Shown here in pieces: positions 1-64,000 of a DNA stretch of 64,000 nucleotides (position 1 is its first letter; each line of letters begins with the position of its first letter). Location of the stretch: positions 875,133 to 939,132 of the forward strand of contig NZ_KB913017.1 of the NCBI RefSeq assembly GCF_000383975.1, in the 5' to 3' direction. Made by a program: the position numbers and the translations under genes. The notes below the pieces were generated by a model, which saw only the letters and a program-made list of their open reading frames with translations, was not told the DNA's origin and did not search any database. Source of the stretch: Natronorubrum tibetense GA33. GTDB taxonomy: Archaea; Halobacteriota; Halobacteria; Halobacteriales; Natrialbaceae.

Positions 1-309
1 GTAGTCGCCCTCCTGAAACGCGCGGGCCGCGTTTCGGACGTACTCGATTTTCTGTCGCGAGAGTCCAGCCGATCGAAGCGCGTCGTCCTCCGCTGCGAGG
101 ACGGTCTCGGGCGTGACGCGGCCGTCCAACAGCTCGAAGAATCGCTCGCGAACGGCGGTCGCGCTCGCTGTCGACAGCTGCTGGTTGATGATCGAGATAC
201 ACAGCCGTTCGAACTCGCTCCAGTTCGGTTCGACGTACGGGTCGTGTCGCTCGACGAGTTCCGCCATCACGGGGTCCTGCCGGAGAACCGGCTCGGCGTC
301 TGCTAACAT
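1..309 (-). CDS. DNA-3-methyladenine glycosylase, AlkA/HhH-GPD type (partial, C-terminus outside window)
   Basis: The first 103 residues are visible, reading leftwards from ATG at 309, and the gene runs off the left edge. The segment SIINQQLSTASATAV matches the start of the HhH-GPD fold of AlkA-like base-excision glycosylases, where the helix containing QQ(L/I)S is conserved. It is followed by a region resembling PETVLAAEDDALRSAGLS and QKIEYVRNAA, the typical lead-in to the helix-hairpin-helix. Such enzymes remove alkylated bases from DNA. The catalytic Asp and the hairpin lie beyond the window, so substrate class cannot be judged. The flavoprotein gene downstream lies on the same strand and is separated from it by 85 bases. 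Confidence 0.8.
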   Translation of the reverse strand, partial: MLADAEPVLRQDPVMAELVERHDPYVEPNWSEFERLCISIINQQLSTASATAVRERFFELLDGRVTPETVLAAEDDALRSAGLSRQKIEYVRNAARAFQEGDY

Positions 310-394
310 CTGTGTGGTTCGAATGGGAAGCGCGAAGCGTCAAAGGCGTCTCGGTGACGGTCACCGATCGGCAGAACCCGATCGATGGGCAGCG

Positions 395-2245
395 TTATTC
401 GAGGTGGTGATAGTCGAGTTCGTGATTCTCGTCTATGGCCGCTCTGACCGCATCCGACGGATCGGCAACGCCGCGTCGCCGGATTCTGAGGCCGCCCTCG
501 TCGGCCGAGAGGACGAGGTTCACTCGCCAGTCCGAGTCGGTCTCGGGGAAGTCGGTTCGGTAGTGAGCCCCCCGAGATTCGGTTCGCTCGAGTGCGGTCC
601 GAAGCATCGTCTCCGCGACCGTGAGACTGAACGAGAGGTCGACGGCGTACTCGAACGATTCGGACGTCCGATCGCCGTCGACGCGGAGGTCGGCGGTCCG
701 CGCTCGAAGTTCGGCGACGGCCGCCAGCCCCTCGCGGAGCGACTCCTCGTCGCGAAGAATGCCGGCGGTATCCCAGAGTACGTCGCCGAGTTCCTCGAGG
801 AGTTCGATCGGGCGAACGCTGCCCTCGGCCGCGGCGAGGTCGTCGAGCCCCCGAAACTCCCGTTCGGCGAGAGCCTGCTGTGCGTTGGTGACGGTGGGAA
901 CGCGGTCCCTGCTGGTAACCGCGTTCGCCACGTGGCCACCGACGAGCTTCCCGATGGCGACGGTCTCCGCCAGGGAGTTGCCGCCGAGCCGGTTCGCGCC
1001 GTGGACGCCCGCGACGGTCTCACCGACGGCGTACAGCCCATCGACGCCCGTCTCACCGGTTCGGAAGTCGATGTCGACGCCGCCCATCGTGTAGTGGGCG
1101 GTCGGTGCGACCTCCATCGGTTCTCTCGTGATGTCGACCCCGAGCCCCTCGAAGCGCTCGACCATCGTCGGCAGGCGCTCGCGGATGTAGTCGGGATCGC
1201 GGTGAGAGATGTCGAGGTAGACGCCGCCGTGGTCCGTACCGCGGCCCTCGCGGACTTCCTGTGCGATCGCTCGCGCGACGACATCCCGCGCGTCGAGTTC
1301 CATCTGGTTCGGCGAGTAGCGCTCCATGAATCGCTCGCCCTCGGCGTTGAACAGCCGCCCGCCCTCGCCGCGGACCGCCTCGGTCACGAGTCGGCCGTCC
1401 CACTCCTCGCCGTAGCGTTCGCCGACCATCCCCGTCGGGTGGAACTGGACGAACTCGAGATCCATCAGCCGAGCGCCCGCCTCGAGGGCCAGCGCCTGGC
1501 CGTCGCCGTTGTTCTCGTCGTCCCGCGAGGAGTGACGGTGGTACAGCGCGGAGAACCCGCCCGCGGCGAGCACGACGTGGTTCGTGCGGAACAACAGCCC
1601 CTCGCCGGTCTCCATGTCGAAGCCCACGGCGCCGTCAACGCGCTCACCGTCCGAGAGCAACCGGGTGATCATCACGTTGTCGCGGTAGGGGATCTCGAGC
1701 GCTTTGGCGCGGTCGATCAGCGTCTCGAGCATGGCCTCCCCCGTCCGGTCGCCGACGAAGCAGGTTCGGCGGGAGGACTGTGCACCGAAGTAGCGCTGGT
1801 TAATCGCGCCCTCTTCGGTCCGATCGAAGGACATTCCCCACTCGTCGAGTTCGTGAATGCGGTCCGGCATGTGCTTCGCGGTCAGTTCGACGGCCTCGGG
1901 GTCGTTCAAGTGGTGGCCCTCGTTCAGCGTGTCCGCTGCGTGAATCGTCCAGTCGTCCTCGTCGAGCGAGCCGAGTGCGGCGTTGATCCCGCCCGCGGCC
2001 CACGTTGTGTGGGCGTCGCCGTGATCTCGTTTCCCGATGACGAGCGGCTCGAGGCCCGACTCGGCGAGTTCGATCGCGACGCGTGCCCCGGCGGCACCCG
2101 CGCCGACGACGAGGACGGGTGTGGTGACGGTGTCGTACTCGATCTCGCGGTCGCGGTCACCGCCGTCGTGGGTGTTGATTCGACCGTCGACGCCGGCGTC
2201 GTCGGTCGTCGGTACACCGTGGTCGGTCGGCGGTATTTTTGTCAT
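395..2245 (-). CDS. FAD-dependent fumarate reductase/succinate dehydrogenase-type flavoprotein (possibly L-aspartate oxidase-like)
   Basis: The 616-residue protein has a short Asp-rich N-terminus, then a dinucleotide-binding motif VVGAGAAGARVA, the Gly-rich AAGGINAALGS loop and the substrate-site motif FVQFHPTG. It also has HYTMGG, and the FAD-closing GANRLGGNSLAETV segment, all in the order of the FrdA/SdhA/NadB superfamily. The C-terminal helical domain is present. The GANRLGGNSL wording fits fumarate reductase flavoproteins better than NadB, so electron transfer to or from a dicarboxylate is likely but the physiological substrate is open. I chose ATG 2245, not the upstream frame extension to 2296, because homologous sequence begins only after it. 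No iron-sulfur subunit gene is adjacent. Confidence 0.8.
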   Translation of the reverse strand: MTKIPPTDHGVPTTDDAGVDGRINTHDGGDRDREIEYDTVTTPVLVVGAGAAGARVAIELAESGLEPLVIGKRDHGDAHTTWAAGGINAALGSLDEDDWTIHAADTLNEGHHLNDPEAVELTAKHMPDRIHELDEWGMSFDRTEEGAINQRYFGAQSSRRTCFVGDRTGEAMLETLIDRAKALEIPYRDNVMITRLLSDGERVDGAVGFDMETGEGLLFRTNHVVLAAGGFSALYHRHSSRDDENNGDGQALALEAGARLMDLEFVQFHPTGMVGERYGEEWDGRLVTEAVRGEGGRLFNAEGERFMERYSPNQMELDARDVVARAIAQEVREGRGTDHGGVYLDISHRDPDYIRERLPTMVERFEGLGVDITREPMEVAPTAHYTMGGVDIDFRTGETGVDGLYAVGETVAGVHGANRLGGNSLAETVAIGKLVGGHVANAVTSRDRVPTVTNAQQALAEREFRGLDDLAAAEGSVRPIELLEELGDVLWDTAGILRDEESLREGLAAVAELRARTADLRVDGDRTSESFEYAVDLSFSLTVAETMLRTALERTESRGAHYRTDFPETDSDWRVNLVLSADEGGLRIRRRGVADPSDAVRAAIDENHELDYHHLE

Positions 2246-2368
2246 CAATATAACGGAAGGGGCGACCGGGAATAAGCCGATCACCCAACCATGCAACCTC
2301 CCGAAAACGGTCGAACACGCGCGTTCAGCCCGGGGATTTAGTAATCCGCGTCAGCTACGTTCGAACGG

Positions 2369-2896
2369 ATGCAACCGGTCGTTCACCTCGCCGTCGGTTA
2401 CCTCTGTTATGCAGCATACACGCGATTGCATCACGGACGCGAGCCAGCCGATCTACCCGCGCTCGTCGCCGTCTTCGCGGCCGGGCTCGCGGACCTCATC
2501 GACAAGCCGCTCGACGCGGCCGGCGTCGTCCCGGTCGGCCGAACCATCGGCCACTCGCTGCTGTTCGTGATTCCGCTGGTCCTCCTCGTCTGGATCGTCG
2601 CGAGCCGTCGAGACCGACGGCTCCTCGGCGTGGCCTTCGCGATCGGCTACCTCTCGCACGTCGCGACGGACATCCCGTGGCACGTCTTTTCGGGCGACTT
2701 CGACGAACTCGGCTTTCTCCTCTGGCCGGTGACGGAGATGCCCGCGTACACGGGAGTCAAACCCCTCGGAACCGTCGCCGGGATCGAGATTACGACGCTG
2801 TGGCTCGAGGCGGTGATCCTCGTCGCCGCCGTGGCTTGCTGGTGGATGGACGGTCGACCCGGCGTCGGCCTGTTCCGTCCCAGCCACAGAGCATGA
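2369..2896 (+). CDS. Membrane-bound metal-dependent hydrolase (YdjM/DUF457-like)
   Basis: A 175-residue multi-pass membrane protein. Conserved His and Asp residues sit at helix ends: an N-terminal PVVHLAVGYL, a DLIDKPLD segment, GRTIGHSLLF and YLSHVATDIPWH. This arrangement is typical of the inner-membrane YdjM/DUF457 family, which is predicted to be a metal-dependent hydrolase with unproven substrate. About four hydrophobic helices are visible. It is divergent from the flavoprotein gene and has no clear operon partner. A second, damaged-looking membrane gene of similar style (LVDLDHFL motif) lies near 17 kb. Confidence 0.75.
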   Translation: MQPVVHLAVGYLCYAAYTRLHHGREPADLPALVAVFAAGLADLIDKPLDAAGVVPVGRTIGHSLLFVIPLVLLVWIVASRRDRRLLGVAFAIGYLSHVATDIPWHVFSGDFDELGFLLWPVTEMPAYTGVKPLGTVAGIEITTLWLEAVILVAAVACWWMDGRPGVGLFRPSHRA

Positions 2897-2960
2897 CAAA
2901 TAGTGAAACAGACACCTCGTTTGGGGAAATATCATAACCGCTGCGTCCGTTGGTTGTGGT

Positions 2961-3335
2961 ATGAGTCCCGAACAGAGACAAACCGTCGAAGATGTTATGT
3001 CAACGCCACTAGAGACCGTCTCGAAGGACGCGACGGTCGTCGAAGCCGTCCAGCAGATGCGTAATAAAAACATCAACGCGTTGGTCGTTCCGACGACGCC
3101 GCGGGCGATCATCAGCAGTACGGACGTCCTCGATGCCGTCGCCGACGGACAGGACATCACGGATCTGACGGTCGCAGACGTAATGACGACTGACGTCGAA
3201 ACCGTCGCACCGGATCTGTACATGGAAGAGGTCGCCGCGATGATGACCACCTACGGAATCAAACACCTCCCGGTCGTCGACGACGACTACGTCGGAATGG
3301 TCTCCTCGACCGACGTCACGGCGCACTTATCGTAA
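2961..3335 (+). CDS. CBS-pair domain protein
   Basis: The 124-residue protein consists almost entirely of two CBS motifs. The first starts at VEDVMSTPLETVSKDATVVEAVQQM and the second at VADVMTTDVETVAPDLYMEEVAAMM, each ending in the GMVSSTDV/IISSTDVLD type strand. Stand-alone CBS pairs bind adenosyl nucleotides or similar ligands and regulate partner proteins; the partner here is unknown. An AT-rich stretch (aaatatcataa) about 25-35 bases before ATG 2961 is a plausible TATA box for a leaderless transcript, supporting this start. Confidence 0.9.
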   Translation: MSPEQRQTVEDVMSTPLETVSKDATVVEAVQQMRNKNINALVVPTTPRAIISSTDVLDAVADGQDITDLTVADVMTTDVETVAPDLYMEEVAAMMTTYGIKHLPVVDDDYVGMVSSTDVTAHLS

Positions 3336-3389
3336 GCCGGCCGTCCGCCCGATTCGCACGCTGGAACGCTTTTTAATAGATTCAGTCGA

Positions 3390-5957
<2,568 letters not shown>

Positions 5958-5994
5958 TACCTGCTCGTAGTCGCCGGGCCGACATACCGGTTAT

Positions 5995-6008
5995 TTGGCG
6001 TGCGCCAA
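5995..6008. promoter_or_regulatory. Candidate metal-response operator upstream of the P1B ATPase
   Basis: A perfect inverted repeat of 6-bp arms, TTGGCG and CGCCAA, around TG. It lies 38 to 51 bases before the ATPase start at 5957, immediately upstream (in the ATPase direction) of an AT-rich aaataac that may be its TATA box. The sequence TTTGGCGTGYGCC recurs (reverse complement) at 7202-7214 before the HTH-10 regulator gene. The match is read directly; its role is inferred. Confidence 0.5.
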
Positions 6009-6122
6009 CTCGAGGCTTGTTCCGAGACAGTTCCGACTCTCGTGTCGATGTCTTAGCGTCCGAATCAGCGAACCATCGAGGGTCCCAGGCGTTATTTGGC
6101 CCTGACTGACGTACCCTCCTCG

Positions 6123-6401
6123 ATGGCAACACGCGTCAGGCTCGACGATTGGGAAGCGGCGGTCGACGAACTGCGCCGATTCGGTGACCCCGGAGGCGTG
6201 ACGACTGGAGACGACTGGATTCGGCTCGATTTCGGCTCCGCACACGTCGAAGTGACGCAAACAGGTCACGTCAGTACGGGAATGCCACTCCACGAGTTCG
6301 AACGGGACGGGGAGGTAGACCTCTTGGTGGACCACAAGGAAGGAGCGCTCACGGTCGAGGCCGACAACGTGACCTACACGTTCAGAAGGCCTGGCGGGTG
6401 A
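6123..6401 (+). CDS. Small uncharacterised haloarchaeal protein
   Basis: A 92-residue acidic soluble protein rich in beta-strand-like segments (for example WIRLDFGSAHVEVTQTGHVS and LTVEADNVTYTF); I do not recognise the family. I chose ATG 6123 over the in-frame TTG at 6096 because a TATA-like ttatttgg lies about 31 bases before 6123, the usual spacing for leaderless haloarchaeal mRNA. It sits between the metal ATPase and its putative regulator but on the opposite strand. A role in metal response is possible only by position. Confidence 0.65.
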   Translation: MATRVRLDDWEAAVDELRRFGDPGGVTTGDDWIRLDFGSAHVEVTQTGHVSTGMPLHEFERDGEVDLLVDHKEGALTVEADNVTYTFRRPGG

Positions 6402-6438
6402 AAAACCGCGAGTGATGAACTGCCCCTCCCGCCGACGG

Positions 6439-7185
6439 CTAGACGTCCGCAGCCAGCGTTTCGAGCGAGTCGTCCTCGTCGACGAACGTTGTCGCGAGGC
6501 TGGCTTCGGCCCGGCGGAGTCGGTAGGAGAGCGTCGATCGAGGGATCCCGAGTCGCTCGGCGAGGTCCGAGAGTTCGATCCGGCGCGGCGTCTCGTAGTA
6601 GCCGTGGTCGACTGCGGCTCGCAACGCGTCGCGCTGTTCGTCCGGCAGGTCCTCCGCGGGTTCGGGGTGGGACCGGTCCGGATCGAGTTCCGTCAGCCGC
6701 AGCATCTCCATTCCCGTACACTCGCCGACCTCCTCGCCTAACGCGTCGAAGAACTCGTGGATCGGCGCGTCGCTTCCCAGCACGATCCGCCAGCGGTAGC
6801 GCCGGCCCTCGCGGTAGGTCTCGAAGAGGAGCCCCTCGCCGAGATACTCGAGGGCCACGTGGGGAACCGACGTACAGACCTCGGTTCGATCCCAGTAGGT
6901 GTAGACGACTAATGTGTCGTTCGAGCGGTCGAGCACCTGCACCTCACAATCCGCGCCGCAGTCGTCTTTCACGAGACAGTCCGCGAAGAATTCCGCCGTT
7001 TTGTAGGCCTTCTCGAGGGCCTCGAGCGCCTCCGGGGAGCCCTCCGCGTGGTCGACCCGCCAGAGGCTGTCGCTCGTGACGTGACACGACAGCGAACGAA
7101 TCGACGCGTCGGGGTAGTCGGCGAGCACGTCGGCGACCGGGTTCGTCCTCGATTCGTACTCGAGGGCGAAGACGAATTCTCTCAT
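6439..7185 (-). CDS. HTH-10 (Bat-like) transcriptional regulator with Cys-rich sensor region
   Basis: The 248-residue protein has an N-terminal sensor domain and a C-terminal helix-turn-helix. The HTH spans LSDLAERLGIPRSTLSYRLRRAEASL, with the preceding DEQRDALRAAVDHGYYETPR that defines the haloarchaeal HTH-10 family. The sensor half contains Cys34-His35 and a cluster of Cys70, Cys76 and Cys80, which suggests metal or thiol sensing; this is inference. ATG 7185 is preferred because MREFVFALEYE is the natural domain start. The neighbouring P1B ATPase and the shared TTTGGCGTGYGCC motif in both promoters suggest it regulates metal efflux and itself. Confidence 0.85.
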   Translation of the reverse strand: MREFVFALEYESRTNPVADVLADYPDASIRSLSCHVTSDSLWRVDHAEGSPEALEALEKAYKTAEFFADCLVKDDCGADCEVQVLDRSNDTLVVYTYWDRTEVCTSVPHVALEYLGEGLLFETYREGRRYRWRIVLGSDAPIHEFFDALGEEVGECTGMEMLRLTELDPDRSHPEPAEDLPDEQRDALRAAVDHGYYETPRRIELSDLAERLGIPRSTLSYRLRRAEASLATTFVDEDDSLETLAADV

Positions 7186-7201
7186 TAGCCCTACAAAGGG
7201 G

Positions 7202-7214
7202 GGCACACGCCAAA
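7202..7214. promoter_or_regulatory. Second copy of the TTTGGCGTGYGCC motif, upstream of the HTH-10 regulator
   Basis: Read on the minus strand this is TTTGGCGTGTGCC, 12 of 13 bases identical to the motif before the P1B ATPase. It begins 17 bases before the regulator's ATG at 7185 and also lies between the divergent starts at 7185 and 7248. It would suit autoregulation. Confidence 0.45.
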
Positions 7215-7247
7215 GGGGTTTCTCGATGGCTGCTGTAGGGGTAGCCG

Positions 7248-7787
7248 ATGGTGCCGGTATCGATGGTCGTGCTCTCGAACGTCACGCACTGGGTTCAGGA
7301 CTTCTGGGTGTTCTATCGTCGCTATACGGACACAACGGTCCACACGGCGTCGACGGCAGCACTCGCCATCTTCGGGATCCTCGTCTTCGTCGACCCGTGG
7401 TTCGCGGCGGTCGCGATATTCTGTTACGTCGTTCCACCGATCGCACTGTACGTCCTCGCGGACGATCCGGTTCCCGGCCCGGAACGCCCCATCGATCGGC
7501 GCGGTTCCGAGGAGCAGGCGACGGAGACGCGCGGTCGAGCCGTCGACTCTGTGGCCGTGCGGGGTGAAACGGCTCGCTCGAGCGGCGAGGACGGTGGCTC
7601 GAGAGTGGTTCCGAACGACAAGTCCGAGGCCGGAGACGCGGACACCGACAGCGACATCCACTCCGACGACGGAGACACTGATTCAGATAGCGATGGTACA
7701 GATACCGATTCTGACAGCGACGGTACGGACACTGATTCCGACAGCGATTCCGACGACGGCGACACCGACTCGGATTCCGACGACTAA
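7248..7787 (+). CDS. Membrane protein with C-terminal Asp/Ser repeat tail
   Basis: The 179-residue protein has a first half with two hydrophobic segments (TASTAALAIFGILVFVDPW and FAAVAIFCYVVPPIALYVLA). A linker is followed by a C-terminal tail of about 50 residues built almost only of Asp, Ser, Thr and Gly in a DTDSDSDG-like rhythm. The family is not recognised. The tail should be disordered and strongly negative, and may bind cations or lie outside the membrane. An alternative start is ATG 7263. The gene is divergent from the HTH-10 regulator. Confidence 0.7.
   Translation: MVPVSMVVLSNVTHWVQDFWVFYRRYTDTTVHTASTAALAIFGILVFVDPWFAAVAIFCYVVPPIALYVLADDPVPGPERPIDRRGSEEQATETRGRAVDSVAVRGETARSSGEDGGSRVVPNDKSEAGDADTDSDIHSDDGDTDSDSDGTDTDSDSDGTDTDSDSDSDDGDTDSDSDD
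7640..7786 (+). repeat. Degenerate tandem repeat encoding (DTDSDSDG)n
   Basis: Coding-sequence repeat at the 3' end of the preceding membrane-protein gene. Units of roughly 24 bases (gacactgattcagatagcgatggt type) recur with codon variation between units, so it has drifted rather than being freshly expanded. Such repeats can change length by slippage. Confidence 0.75.
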
Positions 7788-7873
7788 TTGAACCACTCGA
7801 GTACACGTCTCGAGCAGCGCCCAGCCAGCGTCGGAGACGGAATGTTAAGACGATCGGCTTGCATTCTCCGGGA

Positions 7874-8704
7874 ATGGACTCGAAGAGCGACTCCGAACGC
7901 GACAGCGGTGAGCGCAAAACGGAATTTGACGGCATCACGGCCCGTGGCGTCGGCGCGCTGTTCGCTCTCGGATTCCTCGGTATCGTCGCACTGGCGGCCA
8001 CGACCCCCGCACAACTGGCCGACATCCCCGAGGCCGCAGACGTTCCCGTGGTATTGCTCGTCGCCGCAGTCATCGTCCAGTCGTCGATCCTCCTCGTAAT
8101 CGCCGTCTTGATCGGCTGCTATACCGCACCCAGAGTCGGGCTTCGCTCGCACGTCCTCGAGCGAGTCACCCGCGGCACACCGATCCTTCCGCGACTCCGC
8201 GAGGAATTCCCCATCGCTGCCGGACTCGGTATCGCCGCTGGACTCGCGATCGTCTTGGCGGAAGCCGTCCTCGCACCGACGCCCGCGAACGCGCCGGGAT
8301 CGGCCGACGCGACCATCGGTGCCGTACTCGCGAGCGTTCCGCTCCGATTCCTTTACGGCGGGATCACCGAGGAACTGCTCCTGCGCTGGGGCTTCATGTC
8401 GCTCGTCGCGTTCGGCCTCTGGAAGACGGTCGGCCGGACGTCGGCCGAGCCGTCCTCGAGACTGATGGCCAGCGCAGTTACAATCGCCGCTGTCGTCTTC
8501 GGAATCGGCCACTTGCCCGCCGCACTGGCGCTCTACGGCGAGTTGACGCCCGAGGTCGTCACCTGGATCGTCCTCGGCAACGCGATCGGCGGGCTGGCGT
8601 TCGGATGGCTGTTCTGGAAGCGGAGTCTCGAGGCGGCCATGCTCGCTCACGGCTTCGCGCACGTGGTGTTCGTCGCGCTGTCGCTCGTGATCGTGGCCGT
8701 TTGA
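7874..8704 (+). CDS. CPBP (CaaX-like) family intramembrane metalloprotease
   Basis: The 276-residue polytopic membrane protein has the three Abi/CPBP motifs: EELLLRWGF (the EExxxR motif), FGIGHLPAAL with the first His, and GNAIGGLAFGWLFWKRSLEA followed by AHGFAHVVF with the second His. These residues form the predicted metal site facing the membrane. Substrates of haloarchaeal members are unknown; the family includes prenyl-protein and bacteriocin-related proteases. ATG 7874 (MDSKSD) is preferred to the upstream frame extension. The gene converges with the acyl-CoA dehydrogenase gene across a hairpin-rich spacer. Confidence 0.88.
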   Translation: MDSKSDSERDSGERKTEFDGITARGVGALFALGFLGIVALAATTPAQLADIPEAADVPVVLLVAAVIVQSSILLVIAVLIGCYTAPRVGLRSHVLERVTRGTPILPRLREEFPIAAGLGIAAGLAIVLAEAVLAPTPANAPGSADATIGAVLASVPLRFLYGGITEELLLRWGFMSLVAFGLWKTVGRTSAEPSSRLMASAVTIAAVVFGIGHLPAALALYGELTPEVVTWIVLGNAIGGLAFGWLFWKRSLEAAMLAHGFAHVVFVALSLVIVAV

Positions 8705-8999
8705 GCGAAGCAGGCAGAGAGTACTGGCCGGGAGCGCGACTCGAGCAGACGCGAGAGTCGCGCGATCCGGGGGAGGGCAGGCTGTCAACAGTTACTCACC
8801 GCGAACGGCGAAGCCGTGAGCGGGCCGACGACTGATGTGACCGAACGACTGAAACGAGTGAGAGAACGGAAGGAGGAGTGCTTTTAATCGAATTTTTGCC
8901 GAGGGCCGGCGAAGCCGGCCCGTGGTTCGAGAGAGCTCCGCTCTCTCGTCATCACGAAAGGCGCGAGCGCCTTTCGAACGACAGAGCAAAACTTCGTTT
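8705..8999. other. Intergenic spacer between convergent genes, no gene seen
   Basis: The left half contains no convincing reading frame and includes the stem ACGGC-gaa-GCCGT (8805-8817). It is followed by a short AT-rich stretch (gcttttaatcgaattttt), which on the plus strand resembles an archaeal T-rich terminator for the protease gene. The right half carries a chain of perfect hairpins, listed separately. Confidence 0.6.
8903..8976. repeat. Chain of three consecutive perfect hairpins
   Basis: Three inverted repeats follow each other closely. They are GGGCCGGC-gaa-GCCGGCCC (8903-8921), a 9-bp stem with 3-base loop at 8928-8948, and a 10-bp stem CGAAAGGCGC-ga-GCGCCTTTCG (8955-8976). They fill the space just downstream of both convergent genes and could act as terminator or mRNA-end stabiliser in either direction. 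I recall similar chains elsewhere in haloarchaea, but only this copy is in the window. Confidence 0.7.
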
Positions 9000-10151
9000 C
9001 TAGAAGCCTTTGCCGAGCAATTCGCGTGCGATAACGTTCTTCTGGATCTCGCTGGTTCCCTCGTAGATCTGGGTGATCTTCGAGTCGCGGTAGAAGCGCT
9101 CGACGGGGAAGTCGTTGACGTAGCCGGAGCCGCCGTGGATCTGGACGGCTTCGTTCGAAACGTCGACGGCGACGCGGGAGGTGTACTCCTTGGCCATCGA
9201 CGCGAGTTTCGTGATGTCGTTGCCCTGGTCGACGTTCCAGGCGGCCTTGTAGGTCAGGTTGCGGGCGGCTTCCGTCTGGGTCGCCATATCGGCGAGTTTG
9301 TGCTGGATGGCCTGGAACTCGCTGATCGGCTGGCCGAACTGTTCGCGGTCCTGGGCGTACTCGAGGGCCGCGCGAAGCGCACCCTTGGCGATACCGACGC
9401 CCTGTGCGGCGACGCCGGTTCGGGTGGCGTCGAAGAACTGCATCTGCTGCATGAACGCAGCGTCCTGCGTGCCGATGAGGTTCTCCTCGGGGACGCGGAC
9501 GTTATCGAAGATGAGTTCGGCGGTGTCGGAGGCTCGAATGCCGAGCTTCCCGGTGATTTTCTCCGAACTAAAGCCGTCGCGATCGGACTCGACGACGATC
9601 TGGCTGAAGCCGTTGTATCGGCCCTCGGCGTCGGGGTTGGTCTTACAGAGGACGACGAAGAAGTCGCCGACGGTGCCGTTGGTGATCCACATCTTGTTGC
9701 CGTTGACGACCCACTCGTCGCCGTCCTTCTCGGCGCGCGTGGAGACGGAAGAGACGTCGGAGCCGGTGTCTGGTTCCGAAATCGCAGCGCCCGAGATCTT
9801 CTCGCCCATCGCGACGGGCTCTAAGAAGCGCTCCTTCTGGTCTTCGTTCCCGAACTCCTGGATGGCTTCGGTCCCGAACGAACAGGCCATGATCGAGAGC
9901 GCGATGCCGGGATCCCAGGAGAACAGTTCCTCGGCGATGAGCACCGACTCGAGCGTCGAGTAGCCCGCGCCACCGTACTCGATCGGGATCGACGAGCCGA
10001 CCAGGCCCATGTCGGCGGCCTTATCGACGATTTCGTGGGGGAACGTTTCTTCGACGTCGTACTTTTCGGCTTCTGGGACGATTTCGTTCTTGGCGAACCG
10101 CTCGACTTCCTCGCGAATCTGTTCCTGCTCTTCGGAGATACCGAATTCCAT
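9000..10151 (-). CDS. acd: Acyl-CoA dehydrogenase
   Basis: At 383 residues it is the normal length for the soluble homotetrameric family. The N-terminal helical domain ([19 protein letters not shown]) is followed by the beta-domain flavin and substrate motifs ([36 protein letters not shown]). The C-terminal helical domain ends in [19 protein letters not shown] and YEGTSEIQ, whose Glu is the usual catalytic base. It oxidises acyl-CoA to enoyl-CoA, passing electrons to ETF. It is divergent from the hydroxyacyl-CoA dehydrogenase/hydratase fusion, the next two steps of beta-oxidation, so the 114-base spacer probably holds both promoters. Confidence 0.93.
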
Positions 10152-10265
10152 GTGAACGTGTTCCTAGGCCAGCGGTAAAGAACTTTGTAACCGGGAGTAA
10201 ACTGAACTATAGTTTCCGACGGGCGGAGGGAAACGTTGAAACACGTGCCGATTGCATGTGTACCC

Positions 10266-20216: not shown

Positions 20217-20990
20217 ATGTACCTTCCAGACCGAACCTGGCCGGAGGTCGGCGAGTACGTCGCGGACGAGTCGCTCGCCGTCGTCCCGCTTGGCTCCACC
20301 GAACAGCACGGTCCCCATCTCCCGGAGGGGACTGACCACATGATCGCCGAGGCGCTCGCCCGCGAGGCGACCGATCGGACCGGCTTTCTCTGTACGCCGC
20401 CGGTGCAGATCGGCGTCAGCTCCCACCATCGGCAGTTCCCCGGCACGATGTGGGTCGAAGCCCCGGTGTTCCGGGACTACGTCGAGAGCCTGTCGCGGAA
20501 CCTCACCTACCACGGCATCGACCGGATCGTCTACGTCAACGCTCACGGGGGCAACGTTTCCCACCTCCGGGAGGTCGGCCGACGGCTCCACGACGACGGG
20601 ACGGCCTACGCCATCGAGTGGATGTGGGACGAGTCGATCCCCGGGCTGATCGAGGAAGTTTTCGAGACGCCGGGTCCCCACGGCGGTCCCAAGGAGACCG
20701 CGATGATCATGCACATCGCCGAGAAACTCGTTCGCGACGATCGCCTCGAGGACGCCCGCGACGGCGGCGCAGTCTTCGATTACGACGCCGAACGGGTCCA
20801 CGGTGCGACCACCTTCTACGATTGTATCGAGAACAGTCCGAACGGCGTTTTCGGCGACCAGACGGACGCGACGCCCGAAATCGGCGAAGAGCTGTTCGAG
20901 GCCGCGACGGACCAGCTCGTTGCCTTACTCGAGTGGCTCGACGCCCGCCCGATCGACGATCTCATGCCCGAACCGCCGCTCGAGCCGTAG
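20217..20990 (+). CDS. Creatininase-family amidohydrolase (ArfB-like)
   Basis: The 257-residue protein has the family's metal-binding motif [19 protein letters not shown] near residue 24. The conserved Asn-Ala-His-Gly-Gly-Asn is in [13 protein letters not shown] and the late Glu in [14 protein letters not shown]. In archaea, members include the formamidopyrimidine deformylase ArfB of F420/riboflavin synthesis as well as creatinine amidohydrolases. The archaeal context favours the former, without proof. The start [11 protein letters not shown] directly precedes the domain. It is divergent from nikR with 128 bases between starts. Confidence 0.85.
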
Positions 20991-21167
20991 CCGCCGGTGG
21001 GAGATTGGTGTTGCTCGGCGTCGGAGTACCCTGCTCTAACGTCGTGTAGCCTGTGTCGTTCCCGTTTCGGTTGGGAAACGGGGGACGCCGAAAGGCAGGT
21101 CGAGGACGCCGCGCGCCGGCCTTCCCGTCTCGCTGGACTTATGCGCTCGAGACGCCTGACACAGTCA

Positions 21168-24100
21168 ATGAGCGACCGAACGGAGTCGTCGGGGACGAGG
21201 TTCTGGACGGCCGGCGACGACCGGGCAACGATGGCGTGTTGCCAGACACTCGTCGACACGGTCGAAGACGGCGTCTTCCGGCTTGATGCCGACGACCGTT
21301 TTCTCGCGATCGACGACGCACTCCTCGAGACGACAGGCTACGCGCGCGATGCGGTCCTCGGCGAACACGTCTCGCTCCTGTTTCCGAGGTCGGACGCCGA
21401 AACGCTCGAAGGAGCCGTTCGAAACGACAGCGACGGCGTCACGTCCCTCGAGCTCCTGATCCGAACGAGCGACGGCACCACGATTCCCTGTGACTGTCGA
21501 GTGAACGGCGTGCGGGTCGACGACCGGTTTCGAGGATCGATCGTGACCGTTCGGGAACTCGAGGCGTCCGCCACTGAGACCGACAGCGTGTCCGAACGAA
21601 CGAGTTCCCCCTCACCGTCTGCCACGTTCGAAGCGGCGACGACGGTCCTCGAAGAAGCCGACGTCGGCGTCTTCGTTCTCGACGACGAGTTCGATGTTGC
21701 CTGGATCAACGAGGCGACAGAGCGATACTTCGGTCTCGATCGGGAGGCAGTCGTCGGCCGGGACAAACACCGGCTAATCGACGAGTCGATCGCGGGTCGA
21801 CTCGCCGACCCTGACGCGTTCACCGAGGCCGTCACCGCAACCTACGCGGACAACAGCTCCGTCGAGCGCTTCGAGTGTCACGTCACCGCGGGCGACGAGC
21901 GCGAGGAGCGCTGGCTCGAACACCGGAGTAAACCGATCGACACCGGACGGTACGCCGGCGGCCGAATCGAACTCTACTACGATGTCACTGCACAGCACGA
22001 CCGGGTGAGCCAGCTGCGACGGCTGAACGAGGCCGTCCGGGAGTGGCTCGCCGAGGACTCTCGCGAGCGGATCGCCGAACTGGCGAGCCGTCACGTTCGG
22101 GAGATCCTCGATCTCGAGATCAACGGCGTGTTCTGTTACGACGACGAGACGCGGACGCTCCACCCCGCTGGCTGGTCCGATCCGGCGGAGGCGTTGCTCG
22201 GCGACATTCCGTCGTTCGCGCCGGGAGAGGGCATCGCCTGGCGCGTTTTCGAGACCGGAGAACCGGTCATCTACGACGACGTCACGACCGATTCGGACGT
22301 TTACAACCCGGACACGCCGATCCGCAGCGAGATCTGCCTGCCCATTGGCGACCACGGTATCCTCATCATCGGCTCCGAGCAGCCGACCGAGTTCGACGAC
22401 GGCGATCTCTCCCTGGCGAAAATCGTCGCCTCGAGCCTCGAGGTGATCTTCGATCGGATCCGTCACGAGCGCCACCTCGAGCGCGAGCGAACTCAGACGG
22501 AGAAACTGCTCCAGACGGCCCCGATCGGCATCTCGGTCGAGGACGCGGACGGTGAGACCGTGCTCGCAAACCAGCGGGTACAGAAGCGCGTGGATTCGAT
22601 GGCGGAGGCGGCGCTCGGCGAAACGGAGATGGTGCGAGAGTGGGCCGTCCGCGATGCCTCGGGCGAACCGATCGAGCCCGGATCGAACCCGTCGGCCCGG
22701 GTCAGGGAGACTGGCGAACCGGTGTTCGACGAAGAGCTCGTCGTCGAGGGGCCGACGGGCGAACGCCGGTGGCTCTCGGTCAACGCCGTCCCGGTGTTCG
22801 ACGCCGACGGTGGGCTCGAGCGCGTGATCTCCAGCGCGGAGGACATCACGGCACTCAAAGAGCGCAAGCGTCGCCTCGAGCGCCGGAAAAGCGAACTGGA
22901 GACGGAGCTGAGCGAGATCTTCGGTCGAATCTCTGATGGCTTCTACGCGCTCGACGAGGAGTTCCGGTTCACGCACGTCAACGAAACCGCCGAACGGCTA
23001 CTGGACCGGTCGCGAAGGGAGTTGCTCGGGACCGTGCTGTGGGACATTTATCCCGAGGTCGCGGGATCCGAACTCAAGGAACGATACGGGGAAGCGTTGA
23101 CCACGCAGGAGCCGGTCTCGTTCGAGCAGTACGTCGAACCGATGGGTATCTGGGCGCAGGTGCAGGTTTACCCCTCCGAAACCGGCCTCTCCATCTACTT
23201 CCGGGACGTCACCGAGGAGAAAACCCGCGAGCGGGAGCTGATCACCTACGAAACGATCTTCGAGACGGTCGAAGACGGCATCTACGTCATCGACGGCGAG
23301 GGACGGTTCACGGCCGCCAACGAGGCCTACGCCGCCATGACCGGCTACGATCGCGACGAACTGATCGGGACCCACGCCTCGATCGTCGTCGACGAATCAG
23401 TGATGGATCTCGCGCGCGAAATCGCCGCCGAGGAGAGCGACGTGCCGACGGTCGAAGCCGAACTCGAGACGAAAGCCGGAGGTTGCGTGCCGATCGAAGC
23501 GACGGTGACCGCGCTCTCAGTGACCGGTTCCGATCGCGAACGCGTCGGCGTCGTCCGGGACGTCACCAAGCGCAAGGAGCGCCAGCGAAAACTCGAGGCG
23601 AGCGAACAACGCTATCGGACCCTCGCGGAGAACTTCCCGAACGGGACCGTCGGCCTGTACGACGAGAATCTGCGGTACACGGCCGCCGGCGGGCAACTGC
23701 TCGACGAGCTCGGGATCGACCGTGACGACGTGATCGGCCAGACGATCGCCGACCGGTATCCCGAGACTATCCTCGAGACGGTCGAACCCCACTTCCGGGC
23801 CGCACTCGAGGGCGAGGAGCGGTCGTTCGATCTGCGCTACCACGGCCGGGAGCTACTGGCCCACACCCTCCCGGTCCAGACGGACGGCACCGTTCGTCGG
23901 GGGATGCTCGTCGTGCAGGACATCACCGAACGGAAGGCCTACGAGCGGAAACTCGAGGAGTCGAACGAGCGACTCGAGCAGTTCGCCTACGCTGCCAGCC
24001 ACGACCTCCAGGAGCCGTTGCGGATGGTTACGAGCTACCTCCAGCTGATCGAATCCCGCTACGCGGACGAACTCGACGACGACGCCGAGGAGTTCATCGC

Positions 24101-24635
24101 GTTTGCCGTCGACGGTGCCGACCGGATGCGCGAGATGATCGACGGACTGCTCGAGTACTCCCGCGTCGAGACGCGGGGCGATCCGTTCGAGTTGGTCGAT
24201 CTCGACGACGTGCTCGAGGACGTTCGGCGGGACCTCGAATTACAGGTCGACGAGAGCGGGGCCGTAATCGAGACGCCGGACACATTGCCTGCGATTTGTG
24301 GCGACAGGAGTCAGCTCCGGCAGGTGTTCCAGAACCTGCTCGCCAACGCGATCGAGTACAGCGACGACGAGCCGCGCGTGACCGTCTCGGCCGAACGCGA
24401 CGGACAACGGTGGACCGTCTCGGTCAGCGACGAGGGGATCGGCATCGACCCGGACGACGCTGACCGTGTCTTCGATATCTTCCAGCGACTCCACAGTCAC
24501 GAGGAACACGACGGCACCGGGATCGGGCTCGCGCTCTGTCAACGTATCGTCGAACGCCACGGCGGTGAGATCTGGGTCGACTCCGAACCCGGGAAGGGGT
24601 CGACGTTCTCGATGACGCTGCCGGTGGCCGAATGA
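21168..24635 (+). CDS. Multi-PAS/GAF soluble sensor histidine kinase
   Basis: A 1155-residue kinase without membrane helices. I count six PAS-like domains and one GAF. PAS at about 20-130 ([21 protein letters not shown]) and 160-270 ([20 protein letters not shown]) are followed by GAF at about 290-440. Four more PAS domains follow, beginning with [37 protein letters not shown] and [15 protein letters not shown]. The kinase core has [35 protein letters not shown] and [18 protein letters not shown], all intact. Several unknown cytosolic signals or redox ligands may be integrated. ATG 21168 is chosen because the upstream in-frame sequence to 20997 is not protein-like. No response regulator is adjacent. 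Confidence 0.92.
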
Positions 24636-24696
24636 GCTCCCCACCAGCGAGGGCACTGGCCAGGTGCTGATCGCTGGGACGGAAATCGGCCCCTGC

Positions 24697-24776
24697 CGTG
24701 ATTCAATCACGTGTATTCAATCTTGAATGTGTGAAAGTCACCCGAACGTTTACTACTGTCTACCACACTTGATCAA
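24697..24776. promoter_or_regulatory. Cluster of palindromes in the promoter of the small membrane protein gene
   Basis: CGTGATT-c-AATCACG (24697-24711) and ATTCAA-tc-TTGAAT (24715-24728) are perfect inverted repeats placed one after the other. They are followed by a TATA-like gtttacta about 30 bases before ATG 24779. A third palindrome, TTGATCAA (24769-24776), lies just before the start. The position upstream of and after the TATA element fits activator and repressor sites respectively. Regulators are unknown. Confidence 0.5.
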
Positions 24777-24778
24777 TC

Positions 24779-25030
24779 ATGTCCACCGACCAAGCAGGCC
24801 TGTCACTCCGATTCGGCGCGGGACGGTTCGAAGAACAGTTGCTCTACCTGATCCTCATTCTCCAACTGACGCTGGGGGCGATGCTCGTCGTTGTCACAGT
24901 CGGGTGGCTGTTCTTCTCGTTCAATCACCTCTCGTACTCGGCGCAGTCAGTCGTCTACCTTCTCTGGATCGTTCCGATACTGATCGGGTTAGCGGCGCCG
25001 CTTTACTTTCTCACGCAGCTGTACGAATGA
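24779..25030 (+). CDS. Small two-helix membrane protein
   Basis: An 83-residue protein with two long hydrophobic segments (LLYLILILQLTLGAMLVVV and VVYLLWIVPILIGLAAPLYF). The N-terminus is short and polar. I do not recognise the family. The start is well supported by a TATA-like element at the leaderless distance and by the palindromic promoter cluster, so the gene is probably regulated as a single unit. Confidence 0.65.
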   Translation: MSTDQAGLSLRFGAGRFEEQLLYLILILQLTLGAMLVVVTVGWLFFSFNHLSYSAQSVVYLLWIVPILIGLAAPLYFLTQLYE

Positions 25031-25200
25031 GATCTGCGCCAGCGTGAGCGACGTGGTTTCGACCGGCGTGGTGGTTCGGTAGTGGTGGTGTGTCGAATGC
25101 GGGCCGCTGATCCGGCCCTCCGCCCTCCCTCGAGCGTTTCGCGCTCGGTTCTCGAGCGGTGGGAGACTCCAGTCGGTTTCGTGACTGTATCTCGAGTCCG

Positions 25201-25389
25201 TCAATCACCCGGGTGGGAGTTCTCCTGTGAGGCGGGCCAGAATCGGCAGCCACAGGGGTGGGCCGTTCCCTCGCTCGGCCCGCGGACGGTTACGGCGGTG
25301 ATCAGGTTGCCACAGGTCGGACACTCGGGCAGCGTCGATCGATCGGTCGTCGATCGCTCCTCCGTCGCCTGCGACGACGTGTCGCTCAT
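25201..25389 (-). CDS. Small zinc-finger-like protein
   Basis: A 62-residue protein with CPTCGNLITAV in the middle and HPCGC about 17 residues later. This gives a CPxCG-type half-knuckle plus a second Cys pair, likely one zinc site. The N-terminal 20 residues are Ser/Thr-rich and probably disordered. Haloarchaea encode many such small CPxCG proteins with diverse roles; none can be assigned. The ATG at 25389 is the only good start. Confidence 0.65.
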   Translation of the reverse strand: MSDTSSQATEERSTTDRSTLPECPTCGNLITAVTVRGPSEGTAHPCGCRFWPASQENSHPGD

Positions 25390-25454
25390 CGCGCCTCCCG
25401 GCCGGGCGATGGACGGGGCGCTCGAGGCGGGCGGTTCATCGGTCGTGCGGGACG

Positions 25455-25600
25455 TTTATATCCCGTCGAAATAGACGTAATCATGGCTTCAACCCGTCGT
25501 GGGGTTGGAAGCCACGTCTCGGGTGTCTCAGCACCCGGGGCATTTCGGCGCATGCCCCCGGCGACTGGTGTGGAGAGTGGCTTCCGTTCTAATTGTTGAA
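25455..25600 (+). ncRNA. Candidate structured RNA with own TATA box (or mobile-element remnant)
   Basis: A TATA-like tttatat at 25455-25461 would place a transcript start near 25483-25490. Three hairpins follow at once: a 12-bp stem with one bulge, TGGCTTCAACCC paired with GGGTTGGAAGCCA (25484-25514), CGGGTG-tctcag-CACCCG (25520-25537) and GGGGCAT/ATGCCCC (25537-25558). Alternatively the ATG at 25483 could open a 38-codon leaderless frame, but its product is low-complexity and the base pairing is more striking. The rest of the 25390-25712 spacer shows no gene. Confidence 0.35.
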
Positions 25601-25712
25601 CTATTGTTGCTTATATCTACTGCTAATGAGTGGCGAGGAGAGTGTTCGATCGAGGGGGAGTGCCGCTTTCGTTTGGTTCTTGGCCGTCTGAGGTCCTTCA
25701 GCCAGAAATTCG

Positions 25713-26033
25713 TTAGTCAAATCCGTATTTGACCTGTAGGAAGAGTGCGAGAAGAAACACCCCTATACCGAGGACGAGAACGACAGTCGTTACCGATTCA
25801 GGAGCCGTCGTTATCTCGAACTGCTGTTCGACCTGATTGACCAGCAGAGCGAACGCACAAACACTCATCAGAGCCCATACGGCTATTTTGTAGCTGTCTG
25901 CACTCGAACGGTACAGGCTAAGCGTGGCCAACAGAATGGCACCGAAGAACGACAGATGTAATATAATCCCGAGTTCCGAACTGGAGAGATACAGTACTCC
26001 GCTCTCCAAAGTGTGTTCTATATAATCTGTCAT
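25713..26033 (-). CDS. Small AT-rich membrane protein, family unknown
   Basis: A 106-residue frame from ATG 26033 with three hydrophobic segments (ELGIILHLSFFGAILLATLS, KIAVWALMSVCAFALLV and VTTVVLVLGIGVFLLALFLQ). I prefer ATG 26033 to the GTG at 26141 because a TATA-like ttattt lies about 31 bases upstream. GC content is clearly lower than in neighbouring genes and the codons are richer in A/T endings, which suggests recent acquisition. The adjacent stretch 26034-26220 is also AT-rich. No partner gene is evident. Confidence 0.55.
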   Translation of the reverse strand: MTDYIEHTLESGVLYLSSSELGIILHLSFFGAILLATLSLYRSSADSYKIAVWALMSVCAFALLVNQVEQQFEITTAPESVTTVVLVLGIGVFLLALFLQVKYGFD

Positions 26034-26257
26034 TTGCGCTTTTGAAGATTCTCTGGTCAAATAATTCTTCGGAGCAAGCAGGACGTTAGCAGCACTTGTA
26101 TAATATCGCCAGCTCTCGTCAGAGAGAACTTGTATATGCACAATTCACTGGTCCACTAGTGTGTTTTACTTTAAATCACTCACCGGAAATTGGAAGTCGT
26201 AAAGGCGGACTGAGACAACAGCTATATATCCAACCACCTGTTCGTCCCAGCAAAGCG

Positions 26258-26713
26258 GTGCACGACGTGATTTCGATACCTACTCGATCGAATCGGCTGT
26301 TGCTCGCCGTATCGTTCGTCTGCTTCGCCGTTGCCGGTCTTCTCACCAGTGCCGTCGACACACTCGTGCCGACCCTCGCGGCCACCGCGGTCGCCATCGC
26401 AGGCGTCTACTGCGTCGCCCGCTACGCGACCCGCGTCTCCCGGCGGACGCTCGCCAATCTCTCGCTCGCGTTCTGGGTCGCCTTCCTCGCCGTCGCCGGC
26501 GTCCACGTGATTGGTCTCGAGACCGTCGGCGCTGCCATCCCTGGCAACGCGTCGACGTACGTCCACTCGCTGACCGCGATCACCTGGGGCACGCTGCTCA
26601 TCGCCGCCGCGGCGACGGTCTTCCTGGGCTTCCGCGAGTACGGCGCGACCTCGAGTGCCGACGCCCCCGAAGAGCAGATCCTCGAGAGCGAATCCGACTA
26701 CTCGACGCGGTAA
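26258..26713 (+). CDS. Four-helix membrane protein, uncharacterised
   Basis: The 151-residue protein has about four transmembrane segments (LLLAVSFVCFAVAGLLTS, TLAATAVAIAGVYCVA, FWVAFLAVAGVHVIGL and WGTLLIAAAATVFLGF) and an acidic C-terminus ending in EEQILESESDYSTR. The start is uncertain. GTG 26258 lies about 30 bases after a strong TATA-like ctatatat (26222-26229) and is preferred; GTG 26267 is possible. The frame open farther upstream to 26096 is AT-rich and not protein-like. GC content is normal for this genome, unlike the preceding gene. Confidence 0.55.
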   Translation: MHDVISIPTRSNRLLLAVSFVCFAVAGLLTSAVDTLVPTLAATAVAIAGVYCVARYATRVSRRTLANLSLAFWVAFLAVAGVHVIGLETVGAAIPGNASTYVHSLTAITWGTLLIAAAATVFLGFREYGATSSADAPEEQILESESDYSTR

Positions 26714-26857
26714 CGATCGATAGCTGTTTTCGGCACGATTCTCGGGTCTCGAGCCGACGGGAGGTTCTTGTTGCAGTTCTTGGTGACCGACTGTGATACT
26801 CACTCGAGAGGCGTCTCGAGATCCCGAAGCCGGACGACGAACCCCCGAGCGCCGCTC

Positions 26858-27526
26858 TCAGCTGACCCGGTAACTCGCCGCGATCCCTTCACCCAGTGGG
26901 AGCACGATCGTCTCGAAATCGGGATCGTCGGTCACGCGCTCGAGGTAGTCCGCGATCCCCCGCGTGTGTTCGTTCACGTCGTCGGGCGCTCCGCCCTCCG
27001 CGATTGTTAGCAACGCCTCGAAATCGATCGGGCCGGCGGTTATCGCGTTGTCCGCGATCACGACGCCGCCGACGGGGACCTTCGAGCGGACGGCCTCGAA
27101 CGCGTCCGCGTACCGGTGTTTCTGGTGGTCGATCAACACCACGTCGAACGGGCCCGTGTAGTCCTCGACGGTCTCCATCGCGTCGCCCAGTTCGTACTGC
27201 GCGAGGTCGTCGTACCCGCCCCGATCCATGTACTCTCGAGCGAGCTCGAGTTCGTCCTCGTCGACCTCCGTGAGCACGATTTCGCCGTCGTCGGGCAGCG
27301 CCGCTGCCATCCAGTACGCCGAGTAACCGTAGCCGGAGCCGAACTCGAAGATCCGCTCCGCGTCGGCCATCCGGGCGACGAACCGCAAGAATGCACCGAC
27401 CTCGGGACCGACGTGGGGGAACCCCTCCCGTTCGGCGTAGTCGTCCATCTCGCTCAGCGTCTCGTCGGGGTCGGGTCCGACCGCGCGAACGAAGCGAGCG
27501 ATCTCGTCCGAGAGAACATCGACCAT
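26858..27526 (-). CDS. SAM-dependent O-methyltransferase (COMT family 3-like)
   Basis: The 222-residue protein has the helical N-terminus of catechol/caffeoyl-CoA O-methyltransferases, then the SAM motif I ERIFEFGSGYGYSAYWMA. An acidic strand EIVLTEVDEDELELAR follows, then FDVVLIDHQKHRY, with the Asp-His pair near the metal site, and VIADNAI (motif with conserved Asp-Asn). These residues suggest a divalent-metal-dependent enzyme; the acceptor is unknown. ATG 27526 begins the domain. The divergent LysE-type gene starts 87 bases away. Confidence 0.87.
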   Translation of the reverse strand: MVDVLSDEIARFVRAVGPDPDETLSEMDDYAEREGFPHVGPEVGAFLRFVARMADAERIFEFGSGYGYSAYWMAAALPDDGEIVLTEVDEDELELAREYMDRGGYDDLAQYELGDAMETVEDYTGPFDVVLIDHQKHRYADAFEAVRSKVPVGGVVIADNAITAGPIDFEALLTIAEGGAPDDVNEHTRGIADYLERVTDDPDFETIVLPLGEGIAASYRVS

Positions 27527-27612
27527 ACGGCTCCTTACGGCGGCACCGATATCAAAGCCAGTGGCCTTTTCACGACCCGCTGCGGACTCGAGACCGAGAA
27601 CCAGTGACGCTG

Positions 27613-28281
27613 ATGACGGCCCTCGCAGGAATGATCTTCGGACTCGCCCTCGCCGCACCGCCGGGACCCATGAACGCAATCATCGCCGAGGAGAGCGTCG
27701 TTCGCGGCTGGATGGCCGGCTTTCGGGCCGGACTGGGCGCGATGTCAGCCGACGTGCTCTTCTTCGTGCTCACGCTCGCCGGCGCGGTCGCCGTCATCGA
27801 TCAGTTTCCGGTGGCTCGGCCGCTTCTCTACCTCGTCGGCGGCGTCCTCATGCTGTACTTCGCCGTCGGCGCGATCCGAGAGGCCAGAGCCGCAGCCACG
27901 TTCACCGCCGACGGCGACCACGCCGTCTCGACGGGGTTCCGAAAGACGTTCGCCCTCTCGTTGACCAACCCCTACCAGATCGGCTTCTGGCTCACCGTCG
28001 GCGTCGGCTTACTCGAGTCCGGCACGCTCGACGTGCTCTCGCACGTCCCGGGCGCCGGCGCGGCGCTCGAGGGTGCGCTGACCGTCCAGACCGGTTCGCC
28101 GACGCTGCTCGTCGGCTTCTTCGCCGGCATCGCGGTCTGGATCGTCGTCTACCCCGCCGCGCTGGTCGCAGCGGGCCGGCGCGTCGACGCCTTTGCACCC
28201 GTCGTCGCCGCGCTGAGCGCGGTCGTCCTGGTCGGCTTCGGACTCCTCTTTCTCGCGATTGGGGCGCTCCGCATCGTCTGA
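27613..28281 (+). CDS. LysE-family translocator
   Basis: The 222-residue membrane protein has about six helices. The opening segment, FGLALAAPPGPMNAIIAEESV, carries the PGP motif typical of the LysE/RhtB amino-acid exporter superfamily, and LTNPYQIGFWLTVG matches the second conserved Asn-Pro. It probably exports amino acids or similar small molecules. Possible starts are GTG 27604 and ATG 27613; the latter is used here. It is divergent from the O-methyltransferase. Confidence 0.85.
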   Translation: MTALAGMIFGLALAAPPGPMNAIIAEESVVRGWMAGFRAGLGAMSADVLFFVLTLAGAVAVIDQFPVARPLLYLVGGVLMLYFAVGAIREARAAATFTADGDHAVSTGFRKTFALSLTNPYQIGFWLTVGVGLLESGTLDVLSHVPGAGAALEGALTVQTGSPTLLVGFFAGIAVWIVVYPAALVAAGRRVDAFAPVVAALSAVVLVGFGLLFLAIGALRIV

Positions 28282-28326
28282 AGCGAGGCGAAGCGCGACT
28301 TCCACGAAAAACGACCGACTGCCGAA

Positions 28327-29661
28327 TCAGAACCGGTCGGATCGATCGTCGGACTCCTCGCGGTCCTTCTCACCGGTCGAGTCCTTAGCACCGTTCGATT
28401 GCACGGAGTCGTCGCCTTCCGTCCCCGACGTATCGGCGTCGTCAACGTTCGTCTCCGCATCGTCCCACCCAGACCACGGTCTCGAGTCGGTATCCGATCC
28501 TGCCGAACCGTCCCGATCCGACTCGTCGGACCAGCCGTCCAGGTCGTCCCACGCGGTCGAACCGTCCCACGTGGGTTCGTCTCGAGCCGTGTCGCGTCGG
28601 TCGCTCGAGGGGGACTCATCACCTCGACCGATCCCGTCGGCGTCGGTCCCGCGGCCCCAGTCCACCGTCTCGCGGGGATCGCGACCGGCTGATCGATCAG
28701 GAGCGGCCCCCGTCCCGTCGTCGGCTCGAACCCCTGTCCGCTGTTCCGGGATGAGGTCGAGCGCGTCGTCCGTATCGCCGAGGATCAACAGCGCGTGATA
28801 GCGCACGAAGCTCCGAACGGGTGCTTCGAGCGCCGCGACGACGTACTGATAGGCCAGATAGGCGAAGACCAACAGGACGACCGCAACCCAGACGAGGTTC
28901 GGATGGATCGCTTCGAATAGCAGCGCCACGAGGACGAACGCGATGATCCCGAAAAAGGTGAGGAAGAATCCGATCATCGCGAACAGCATCCAGAAGGCGA
29001 ACCCGATCAGCCAGGCGATCAGGAGGTAGCCGACCGTCCCGCTCCAGTTCGACGCCAGCGTCGGGGCGAACCGTCGCCAGGCGGCGATCGGGCCACACGC
29101 CTGCTGCAGCATGATCGGAACTACGAACGCCGTTGTGAGCGTATAGACCGCGTACCAGCCGACGCCGATGCCGATCGCGGAGAGTATTACGAGCGCGAGT
29201 TGTTGGTTCGTCACGTCTGCAACGTCGGTGACGTTGCCGCCGAGGATCACGGCCGAGACGGGAATCGCGAGCGCGACGATCAGCCCGAGCCACAGCAGGA
29301 CCCGGAACGCTAGCAGCCACAGGGCGCGGCCGAGGTTCGCACGACCGTACCGCCGCAGATGGATCGCCTCAGATCGGAGCGACTCGACGAAGACGAACTC
29401 GAGCAGCGCGGCGAGATACCTGAACGCGGCGTAGATCGCGAGAACGATCAGAAGTACCGCCGTTGCGATCCACCGGACGTCGGGATCGTCGACCCCTTCT
29501 GCAATCGCCTCCATCGGGACGTTGAAAAACTGCGTCGTAACGGTGATCCCGCCGAGAAAGAGGACGACGAGCGCGAGTTTGAGCCAGCCGACGGAGCCCA
29601 GGGCTCCGAAATACCGCTTCGTGATCGCGAAGGCGTCACCCAGGGTATCGATCGTATACAT
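28327..29661 (-). CDS. Polytopic membrane protein with long acidic C-terminal tail
   Basis: The 444-residue protein resembles haloarchaeal families of unknown function. Residues 1-300 contain about six hydrophobic segments (for example LKLALVVLFLGGITVTT, ATAVLLIVLAIYAAFRYLAA and IGFFLTFFGIIAFVLVALLF). An amphipathic FVFVESLRSEAIHLRRY segment follows the second helix pair. The final 120 residues are disordered and rich in Asp, Ser and Arg (DRSAGRDPRETVDWGRG, ESDDRSDRF). Transport or envelope roles are possible, but no motif decides. A TATA-like element (ttgaaagagcgat region, minus strand) precedes ATG 29661. Confidence 0.75.
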   Translation of the reverse strand: MYTIDTLGDAFAITKRYFGALGSVGWLKLALVVLFLGGITVTTQFFNVPMEAIAEGVDDPDVRWIATAVLLIVLAIYAAFRYLAALLEFVFVESLRSEAIHLRRYGRANLGRALWLLAFRVLLWLGLIVALAIPVSAVILGGNVTDVADVTNQQLALVILSAIGIGVGWYAVYTLTTAFVVPIMLQQACGPIAAWRRFAPTLASNWSGTVGYLLIAWLIGFAFWMLFAMIGFFLTFFGIIAFVLVALLFEAIHPNLVWVAVVLLVFAYLAYQYVVAALEAPVRSFVRYHALLILGDTDDALDLIPEQRTGVRADDGTGAAPDRSAGRDPRETVDWGRGTDADGIGRGDESPSSDRRDTARDEPTWDGSTAWDDLDGWSDESDRDGSAGSDTDSRPWSGWDDAETNVDDADTSGTEGDDSVQSNGAKDSTGEKDREESDDRSDRF

Positions 29662-29890
29662 ATCGCTCTTTCAATTATTTCGAACTGTCAAATAGGTGCT
29701 GATACGTTTTAGGCGAACCGATGCGCCTCACTCCCCGGAGTAGCCACCCGCGAGAAAACAATTCTCTATGCGAACGCCACTGACGCAACGAAGCACGGAA
29801 AGCGGACTGCACGACTGGCGAATCGGTAGCGATGCTCCCGGCAGGACTGTCGGCCGAGGGTGGATCGCGTCGACGCGGGCGACGGAACCG

Positions 29891-30562
29891 CTATCCCATC
29901 GCTGCGATCTCGTCTTCGAGCCACTCGCTGAACCACTTCACGCGCTTGAGTCGCTGGTGGGCGATGCTCTCGGCGGTGTCGCTCCGGACGCGCGAGGCGG
30001 CGTCGTAGCCGCGTTCTAGGACCCGTTCGACCATCTCGTCGGTATCCATGTGCGTGCGAGCCTCGTAGCCCATCCGGAGGAGCATGAGCGCAGTGCCGTT
30101 TGCGCCGACCTTGTCGAGTAGGTCGGCCTCGATGAGACACTGCGTCTCGAGTGCGAGGTCGGTCAACTCGCCCTGATAGGAGTGGTGTTCGATCGCGCGA
30201 CACACCTGTTCGATAAACGATTCGGGGTACTCCGCGCGGGACTCGAGGTACTCGCGGGCGACGCGAGCGCCGGCCTCGGCGTGGAGTTCCTGATCGGTCT
30301 CGAGTTTGGCGACGTCGTGAAAGAGTGCGGCGACGCGCGTGACGTCGGGGTCCGCGCCCTCCTCGTGAGCGATCTCTTCGGCGAGTTCGACCACGTTGAG
30401 GATGTGGTTGTGCCGGTACTCCGCGGAGTGCCACGGATACCAGCGCATCCGGCCGCCTTCTTCCTCTTTTTCGACGCTCGCCGCGAGATACTCGAAGACA
30501 AAGCCCTTCATCTCCTCGAACTCGGCGTCGGTCACCCTGGTCTCTTTTATCTCGACGCCCAC
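29891..30562 (-). CDS. HD-domain phosphohydrolase
   Basis: The 223-residue HD protein has YRHNHILNVVELAEEIA, followed by VAALFHDVAKLETDQE with the His-Asp pair and the later AIEHHSYQG. The C-terminal Asp is in EADLLDKVGANG. These are the metal ligands of the HD superfamily. Related archaeal proteins act on nucleotides or phosphorylated metabolites; the substrate is not known. It stands alone, and the next 229 bases downstream toward the membrane-protein gene show no convincing gene. Confidence 0.85.
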   Translation of the reverse strand: MGVEIKETRVTDAEFEEMKGFVFEYLAASVEKEEEGGRMRWYPWHSAEYRHNHILNVVELAEEIAHEEGADPDVTRVAALFHDVAKLETDQELHAEAGARVAREYLESRAEYPESFIEQVCRAIEHHSYQGELTDLALETQCLIEADLLDKVGANGTALMLLRMGYEARTHMDTDEMVERVLERGYDAASRVRSDTAESIAHQRLKRVKWFSEWLEDEIAAMG

Positions 30563-30884
30563 GAGAGATCCCTCCGCAGTAAACGAACGATAGTCATTAC
30601 CGGAATGTTAGGTCGTTTCGCTCTTTAGCCTTTGGTTCATCTCAGATCCGTCTCGCCGTGAGACGGACACGAATTCAGGTGGGTGCCGCCTGTCGGTATC
30701 GTCGATTCGGAGCCGATCGCTCGCGTACGGATGACAATCTCGCTCGATGAGGAGGTCAGGAAACGGCACGCCTGACGACGTTCGGTTCGAACGATGTCCC
30801 GCGCGACCGTTCCGCCGGCCACGTTCCGGCGAAATATGCACGAATTTCCGTTAAAGTCAAACAGGCGGCTGGGAAAGTGGGGGT
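30563..30884. other. Intergenic region between divergent HD and mutase-subunit genes
   Basis: No protein-like frame was found; one minus-strand frame at 30608-30841 is basic and low-complexity, as expected for noise. A TATA-like cgttaaag is placed about 34 bases before ATG 30885 and would serve the B12-binding subunit. The rest holds no repeat or hairpin of note. Confidence 0.6.
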
Positions 30885-31301
30885 ATGAGCAGCGAACAGG
30901 AACAGGAGTCGATTCGGTGTCTCGTCGCCAAAGTCGGTCTCGACGGTCACGACCGGGGAGCCCACGTTATCGCGCGGGCCTTCCGCGACGCCGGCTTCGA
31001 GGTCATCTACTCCGGACTGCACAAGGCCCCCGAAGAGATCGTGCAGGCGACCGTCCAGGAAGACGTCGACGTCCTCGGCATCTCGATCCTCTCGGGCGCA
31101 CACGACACGCTCGTCCCGAAGATCATGGACGGCCTCGAGGAGTACGGCGCGAAAGAGGACACTCTCGTCTTAGCCGGCGGCGTCATCCCTGACGAGGATC
31201 GCGCGGAACTCGAGGCACAGGGCGTCTCGGCGATCTTCGGGCCCGGAACGTCGATCGAGGAGACGATCGAGTTCGTCCGCGAGAACGCCCCCGAACGATG
31301 A
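30885..31301 (+). CDS. mcmB: Cobalamin-binding subunit of methylmalonyl-CoA mutase (C-terminal domain type)
   Basis: A 138-residue stand-alone B12-binding domain. The cobalamin motif LDGHDRGAHVIARAFRDAGF contains the DxHxxG-type lower-ligand His, followed by SILSGAHDTLVPK (the SxL region) and the final GG loop LVLAGGVIPDED, with FGPGTSIEETIEF at the end. It should associate with a large mutase subunit to convert methylmalonyl-CoA and succinyl-CoA, but no large subunit is in the window. It overlaps the next gene by four bases (ATGA), indicating a single transcript. Confidence 0.92.
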   Translation: MSSEQEQESIRCLVAKVGLDGHDRGAHVIARAFRDAGFEVIYSGLHKAPEEIVQATVQEDVDVLGISILSGAHDTLVPKIMDGLEEYGAKEDTLVLAGGVIPDEDRAELEAQGVSAIFGPGTSIEETIEFVRENAPER

Positions 31302-32380
31302 CAGCCGACGAGGAACTGCTCAAGGCCTTGCTCGCGGGCGAACACCGCGCGCTGGCTCGAGTGATCTCGAAGATCGAGAACCGCTCGCCGGGCTACCGGG
31401 ACCTGGTCTCCGAACTGTACGCACACACGGGTGAAGCCGACGTCATCGGCATCACGGGCAGCCCCGGCGCGGGGAAATCGACCTTGGTCGACAAACTCGC
31501 CGAAACCTACCGCGACCGCGGCGAGACGGTCGGCGTCATCGCGATCGATCCCTCCTCACCGTTCACGGGGGGTGCTGTACTGGGCGATCGTATTCGGATG
31601 GCCTCCACCGTCGGCGACATGGACGTCTTCGTGCGCTCGATGAGCGCCCGCGGCACGCTCGGCGGCCTCTCCACGGCCACCGCGGACGCGGTCAAGGCGA
31701 TGGACGCCTTCGGCAAGGACAAGATCATCATCGAGACCGTCGGCGCCGGCCAAAACGAGATCGACATCGTCCGCACGGCAGATACCGTGGCCGTCCTCGT
31801 CCCCCCGGGATCGGGCGACGATATTCAGACCCTGAAGGCCGGCATCCTCGAGATAGCGGACGTCTTCGTGGTCAACAAAGCCGATCGACCCGGCTCGGAC
31901 CGGACGGTCCAGGAACTGCGAGACATGATCCAACTCGGCGACGGTGGTGGCGGGATGGGCGGCGGCGATGGCAGCCACCACAGCCAGGAGGTCATCGACG
32001 CCCACGACGACTGGGACGGCGAGGTCGACGACGAAGCGGAGGTAACGGGCTGGACCACTCCGATCGTCGAAACCGTCGCCACGAAGGGTGAGGGTGTCGA
32101 CGACCTCATCGACGAGTTCGGGAACCATCGAACCTACCTCGTCGATTCCGGCGAGCACGCCGAGCAGGTTCGTGGCCGCTACGCCGAGGAAATTCGGACG
32201 CTGCTGCGCGAGGACGTCCACGCTCTGCTCGAGGACCGACTCGCCGAGCGCGGCGGGATCGACGACCTCGCGGAGTCCGTCCGTCAGGGCGAGACCGATC
32301 CCTATTCGATCACCGGCGAGTTGCTCGATCCCGTCGAGGACTGTCTCGACGAACTCGAGACGCGCGGCGAAAACGGTTAA
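31298..32380 (+). CDS. meaB: MeaB/ArgK-type GTPase, methylmalonyl-CoA mutase chaperone
   Basis: The 360-residue G3E-family GTPase has Walker A VIGITGSPGAGKSTLVDKLA and the family-specific IDPSSPFTGGAVLGDRIRM. A Walker B-like VETVGAGQNEIDIV and NKADRPGSD (guanine specificity) complete the set. A roughly 40-residue Gly/His-rich insertion (GGGGMGGGDGSHHSQE) sits after the NKAD motif, and is longer than in typical members. The protein guards B12 loading of mutase and removes damaged cofactor. It is co-transcribed with the B12-binding subunit. Confidence 0.93.
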   Translation: MTADEELLKALLAGEHRALARVISKIENRSPGYRDLVSELYAHTGEADVIGITGSPGAGKSTLVDKLAETYRDRGETVGVIAIDPSSPFTGGAVLGDRIRMASTVGDMDVFVRSMSARGTLGGLSTATADAVKAMDAFGKDKIIIETVGAGQNEIDIVRTADTVAVLVPPGSGDDIQTLKAGILEIADVFVVNKADRPGSDRTVQELRDMIQLGDGGGGMGGGDGSHHSQEVIDAHDDWDGEVDDEAEVTGWTTPIVETVATKGEGVDDLIDEFGNHRTYLVDSGEHAEQVRGRYAEEIRTLLREDVHALLEDRLAERGGIDDLAESVRQGETDPYSITGELLDPVEDCLDELETRGENG

Positions 32381-32487
32381 CCGGGCCGATCCGCTGGAAT
32401 CGACCGGCCGGGAACGATCCGGCCGAATCGGCACAGATTGTGAACGCCGACCGCAGGCCTAAGGCGGTCGACGGCATACGCTCCAGT

Positions 32488-33429
32488 ATGAAACTCCGTA
32501 CAGTCCTCGGTGCCGCGGTCGGTACCATCGGCGCAGCCGTGCTCGGCAATCGACTTCTGGCGAAGCGAGCCGGAGAACTCGAGAACCCGCTCGCCGGGGT
32601 CGAACGGACGTACCGCTGGCGCGGGATCGAGACGAAGTACACTGTCGCCGGTGATCCCAACGACCCGGATATGATCCTTTGTCACGGGATCCACGCGGGC
32701 GCGAGCAGCCGCGAGTTCGAACCGATCGTCGAGCGACTGGCGGAGGACTACCACGTGATCGCGGTCGATCTCCCCGGGTTCGGCCGGTCGAACCGGCCGC
32801 CGTTGATCTACTCGTCGACCCTCTACGCGGAGTTCATCCGCGACTTCGCGGCCGACGTCGCCGACGAGCCGACCGTCGTCGCCTCCTCGCTGACCGGTTC
32901 GTTCGCTGCCGAAGCCGCCCAGGAAAGCGAGTTCGAGCAGCTCGTCCTGATCTGTCCGACCGACGAGACGACCGACGAACGCCCCTGGGTTCGGACCCTC
33001 GTTCGGACGCCGATCGTCGGTTCGACGCTGTTCAACCTGCTCGCCACCAAGCCCGCGATCCGCTACTTCTACGACCGGGACGGCTACTACGACAGCGACC
33101 GCATCGACGACGCGGAGATCGAGTACGCCTGGAAAAGCGCCCACCAGCCCGGCGCTCGCTACGCCCCCGCCTCCTTTAGCTCGGGCACCCTCGATCCCGA
33201 GTTCGATCTGGCGACGGAGCTGGCAGCGCTCGAGACCCCGACCACGCTCGTCTGGGGTCGCGACGCCGAACTCGTCCCGCTGCGCGAGGGCCGGGACCTC
33301 GCCGATGCGGCCGATCTCGAACTCGTCGTCATCGACTACGCGACGCAGCTCCCCCACGCCGAACACCCCGACAAGTTCGTCGAGTACCTGAACGCTGAGT
33401 TGCCACACGCCGATATCGATCTCGAGTAG
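32488..33429 (+). CDS. Alpha/beta hydrolase
   Basis: The 313-residue protein begins with a short signal-like helix (LRTVLGAAVGTIGAAVLGN), then the fold's core: LCHGIHAGASSREFEP (oxyanion HG), HVIAVDLPGFGRSNRP, VVASSLTGSFAAEAA (nucleophile elbow with Ser in ASSLT) and the late TTLVWGRDAELVP (acid) and LPHAEHPDKF (His). The nucleophile elbow deviates from GxSxG by an Ala in the first position, which is tolerated. The substrate is unknown. ATG 32488 is preferred, with the in-frame region from 32440 being an unlikely extension. Confidence 0.85.
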   Translation: MKLRTVLGAAVGTIGAAVLGNRLLAKRAGELENPLAGVERTYRWRGIETKYTVAGDPNDPDMILCHGIHAGASSREFEPIVERLAEDYHVIAVDLPGFGRSNRPPLIYSSTLYAEFIRDFAADVADEPTVVASSLTGSFAAEAAQESEFEQLVLICPTDETTDERPWVRTLVRTPIVGSTLFNLLATKPAIRYFYDRDGYYDSDRIDDAEIEYAWKSAHQPGARYAPASFSSGTLDPEFDLATELAALETPTTLVWGRDAELVPLREGRDLADAADLELVVIDYATQLPHAEHPDKFVEYLNAELPHADIDLE

Positions 33430-33588
33430 ACCGACTCGAGCCGAAAACGCGGCTCATCGACGTTCAACGGCATTCAGGACGGGACGAAAACCGATAGCTC
33501 CGCATCTGCGCCGTGCTTTTCCACCGTCGTACGTTCGGCGCTCATGGAAGAGAAAGGGCGTGCGTTCAGTTCAGCGTCTCCGACCGAG

Positions 33589-33984
33589 CTATACCGGACT
33601 GAAGCTGAGCACGCGTTCGCCCGTCGTCTCCGAGACCGTGATTTCCGGCTCGACCTCGAGTCCGTTCTCGATCGCGTCGAGGTCGATCCCGACGATCTGT
33701 CCGGTGATCCGAACGGGTCCGAAGTCGACGACGGCCGTCGCGTACGGCGCGTCCTCCTCGAACGCCGGCGTTGGGACGTGCGTGACGGTGAACGTGGCGA
33801 CCTCGCCGGATTCGGGGAGTGGAGTCTCCGCTAAGTCGGTCGAGCCGCAGTCGGGACAGACTCGCCGCGGCGGCAGCGAGCCGTGGCCGTTCGTACACTC
33901 GAGGTAGTAGGCCTCGCCCGCTTCCGCGGCGTCGAGCCACTCGTCGAAGCCGGCGTCTCGCGTCCGGGATTCGTCGTCGCTCAT
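33589..33984 (-). CDS. Zn-ribbon OB-fold protein (DUF35), thiolase partner
   Basis: The 131-residue protein has a rubredoxin-like ribbon with YYLECTNGHGSLPPRRVCPDCG (one Cys plus His, then CPDCG), followed by an OB-fold of beta strands (VATFTVTHVPTPAF, YATAVVDFGPVRITGQIVG). Such proteins bind acyl-CoA and pair with thiolase-like enzymes or HMG-CoA synthase; in archaea the complex channels acetoacetyl-CoA. Its ATG overlaps the thiolase TGA (TGATG), so the two are translated as one unit, supporting that complex. Confidence 0.9.
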   Translation of the reverse strand: MSDDESRTRDAGFDEWLDAAEAGEAYYLECTNGHGSLPPRRVCPDCGSTDLAETPLPESGEVATFTVTHVPTPAFEEDAPYATAVVDFGPVRITGQIVGIDLDAIENGLEVEPEITVSETTGERVLSFSPV

Positions 33985-35150
33985 CAGTTATCCACCTCCA
34001 GCACGTGAACGGTCGCACTCGCAACCGTGCCACCCGCGTTGTGGGCGACGGCGGTCGTCCCGCTCTCGACGAATTCGCTGTTCGGGTGATCGCCGGAGAG
34101 GAGCGTCGCGACCTCCGCGATCTGTGAGGCGCCGGTCGCACCGACCGGGTGACCCTTGGCTTTCAGCCCGCCGGAGAGGTTGATTGGCGTCTCGCCGTCG
34201 GCAGTGGTCCGACCGTCGCGGGCCGCCGAGATGCCTTCCCCGACGGGGAAGAGATCAAGCGACTCGATCGCGAGCACTTCCGCGATGGTAAAGCAGTCGT
34301 GAACCTCCGCGAAGTCCACGTCCGCGGCGTCGATGCCGGCGTCGGCATAGGCCTGCTCGCCGGCCTCGCGGGCCGCGGGCGAGCGCGCGAGGTGTTCGCG
34401 GTCGTGCAGGGCCATGCGGTCGCCGCCCTGACCGGTTCCCGTGATGGAGACCGGCGCATCGAGGCCGTGTTCGTCCGCGTACTCCTCGCTCGTGAGGACG
34501 ATCGCGGCGGCACCGTCGGAGAGCGGACAGGAGTCGTAGAGGCCCAGCGGGGAGGAGACCTGCGGGGCCTCGAGCACGTCGTCCACTTCGATGGCGCTCT
34601 GATACTGGGCCTTGTCGTTGTTCAGCGCGTTCTCGTGGTTCTTGACTGCGATATGGGCGAGATCCTCGTGTTCGCCGCCGTACTCAGTGAAGTAGGCCTG
34701 AGCCATCAGCGCGTACGCGCCTGGGAAGGTCGTTCCGGCGCGCACCTCCCAGAGATCGTCGGCGGCGATGGCGAGCGCTTCCGTTGCGCCCGCGGTGCCG
34801 AGGTTGGTCATCCGTTCGGCGCCGCCGACGAGGAGCACGTCGTCCTCGCCGTTTCGGATCCGCATGACCGCGTCTCGAACGGCCGTTCCGCTCGAGGCAC
34901 ACGCGGATTCGTAGCGGGTTGCAGGGGCCTGTACGCCCGCGGCTTCGGCCATCAGGGGGCCGTGATGGCCCTGGTGTTCGGACAGTTCGCCCATGAAATT
35001 GCCGTAGAGGAGGGCGTCGACGTCGTCGCGGGGAACACCACTGTCTTCGAAGGCTGTGATGCTCGCTTCCGCGAAGAGGTCCCGGCTCGTTCGCTCGGGC
35101 GTGTTCCCGAACGGGGTCAGACCGACACCTGCGACACGTACGTTACTCAT
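33984..35150 (-). CDS. Thiolase (acetyl-CoA acetyltransferase family, SCP-x-like)
   Basis: The 388-residue protein carries the reactive Cys in SACASSGTAVRDAVMR and the His in GGLKAKGHPVGATGASQI. The C-terminus reads NAGGTVASATVHVLEV; the usual second Cys-x-Gly is replaced by AGG, as in SCP-x and archaeal thiolases. With the adjacent DUF35 protein it probably forms a two-protein complex for thiolysis or condensation. ATG 35150 (MSNVRVAG) is preferred over frame extension to 35231, which runs into a palindromic repeat. Confidence 0.9.
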   Translation of the reverse strand: MSNVRVAGVGLTPFGNTPERTSRDLFAEASITAFEDSGVPRDDVDALLYGNFMGELSEHQGHHGPLMAEAAGVQAPATRYESACASSGTAVRDAVMRIRNGEDDVLLVGGAERMTNLGTAGATEALAIAADDLWEVRAGTTFPGAYALMAQAYFTEYGGEHEDLAHIAVKNHENALNNDKAQYQSAIEVDDVLEAPQVSSPLGLYDSCPLSDGAAAIVLTSEEYADEHGLDAPVSITGTGQGGDRMALHDREHLARSPAAREAGEQAYADAGIDAADVDFAEVHDCFTIAEVLAIESLDLFPVGEGISAARDGRTTADGETPINLSGGLKAKGHPVGATGASQIAEVATLLSGDHPNSEFVESGTTAVAHNAGGTVASATVHVLEVDN

Positions 35151-35218
35151 GTACACGGGCTTAGTAGGTCGTTCCGTTAATACTCCGCGGTTGCTCTCGC
35201 GGCGAAACGTCCCGATTG

Positions 35219-35304
35219 CTACAGTAGCCACTGAACGTCACTGCACATCTGATCGCGGGACGACGTTGCGATCGGTGTGTAAATCGGTTCAGTGGGTACG
35301 CTAG
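35219..35304. repeat. Palindromic repeat family A, copy 2
   Basis: The ends CTACAGTAGCCACTGAAC and GGTTCAGTGGGTACGCTAG are inverted and partly mismatched. The interior CACATCTGATCGC pairs with GCGATCGGTGTG. It matches copies 1 and 3 in the CACTGAAC and GATC(A/G)GTGTGT blocks but is more decayed at the tips. It lies between the thiolase start and the M42 peptidase promoter, so here it is upstream rather than downstream of genes. Confidence 0.7.
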
Positions 35305-35385
35305 TCGTTCAAGATCGATCACGCGAGAGCACCGCCAGATCTCCGTAGCCCGTATGTTTATCACGGATTCCCGGTCAGATTGTGT

Positions 35386-36453
35386 ATGGAAACCGTTCCG
35401 TTCGATGGAGACCTTCTGACGAAACTGACCGAGACGAGTGGCGTCCCCGGCTACGAGGATCGAATTCGTGACCTCGTAATCGACGAGTTCGCGGATAGCG
35501 TCGATCGAGTCCGCACCGACGCGATGGGGAACGTCGTCGGGACGCTCGAGGGCGATTCGGACTACTCCGTGGCCATCGCAGCCCACATGGACGAGATTGG
35601 CTTCATGGTACGCCATCTCAAGGGTGACGACGACGGGTTCGGGTTCGTCGAACTCGACGCGCTCGGCGGCTGGGACGCCCGGATCCTCAAGGCCCAGCGC
35701 GTCACGATACACACCGACGACGGCGACCTCCCGGGCGTCATCGGCTCCCCGCCCCCACACACCCTGACCGACGAGGAACGCGAGAAAACGCCAAAAGTCG
35801 AGGACACCGTCGTCGACGTTGGCCTGCCCTACGAAGACCTCGAGGAACGCGTCTCAGTCGGCGACCTCGTGACGATGGACCAGACCACCGAACGCGTCGG
35901 CGAGACGATCACCGGCAAGGCCTTAGACGACCGCGTCTGCCTGTTCGCGATGCTCGAGGCGGCCCGTCGACTCGAGGATCCCGATGTGACGATCCACTTC
36001 TGTGCGACGGTCCAGGAGGAGGTCGGCCTGCGCGGTGCTCGCGCGCTCGGCGTCGACGTCGATCCGGACCTCGCGATCGCGCTGGACGTGACCGTCGCCA
36101 ACGACGTCCCCGGCTTCGACGCCGGCAAACACGTCACCGAACTCGGCGACGGCGCGGCGGTCAAGCTCAAAGACGGGAGCGTCATCACGAGTCCGAAGGT
36201 CCACAACCGACTGCAGTCGGTCGCCGAGGCGGAGGAGATCGAGTTCCAACACGAGATTCTCCCCGCCGGCGGTACCGACACGGCCGGCTTCCAGTTCCCG
36301 GCCGGAGCCAAACCCGTCGGCGCGATCTCGATCCCGACGCGGTACCTCCACACCCCGACCGAAGCGGCCCACGTCGACGATATTTCGGCGACGATCGACC
36401 TCCTCGCGGCGTTCCTCGAGAGCGAAAACGGGGAGCACGACTATACGCTCTGA
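35386..36453 (+). CDS. M42-family metallopeptidase (TET/endoglucanase-like aminopeptidase)
   Basis: The 355-residue peptidase has the M42 zinc ligands in AAHMDEIGFMV, the bridging Asp in KALDDRVCLF, the catalytic Glu pair in TVQEEVGLRGAR and the later Asp in ALDVTVANDVPG. The terminal His is in YLHTPTEAAHVDD. Members form large tetrahedral aminopeptidase complexes in the cytosol and degrade short peptides, which fits a genome region with several peptide importers. A TATA-like cgtatgtttatcacg lies about 28-36 bases before ATG 35386. Confidence 0.92.
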   Translation: METVPFDGDLLTKLTETSGVPGYEDRIRDLVIDEFADSVDRVRTDAMGNVVGTLEGDSDYSVAIAAHMDEIGFMVRHLKGDDDGFGFVELDALGGWDARILKAQRVTIHTDDGDLPGVIGSPPPHTLTDEEREKTPKVEDTVVDVGLPYEDLEERVSVGDLVTMDQTTERVGETITGKALDDRVCLFAMLEAARRLEDPDVTIHFCATVQEEVGLRGARALGVDVDPDLAIALDVTVANDVPGFDAGKHVTELGDGAAVKLKDGSVITSPKVHNRLQSVAEAEEIEFQHEILPAGGTDTAGFQFPAGAKPVGAISIPTRYLHTPTEAAHVDDISATIDLLAAFLESENGEHDYTL

Positions 36454-36503
36454 GCGGCAGCGACAGTGACCGTTTCCCCTGGTTCAGCGCGTTATTCGCT
36501 CCG

Positions 36504-37025
36504 TCAGGGAATCTCGTGGACCGTCAACGTCACGTCCCGCCGCTGACCCTCGATGTCCGCGACGAGCCGTTCGACGACTGACTCGGCTTCGCTCAGCAGT
36601 TTCGGTTGGACCTTCCTGACGACCCAGTCCAGCGAGACGAATCGGGGCAGCGAGAGCGCGCTCTTGTCGGCCGAGTAGGGATCGTACTGAGCCTCGAAGT
36701 AGATTCGACTCGCCGTCTCGACTCCCTCGGGCGCCGACTCGGGCTCCGGTTCGACGCGCCACTCACCGCGGGCGTCGAGATTGTTGATCAGGTGCCACTC
36801 GAGCGAGTCTGGCGCGGAGATCGCGGTTACCTTCGAACGCGCGGTGTAGCTGAGCTTCCACCAGCCCAGTTCGAGGTCGTAGACGGAGCCGACGTCACCG
36901 TCCCCGTGTACGCGGACTTCTTTCAGGTGTTCGGTGTAGCGCGGGTAGTTGGTGAACGCTCGCACGTACGGAAAGACCTCCTCTGGCGAGCGATAGGCGA
37001 CGGTACTGAGGAGAATTCTGTCCAC
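36504..37025 (-). CDS. SRPBCC (polyketide cyclase/START-like) domain protein
   Basis: The 173-residue protein has the SRPBCC pattern: an initial strand ILLSTVAYRSPEEVFPYVRAF, YTEHLKEVRVHGDG, VYDLELGWWKLSYTARSKV, then SLEWHLINNL and a C-terminal helix LLSEAESVVERLVADIEGQR. The fold binds hydrophobic ligands; the role here is unknown. GTG 37025 begins the domain, and no ATG lies near. It is divergent from the flavoprotein gene starting at 37148. Confidence 0.8.
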   Translation of the reverse strand: MDRILLSTVAYRSPEEVFPYVRAFTNYPRYTEHLKEVRVHGDGDVGSVYDLELGWWKLSYTARSKVTAISAPDSLEWHLINNLDARGEWRVEPEPESAPEGVETASRIYFEAQYDPYSADKSALSLPRFVSLDWVVRKVQPKLLSEAESVVERLVADIEGQRRDVTLTVHEIP

Positions 37026-37147
37026 ATCGGCGTTACAACGTGTCCGAAAGTAAGGATTGCCATCGTGACGGTCGACTCGAGATGGATTCCGTCCGAAGTC
37101 GGCCACAAGTACGAACCTTTGATACCCGCGACGGCCTACGACGACCC

Positions 37148-37936
37148 ATGCGAGACGTCTGTATCGTCGGTGGGGGCGTCGCCGGCCTCGCCGCATCGAT
37201 CTTTACCGCGCGTGCAGGGCTCGACACCCTCGTCGTCGATGGAGGAGAGTCCATCCTCGCGCGCAACGCCAGCCTCGAGAACTTTCCCGGCTTCCCCGAC
37301 GGGCTCGACGCCCGCCGATATCTGCAACTGACCCGCGAACAGGCCCGGAACGCCGGTGCCACGTTCGAACTCGGACACGTAACGCACGTCCATCCCGTCA
37401 CCGACACCGATCCCGCGGAGTCCCAAGAGATAGGCGCGACGACCCGAGAGTCGAGTCTCGAGGACGGTTTCGTTCTCGAGACCGAGGGCGGTGAGCCCCT
37501 CGAGGCCCGGCGAGTGGTCGCCGCCTCGTGGTCGAACAGCGACTACCTCGTCCCGCTGGACGTCGGCCGCAAACAGCGCGGCAACAAGCACTTCGTCGCG
37601 GTCGACGAGGCCGGACGGACGGCCGTCGACGGCGTCTACGCCGCGGGCCGAATCGCCGACGAACCACACCAGGCGATCGTCGCGGCCGGCCACGGCGCGA
37701 AAGTCGCCCTCGCAGTCATCCACGACTCCGACGCGAACTTCTATCACGACTGGGTCGTGCCGGAGGGCTACTTCACCGAGCGCGGGATCGAGGTACCGCC
37801 GGGCTGTGAGGAGATCGACGACGCGGAACGGCGCGAGCGCGACGAACGCGCCCGCAAATCGGTTCTCGAGGCGTTCGCCGAACCACTCGACGAGACGCCG
37901 ACGATGCACCCAAGCGTCGAACGGGAGCGAGAGTGA
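37148..37936 (+). CDS. FAD-dependent NAD(P)-type oxidoreductase, thioredoxin-reductase-like without CxxC
   Basis: The 262-residue protein has an N-terminal dinucleotide-binding motif CIVGGGVAGLAASIFTARAGL and LVVDGGESILARN. The C-terminal FAD motif DGVYAAGRIADEPHQAIVAAGHGAKVALAVI is present, but the central NADPH domain is very short and the redox CxxC of thioredoxin reductase is missing. It resembles truncated TrxR-like proteins often annotated as FAD-binding of unknown function. The siderophore synthetase follows 91 bases downstream on the same strand, so it could act in ferric reduction; this is only context. Confidence 0.78.
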   Translation: MRDVCIVGGGVAGLAASIFTARAGLDTLVVDGGESILARNASLENFPGFPDGLDARRYLQLTREQARNAGATFELGHVTHVHPVTDTDPAESQEIGATTRESSLEDGFVLETEGGEPLEARRVVAASWSNSDYLVPLDVGRKQRGNKHFVAVDEAGRTAVDGVYAAGRIADEPHQAIVAAGHGAKVALAVIHDSDANFYHDWVVPEGYFTERGIEVPPGCEEIDDAERRERDERARKSVLEAFAEPLDETPTMHPSVERERE

Positions 37937-38027
37937 TTCCAAACGTGGCGGGCGTTCGAACGCCGCGCGACGCCGAACTCGAGTGCACTGAGGTCCCGAC
38001 GAACGCCGAACTAGCGATTTCGTGACT

Positions 38028-40166
38028 ATGGACGGGACGAAACGAAGGAAACGAGACCGCACGATCCTTGAGACGACCGCGGAACGGGACGCGTTCGGTG
38101 CTGGGACCCACTACGCGCGGGCGAACGACCTCTCGGTACCGGCGGATTCGGCCTTCCTCGAGGCGCTCGAGGACGCTCGCCGGGAGATTTGTCATCGGTT
38201 CGTCCGCGGCGTGCTCCGCGGGAAACCGACGGGGCTCTCCGACGTACGATTCGTGGGGCTCGAGCCGACTGCGACTCGAGTGCCGTCCGTGCCGGACGAC
38301 CCCGACCCGCTGTCGGCCCTCGACGGCGAGCAACTGCAGTCACTCGCCGCCTCGCTTCCGGACGCGTGTCAGCAACTCGCACTGCTTCCGTTGCCCACCG
38401 GCGAAAGCGTCCTGCTCGCGCCGATCGCCGCGCGTCACGGCTACGATCGGTTCCGGCTGTGCGGTCCGGTCCGCCGCTGGTCCATCGAGGGGGCGACGAC
38501 GGCCGTCGAGCACCCCGTCGATCTGGTCCCGCTACTCGAGCGCGAGGGAGCGTTCAGCGACGCCGAGCAGGCCGACCGAATCCGGGCGGAGGTCGCCGAG
38601 AGCGTCGCCAACCTCGCGCTGGCTCGGCTCGCCTCCTGCGTTCACGCGCGTGCGTGTAACACTCGCTCGAGAGAGGATAGTGGATCGCCGCTCGAGACCG
38701 TCGCGACCGGGCTCTCGGCCGCCGACGCTTCCGCTGCGTTCGAACGGATCGTCACCGACGGCCACCCGTTTCACCCGAGCGGCAAGATCCGTCGCGGGAT
38801 GAACGCCGCGGACGGCCTCGCGTACGCCCCCGAGTTCACCGACCGGGTCGACCTCCGATTCGTCGCGATCGACCGGGAGTACGCCCTCGAGACGCGGGCG
38901 GAGACGGCCGGCGACGATCGGCTGACCGAGCGGCTGTTTGCGACGTTTGACGGACTCGAGAGGGCGCTCGAGGGAGCGATACCGGCCGAACGGCGGTCCG
39001 GCGAGTACGCCGTCGTCCCCGTCCATCCGCTGCAGTACCACCGGACGATTCCGGACCGCTACGCGGACCAGATCGGCGACGGTCGCGTCGTACCGATTCC
39101 CGACTACGCGCAGCCGGCGACGCCGCAGCTCAATCTCCGGACGGTGGTACCGTACGAGACCGAGCGAACTGCCACTGCCGACGCTGACGGCCCTCTCCCA
39201 CACCTCAAGCTTGCGATCCCCGTCCAGACGACGAACGTCGTGCGGACGCTGTCGCCACATGCCGTCTCGAACGGGCCACAGGTGACCGATGTGGTGGAAA
39301 CGATCGCCGACCGGGAGTCGTTCGAGACGCTCGGGCTGCTCGCCGAACCCGCGGCGACCTGTTACTACCCGCCGGGCGGTCCCCACCCGAGCGGCGACGG
39401 GTTCGACGACGCGCGACACCTCTCGGGCTTGCTGCGGACGAATCCCGAGGCCCATCCGTTCGTTGCAGACCGGTCGGACGACGCGTACCCAGTGGTCGCT
39501 TCGAGTCTCGTCGCCGAGTCGCCAGCGACGGGGCGGCCCCTTGTCTGCGACCTGATCGAGCAGTACGGCACCTCGAGGGGGATTTCGGACGACGAAAACG
39601 CGGCGCTCGCGTTTCTCGAGCGCTATGCGACAGTCGTCGTTCCCGATCAGCTTCGGTTACTGTGCAAATACGGCGTCGCCCTCGAGAGCCACCTCCAGAA
39701 CAGCCTCGTCGTCTTCGAGGGCGAAAGCGCACGGCCGACGGCGACGATCGTCCGGGATCTCGGCGGAATTCGGGTACACGAGGGGCGACTTGAGGAGCGC
39801 GGACTCTCGATCGATCCCTATCCCGACTCGGATCTGGATGCGGGCGGTGAGGAGGACCTCTACCGGAAGCTGTACTACGCGCTCTTCCAGAACCACCTCG
39901 CGGAACTCCTCGCGACGATCAGTTACGAACTGGACGTCGACGAGCGAGCGTGTTGGCTGCGGATTCGCGAGCAGTGTGAGCAGGCGTTCGAGGTGATCCG
40001 GGCTGAAGGGGCCGTTCCTGACGAGCGGATCGGACGCGACGAACGGGCGCTGTTCGAGGATCCCACGCCCCACAAGGCGCTAACCGCGATGCGACTGCGC
40101 GGGAAACGCCACGAGTACGTGACGAGCGAGGTGTCGAATCCGCTTTTTTCGGCGGATCGAACGTAA
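38028..40166 (+). CDS. IucA/IucC-family NRPS-independent siderophore synthetase
   Basis: At 712 residues it is somewhat longer than a typical NIS synthetase. Diagnostic ATP/carboxylate motifs are present: GHPFHPSGKIRRGM, KLAIPVQTTNVVRTLSP, LESHLQNSLVVFEG and TIVRDLGGIRVHEG. The C-terminal FhuF-like region ends in NHLAELLATISYELDVDER and KALTAMRLRGKRHEY. It joins a citrate- or dicarboxylate-type acid to an amine in siderophore assembly. Other haloarchaeal clusters carry several such genes plus an N-hydroxylase and a decarboxylase; here it is alone. A perfect palindrome GGCGTTCGAACGCC (37951-37964) in its upstream region may be an iron-regulator site or chance. Confidence 0.88.
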   Translation: MDGTKRRKRDRTILETTAERDAFGAGTHYARANDLSVPADSAFLEALEDARREICHRFVRGVLRGKPTGLSDVRFVGLEPTATRVPSVPDDPDPLSALDGEQLQSLAASLPDACQQLALLPLPTGESVLLAPIAARHGYDRFRLCGPVRRWSIEGATTAVEHPVDLVPLLEREGAFSDAEQADRIRAEVAESVANLALARLASCVHARACNTRSREDSGSPLETVATGLSAADASAAFERIVTDGHPFHPSGKIRRGMNAADGLAYAPEFTDRVDLRFVAIDREYALETRAETAGDDRLTERLFATFDGLERALEGAIPAERRSGEYAVVPVHPLQYHRTIPDRYADQIGDGRVVPIPDYAQPATPQLNLRTVVPYETERTATADADGPLPHLKLAIPVQTTNVVRTLSPHAVSNGPQVTDVVETIADRESFETLGLLAEPAATCYYPPGGPHPSGDGFDDARHLSGLLRTNPEAHPFVADRSDDAYPVVASSLVAESPATGRPLVCDLIEQYGTSRGISDDENAALAFLERYATVVVPDQLRLLCKYGVALESHLQNSLVVFEGESARPTATIVRDLGGIRVHEGRLEERGLSIDPYPDSDLDAGGEEDLYRKLYYALFQNHLAELLATISYELDVDERACWLRIREQCEQAFEVIRAEGAVPDERIGRDERALFEDPTPHKALTAMRLRGKRHEYVTSEVSNPLFSADRT

Positions 40167-40240
40167 CTCGACGACGTGAGAACGCACGATCGGCGAAACC
40201 TCGCTACGCTTAACACATCCCGAGAGAGACTAGCAGACGA

Positions 40241-41452
40241 ATGCTCGAGGGAGTCAACGTCGCGCTCGGGGTGACGGGATCGATCGCGGCCGTCAAGACG
40301 GTCGAACTGGCCCACGAGTTGCGACGCCAGGGTGCCAAGGTGCGAGGCGTGATGACCGGCAGTGCTCAGGGGATCATCCACCCGTGGGCGGTCGAGTTCG
40401 CCACCGAAAACGACGTGGTCACGGAGATCACGGGCAGCGTCGAACACGTCGAACTGTGCGGCTACGACGGCTGGGCCGATGTTCTCCTGATCGCGCCCGC
40501 GACGGCGAACACGGTCGGCAAGATCGCCGGGGCCGTCGACGACACGCCCGTCACGACGACGGCAACCACCGCACTCGGGGCCGACGTACCGGTGGTCATC
40601 GCGCCCGCGATGCACGAACCGATGTACGACCACCCCGGCGTCCTCGAGGCAATCGACACCGTCGCCGACTGGGGCGTCGACTTCGTCGACCCGCGCATCG
40701 AGGAGGGAAAGGCAAAGATTGCCAGCGAGGCGGCCATCGTCACCGATGTCGCGCGTGCGGCGGGCGATCGGTCGCTCGAGGACGAACACGTCGTCGTCAC
40801 CAGCGGCGCCACGGGCGAGTCGATCGATCCCGTCCGCGTGCTCACGAACCGCTCGTCGGGGAAGATGGGCCGAGCCGTCGCGAGAGCCTGCTACGCGCGC
40901 GGTGCCGACGTAACCCTCGTCCACGGCTTCGTCGGCCCGCAGCCAGTGACGCAGGATGCGGATCTGCCAGAGACCGACGACGATGGCAACGTCCCCTACG
41001 CCACCGTCGAACACGTCGAGAGCGCAAGCGAGATGCTCGAGGCAACCCGCGAGGCCTGCGAGACGGCGGATACGCTGGTCTCGGCGGCCGCAATCGGCGA
41101 CTACACCGTCGAACCGAGCGCGGAGAAGATCCGTTCGGGGCAGGAGCTCACCCTCTCACTCGAGCCGACGCCGAAGCTCATCGACGAGGTCCGCGGCGAG
41201 CGACCGGAGCTACCGATCGTCGGCTTCAAAACGGAGACTTCGGGCGACGAGACGGCGATGATCGAACAGGCGCGACGGACGCTCGAGCGCGCAGGGCTGG
41301 CGTTCGTCGTCGCCAACGACGCGAGCGTGATGGGCGCGGAGCGAACGACGGCCCTCCTGGTCCACGACGAGGACGCCGCCCGCTACGAGGGGACGAAGGC
41401 GGGGCTGGCCGGCGAGATTGCCGATTCGGTCGCGGCGATCACCGGATCGTAG
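40241..41452 (+). CDS. coaBC: Bifunctional phosphopantothenoylcysteine decarboxylase / phosphopantothenate-cysteine ligase
   Basis: The 403-residue protein has an N-terminal flavoprotein CoaC domain with VNVALGVTGSIAAVKTVELAHELR and the substrate loop APAMHEPMYDHPG. The CoaB domain follows, with VVVTSGATGESIDPVRVLTNRSSGKMG, AAAIGDYT and KPTPKLI-like LEPTPKLIDEVRGE. It makes 4'-phosphopantetheine in CoA synthesis, serving the many CoA-dependent genes nearby. The start at ATG 40241 is unambiguous, and the short 5' spacer contains a TATA-like cgcttaac element. Confidence 0.95.
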   Translation: MLEGVNVALGVTGSIAAVKTVELAHELRRQGAKVRGVMTGSAQGIIHPWAVEFATENDVVTEITGSVEHVELCGYDGWADVLLIAPATANTVGKIAGAVDDTPVTTTATTALGADVPVVIAPAMHEPMYDHPGVLEAIDTVADWGVDFVDPRIEEGKAKIASEAAIVTDVARAAGDRSLEDEHVVVTSGATGESIDPVRVLTNRSSGKMGRAVARACYARGADVTLVHGFVGPQPVTQDADLPETDDDGNVPYATVEHVESASEMLEATREACETADTLVSAAAIGDYTVEPSAEKIRSGQELTLSLEPTPKLIDEVRGERPELPIVGFKTETSGDETAMIEQARRTLERAGLAFVVANDASVMGAERTTALLVHDEDAARYEGTKAGLAGEIADSVAAITGS

Positions 41453-41548
41453 ACGTGTTTTCTAGTCGGCAGTTCGGACGTTCTTTCCTTCGGTTACCGT
41501 CCGTCAGGAGAGTTATATAGGTGGGGTTCCTGCCACGAATTAACAGGT

Positions 41549-41644
41549 ATGCGACCGGTGTCAGCTGCAGACTCGGCTTCGGTAACGGACTCTCTTCCCG
41601 ACTCCGGCAGCTTCGATTCGACGACGACCGGCGTACCGAGGTGA
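41549..41644 (+). other. Candidate 31-codon leader frame upstream of the DUF7344-type gene
   Basis: An ATG at 41549 lies about 31-36 bases after a strong TATA-like gttatata (41511-41518), the normal leaderless spacing. It opens a frame of 31 codons ending at TGA 41642-41644, three bases before the GTG start of the next gene. The product is Ser/Thr/Asp-rich (MRPVSAADSASVTDSLPDSG...). It may be a leader peptide or coupling device rather than a functional protein. Confidence 0.3.
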
Positions 41645-41647
41645 TTC

Positions 41648-42238
41648 GTGGTGGCTCAACAACAACAAACTGACAATATCGACGACAGTGGTCCGCTGTC
41701 GAAAGGCGAAATCTTCGAAGTGTTACGCAACCAACGACGGCGCTACGTCCTCCAGTATTTGAAACAGGACACTCGGCCCGTCGAACTCGGCGACCTCGCC
41801 CAGCAGGTCGCCGCCTGGGAGTACGAGACGACTCTCGACGAGGTCACCCCCGAACAGCGAAAGCGCGTCTACACGACGCTCCAGCAGACCCATCTCCCAA
41901 AGATGGATCAGTCGGGTATCCTCCTGTTCGATTCCGACGACGGCGTGATCGAAGCCACCGACCGGACGCAGGACATCAGCATCTACCTCGAGATCGTCCC
42001 CGGCCACGAGTTCGCGTGGCGCGAACTCTACCTCTCGCTGGGGGCGATCAGCTCCGCGCTGGTCGCCGCGCTGTGGCTCGAGATCTACCCGCTGACAATG
42101 CTCTCGGATCTGACCTGGGCCGGGCTCGTCGCCGTGACGTTCACCCTGACCGCCACGGTTCATATCTACTACGAGCGCAACATGCGACTCGGTCACGGCG
42201 AGCAGCCGCCAGAGCTCAGCTACGGCAGCGACGATTGA
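41648..42238 (+). CDS. DUF7344-type winged-helix membrane protein
   Basis: The 196-residue protein has a Gln-rich N-terminus (VAQQQQTDNIDD), then a winged-helix segment LSKGEIFEVLRNQRRRYVLQYLKQD and VELGDLAQQVAAWEYE. A short RKRVYTTLQQTHLPKMDQSG helix with wing completes the HTH. Two helices at the end (LSLGAISSALVAALWLEIY and LVAVTFTLTATVHIYYER) anchor it to the membrane. This HTH-plus-two-TM layout is common in haloarchaea; target genes are unknown. GTG 41648 is the listed start, with GTG 41645 also possible. Its TGA is the first three bases of a palindromic repeat. Confidence 0.8.
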   Translation: MVAQQQQTDNIDDSGPLSKGEIFEVLRNQRRRYVLQYLKQDTRPVELGDLAQQVAAWEYETTLDEVTPEQRKRVYTTLQQTHLPKMDQSGILLFDSDDGVIEATDRTQDISIYLEIVPGHEFAWRELYLSLGAISSALVAALWLEIYPLTMLSDLTWAGLVAVTFTLTATVHIYYERNMRLGHGEQPPELSYGSDD

Positions 42239-42321
42239 TACGGATTGCTGTACCGGTTTACCGGCGCAACCGCCGCCCGGGTCGCGGTTGCGCCGGAAAT
42301 GACTTACAGTAAACCGTATGA
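42236..42321. repeat. Palindromic repeat family B, one copy
   Basis: The ends TGATACGGATTGCTGTA (42236) and TACAGTAAACCGTATGA (42305-42321) are inverted with two mismatches. The centre is a perfect 13-bp stem, CCGGCGCAACCGC with GCGGTTGCGCCGG, around a ten-base loop (42261-42296). The first TGA is the stop codon of the DUF7344-type gene. I recall this element as dispersed in related genomes; no second copy is in the window. It would form a strong mRNA 3' hairpin. Confidence 0.75.
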
Positions 42322-42495
42322 CTGCCGCGTCGCAGTTCGGGGCTAGACGAATCGTCGAACTTAGAAATCCGGCATTCTTCCGACTTTCGAGCGGTGAGGC
42401 CGTCGGATTTGAGCGACGCGACCGAACGTGACAGAGAGTCACCCACGCCTCGAGTGGATCGTCAACTTTTACTCCGAGACCACCAGACCCACGAC

Positions 42496-43065
42496 ATGGA
42501 TCAGTTGAAGCGGTCGCTTCTCGAAGCGCCAATCATCGAGAAAGACGGTTACCACTACTTCGTCCACCCGATCAGTGACGGCGTTCCGAAGCTCGACCCG
42601 GGACTGCTTCGGGAGATCGTCATTCGCATCATCCGAAAAGCCGAACTCGAGAACGTCGACCGGATCGTCACCCCGGCAGCGATGGGTATCCACATCTCGA
42701 CGGCCGTCTCGTTGATGACCGACATCCCGCTGACCGTGATCCGGAAGCGACAGTACGGACTCGACGACGAGGTCGCTATCTCCCAGAAGACTGGTTACTC
42801 GGAGAACGAGATGTACATCAACGACGTTCGCGAGGGCGAGCGCGTACTGGTACTCGACGACGTGCTCTCGACGGGCGGCACGCTCGCGGCGGTCCTCGAG
42901 GCGCTCGACGGAATCGGTGCCGAAGTGATCGACACGGTCGCGGTCATCAAGAAGGTCGGCGGCGAGAACAAGGCCGACGACGCCGGCTACGACATCAAGA
43001 CGCTGATCAACGTTGACGTCGTCGACGGTGAAGTGGTTATTATCGACGAAGACGGCGACGACTGA
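42496..43065 (+). CDS. hpt: Purine/PRPP phosphoribosyltransferase (HGPRTase-like)
   Basis: The 189-residue type I phosphoribosyltransferase has the PRPP loop [21 protein letters not shown] and a flexible region [19 protein letters not shown]. The N-terminal helices match the archaeal HGPRTase-like group ([32 protein letters not shown]). It salvages hypoxanthine, guanine or adenine; specificity cannot be read from sequence here. ATG 42496 is used because the frame farther upstream is not protein-like. A TATA-like cgtcaactttta lies about 30 bases before it. Confidence 0.88.
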
Positions 43066-43293
43066 GCGCGTGACGGAGCGGGGTCACCGTTCTGCGGGCC
43101 GATTATTCAGTGAAGTTGCATCACTCGTCGATTTGGCGCACCCAATTCTTCAATTCGGTCGTTTCGGATAAGGTCCGAATTTGCACACTCCTGAACACAT
43201 TTGTCTGACGAAGATTGTAAAATTAAACTGAATAAGAAAGTCATCAACTAAAGGAGTTTAGATAATGAACGTAAGCTCGATACTGCCGGTAAG

Positions 43294-43300
43294 TTTATAA
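43294..43300 (+). promoter_or_regulatory. TATA box of the first substrate-binding-protein gene
   Basis: The tttataa at 43294-43300, within aagtttataataat, lies 24-30 bases before ATG 43324, supporting a leaderless start there rather than at 43303. The 43066-43323 spacer is AT-rich compared with its surroundings and contains no gene. Confidence 0.6.
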
Positions 43301-43323
43301 TAATGTCCTATAATGAAATAGCT

Positions 43324-45150
43324 ATGTCCGAGCTATCGGATCTAGAGAACGACGGATCATCACGACGCCAGATGCTTGCACTACTTGGCGGCACCGCAAC
43401 GGTCGGCCTCGCCGGCTGTTCAGCTCTCCTCGGCGATGACGACGACGACGACGACGAGGGCTGGAGCGATTTGGAAGTCAGTGAACACGCTGACAAGGCA
43501 CAGGCTGCCTGGGAAACGGTAGTCGACAACCCGAACCCGGACGATGAAGCCGTTCGAAACGAGGCCTACGTCGAGATCGAAGAAGCCGCCAGAGACGATA
43601 TGGTCCTCCTACCGCTGTATCACGAGCTCGAGGAGGTATTCTCCTACGATCACGTCGACGCTCCCGAAACCGGTTCGCTCGGTTTCTGGATGCAACAGCA
43701 CAACCACACTGAACTGGACGATAGTTCGGAGCTAAACCTTCTCAACTCCAGTTTCAACGAAATCGACCCGATCATGTCAACTGACACCGCCTCGGGTCGA
43801 GTTGTCAACCAGATCTACGAGACGCTGACCCACTACCCCGACGGTGTCGCTGAAGTCGAAAACCAGCTACTAGACGATTTCGAACTGTCCGATGACGGGC
43901 TGACGTACACGCTCGAACTCAAAGAGGGCGTCCAGTTCCACGGCGGCGAGGAGATGACCGCCGACGATGTCAAGTACTCGTGGCGGCGGATGGCCGAATC
44001 CGAGTACAGCGAACGGCGTAATTTCATGATCGCGACGCCGAACGGTCTCGGAATCGAGTACGAGGGCGAGCCCACCGACATCGAACCGGATTCTATCGCA
44101 GTCGACGTGATCGACGACTACACGCTCGAGGTCACTCTCCGCGAACCCAATCCGATGGCTCTCGAGATTCTCACGTACTCGGCGTTCGCCGTAATTCCCG
44201 AAGGGTACGTCGGCGACATCGAGGGCTACGACGGCGAGGTCGACCACGACGAGTTCCGGTCCGACCTTGCAAACGGGACTGGGCCGTTCGAGTACGACGA
44301 GTTCAACCCCGGCGAGGATATGCGTGTCGTTCGGTTCGACGATTACCACGGCGAGGTTGCGAGCATCGAGGCCATCCACTGGGCAGAGATCGAAGACGCA
44401 GAAGCCCAGTGGACGAACATCGTCGAGCAGAACCTGGACATCTTCGACATCCCGACGAGCCACTACGACCCTGATCTGGTTGATGCCGACGAAGACGATG
44501 CGGGTAACAGATCCGGCGAGTACGGGCCGATCGAGAACGACGAAACGCTCAACTACACCGCTTCTCCGCAGACAAGCACGTTCTACTTCGGGTTCAACGT
44601 CACGAACGTTCCCCGACCGGTCCGACGGGCGATTGCGCACGTGACCGACCACGAAGAACTCATCGAGGACATCTTCCTCGAGCGTGGCTCCCCAGCTTAC
44701 AGCTTTACTCCGCCGGGACTGTGGCCGACCGGCGACGACGGGTATCAGGACTGGATCGACGCATGGCCGTACGGCGTCGACGAAACCGACACCGAGTCCG
44801 CCGCGGAGGAACTCGAAGAGGCCGGCTTCACTGAGGACGATCCGTTCGAAATGACAGCGAGTACGTACGCTAGCTCCCCGACATTCGCGGATCTGGCCAA
44901 CCTGATCCGTGAGAAGCTCTCCGGCCTCGGCGTCGAGATCGACGTCGACGAAACGGAGTTCTCGACGCTCCAACAGGACGGCGAAGACGGTAACCTCGAT
45001 ATGTACTCGCTCGGCTGGACGTGGAGTTGGGTCGACCCAGCGTACGGGCACTTCGGCTTCGAGCCGAAGAACACTGATACGTCGCGGATGCCGACCGACG
45101 CAACCGGCTACTACCTCGACTGGCAGGAAAACCTCGACGACGAAGCCTAA
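43324..45150 (+). CDS. Peptide/nickel ABC transporter substrate-binding lipoprotein 1 (apparently circularly permuted SBP family 5)
   Basis: The 608-residue protein has a Tat-like SRRQMLALLGG signal and lipobox GLAGC, with Cys32 lipidated. Residues 50-125 (AQAAWETVVDNPNPDDEAVRNEAYVEIEEAARDDMVLLPLYHELEEVF) look like the usual C-terminal helices and final strand of SBP family 5. The usual N-terminal start (LNLLNSSFNEIDPIMSTDTA) follows at about 137. The chain ends at GYYLDWQENLDDEA, the point where a normal family member would continue into that C-terminal part. So the polypeptide order is permuted, with the new ends inside the C-lobe. It binds its substrate outside the cell and delivers it to the permeases at 45290 and 46342. 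Confidence 0.85.
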   Translation: MSELSDLENDGSSRRQMLALLGGTATVGLAGCSALLGDDDDDDDEGWSDLEVSEHADKAQAAWETVVDNPNPDDEAVRNEAYVEIEEAARDDMVLLPLYHELEEVFSYDHVDAPETGSLGFWMQQHNHTELDDSSELNLLNSSFNEIDPIMSTDTASGRVVNQIYETLTHYPDGVAEVENQLLDDFELSDDGLTYTLELKEGVQFHGGEEMTADDVKYSWRRMAESEYSERRNFMIATPNGLGIEYEGEPTDIEPDSIAVDVIDDYTLEVTLREPNPMALEILTYSAFAVIPEGYVGDIEGYDGEVDHDEFRSDLANGTGPFEYDEFNPGEDMRVVRFDDYHGEVASIEAIHWAEIEDAEAQWTNIVEQNLDIFDIPTSHYDPDLVDADEDDAGNRSGEYGPIENDETLNYTASPQTSTFYFGFNVTNVPRPVRRAIAHVTDHEELIEDIFLERGSPAYSFTPPGLWPTGDDGYQDWIDAWPYGVDETDTESAAEELEEAGFTEDDPFEMTASTYASSPTFADLANLIREKLSGLGVEIDVDETEFSTLQQDGEDGNLDMYSLGWTWSWVDPAYGHFGFEPKNTDTSRMPTDATGYYLDWQENLDDEA

Positions 45151-45289
45151 CTGCGCGACAACCGAACTTCGGGGCGTTTCTCGGAGAGCGCCGAAACAGA
45201 ACGATTATTAACACTGCAAAGAAGACGATTAAATCAACAAATATGCAACGTTATACGGGCACGACGTTCATTAAACCAATACTTATTCG

Positions 45290-46345
45290 ATGAGTCGCTG
45301 GAAATACTTCTTCAAACGGGTCCTCCTCTCGATTCCGGTCCTGTTTCTGGCACTCACGTTCATTTTCGTGTTGCTGCGGATGGGGCCAGTGGATCCGGTC
45401 GCAGCGAGACTCGGCCCCGAAGCGACCGGTGCCGAAGCCGAACAGATGCGCGAACGACTCGGTCTCAACGACCCGCTCTGGGAGCAGTACATCGACTTCA
45501 CCACCAGTTACCTGACGTTCGACTTCGGCCAGTCGTGGGTCGTCTACTCCGGCTACGAGGTGACGGCAATCCTGTCGTGGACCGCCCCGCCGACCCTCTG
45601 GCTCGGGTTCTGGGCCATCCTCCTTCCGCTGTTTATCGGGATCCCGCTCGGCTTCTATGCCGGCTTGCGGCCCAACACGGGCGGTGACTACGTCGCATCG
45701 GTCGCCGGTATCCTCTGGCAAGCGATGCCGAACTTCTGGCTCTGCATCATGCTGCTTGCCGTCCTCCGACAGACGCAGGGCAACGAGTGGTTCGACTGGT
45801 ACGCGGTCGGATACGACAGCGTCACGGGAACGCCCAACCTTGGGTTTTTCAACGTGAGCGCTATCGATGTCGGCCTCACCTCGATTCCGTTCGTAACTGG
45901 AATCGACTGGGGGATACTCGGAGCGGACATCAAACTCATCCTCCCGGCCGCACTGGTACTCGGCTCCGCATCGATGGCCGCTGAGATGCGCATCGGTCGA
46001 ACGGCCATCCTCGAGACGATCAACTCGAACTACGTCGTGACGGCCAAGGCGAAAGGGCTCAAAGACCGAGTAATTATCTGGAAACACGTCTTCAGGAACG
46101 CGATGATCCCGCTGGTACCTGTCATCACTAACGAGGCGTTCTTGTTGATCGGCGGCTCGGTGGTCGTCGAACAAATCTTCAACATCAACGGTATCGGCCG
46201 GACGTTCTTCCGCGCGATGATCGACGCTGACCTTCCGTTGGCCGGTGCGTTGTTGTTCATTTTCACCGTGATCATCATTCTACTGAACATCTTCCAGGAC
46301 TTGCTCTACACGATTATCGATCCACGAGTGGGGTACGACAAATGA
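45290..46345 (+). CDS. dppB: ABC transporter permease 1, DppB/OppB type
   Basis: The 351-residue permease starts with a single helix (LLSIPVLFLALTFIFVLLRM). The EAA-type coupling loop is ETINSNYVVTAKAKGLKDRVIIWKHVFRNAMIPLVPV, and the family motif GPVDPVAARLGPEATGAEAEQMRERLGL is near the start. The periplasmic loop between the early helices and the GSVVVEQIFNINGIGR segment match OppB/DppB. It forms one half of the channel. It overlaps the next permease by four bases (ATGA), so translation is coupled. The SBP gene lies 139 bases upstream, probably in the same operon. Confidence 0.93.
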   Translation: MSRWKYFFKRVLLSIPVLFLALTFIFVLLRMGPVDPVAARLGPEATGAEAEQMRERLGLNDPLWEQYIDFTTSYLTFDFGQSWVVYSGYEVTAILSWTAPPTLWLGFWAILLPLFIGIPLGFYAGLRPNTGGDYVASVAGILWQAMPNFWLCIMLLAVLRQTQGNEWFDWYAVGYDSVTGTPNLGFFNVSAIDVGLTSIPFVTGIDWGILGADIKLILPAALVLGSASMAAEMRIGRTAILETINSNYVVTAKAKGLKDRVIIWKHVFRNAMIPLVPVITNEAFLLIGGSVVVEQIFNINGIGRTFFRAMIDADLPLAGALLFIFTVIIILLNIFQDLLYTIIDPRVGYDK

Positions 46346-48084
46346 GCAACGCTGATACAGAGACAACTATTGCGGGCGATTCGAACGACGAAGAGACCTC
46401 GCTTCGCCAGCGCATCGAGGACGATCCGCGTCCAGCGATGCGCTGGCTCGGCGTGGCCGCAGTGCTCGTCGTCCTCGAGTTCGGCCGGATCATGGACGGA
46501 GCCCTCACGCTCGGTTCGGCGGTCTCGTTCGTCCTCGGTGGGTTCGTTCGCGCACCCGGCTGGGTCGGCGGCAACATCGGTGGCGTAATATCGCCGATCG
46601 CCGCCGCCATCGTCAGTGATATCTTCCTATTCGTCTTCTTCCTGGGCGTCTCGGCGCTGGCGACAAAATATCTCCTTCCGTGGTCGATCGCCGACGCCGT
46701 CGACACCCGCATCAGTCGGCACACGATCGTCCAACTCGAGCGGGTCGCGTTGGCCGCTTTCCTCACAGCCTTTGCGCTCCTCGCCATGTACACGCCGCTG
46801 GGAGCGATAATCAGGGCTGCGCTCGCGGCGCCGTTCGAAGCACTGTCGTCGCTTCCGACCATCACCAGCCGCGAACTGATCTCGAATCAGGGTCACAGAA
46901 CGCCTGACGGCGGCTGGGAAGGAACGTTCCTCGGTCTTTCACCCGCTGTCGCGTGGGCGATTCGGGTCGTGCTCGTCTACGCCTACGCGTTCGCGGCCGT
47001 CGCTTGGGTTTGGAATGGGTACAACGTTTACCGGGAACACTACCGGCAGGCCGACTGGACCCCCCGAGACGACACGTTCCGGCGTGTCCGGAATCACTAC
47101 TGGGGGATGTTCGGCATCATCGTCGTGTTGTTATTCATCGTCACAGCGCTGTGGGCGCCGGCCATCGGTCCGGCGACCGCCGAAGAGAACATTTACTCGA
47201 CGTATCAACACGAGGTTGAGTATCTATCCGACGACGGAACCGTAGAGACGGCACTGGTTGGGGAAGCGAACCTCGACTCGCGGTCTAACGGACAGAATAC
47301 GGTCGGACCGTTGAGCTACGACGAGTACGACCGCTGGGCACCGCTCGGGACGACGCCGAATGGGCAAGATATGCTGACAAACATCGCATACGGTGCACAG
47401 ACGTCGCTGATCATCGGACTCCTTGCGATCGGGATCGGCGGGACCATCGCGGTCACGCTGTCGCTGCTGACCGCCTACTACAAAGGACTTGTCGACATCA
47501 TGACCGTCATCGCAAGCGATACGATCATTTCGATTCCGGCGTTCCTGCTCGTGATGATGATCTCCGTACTGTTCAATCAGGGTGATCACTTCCTCGCCGA
47601 GCCAATGGACGGCGCGATACTACTCGGACTGGTCTTCGCGTTCGTCTACTGGCCCGGCATGTGGCGTTCGATCCGCGGCCCCTCGCTACAGGTCGCCGAA
47701 GAGGAGTGGGTCGACGCCGCAAAGAGCTATGGACAGACCCCAGCGAACACGATGCGCAAACACATGGCACCGTACATCGCCGGTTACATCATGATCTACG
47801 GCTCGCTGCTGCTTGGCGGCGTAATCATCTTCACCGCCGCCCTCTCGTTCCTTGGTCTCGGCATCGGCGCCCCGACACCGGAATGGGGCCGACTCATCAG
47901 CGACGGACAGTACTACGTCTCGTCGTCCTCGTGGCACGTCGCGACGATCCCCGGCCTGATGATCGTCCTCGTCGTCACGGCGTTTAACGCTCTCGGGGAC
48001 GGTCTTCGCGACGCGATCGATCCGGAGGCCGACACCGGCGGGAAAGACGACACCAACGCTGCTGCGGCTGGAGGTGGTGGCTAA
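46342..48084 (+). CDS. dppC: ABC transporter permease 1, DppC/OppC type with long N-terminal membrane extension
   Basis: At 580 residues it is almost twice the usual 300. The C-terminal part (about residue 240 on) is a regular DppC with GTTPNGQDMLTNIAYGAQTSL, the coupling loop EEEWVDAAKSYGQTPANTMRKHMAPYIAGYI and the closing FNALGDGLRDAIDPEADTGG. The extra N-terminal ~230 residues hold about four further transmembrane helices (for example WLGVAAVLVVLEFGRIM, IAAAIVSDIFLFVFFLGVSA) and a WTPRDDTFRRVRNHYWG bridge. The role of the extension is unknown; it may help membrane assembly or bind another subunit. Confidence 0.92.
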   Translation: MSNADTETTIAGDSNDEETSLRQRIEDDPRPAMRWLGVAAVLVVLEFGRIMDGALTLGSAVSFVLGGFVRAPGWVGGNIGGVISPIAAAIVSDIFLFVFFLGVSALATKYLLPWSIADAVDTRISRHTIVQLERVALAAFLTAFALLAMYTPLGAIIRAALAAPFEALSSLPTITSRELISNQGHRTPDGGWEGTFLGLSPAVAWAIRVVLVYAYAFAAVAWVWNGYNVYREHYRQADWTPRDDTFRRVRNHYWGMFGIIVVLLFIVTALWAPAIGPATAEENIYSTYQHEVEYLSDDGTVETALVGEANLDSRSNGQNTVGPLSYDEYDRWAPLGTTPNGQDMLTNIAYGAQTSLIIGLLAIGIGGTIAVTLSLLTAYYKGLVDIMTVIASDTIISIPAFLLVMMISVLFNQGDHFLAEPMDGAILLGLVFAFVYWPGMWRSIRGPSLQVAEEEWVDAAKSYGQTPANTMRKHMAPYIAGYIMIYGSLLLGGVIIFTAALSFLGLGIGAPTPEWGRLISDGQYYVSSSSWHVATIPGLMIVLVVTAFNALGDGLRDAIDPEADTGGKDDTNAAAAGGGG

Positions 48085-49445
48085 TGTCTCTGCAACAATC
48101 TCACTCAGAACGGTCGGCCGATCGAGACGCACCAATTATCGAGGTCCGAAACCTTCAGACGGCCTTCTTTACCGAGAAGGAGACGATCCGGGCCGTCGAC
48201 GGAATCTCGTTCGACATTCGAGCCGGCGAGACGGTCGGAATCGTCGGCGAGAGCGGATCCGGCAAGAGCGTCACGGCCCGGTCGATCATGCGGCTGGTCG
48301 ACTCACCCGGGCACATTCTCGAGGGGAGCAGCGTCCGATACAATCACCTCGAGGCCGTCCGCGAGTACGCGGATACGTTCGGCGCTCGAACGGTCGATCT
48401 CAGTGACCTCGAGCGCCAGTACGACCCGGCCGAACTAGTATCCCGGGGCGAGGTCGACATCGTTCCGGCCGAGCTCGGCTACGAAGACGCGAGTGAGGTC
48501 TCGCTCGCGGATATTGTCGCGGCTGGCTACGTCGACGATCTCGGTATCGTCGACGAGGGCGATTGCGTGTTCGTCAGGTACGACGACCCCGACAATCCTG
48601 AGACGATCACCGACGGTTTCGTCGAAATCACACGCCTCAGCGGTGAGGCGGAGCGAAAGATGCGTGGTGGACGAATCGCGATGGTGTTTCAGGATCCGCT
48701 CACTAGCCTCAATCCCGTGTATACCGTCGGCAATCAGATCAAGGAATCGCTGCGCCTGCACCAGGGACTAACCGGGAGCGAGGCGACCCAAGAGGCCGCA
48801 GAACTCCTCGAGGCTGTCGGTATTTCGGACGCCCGTCGGCGGGTCAACGAGTACCCTCACCAGTTCTCCGGCGGCATGCGCCAGCGGGCCGTCATCGCGA
48901 TGACCCTCGCTTGCGATCCGGACCTGCTGATCTGTGACGAGCCGACGACGGCACTGGACGTGACGATTCAGGCACAGATCCTCGAGTTACTCGAGGACCT
49001 CCAGCGGGAACGGGACCTGTCGATGATGTTCATCACTCACGACATGGGCGTCATCGCCGAAATCGCGCATCGGGTCAACGTCATGTACGCCGGACAGGTC
49101 GTCGAGACTGCCGACGTCGAGGACCTCTTCACTCAGCCGGAACACCCCTATACAAGAGGGCTTCTCCGGTCGATTCCCGGGCAGCAGTCCGACGATCGGC
49201 TCGAGACCATCGAAGGGAACGTTCCGACGCCGAACGCGCCGGCGACGTCCTGTCGGTTCGCACCGCGGTGTCCGGAGGCGTTCGACGCCTGCGAGCAGGT
49301 CAACCCGGTCCCGGTTCCGGTCGACGACGAGCGGGACAATCACACGGCAGCCTGTCTCCTCTGTCCGAAACACCGTTCGGCCGAGAAGGCGGTGAGAGTG
49401 CATCAACAGCGAAGCGCCAGACACGACGGTGGTGAGAGCCAATGA
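48084..49445 (+). CDS. dppD: ABC transporter ATP-binding protein 1, DppD/OppD type with insertion
   Basis: The 453-residue ATPase has Walker [14 protein letters not shown] (55-62 region), the Q-loop near Gln203, the signature [17 protein letters not shown], Walker [15 protein letters not shown] and a C-terminal oligopeptide domain with [17 protein letters not shown]. Between Walker A and the Q-loop are about 140 residues, against about 50 in the paralogue at 56473. Roughly 90 residues are therefore inserted, largely acidic and unlike ATPase sequence (for example [19 protein letters not shown]). It starts one base within the preceding stop (TAATG). Confidence 0.92.
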
Positions 49446-50794
49446 GCCAGGAAGTCGGTCAAGACACGACGGGATTCGAGACGGACGCATCGGCCGGTCC
49501 GACCAGTGACGTCATGGTCGAAGTCGAGGACCTGAAGACGTACTACGACGACGGCGGGCTCCTGAGCAACACGCCGGTCAAGGCCGTCGACGGGGTCACG
49601 TTCGACATCCGCCGCGGTGAGACGCTCGGGCTCGTCGGCGAGTCCGGCTGCGGGAAGACGACCCTGGGGCGGACGCTCCTGCAACTCGAGGAGGCGACCG
49701 CCGGCGAAATCCGGTTCGACGATACGGACGTTACGAAACTTGACGGCGATGAAATCCAGACGTGGCGCAAAAACGCCCAAATTGTGTTTCAGGACCCCGA
49801 CTCGAGTCTCAACGATCGGATGACGATCGGTGAAATCGTCCGCGAGCCGTTGGACGTCCACGACTGGGAGACCTCCCGCGCGAGGCGACAGCGTGTCAAG
49901 GAACTGCTCGATACCGTTGGCCTCCAACGCGAGCACTACTATCGATATCCCCACCAGTTCTCCGGCGGCCAGCGCCAGCGGATCAGCATCGCCCGGACCC
50001 TCGCGCTTGAACCGGACTTCGTTGTCCTCGACGAGCCGGTCTCGGCGCTCGACGTCTCCGTCCAGGCCGAAATCATCAATCTGCTCGAGGACCTACAGAA
50101 CGAGTTCGGACTGACCTACCTGTTCATCGCCCACGATCTCTCGGTCGTCAGGCATCTGTGTGACCGAGTGGCAGTGATGTATCTCGGTAATATCATGGAG
50201 ATCGGTCCGACCGAAGAGCTGTTTACGAATCCGGCGAACCCCTATACGCACGCATTGCTGTCGGCGATTCCCAGGCCGGATCCGACCGTCGAACGCAATC
50301 GGATCATGCTCCACGGGACGCCGCCGAACCCGCGGTATCCGCCGTCGGGCTGTCCGTTCAGCACTCGCTGTCCGGCCCGGATCCGTCCGGAGGAATACCG
50401 CGGTCTCGACGACGCCCTCTGGACGCGCCTCATCACCCTCAGAGGCCTGATCAATGAGCGAAAGCGGGCGGAGTTGTCGATCCGAGAGCGAGTCAAATCG
50501 AAACTCGGCGGGAGCACGCGCTTCGGAACGGTCGAGGAGATCTACGACGAACTGTTTGGCGACCTCAAGGTCCCCTCGTCGGTCCAGCCGGTCCTAGACG
50601 AGATCGCAACCCATCTCCGGGGTCGGGACGAAGACGGCGCGCTGGCAGTCTTCGACGAGGAGTTCGGCGGCGTCTGCGAGCGTGAGTCGCCCGATTATCA
50701 GACTGTCTCCGAGACCGGGCAACAGACCCTGTGTCACCGTCACACGGGCGATTACGAGTCTCCCGAGACCGTCCTCGACCGACGTCACGGATGA
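49442..50794 (+). CDS. dppF: ABC transporter ATP-binding protein 1, DppF/OppF type
   Basis: The 450-residue ATPase has Walker [20 protein letters not shown], signature [17 protein letters not shown], Walker [18 protein letters not shown] and H-loop [13 protein letters not shown]. The C-terminal domain has Cys in [11 protein letters not shown] near residues 302-310, then a long insertion of about 100 residues ([16 protein letters not shown]...) before the last Cys pair in GGVCERE and TLCHRH. In shorter relatives these four Cys are close together. It pairs with the D subunit to drive uptake. It overlaps dppD by four bases and the membrane protein gene by four. Confidence 0.92.
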
Positions 50795-51237
50795 CGATGG
50801 AAGGCCTGTTCGGTGAGCGGTTGCGGATCATCGCGCGAAGCGCGACGGACGCGCTCACGTACGTGCTCGTAGTGACTGCCAGCGCTGCCGTCGCCGCCGT
50901 CGTGCTGGCCGTTGCGACCGGTGGCGGACTTGTCCGTGCGAAGCATCTGTTGTTCTTGGGTGGATGGCTACTGCTGGCGTACGCGACGGTTCGACTCTGG
51001 CCAACCTCCCCCGACGACCTCGAGTCGGAGCCGAACCAGCGAACGCCGGGTGAATCGGTTCCCAAAGTGCGGGATTCGACCCGGTTCCAGCGACTCGTCC
51101 GACGTCTTCCGCCCCGCAGATGGGTTCGGTCACCGCGACCGCGCTACCGGATCACGGTCTCGAGCAAACTGTTTCTGAGTGCCGTTTCGATCCTAGTGGT
51201 GTCGTTCCTGTTGGAGACCGTCTTCGGCGTCGGTTAA
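50791..51237 (+). CDS. Small membrane protein at the end of transporter operon 1
   Basis: The 148-residue protein has two hydrophobic N-terminal segments ([22 protein letters not shown] and [19 protein letters not shown]), a basic, Pro-rich linker ([20 protein letters not shown]) and a C-terminal helix ([22 protein letters not shown]). The family is not known to me. ATG 50791 overlaps the dppF stop by four bases, so it is part of the operon and may assist the transporter. Confidence 0.7.
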
Positions 51238-51289
51238 GCGGGATGGTCGCTCCGAAAAGCCTACCCGGATCCCCCCTCGACGATGGTGC

Positions 51290-51793
51290 ATGAGTGACGA
51301 TTCCGAGACAGCGACCCCCGACGCCCCGCAGACGATGGCCTGGAAACGAACCCTCGAGGAGATGGAGGTCATCGCCGACGACCGACGAAGCAACGGCTGG
51401 GAGGTCCTTCCGGTCATCGCTGCTCACACGGACACCGTGAGTCGCGATATGGGTGAGGACGAAAAGTTCGGCCTCGTCCACGTCATCCCCGGCAACTACG
51501 CCGACGACCTGCGCAAAACGTACGACGCAGACGAGTTCACCGAATACCTCGCCTACGGTCGAGATGTGGCGAACTCGATGTTCGTCGTCACCGAGTTCAT
51601 CGACGCGGCGACCGAGCGGTCGATACTGGTCGCCAGCCGATACGACATGGCACACCCCAGCGCCCGAAAAATGGCCGCATCAGTCGAGAGCGAGGGCGTG
51701 TTGAATACCTACTTTAAGAAGATCGACGGGACCATCCTCGGAACGTTCGAACACGAAGAGTACGAACCGCTGATCGAGAAGCCGGCCCCATAG
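51290..51793 (+). CDS. Uncharacterised haloarchaeal soluble protein (DUF7529-like)
   Basis: The 167-residue acidic protein has no membrane segment. Recognisable features are NGWEVLPVIAAHTDTVSRDMGEDEKFGLVHVIPGNYADDL, FVVTEFIDAATERSILVASRYD and FEHEEYEPLIEKPAP. From memory it matches a haloarchaea-only family; no function is known. It begins 52 bases after the transporter-operon membrane protein, probably with its own promoter, since a TATA-like element is not obvious in that space. Confidence 0.6.
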   Translation: MSDDSETATPDAPQTMAWKRTLEEMEVIADDRRSNGWEVLPVIAAHTDTVSRDMGEDEKFGLVHVIPGNYADDLRKTYDADEFTEYLAYGRDVANSMFVVTEFIDAATERSILVASRYDMAHPSARKMAASVESEGVLNTYFKKIDGTILGTFEHEEYEPLIEKPAP

Positions 51794-51870
51794 CGGTCTC
51801 GGTGCCTCTCACGGAGCGATGGCGCTCACGATAGTCTGATAGTTCGCTCCGTACACCATCGTGGCCGATC

Positions 51871-51955
51871 GGATAGTAGCCATTGCAAGTCAGTACACAC
51901 CTGATCGCCAGACGAGTCGACGATCAGTGTGTAAACCTTACCGTTGTTACTATCC
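51871..51955. repeat. Palindromic repeat family A, copy 3
   Basis: GGATAGTA (51871-51878) and TACTATCC (51948-51955) are perfect inverted ends. Inside them ACACACCTGATCG pairs with CGATCAGTGTGT. It is the cleanest of the three copies and lies 77 bases after the stop of the gene at 51290. On the minus strand a reading frame ends at the TAG of this end; it may be a remnant of a decayed membrane-protein gene. Confidence 0.75.
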
Positions 51956-52450
51956 TCCCAGGGCGAGCACGAACGCAATACCGGCGAACGGGTGGACCTT
52001 CACCGTTCCGGCCCCAAGCCCGATGACGGCTCGAGTCGACGGGCGGGCAAGTGGTTTCGAACGACTGTTGGAGCGGTGACGCCAACAGTTCCCGTTCGAC
52101 TCCCGCATTCCCCGCCCGGTCAACGAGTCGCTCTCATTTCGTCCGACCTGGCGTCGTCCGCCAGTTTCGCCCCCCAGACGGAGACACATTTCAAATACAA
52201 CATTAACTAACCGACAATATATTAATTCATGATTAGATATTGTATTAATTGTGGGAGTATATCTGACTCCTACAATTCACAAATCCTTGTTTGTTTCTTC
52301 CACTAATGTTGGCCTCCATTCGACAAATATGGTTACAAATGAACTCCTTTTATACTATATAGGGTTTAAAGTATGCACTACTGCACACGGTAGTACTTGC
52401 CTTAGAGTAAAACCATACATATTTATATCTTCGAACTACACCAAATATCC
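51956..52450. other. Long AT-rich intergenic region before transporter operon 2
   Basis: The left part (51956-52170) is GC-rich with no credible gene except a minus-strand frame fragment (STRAVIGLGAGTVKVHPF) that stops in repeat copy 3 and lacks a start. The right part (52190-52450) is strongly AT-rich and probably the transporter's regulatory region. A TATA-like atttatatc at 52421-52429 lies 22-30 bases before ATG 52451, fitting a leaderless start. Confidence 0.55.
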
Positions 52451-54379
52451 ATGGTCAGGAATACCAAACAATCACGGTCATCGATTAAGCGACGACGAGT
52501 TCTCCAAGGGATTGGTGCAGCAGGCGCAATCAGTATTTCCGGGTGTCTCGGCGGCGACGACAGCGATGCGCCGTTTGACATTCAACTCGAGGTTAACTCG
52601 GACAACGACGACCGCGTGCAGATGGTCGAACTGATCGCCTCGTCGCTCGAGGAGTCCGGATATTTCAATACGGAAATCGAGGACTACGAGTGGAACAACT
52701 ACATCGCTCGGGTCATGGATCCCGCATACGCAGAAGACGGCTACGTGCCGTGTATCGGCCTCTCGGGAACGTTCAACCCGGAGAGTTTCTGTCAGGCACT
52801 CCACCACAGCGAAAACCACGGCCAGTGTTGTAACCTAAACGGGATCGACGACCCCGAACTCGACGACATGCTGGACGACGCGCGATACGGTGTCGACGTC
52901 GTCGAAGACCCCGACCTCCGTCGCGAACGGTACGACGAGATCTGGGAGCGACTCGCCGAGGAGCGATACAGTTCCATCACGCACTTCGATCTCGACGCCG
53001 CCGTCATGAACACCGACGTTCACGGGTTCAACATGTTCCCGTTCAGCGAGAGCATCTTCGACTACGGGCTGTTCTCCCCACAGGACGAGCAGGTCATGTG
53101 GATGGACGAGGACGCCCACCCGGACGACACCGACCTGTCGGACCTCCAGGAAGGCGGCACGCTCCGAATCGGTGCCGCGGAGAACCCCGACTCGTTCGAC
53201 CCGCCGTACAGCACTGACACGACCTCGACGATGGCGCAGGTCTTCGTCTTCGAGCAGTTGCTCACGAGCGACCGGGACGGCAACCTCTACCCGTGGCTCG
53301 CCGAGAGCTACGAACTCGTCGACACGCAGGACATCGATCGGACCGACTACGAGGAGTACATGACCGAAGTCGACGTCGACGAGGAAGGTGCGCTCGACAC
53401 CGACGAACAAGTCATTGTCCAACACCCCGAGGACGATCCGGCAGACGGTTCCGTCCGCGTGCTGACGCCCGACGAGGCCGCTGCCGCCGTCGACGACGGC
53501 GTTTTCGGCATGCAGTTCCGCTACGAAATCCGTGAGGGCGTCGAGTTCCACAACGGCGAGGAGCTGACGGCCGAACACGTCGTCGCAACCGTCGAGCGCT
53601 ACGAGGGATCGGACCTCTCCGCACAGACGTTCGACTCGCTGCTTCACGCCCGGGAAGTCGACGAGTACACCGTCGACCTGTACGCACAGATTCCCGACGC
53701 GGAGGCGGAACGCGAACTGCCGGGACTGTACATCCACTCGCTGGAACAGGCTGACCTCGAGGGCGGCGACCTCGACCCCCGCGAAGACAACGACCCGATC
53801 GGCACCGGTCCGTACGTGTTCGAGGAGATCTCGGACGAACAGTACTTCGAGTACTCCCGCAACGAGGACTACTGGGTCAGCGAACTGGGCGTCGAACAGA
53901 TCGACTGGTTCGACGGATCGTCCGAGTTCCCAGATGGGCCCGTTATCGACGAACTCGAAGTGGAAGTCGTCCCGGACAACTCGACCCGATCCGGTGCCCT
54001 CCAGAGCGACGAGATCGACATCACCTACGGCCTCACCACGGACGACCTGGACGGCTACGACGACTCGGACGACTACGTCGTCGAATCCATCGAGGCGGGC
54101 GGCTACGAATACATCCAGTACCCGATGCACGTCGAACCGTGGGACGACGACCGACTCCGACGCGCCGTCAACCTCCTCGTTCCACGAGAGTCGATCGTCG
54201 AAAACGTTCTCAACGGCTGGGCACGTCCAGCGTGGACGGACATTCCCGAACTCGCCGAAGAGAACGGAACCGCAGACGCCGCCGCCCTCGAGGACAAAAT
54301 CCGACCGTACAACGAGTACGACCCCGAACGCGCCGAAGAACTGCTCGAGGAAGTTATCGAAGACCACGACCTCGACTAG
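52451..54379 (+). CDS. Peptide/nickel ABC transporter substrate-binding lipoprotein 2 (circularly permuted SBP family 5)
   Basis: The 642-residue protein has a Tat-like signal with KRRRVLQGIGAAGAI and lipobox ISISGC (Cys32). Residues 42-225 (FDIQLEVNSDNDDRVQMVEL, ARVMDPAYAEDGYVPCIGLS, FCQALHHSENHGQCCNL then EQVMWMDE) correspond to the usual C-terminal lobe of haloarchaeal SBP family 5. The usual N-terminal opening (GGTLRIGAAENPDSFDPPYS) begins at about residue 235. The chain ends at YDPERAEELLEEVIEDHDLD, which normally precedes the FDIQLEV strand. The order is thus permuted at a different point from SBP1. It feeds the permeases at 54472 and 55421. Confidence 0.87.
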   Translation: MVRNTKQSRSSIKRRRVLQGIGAAGAISISGCLGGDDSDAPFDIQLEVNSDNDDRVQMVELIASSLEESGYFNTEIEDYEWNNYIARVMDPAYAEDGYVPCIGLSGTFNPESFCQALHHSENHGQCCNLNGIDDPELDDMLDDARYGVDVVEDPDLRRERYDEIWERLAEERYSSITHFDLDAAVMNTDVHGFNMFPFSESIFDYGLFSPQDEQVMWMDEDAHPDDTDLSDLQEGGTLRIGAAENPDSFDPPYSTDTTSTMAQVFVFEQLLTSDRDGNLYPWLAESYELVDTQDIDRTDYEEYMTEVDVDEEGALDTDEQVIVQHPEDDPADGSVRVLTPDEAAAAVDDGVFGMQFRYEIREGVEFHNGEELTAEHVVATVERYEGSDLSAQTFDSLLHAREVDEYTVDLYAQIPDAEAERELPGLYIHSLEQADLEGGDLDPREDNDPIGTGPYVFEEISDEQYFEYSRNEDYWVSELGVEQIDWFDGSSEFPDGPVIDELEVEVVPDNSTRSGALQSDEIDITYGLTTDDLDGYDDSDDYVVESIEAGGYEYIQYPMHVEPWDDDRLRRAVNLLVPRESIVENVLNGWARPAWTDIPELAEENGTADAAALEDKIRPYNEYDPERAEELLEEVIEDHDLD

Positions 54380-54471
54380 GTCGAAAGCGATAGCTCCTTG
54401 ACGTTTGCCTGTTCAAACCGGTACACTGACAAGTCGTCGATTACCATGATGCTATACAATTTGACATTCGC

Positions 54472-55428
54472 ATGAGCTTACGACGTTTCATACTGAAGCG
54501 GATACTATCGATCATCCCGATTCTGTTCGGTGTCTCGCTAATTACGTTTGCACTCGTTCACCTCACACCTGGCGATCCGGTCGATCAGATGGTTGGGGTA
54601 AACCCGCACGTGACGCCGAGCGACGAGGCACAGCTCCGGGCCCGTTACGGGCTCGACCGACCACTGTGGGAGCAGTACGGAGTCTGGATGAGCAACGTAC
54701 TAACGGGGGATTTCGGTCAGGTTTACAGCAACGGCCGAGACGTCTCGGCAGTCATCATGATGCGCCTCCCCGAAACGATCGCACTCGGTATCTTCGGCTG
54801 GGCCTTCGGCCTCATAATCGCGATCCCAACCGGGATCTACGCGGCCGTCAAGAAGGGGGAACTCGCCGACGACGCGAGCCGATTTATCGCCCTTTCGGGA
54901 ATCTCGATCCCGAACTTCTGGCTCGGTCTGATGCTGATACTGATCGGAGCAATCACGCTCGGCCTCTGGCCCGTGCTTCCGCCCTCTCGACAGCCACTCT
55001 ATCACCCCCACATGTTGTGGTACCTAGTATTGCCGGGGATCACGATCGGGACGGCCGCCGCGGCCAGCATTATGCGCGTCATGCGCACCTCGATGGCTGA
55101 AGAGCTGAACAAGGAGTACGTGACCGCTGCTCGAGCCAAGGGACTTCCCGAGCGAACGGTGATACTCAAGCACGTCCTTCGTAACTCCCTCATCTCGGTG
55201 GTGACGCTCGCGGCTACCCTGACCGCGAGTATCGTCGCCGGATCGGTCGTCGTCGAGGTCGTGTTCAACTGGCCGGGACTCGGCAGAGAATTAATCGGCG
55301 CGATCAACGAGCGAGAGATCAACCTCATCATGGCGATCACGCTCTTTACGGGCGTGTTCATCATTATCGCGAACCTGATCGCCGATATCCTGTACGCGGT
55401 ACTCGATCCGAGGATCAGATATGACTAA
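54472..55428 (+). CDS. dppB: ABC transporter permease 2, DppB/OppB type
   Basis: The 318-residue permease has the N-terminal FILKRILSIIPILFGVSLITFALVHLTPGDPVDQMVG, the loop typical of OppB. The coupling loop is MAEELNKEYVTAARAKGLPERTVILKHVLRNSLISVV, and VVVEVVFNWPGLGRELIGA follows. The normal length, without extension, contrasts with the cluster-1 permease C. It lies 92 bases after the SBP gene and overlaps the C permease by eight bases. Confidence 0.93.
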   Translation: MSLRRFILKRILSIIPILFGVSLITFALVHLTPGDPVDQMVGVNPHVTPSDEAQLRARYGLDRPLWEQYGVWMSNVLTGDFGQVYSNGRDVSAVIMMRLPETIALGIFGWAFGLIIAIPTGIYAAVKKGELADDASRFIALSGISIPNFWLGLMLILIGAITLGLWPVLPPSRQPLYHPHMLWYLVLPGITIGTAAAASIMRVMRTSMAEELNKEYVTAARAKGLPERTVILKHVLRNSLISVVTLAATLTASIVAGSVVVEVVFNWPGLGRELIGAINEREINLIMAITLFTGVFIIIANLIADILYAVLDPRIRYD

Positions 55429-56473
55429 CGAGAGAGCAACATCTACGGAACGTGGTCGAATACGGATCTCCGGATTCGATCCCGAGCGTGTAACCGAACG
55501 AGAGCCGCTGTCGGACTGGACCGAAGACACCGGTGGCGAGACGCAGAGTCGATGGAAACGGGCATTCGTCCGGTTCAAGCGGAACCGAACGGCATTGATC
55601 GGCCTCTCCGTCGTCACCCTATTGACGCTGCTGACGGTGTTCGCACGTCCGATCGTGGTCATGGGAGTCACGGTACAACCGTTCGGCCTCGCGCCGCACG
55701 ACCCCGGGACGATCTTGTACATGCAGGACCCATCGATCAGTACCTGGGACTCCCCGTCGTGGGCCCACCCGATGGGCGTCGACGGCAATGGCCGTGATAT
55801 ATTCTCCCGCGTGCTCTACGGCGGACGATACAGTATTTCGATCGGCTTCGTCGTGGTCGCACTCACCGCGAGTTTCGGACTTATTTACGGCGCCATCTCG
55901 GGCTACTACGGCGGCTGGACCGACGAGATCATGATGCGCGTCGTCGACACGATCTACGCGTTCCCCGGTCTCATCCTCGCCCTGATCGTCGTCGCGACGC
56001 TCGGCCGTGGCTACTGGCAACTCGTACTCGCGTTTTCGCTGTTCGGCTGGGTTACCTACGGCCGTCTCATTCGCGGCGAAGTCCTGAAGATCAAAGAAAA
56101 CGAGTACGTGATGGCGGCAAAAGCCCTCGGTGCGCGAGATCGATCGATCATCTTCAGACACATCGCGCCGAACGCGATGCCGCCGCTAATCGTCCTCGCA
56201 TCGCTCAATATCGGCACCGTCGTTATCGGTGTCGCCGCACTCGGTTTCCTCGGACTCGGTATGCCGCCCGGATCGGCCGAGTGGGGTACCATGCTCGACC
56301 AGACTCGCGACACGCTCATCCAGCCACCCGGCGGATCGATCCCCTGGTGGGCGACAGTGTATCCCGGTGCAGCGATCTTCCTGTTCGTGATGGCCATGAA
56401 CATGATCGGTGACGGAATCAACGATGCACTCGACGCACAGGAAACCGGTGTCGAACAGCAGGGAGGTGCATAA
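55421..56473 (+). CDS. dppC: ABC transporter permease 2, DppC/OppC type
   Basis: The 350-residue permease has an N-terminal cytosolic extension (SDWTEDTGGETQSRWKRAFVRFKRN) and a first helix LIGLSVVTLLTLLTVFARPIV. The periplasmic DPSISTWDSPSWAHPMGVDGNGRDIFSRVLYGGRYS is typical of OppC. The coupling loop is LKIKENEYVMAAKALGARDRSIIFRHIAPNAMPPLIV, and the last part ends in GDGINDALDAQ. It shares the TAATG start/stop junction with dppD, so the four genes are translated together. Confidence 0.93.
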   Translation: MTNERATSTERGRIRISGFDPERVTEREPLSDWTEDTGGETQSRWKRAFVRFKRNRTALIGLSVVTLLTLLTVFARPIVVMGVTVQPFGLAPHDPGTILYMQDPSISTWDSPSWAHPMGVDGNGRDIFSRVLYGGRYSISIGFVVVALTASFGLIYGAISGYYGGWTDEIMMRVVDTIYAFPGLILALIVVATLGRGYWQLVLAFSLFGWVTYGRLIRGEVLKIKENEYVMAAKALGARDRSIIFRHIAPNAMPPLIVLASLNIGTVVIGVAALGFLGLGMPPGSAEWGTMLDQTRDTLIQPPGGSIPWWATVYPGAAIFLFVMAMNMIGDGINDALDAQETGVEQQGGA

Positions 56474-57549
56474 TGACGCTACTCGAAATAAACGATCTCA
56501 CGGTCAAGTTCTACACGCAGGAGGGAGTCGTTACCGCGGTCGACGAACTCTCTTACAGCATCGAACGCGGTGAAAAGTTCGGCGTCGTCGGCGAGAGCGG
56601 GGCTGGAAAGAGTGTCACCGCACTCTCGCTGATGCGCCTCATCGACAGTCCCGGACAGATCGAAAGCGGCGAGATCCTGTTCAAAGGCGAAGACCTCCTC
56701 GAGATGAGCAAATCGGAGATGCAGCGCATCCGGGGCAACGAGATCGCGATGGTCTTCCAGGACGCCCAGACCGCACTGAACCCGGTTTATCCCGTCGGCG
56801 AACAGATCGCCGAGGCGATCAGACATCACCTCGACTACGACGATCAGGAGGCTCGCGAACGGACCATTCAGTTACTGGATCGGGTCGGGATTCCGGAGGC
56901 AGAAGCCCGATACGACGACTATCCCCACGAGTTCTCCGGCGGCATGCAACAGCGCGCGATCATCGCGATGGCGCTGTCGTGCGACCCCGACCTGTTGGTC
57001 TGTGACGAGCCGACGACCGCACTCGACGTGACGATCGAGGCCCAGATCCTGGACGAACTCGAGGCGCTGGCCGACGACTTCGACACGGCGATCCAGCTTA
57101 TCACCCACGACCTCGGTGTCGTCGCTCAGGTTTGCGATCGCGTGATGGTGATGTACGCGGGAACGCCGGTGGAAAAGGCCTCCGTCGAGGAACTCTACTA
57201 CGATCCGAAACACCCCTACACCGTCGGACTGATGAGTTCGATTCCGCGGGTCGGCGACGACCGGGAACGGCTCCAGACCATCCCCGGAACGATGCCCGAC
57301 CTCGTGGAACTCCCACCAGGGTGTAGCTTCCACCCGCGCTGTCCGTACGCCGAAGAGTGTTGTACCCGGAAGGATCCGCCGTTGCTCGATCCGGAAACCG
57401 GTGCCTCGGCGACCAGCGACACGGAACATTCTGCCGCGTGTCTCGAGTACACCGGCGATCTCACCGGCGGCCTCGACTACGAGGTCACGGTCGACGAATC
57501 GGTACTCGAAGACGAAGCGCAGTACGCCGGACGTGATCACAATGTCTAA
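56473..57549 (+). CDS. dppD: ABC transporter ATP-binding protein 2, DppD/OppD type
   Basis: The 358-residue ATPase has Walker [14 protein letters not shown] (about 40-47), Q-loop Gln96, signature [16 protein letters not shown] and Walker [16 protein letters not shown]. The C-terminal oligopeptide domain has four Cys in [14 protein letters not shown] and CLEYTG. The Walker A to Q-loop spacing is normal, so it is the reference for the insertion in the cluster-1 paralogue. It overlaps the next ATPase by eight bases. Confidence 0.93.
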
Positions 57550-58918
57550 GCGAGACGAACCGATCCTGCGAACGGAGGGTCTGACGAAGTACTACGACAC
57601 GAGCGGCGGCTTCATCGACAGTCTGCTCGGCCACGGCCAACAGGTAAAGGCAGTCGACGGTATCGACCTCGAACTACTCGAGGGCGAGACCCTCGGCGTG
57701 GTCGGCGAGAGTGGCTGTGGAAAAACCACCCTCGGCCGAACCCTGCTGCAACTGATCGAGCCGACCGACGGATCGGTCTACTACCGAGGGCACACCGACT
57801 CGGACGGCGACGAAATCGATCTGGCCGAGTGTTCGAGTTCGGAACTCCGTGACCTTCGTACCGACCTTCAGTACATCTTCCAGGATCCGTTCTCGAGTCT
57901 CAACCCGCGACTGACCGTCGGTGACATCATCGGCGAGCCCCTCGACATTCACGACATCGCCGAGGGCGAGGAACGGACGGAGCGCATCTACGAACTCCTC
58001 GAGACCGTCGGCTTGAACCCGAGCCACACCCACCGATACCCACACGAGTTCTCCGGCGGCCAGCGCCAGCGGATCGGGATCGCACGTGCGCTCGCGGTCG
58101 ATCCGGAAATCATCGTCTGCGACGAACCGGTGAGTGCACTCGACGTTTCGGTCCAGGCCCAGATCCTCAATCTGCTCGAGGACTTACAGGAGGAGTTCGG
58201 CCTGTCGTACATCTTCATCGCCCACGATCTGAGCGTCGTCGAACACATCTCTGACCGGATTGCCGTCATGTATCTCGGCGAGTTCGCCGAGGTCGGCACC
58301 ACCGAAGAGGTGTTTTCGCCGCCCCATCATCCGTACACGGAGGCGCTGCTCTCGGCGATTCCCGAACCGGACCCGCTCTGGGAGGGCGACCAAATCTTCC
58401 TCTCCGGGACGGTCCCCTCGCCGATCGATCCACCGTCGGGCTGTCGATTCCACACTCGGTGTCCCAGCGTCATCCAGCCGGCGGAGTACGACCTCGAGCA
58501 GCCGGTTTGGCGATCCATCATGGATCTGAAACTGCGGGTCAAGGATGCCGAATCGGTCGATTCGATCGTCGTCCTCGAGAACGACGACGGGACCGACGAC
58601 GAACCGGTCCGAGTGGGCGACCTGTCTCGAGACGAGTTCGGCGCCCAGCTCAGGGCGGAGTTCGACCTGCCGCGACCGATCGCGGACCCCGACGCCGAGC
58701 GAACGCTCTCGACGGTAATCGACGACCTCGTCGCCGGGGAGCTCGACGACGCCCGAACGGCCCTCGAAGACGCGTTCACCTCGCCCTGTGAGGTCCACGA
58801 CCCAGAACAGGTCCCCACCGGGAAGACCCACCGAATATCGTGTCTGCTCTACGACGAGCGATACGACGACGAACGGACGAGATTCGGTGGCCCGAGCGAC
58901 GCCGTCGCCGACGACTGA
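57542..58918 (+). CDS. dppF: ABC transporter ATP-binding protein 2, DppF/OppF type
   Basis: The 458-residue ATPase has Walker [18 protein letters not shown], signature [18 protein letters not shown], Walker [18 protein letters not shown] and the H-loop [12 protein letters not shown]. As in cluster 1, the C-terminal [12 protein letters not shown] pair (near 300) is separated from the last Cys pair (SPCEVHD, ISCLLYD) by an added region of about 110 residues ([18 protein letters not shown]...). ATG 57542 is chosen because the ATPase domain begins right after it; a farther in-frame start at 57401 lies inside dppD and is spurious. Confidence 0.92.
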
Positions 58919-58979
58919 TCGTCTCGACGGCCGGCCCGCGAACTGAACGTTTTTGTGCTCCCAACTCTAGAACCAGCCA

Positions 58980-59528
58980 ATGCGCCGGATCTACGAATCT
59001 GGAGCCATTCGCCGCGACGAAGGTCCCTTCAGTCCGTCCGAAAAGGACACCGAACGCCGCATCGAAGCGATGCGATCGATAAACTCGAGCAAACTGAGTC
59101 GACTCCTCTTACCGAACGGGCTGAGTCGTCGTGCGATCTCGATCGACGTCTCGACGCCTCGAGACGAGTATCCGCTCGACGTCGCGATTCCGTTTCGGGT
59201 GACGATGCGAAACTCGATGCCGTTTCCGATCACGATTCCGACGCGGTCGCCGCTGTTGTGGACCTGGGACATCGACGGCATGACGGATGCGGCACACGTT
59301 CCGCTCCACGACCCGCCGGACGAAACCGACTCGCTGGTGTTCGATCGCGGCGAGCGAAAGCAGTTCACGAAGCGGTGGCAGCAACTGTTTCGCGTCTCCG
59401 ACAGCGAGTGGGAGCCCGCCGAACCCGGCGAGTACACGATCGGTGCCGAACTCAACGTGGAGAACGCAGTCGAGAAGGGGCTTCGCGGCGAGACGACGGT
59501 TCGTCTCGATCCGGAGACGGACGCGTAA
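58980..59528 (+). CDS. Beta-rich protein at the end of transporter cluster 2 (BsuPI-like fold possible)
   Basis: The 182-residue protein has a basic N-terminus (MRRIYESGAIRRDEG, INSSKLSRLLLPNGLSRR). A beta-rich part, AISIDVSTPRDEYPLDVAIPF, follows with motifs PFPITIPTRSPLLWTWDIDG and PGEYTIGAELNVENA. The order resembles the intracellular proteinase-inhibitor (BsuPI) type of Ig-like fold, but I cannot confirm this. It has its own start 61 bases after dppF and no signal sequence. Its function in transport is unknown. Confidence 0.6.
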   Translation: MRRIYESGAIRRDEGPFSPSEKDTERRIEAMRSINSSKLSRLLLPNGLSRRAISIDVSTPRDEYPLDVAIPFRVTMRNSMPFPITIPTRSPLLWTWDIDGMTDAAHVPLHDPPDETDSLVFDRGERKQFTKRWQQLFRVSDSEWEPAEPGEYTIGAELNVENAVEKGLRGETTVRLDPETDA

Positions 59529-59560
59529 GGAAGCGAGGTGCAGACCGGTCGTTCGCGACG

Positions 59561-60895
59561 CTATCGTACCCAGGACCGAGGCTCGGCCTCAATCGCCGGG
59601 TCGTAACGGTGACAGCACACCGAGTGACCCGGTTCGCGTTCCGTATCCGTCGGCGTTTGTCGCTCACAAACGGTCGGAACCGTCTCGCTGAGACGGTCAC
59701 GAGCGGCCTGCAGATCTCCCGTGATCAGCGCCGATATCGCCTCGTTGACACCTCGATCAACGGTTTCGTCCTGCAGTGTCGCGGGGAGATCGAACCGGTC
59801 TCGAACCGTCGCGTCATCGAGTTCGCCATCGGCCGTTTCGACGGCGATCGATTCGGGCAACTCGCCAGCCTGGAGGGTGAAGCGAAACGCGACGACCACC
59901 ATCCACTGGTCCCAGGGAAGTTCCACGCTCTCCGGCGGAACAATCTCCGGACAGCGCGTGTGAAACCGACAGCCCGACGGCGGGTCGGCGGGATCCGGCA
60001 CGGTGTCGGTTAGCGGCCGTTCGAACTGCTGGTCCGTCGGGTCGAGACTCGGGACGGAGCCGAGCAGCAGCCGCGTGTACGGGTGTGCAGGGAACTCGAG
60101 GACGTTCTCGATCGGTCCGCGTTCGACGACTTCGCCGAGATACATCACGGCGACGCGGTCACAGAACCGGCGGACGACGTCGATATCGTGGCTGATGAAC
60201 AGGATAGAGATGTCGAACTCCCGTCGAACGTCGTCGAGCAGTGCGAGGACGTCCGACTGGACTCGGCCGTCAAGCGCGCTCGTCGGCTCGTCTGCGACGA
60301 TCAGATCCGGGTTGAGGACGAGCGCCCGCGCGATCGAGAGTCGCTGTTTTTCGCCGCCGGAAAACTCGTGCGGATAGCGATCCGCATCCGGCGCCGACAG
60401 TCCGACTCGCTCGAGGAGATCTTCGACGATCGCTCGGCGGCGGTCAGCATCCGTCATCCCGTGGAGCAAGAGCGGCTCGGCGACCGCCTCGCCAATCGTC
60501 ATTCGCGGGTTGAACGCCTCGTTCGGGTCCTGGACGACGAGTTGGGCTCGGCGGCGGAACGCTTGGAGCGCCGCGCCCGACAGCTCGCTCACGGGCTCCC
60601 CGTCGAACCTGATTTCACCACCGGTCGGCTCCTCGAGTCCGAGGACGGAGTGTGCGGTCGTGGTCTTGCCGCTGCCCGATTCGCCGACGAGGCCGAACGT
60701 TTCACCCCGTGTGATATCGAAACTCACGCCGTCGACAGCCCGGACGCGACCGACCTCGCGTCTGAGCAGCCCTTTCGTGATCGGGTAATGAACGTCGAGG
60801 GCCTCGACCTCGAGCAACGGTGGGGCATTTGACTCCGTCTCCGTTTCGCCATCCTGCCGACCCTCCTCGTTGGAACCGGTCTCCGGCCCGATCAT
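59561..60895 (-). CDS. dppF: ABC transporter ATP-binding protein 3, DppF/OppF type
   Basis: The 444-residue ATPase has Walker [20 protein letters not shown], signature [18 protein letters not shown], Walker [17 protein letters not shown] and H-loop [13 protein letters not shown]. The C-terminal Cys arrangement again has a long insertion: [14 protein letters not shown], then a block of about 90 residues, then VCERQT and [11 protein letters not shown] 60895 overlaps the preceding gene's TGA by four bases, fixing the start. The upstream frame extension to 60931 is inside dppD. Confidence 0.92.
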
Positions 60896-61959
60896 TTTTG
60901 CCCCTCCGAGAGCAGCCGCATATCCTGCCAATCGTCTAGGATCGGTTCCGGATTACCCCCGGGTCCGAAGTGGACGCACGAGACGGCGTGGTGTTCCCGC
61001 TCGTCGACGGCGGCGAACGTCGGCTGGTCGGAACCGGCACACCCGTCGACGGCGTGTGGACACTCGGCTCTGAACCGACAGCCGTCGGTCGGAATCTCCC
61101 CTCGAGCCGAGCGATTCGCCCGTCGCGAGAGGCCGTCGTAACTATCGAGCAGCGCCTGCGTATAGGGATGAGACGGCTGGCTGAGAAGCTGTTCGGTCGT
61201 GGCGCGTTCGACGATTGTGCCGCCGAACATCACCAGTACCCGGTCCGCGAGCGCGGCGACGACGCGCAGATCGTGCGTGATACAGAGGATCGACATGCCG
61301 TCGTCGGTCAGTTGCTGGAGCAGTTCGATCAACCGGGCCTGGACGGTGACGTCGACGGCCGTCGTCGGTTCGTCGGCGATCAACAGGTCGGGATCGGCTG
61401 CCAGTGCGATCGCGATCGCGATCCGCTGGCGCTGGCCGCCGGAGAACTCGTGTGGATAGTCGTCGATCCGCGCGGACGCTCGCGGGATGCCGACCGCTCG
61501 GAACCGCTCGATGGCACGCTCGCGGGCGGCCGCGTCGGAGATCTCCTCGTGGATCGCGATCGCCTCGACGAACTGGTCGCCGACCGTACAGACGGGATCC
61601 AGTGCACTCTGTGGGTTCTGAAAGACGTGTGCGATGCGGTCGCCGCGGATCGAACGAAGCGCCGACTCGTCCGCGTCGAGGAGTCTGTGGCCGTCGAACT
61701 CAACCGTCCCGTCGACTATTTTGGCCGGCGGCTGCTGGATGATTCCGGTCAGCGATTCGCACGTGACGCTCTTGCCGCTGCCGGATTCGCCGACGAGACA
61801 CACCGTCTCACCACGGTCGACGGTGAAACTCACGCCGTCGACGGCGTGGACGGTCTCGCGCTCGGTTCGAATTCGCGTTCGAAGGTTCTCGACGGTCAGG
61901 AGCGGCGTCGCTCCGGACCGATCGTCTGCCGTCGTCGTGGAGTCGTGTTCTGTCGTCAT
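60892..61959 (-). CDS. dppD: ABC transporter ATP-binding protein 3, DppD/OppD type
   Basis: The 355-residue ATPase has Walker [19 protein letters not shown], a normal-length spacing to the Q-loop (HVFQNPQSALDPVC), signature [16 protein letters not shown] and Walker B LLIADEPTTAVDVTVQ. The H-loop is CITHDLRVVA, and the short C-terminal oligopeptide region has CRFRAECPHAVDGC and VSCVHFG. In this cluster the insertion seen in the cluster-1 D subunit is absent. It lies ten bases after the C permease on the same strand. Confidence 0.92.
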   Translation of the reverse strand: MTTEHDSTTTADDRSGATPLLTVENLRTRIRTERETVHAVDGVSFTVDRGETVCLVGESGSGKSVTCESLTGIIQQPPAKIVDGTVEFDGHRLLDADESALRSIRGDRIAHVFQNPQSALDPVCTVGDQFVEAIAIHEEISDAAARERAIERFRAVGIPRASARIDDYPHEFSGGQRQRIAIAIALAADPDLLIADEPTTAVDVTVQARLIELLQQLTDDGMSILCITHDLRVVAALADRVLVMFGGTIVERATTEQLLSQPSHPYTQALLDSYDGLSRRANRSARGEIPTDGCRFRAECPHAVDGCAGSDQPTFAAVDEREHHAVSCVHFGPGGNPEPILDDWQDMRLLSEGQK

Positions 61960-61968
61960 CGATCGTGT

Positions 61969-63162
61969 TCAGTGGTTGCGACGCGGGTCGAGCGCATCTC
62001 GGAGCCCGTCGCCGACGAGTTTGAGCGAGACGACCGTCAGCGTGAGTGCGACCGCGGGGAACGTCGAGACCCACCAGATTTCGTGAGGCTCCATCACGAG
62101 ACCGACGCCGGTCATCGCTGGGTCGAGTCCCTCCTGAATCGTCGACCCCCACGAGTAGAGCTCGAGGTGGTGAAAGCCGAGGAACGCGACGCCGGCTTCG
62201 ACGAGGACCAGCAGTGCGAGGAGGTGGAAGATTGCCGGGACGAGCGTATTCGTAATGTTCGGGACGATGTGTCGTTTCGCGACATAAGACGGCGAGGCAC
62301 CGAGACTTCGAGCGACGAGCACGTGGCCGTCTTCCCGTCGCTGGAGCGTCTCGCTTCTGACGAGTCGGGCGATACCGCCCCAGCTAAACAGCCCGAACAT
62401 GACTAACAATAACAGCAGCGAAACGTTCCAGTACATGTACCCGATAAAAAAGACGACAACCGCAGGAATGCAGAGTTGCACGTCGACGTAGCTCATCAGC
62501 AGATCGTCGACGCGTCCGCCACGGAACCCTGAAACGATCCCGACGGTCGCAGCGAGTGGGACGACGAACGCGGCCGTAAAGACCAGCACGTACAGCGTCG
62601 TCTGTGCGCCTTCGATGATGAGGTGTCCCATCGGGTGCCCGCGATGGTTCGTTCCGAGCGGGTACGTCATCGTTCCGTCACAGTGGCGAGTGATTCCCTC
62701 GCCGTCGGTCACCTCGCCGAGACACTCGGCGCTCCACGACGCCTCCGCGGTAAACCCGTACGGTGCGTGAAACCGGTGTTGAAACATGAGCTCCGGAGAG
62801 CCGACGACGGCCGGGCCGACAACGGCGACGAGCGAGAGAATGCCGAGAAAGACGGCCCCAACAGCGTGGGCTGGCCGAGAGACAAGCCGATACAGCACAC
62901 GTCGGGTCAGCTCGCGCCGTCGGACGGCGGGAACGACTACTACCGAAGTCAGCACGACGACGCCGAGTAAGATCACCCAGTCGATACGCCCGAAGTAAAC
63001 GCCGAGCGGAGCCATGTCGACCAGTTGGAAGAGGTAGAGACCTACGAGAAACACTACTCCTACGAAGAACACCGCTCTGGTCGGCGTAACGAACCGCCTC
63101 GAGTGACCGACTTCGTTCCAGTCGACCTGTTCGAAGCGGTGGGGTCCGGGAGACGCTCCCAT
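61969..63162 (-). CDS. dppC: ABC transporter permease 3, DppC/OppC type
   Basis: The 397-residue permease has an N-terminal extension with two extra helices (FFVGVVFLVGLYLFQLVDM and WVILLGVVVLTSVVVV). A large external loop (SPELMFQHRFHAPYGFTAEASWS, with Cys residues in CLGEVTDGEGITRHC that may form a disulfide) lies before GTNHRGHPMGHLIIEGAQTTLY. The coupling loop is LQRREDGHVLVARSLGASPSYVAKRHIVPNITNTL, and it ends in LVGDGLRDALDP. The divergent B permease begins 282 bases away, an unusual split of B and C. Confidence 0.9.
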   Translation of the reverse strand: MGASPGPHRFEQVDWNEVGHSRRFVTPTRAVFFVGVVFLVGLYLFQLVDMAPLGVYFGRIDWVILLGVVVLTSVVVVPAVRRRELTRRVLYRLVSRPAHAVGAVFLGILSLVAVVGPAVVGSPELMFQHRFHAPYGFTAEASWSAECLGEVTDGEGITRHCDGTMTYPLGTNHRGHPMGHLIIEGAQTTLYVLVFTAAFVVPLAATVGIVSGFRGGRVDDLLMSYVDVQLCIPAVVVFFIGYMYWNVSLLLLLVMFGLFSWGGIARLVRSETLQRREDGHVLVARSLGASPSYVAKRHIVPNITNTLVPAIFHLLALLVLVEAGVAFLGFHHLELYSWGSTIQEGLDPAMTGVGLVMEPHEIWWVSTFPAVALTLTVVSLKLVGDGLRDALDPRRNH

Positions 63163-63444
63163 AGGGGGACGACCAAAATATAGACTATCGTGTAATAAAT
63201 CTATCCATAGGAGGACGGTTTCGGCTCAATGTATAGAAGCGATACGTTTTTTATCTGATCGTTGGTACGGGTTGGCAATGCTCCCCACCCCCCGCTTCGG
63301 TACAGCACGTATCCGGGCCCGGACGGGGGCCGATCGTCGATTGCGATCGTGCACGACGCGGAACCTGCATGAACGGTCCCCCAAAACACCGACGTCACAG
63401 GTGGCCGATTCGACCGGGAAAACCGCCACAGTGTGGTGGTCGAC
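63163..63444. promoter_or_regulatory. Divergent promoter region of transporter cluster 3
   Basis: No gene is seen. The left third is AT-rich (ccaaaatatagactatcgtgtaataaa) and contains candidate TATA elements for the minus-strand C permease. A run ttttttatctg near 63249 may belong to the plus-strand gene. The middle has a C-rich stretch (ccccaccccccgc). A shared regulator acting on both directions is plausible. Confidence 0.45.
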
Positions 63445-64000
63445 GTGAACTTCGTTCGAATCATCGTCAAGCGGGTCTTCATGGGACTCGTCGCCGCGTG
63501 GGCCGTGTTGACCGCGGTCTTCGCGGCGTTCACCATGAGCCGAGACTGGGTCGAAGAGACGATCGAAGGGGCGATGCGATTCCGCGGGGCCGACGAACAG
63601 GAGGTCGAGAACTCGATCGACGAGTATCTGGCGACACACGGCTTCGATCGCCCGCTCTGGGAACAGTACCTCGACTGGATGGGGAACATGCTGACCCTCG
63701 AGTGGGGGGATTCGTTCTTTCTCGCCGCGGGCGAAGACGCGGAAGCGTCGTTTTACACGACCGGCGAACCGGTCTTTCCGATGGTCATGGATTCCGTCGT
63801 TCGAACGGCGATGTACGTTCTCCCCGCGGTCGTGATCGCGGTCGTGCTTGGGATTTGCATCGGTCTCTACGCAGCCATGAACCCCGACAGTCGCCTCGCC
63901 GAATCGGGACTGAATACGGCGTACCTCTGCTTTGCGCTGCCGAACTTCTGGATCGGCGGGATGTTGCTCTCGCTCGCCGCGGGCGGCGTGATCCCCGACT
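63445..64000 (+). CDS. dppB: ABC transporter permease 3, DppB/OppB type (partial, continues beyond window)
   Basis: 185 residues are visible from GTG 63445: VNFVRIIVKRVFMGLVAAW begins the first helix. A longer than usual external loop follows (SRDWVEETIEGAMRFRGADE), with LATHGFDRPLWEQYLDWMGNML matching the OppB motif, and then helices VLPAVVIAVVLGICIGLYAAM and NTAYLCFALPNFWIGGMLLSL. GTG 63436 is an alternative start. The coupling loop and the substrate-binding protein lie outside the window. Confidence 0.85.
   Translation, partial: MNFVRIIVKRVFMGLVAAWAVLTAVFAAFTMSRDWVEETIEGAMRFRGADEQEVENSIDEYLATHGFDRPLWEQYLDWMGNMLTLEWGDSFFLAAGEDAEASFYTTGEPVFPMVMDSVVRTAMYVLPAVVIAVVLGICIGLYAAMNPDSRLAESGLNTAYLCFALPNFWIGGMLLSLAAGGVIPD

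Follow-up and report, generated by a model that had tools for sequence, protein, structure and literature searches.

The question raised by this locus is whether SBP2, a solute-binding protein encoded in the haloarchaeon Natronorubrum tibetense GA33, is, as a first-pass annotation had claimed, a genuine circularly permuted member of solute-binding protein family 5, and what the order of its chain means for the transporter encoded behind it. The window, that is, the whole stretch of DNA analyzed, comprised 64,000 nucleotides (assembly GCF_000383975.1, contig NZ_KB913017.1, positions 875,133-939,132 of the forward strand), and its relevant features are collected in Table 1.

SBP_bac_5 (PF00496) was the only Pfam-A match of SBP2, with 192.8 bits against a cut-off of 32.4, and residues 353-634 were aligned to positions 16-275 of the profile. 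When residues 42-225 were scanned alone, the C-terminal region of the same profile was matched (positions 290-336, E 0.007, matched residues ~44-90). The canonical chain order was therefore not found in SBP2, since profile positions 290-336 lie upstream of 16-275 within one ORF. Two out-of-order segments of PF00496 (16-300 and 288-336) were also detected within this ORF in a scan of its own genome. Additionally, a profile of the C-terminal portion built from ten orthologues matched GbpA (3m8u, residues 353-500, E 7e-5) and DppA (1dpp, residues 360-496, E 6e-4), and the rest of the chain, within the permuted-order profile, matched residues 11-347 of 1dpp. Membership in family 5 was further indicated by a predicted export signal and membrane anchor (Tat motif and lipobox), and by the Dpp/Opp-type permeases and ATPases linked to SBP2.

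The comparison with orthologues gave the same picture. The blocks 41-226 and 229-642 each produced one alignment to canonical orthologues, in reversed order, and in ordinary members the former makes up the final ~180 residues. In L043, an orthologue of ordinary order, the two blocks are 62% and 65% identical to those of SBP2 and are carried the other way round. Since canonical orthologues at 59-70% identity carry both blocks once and in the opposite order, the permutation of SBP2 is not due to chance. Rotation of the SBP2 blocks reproduced the canonical orthologues, and the rotated sequences could be aligned and yielded a largely resolved tree. In canonical orthologues the ELLEE helix runs straight into a P-x-x-V-x-L-E strand; the chain of SBP2 ends with this helix and about ten further residues, with no usual C-lobe sequence after residue 600, and is cut between the helix and the next strand. 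Joining its ends would thus restore the canonical order, as had been proposed. At the new junction, the old C-terminal tail is fused to the old post-lipobox linker (~MDEDAHPDDTDLSDLQ), which precedes the usual N-terminal start GGTLRIG (residue ~234). The signal, read by eye as RRR...ISGC, has Cys32 as its predicted lipid-bearing cysteine and is followed by the C-terminal portion, so the anchor is placed on the new N-terminus, again as annotated; homologous signal peptides also precede the canonical-order orthologues. Pfam, PDB-sequence and orthologue comparisons agree on both the permutation and the position of the cut, and SBP2 was confirmed, at the level of sequence, as a true circular permutant of family 5.

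Table 1. Window positions of SBP1, SBP2, their parts and the transporter genes behind SBP2.
Feature	Position	Strand	Basis
SBP1, second circular permutant, 615 aa	43303..45150	+	order T-N-M vs N-M-T in L118; Pfam
SBP1 transposed C-tail, residues 55-142	43465..43728	+	block comparison with L118
SBP2, circularly permuted family-5 solute-binding lipoprotein, 642 aa, ATG start	52451..54379	+	Pfam segments out of order; orthologues in both orders
SBP2 predicted Tat signal peptide and lipobox, residues 1-32	52451..52546	+	read in sequence RRRVLQGIGAAGAISISGC
SBP2 transposed C-terminal portion, residues 41-226	52571..53128	+	Pfam; 3m8u/1dpp profile matches; canonical orthologues
SBP2 new junction, about residues 219-234	53105..53152	+	MWMDEDAHPDDTDLSDLQEGG vs canonical termini
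SBP2 usual N-terminal and middle portion, residues 229-642	53135..54376	+	Pfam; model superposition on 1dpp
SBP2 new C-terminus, ELLEE helix, residues 623-642 (cut point)	54317..54376	+	canonical orthologues continue past helix
ABC permease, DppB/OppB type	54472..55428	+	NCBIfam; directly behind SBP2 orthologues of every order
ABC permease, DppC/OppC type	55421..56473	+	NCBIfam; conserved neighbour
ATPase, DppD/OppD type	56473..57549	+	NCBIfam; conserved neighbour
ATPase, DppF/OppF type, start chosen at MSKRDEP (ORF open from 57401)	57542..58918	+	NCBIfam; conserved neighbour

A misassembly, which can produce a rearranged gene, an annotation artefact or a chance resemblance has nothing in its favour and next to no probability, because the same order and its conserved junctions recur in dozens of independently sequenced genomes, in which the permuted genes are under purifying selection and block identities range roughly from 46 to 96%. 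The orthologues likewise refute an unrelated domain that replaced a lost part of the C-terminal lobe, that is, a fusion without permutation: the score of the N-terminal block in SBP2 alone is weak (E 0.007), but the same block is 59-65% identical and forms the ordinary C-terminal end in canonical orthologues, and its profile matches the C-terminal region of the DppA and GbpA structures.

The structure predicted by AlphaFold2 from 24 permuted orthologues (pLDDT 73.5, pTM 0.77) was one reasonably confident fold, with pLDDT under 50 in parts of model residues 1-201 (model numbering starts at residue 33 of SBP2). Model residues 202-610 were superposed by VIA-align on residues 1-345 of 1dpp (Z 20.6, rmsd 4.4, 316 aligned). 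Residues 1-201 of the model were left unmatched, the expected outcome for a permutant in a sequential alignment, and their packing is not fixed by that alignment; this sequential comparison and those with Foldseek are blind to the permutation itself. A canonical-order control reached a pLDDT of 42, its alignment depth being too low.

The order found in SBP2 is frequent among its relatives. Among 38 named haloarchaeal orthologues, 30 have the SBP2 order, six are canonical (L086, L089, L093, L094, L096, and L098), one (L106) is cut elsewhere, inside a family-specific loop ahead of the FHNG motif, and one (L085) is truncated by its contig. In another genome set, the SBP2 order was observed in L040, L041, L042, L044, and L046, while L043, L045, L047, L048, L051, and L052 have the ordinary order, each block giving a single alignment. 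Because some species occur in both sets (L040/L069, L041/L075, L046/L100, and L049/L106), the 38 named loci provide the better count.

Canonical and permuted members were interleaved in the maximum-likelihood tree of the rotated sequences, and AU tests on groups named before the tree was built rejected a single clade for the permuted (p 5e-5) as well as for the canonical members (p 1e-5). The permuted L084 and the canonical L089 were sisters with full support, and this pair was recovered on an independent tree of permeases and ATPases. Their signal peptides are near-identical though the chain order behind them differs, which fits re-cutting in place. The dN/dS values among permuted SBP2 orthologues (0.11-0.23) denote purifying selection, so the permuted genes are being maintained. 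These analyses show more than one switch of chain order in the SBP2 family.

The transporter genes, by contrast with the chain order, hardly vary. Whatever their order, SBP2 orthologues are followed immediately by the same permease genes and, with few exceptions, by the same ATPase genes, and the DppB-type permease is 79-86% identical to that of the window in canonical loci as well. The exceptions were L103, with no ATPases detected in reach, and L105, with ATPases inverted and further off; the L095 locus ends at a contig edge. These conserved partners argue against a radical change of SBP2 function. The genes of the SBP2 operon were classified by NCBIfam as Dpp/Opp/Nik-type, below every equivalog cut-off, and no substrate was therefore assigned to the transporter.

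Behind this operon, an ORF at 58980-59528 (182 aa) gave no NCBIfam match; by eye it seems to resemble BsuPI-type proteinase inhibitors. A third Dpp/Opp-type set comes next: a permease and two ATPases occupy 59561-63162 on the minus strand, and a second, divergent permease, beyond 63433 on the plus strand, runs on past the edge of the window. No family-5 SBP was found near this set within about 5 kb outside the window, and it may borrow SBP1 or SBP2.

SBP1 is cut differently from SBP2, the last ~88 residues of the usual order having been moved to the N-terminus, and its residues 184-581 were aligned to positions 1-355 of PF00496. Its canonical orthologue L118 is 53-59% identical per block. Four chain orders were found in the SBP1 family: that of L118; that of SBP1, in six rows of the comparison (SBP1 of the window and L113-L117); a cut near the SBP2 site, ahead of the helix (L128-L130); and a cut in the N-terminal half (L131). 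Half of the family-5 SBPs in the genome of N. tibetense (6 of 12) are permuted, five with the SBP2-type order (SBP2 and four paralogues, each with out-of-order Pfam segments in one ORF) plus SBP1. Two permuted family-5 SBPs stand in tandem elsewhere in this genome (L031:7820-9625 and L031:10552-12393, at C1:754816-759392, minus strand), and adjacent pairs of permuted-profile matches like these recur in many haloarchaeal genomes.

Moreover, ten other haloarchaeal genomes, which were picked for diversity and not at random, gave 97 main matches, of which at least 22, from nine of the genomes, had the C-terminal segment upstream in the same ORF (a hand count and lower bound). By a further hand count, at least 64 of 145 haloarchaeal genomes contain a match that spans the permuted-order profile from one end to the other. 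Beyond the haloarchaea, permuted members were detected in four genomes, all from a single family within this phylum. In the permuted archaeal L110, residues 229-518 matched 61-368 of Yersinia DppA (5f1q) and residues 35-183 matched 373-524. When bacterial plasmids were compared with L110, the best 30 records were all two-piece matches, as canonical targets give, which is a weak negative for bacteria. One family-5 permutant of that single non-haloarchaeal family, which is not halophilic (L107:4730-6472, minus strand), has no visible lipobox and a PGF-CTERM end, and its permuted C-terminus would therefore be the tether.

Altogether, five cut positions were recognized: one behind the helix, as in SBP2, one ahead of it (L053-L057 and L128-L130), and three that, in terms of PF00496, fall near positions 355 (SBP1), 1-16 (L106), and 60 (L131). 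The N-terminal-half cuts of L106:6765-8765 and L131:1110-2975 belong to different families, each with a Tat/lipobox signal at the new start. Family-5 SBPs have thus been permuted several times in archaea, at five or so sites, and both orders persist among orthologues in the same operon. The permutation of SBP1, the permuted half of the genome's family-5 SBPs and these repeated changes of order had all escaped the first-pass annotation. SBP2 is very probably a working natural permutant of family 5 that feeds its Dpp/Opp importer, one instance of a type of event that recurs in archaea.

The most likely origin of SBP2 is duplication, fusion and trimming. A canonical SBP gene would have been duplicated in tandem and the two copies fused in frame; the front of the first copy would then have been deleted behind its retained signal peptide, and the end of the second copy lost. 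The old C-terminus would in this way have been joined to the old N-terminus through an acidic linker of ~16 residues, and the anchor, which normally sits at the start of the fold, would have come to lie at a strand of the C-terminal portion. We infer this route, given that no duplicated intermediates or leftover partial copies were found beside the SBP2 orthologues. The results support that the fold and the permease partnership were kept, and an altered tethering from the moved anchor, as suggested in the first-pass annotation, is a reasonable expectation; a change in lobe motion was suggested there as well and might occur.

Whether such a tether was the target of selection is another matter. 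If the permutation were adaptive, the anchor on another lobe, with a shorter tether and changed docking or opening, would have been selected repeatedly among membrane-anchored SBPs. A lipobox is seen at the new N-terminus in all of the haloarchaeal cases read, the cuts recur at similar sites, and the median distance from the cysteine to the first strand is 12.5 residues in permuted proteins against 34 in canonical ones, different strands being measured in the two; an anchoring rationale was also proposed by the authors of the TpMglB-2 study (PMC4990184). However, both orders are retained at the same position of the operon, beside conserved permeases, the permuted archaeal relative with a PGF-CTERM end is anchored C-terminally instead, and the several unrelated cut sites, the N-terminal half included, fit tolerance better than one optimum. 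Adaptation is thus regarded as unlikely. We favour a chain order that is near-neutral rather than advantageous, since the transporter partners are constant.

A better case can be made for one ancient permutation in the SBP2 family from which certain lineages later went back to canonical order, recombination with a canonical copy being one possible route. A junction 16-19 residues long, with a DLSDL-EGG-like motif at its end, is common to the permuted members, five canonical members (L093/L094/L096/L098/L045) form a clade nested within permuted sequences, and L089 and L093 keep, at the rejoined loop, the FP typical of the permuted N-terminus. Nevertheless, a DxxDLQEGG linker is present in canonical proteins too, so the junction is not diagnostic, and its common length and motif are compatible either with repeated gains or with one gain plus reversions; the root of the tree and several key forks are left open, and parsimony does not separate gain from loss. 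A single gain with reversions is accordingly a serious candidate, if a little short of an even chance, and it concerns only the direction of the switches, being compatible with SBP2 as a working natural permutant. More tentatively, archaeal family-5 SBPs might have been re-cut in place, at no fewer than five sites and with genuine reversions, perhaps under some selection on the tether site, while slot, signal and transporter remained constant. If this were true, circular permutation would count among the ordinary ways in which a protein family varies and would not be a rare accident.

As a rule, a natural circular permutation is a single, deep event that is recognized from distant homologues. 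In the SBP2 family, chain order differs between orthologues that are still 60-70% identical and share operon and transporter, and these provide a natural experiment on chain order, folding route and anchor position in a two-lobed binding protein. Since relatives with the same transporter carry normal or other orders, repeated re-cutting is indicated and its effect on transport is now testable. Permuted SBPs are common in haloarchaea and can pass as ordinary ones in annotation, so that only a part of each such protein is scored by domain searches and by sequential comparison of structures. OpuAC/ProX might be a further natural precedent among SBPs; permutation was not mentioned in the OpuAC/ProX paper checked. 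Natural permutation of a family-5 protein was nowhere reported in the literature searched, which left out most subscription journals, and none of the family-5 PDB chains inspected has a permuted order.

The closest known relatives of SBP2 are the peptide-type SBPs of cluster C (DppA 1dpp, AppA 1xoc, and GbpA 3m8u), with which it has PF00496, the fold elements and the B/C/D/F partners in common, and, with the Gram-positive and archaeal members, the lipoprotein signal. SBP2 differs from them in its rotated chain, cut between the equivalents of about residues 347 and 353-360 of DppA. TpMglB-2 (Tp0684), a glucose-binding lipoprotein assigned to "cluster Bc", is also a membrane-anchored SBP with a naturally permuted chain, and it binds its ligand and changes conformation, so permuted SBPs can work (PMC4990184). 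SBP2 does not belong to this cluster, PF00496 being its sole Pfam-A match. TpMglB-2 is a type I sugar-binding protein of cluster B in which strands of the N-lobe were moved to the C-terminus, in one deep rearrangement whose moved part is poorly conserved (PMC4990184), and the question of whether order or anchor matters was left open for it. Engineered permuted periplasmic binding proteins demonstrate that binding-protein folds tolerate permutation, but these are designed and belong to other SBP clusters (PMC9815098); the natural junctions described here could guide the design of biosensors. As one precedent is known in cluster B and reports on family 5 were not found, the new part would be the natural permutants of cluster C, with repeated switching at multiple sites: unlike TpMglB-2, the SBP2 family contains close orthologues that differ in order, and several cut sites.
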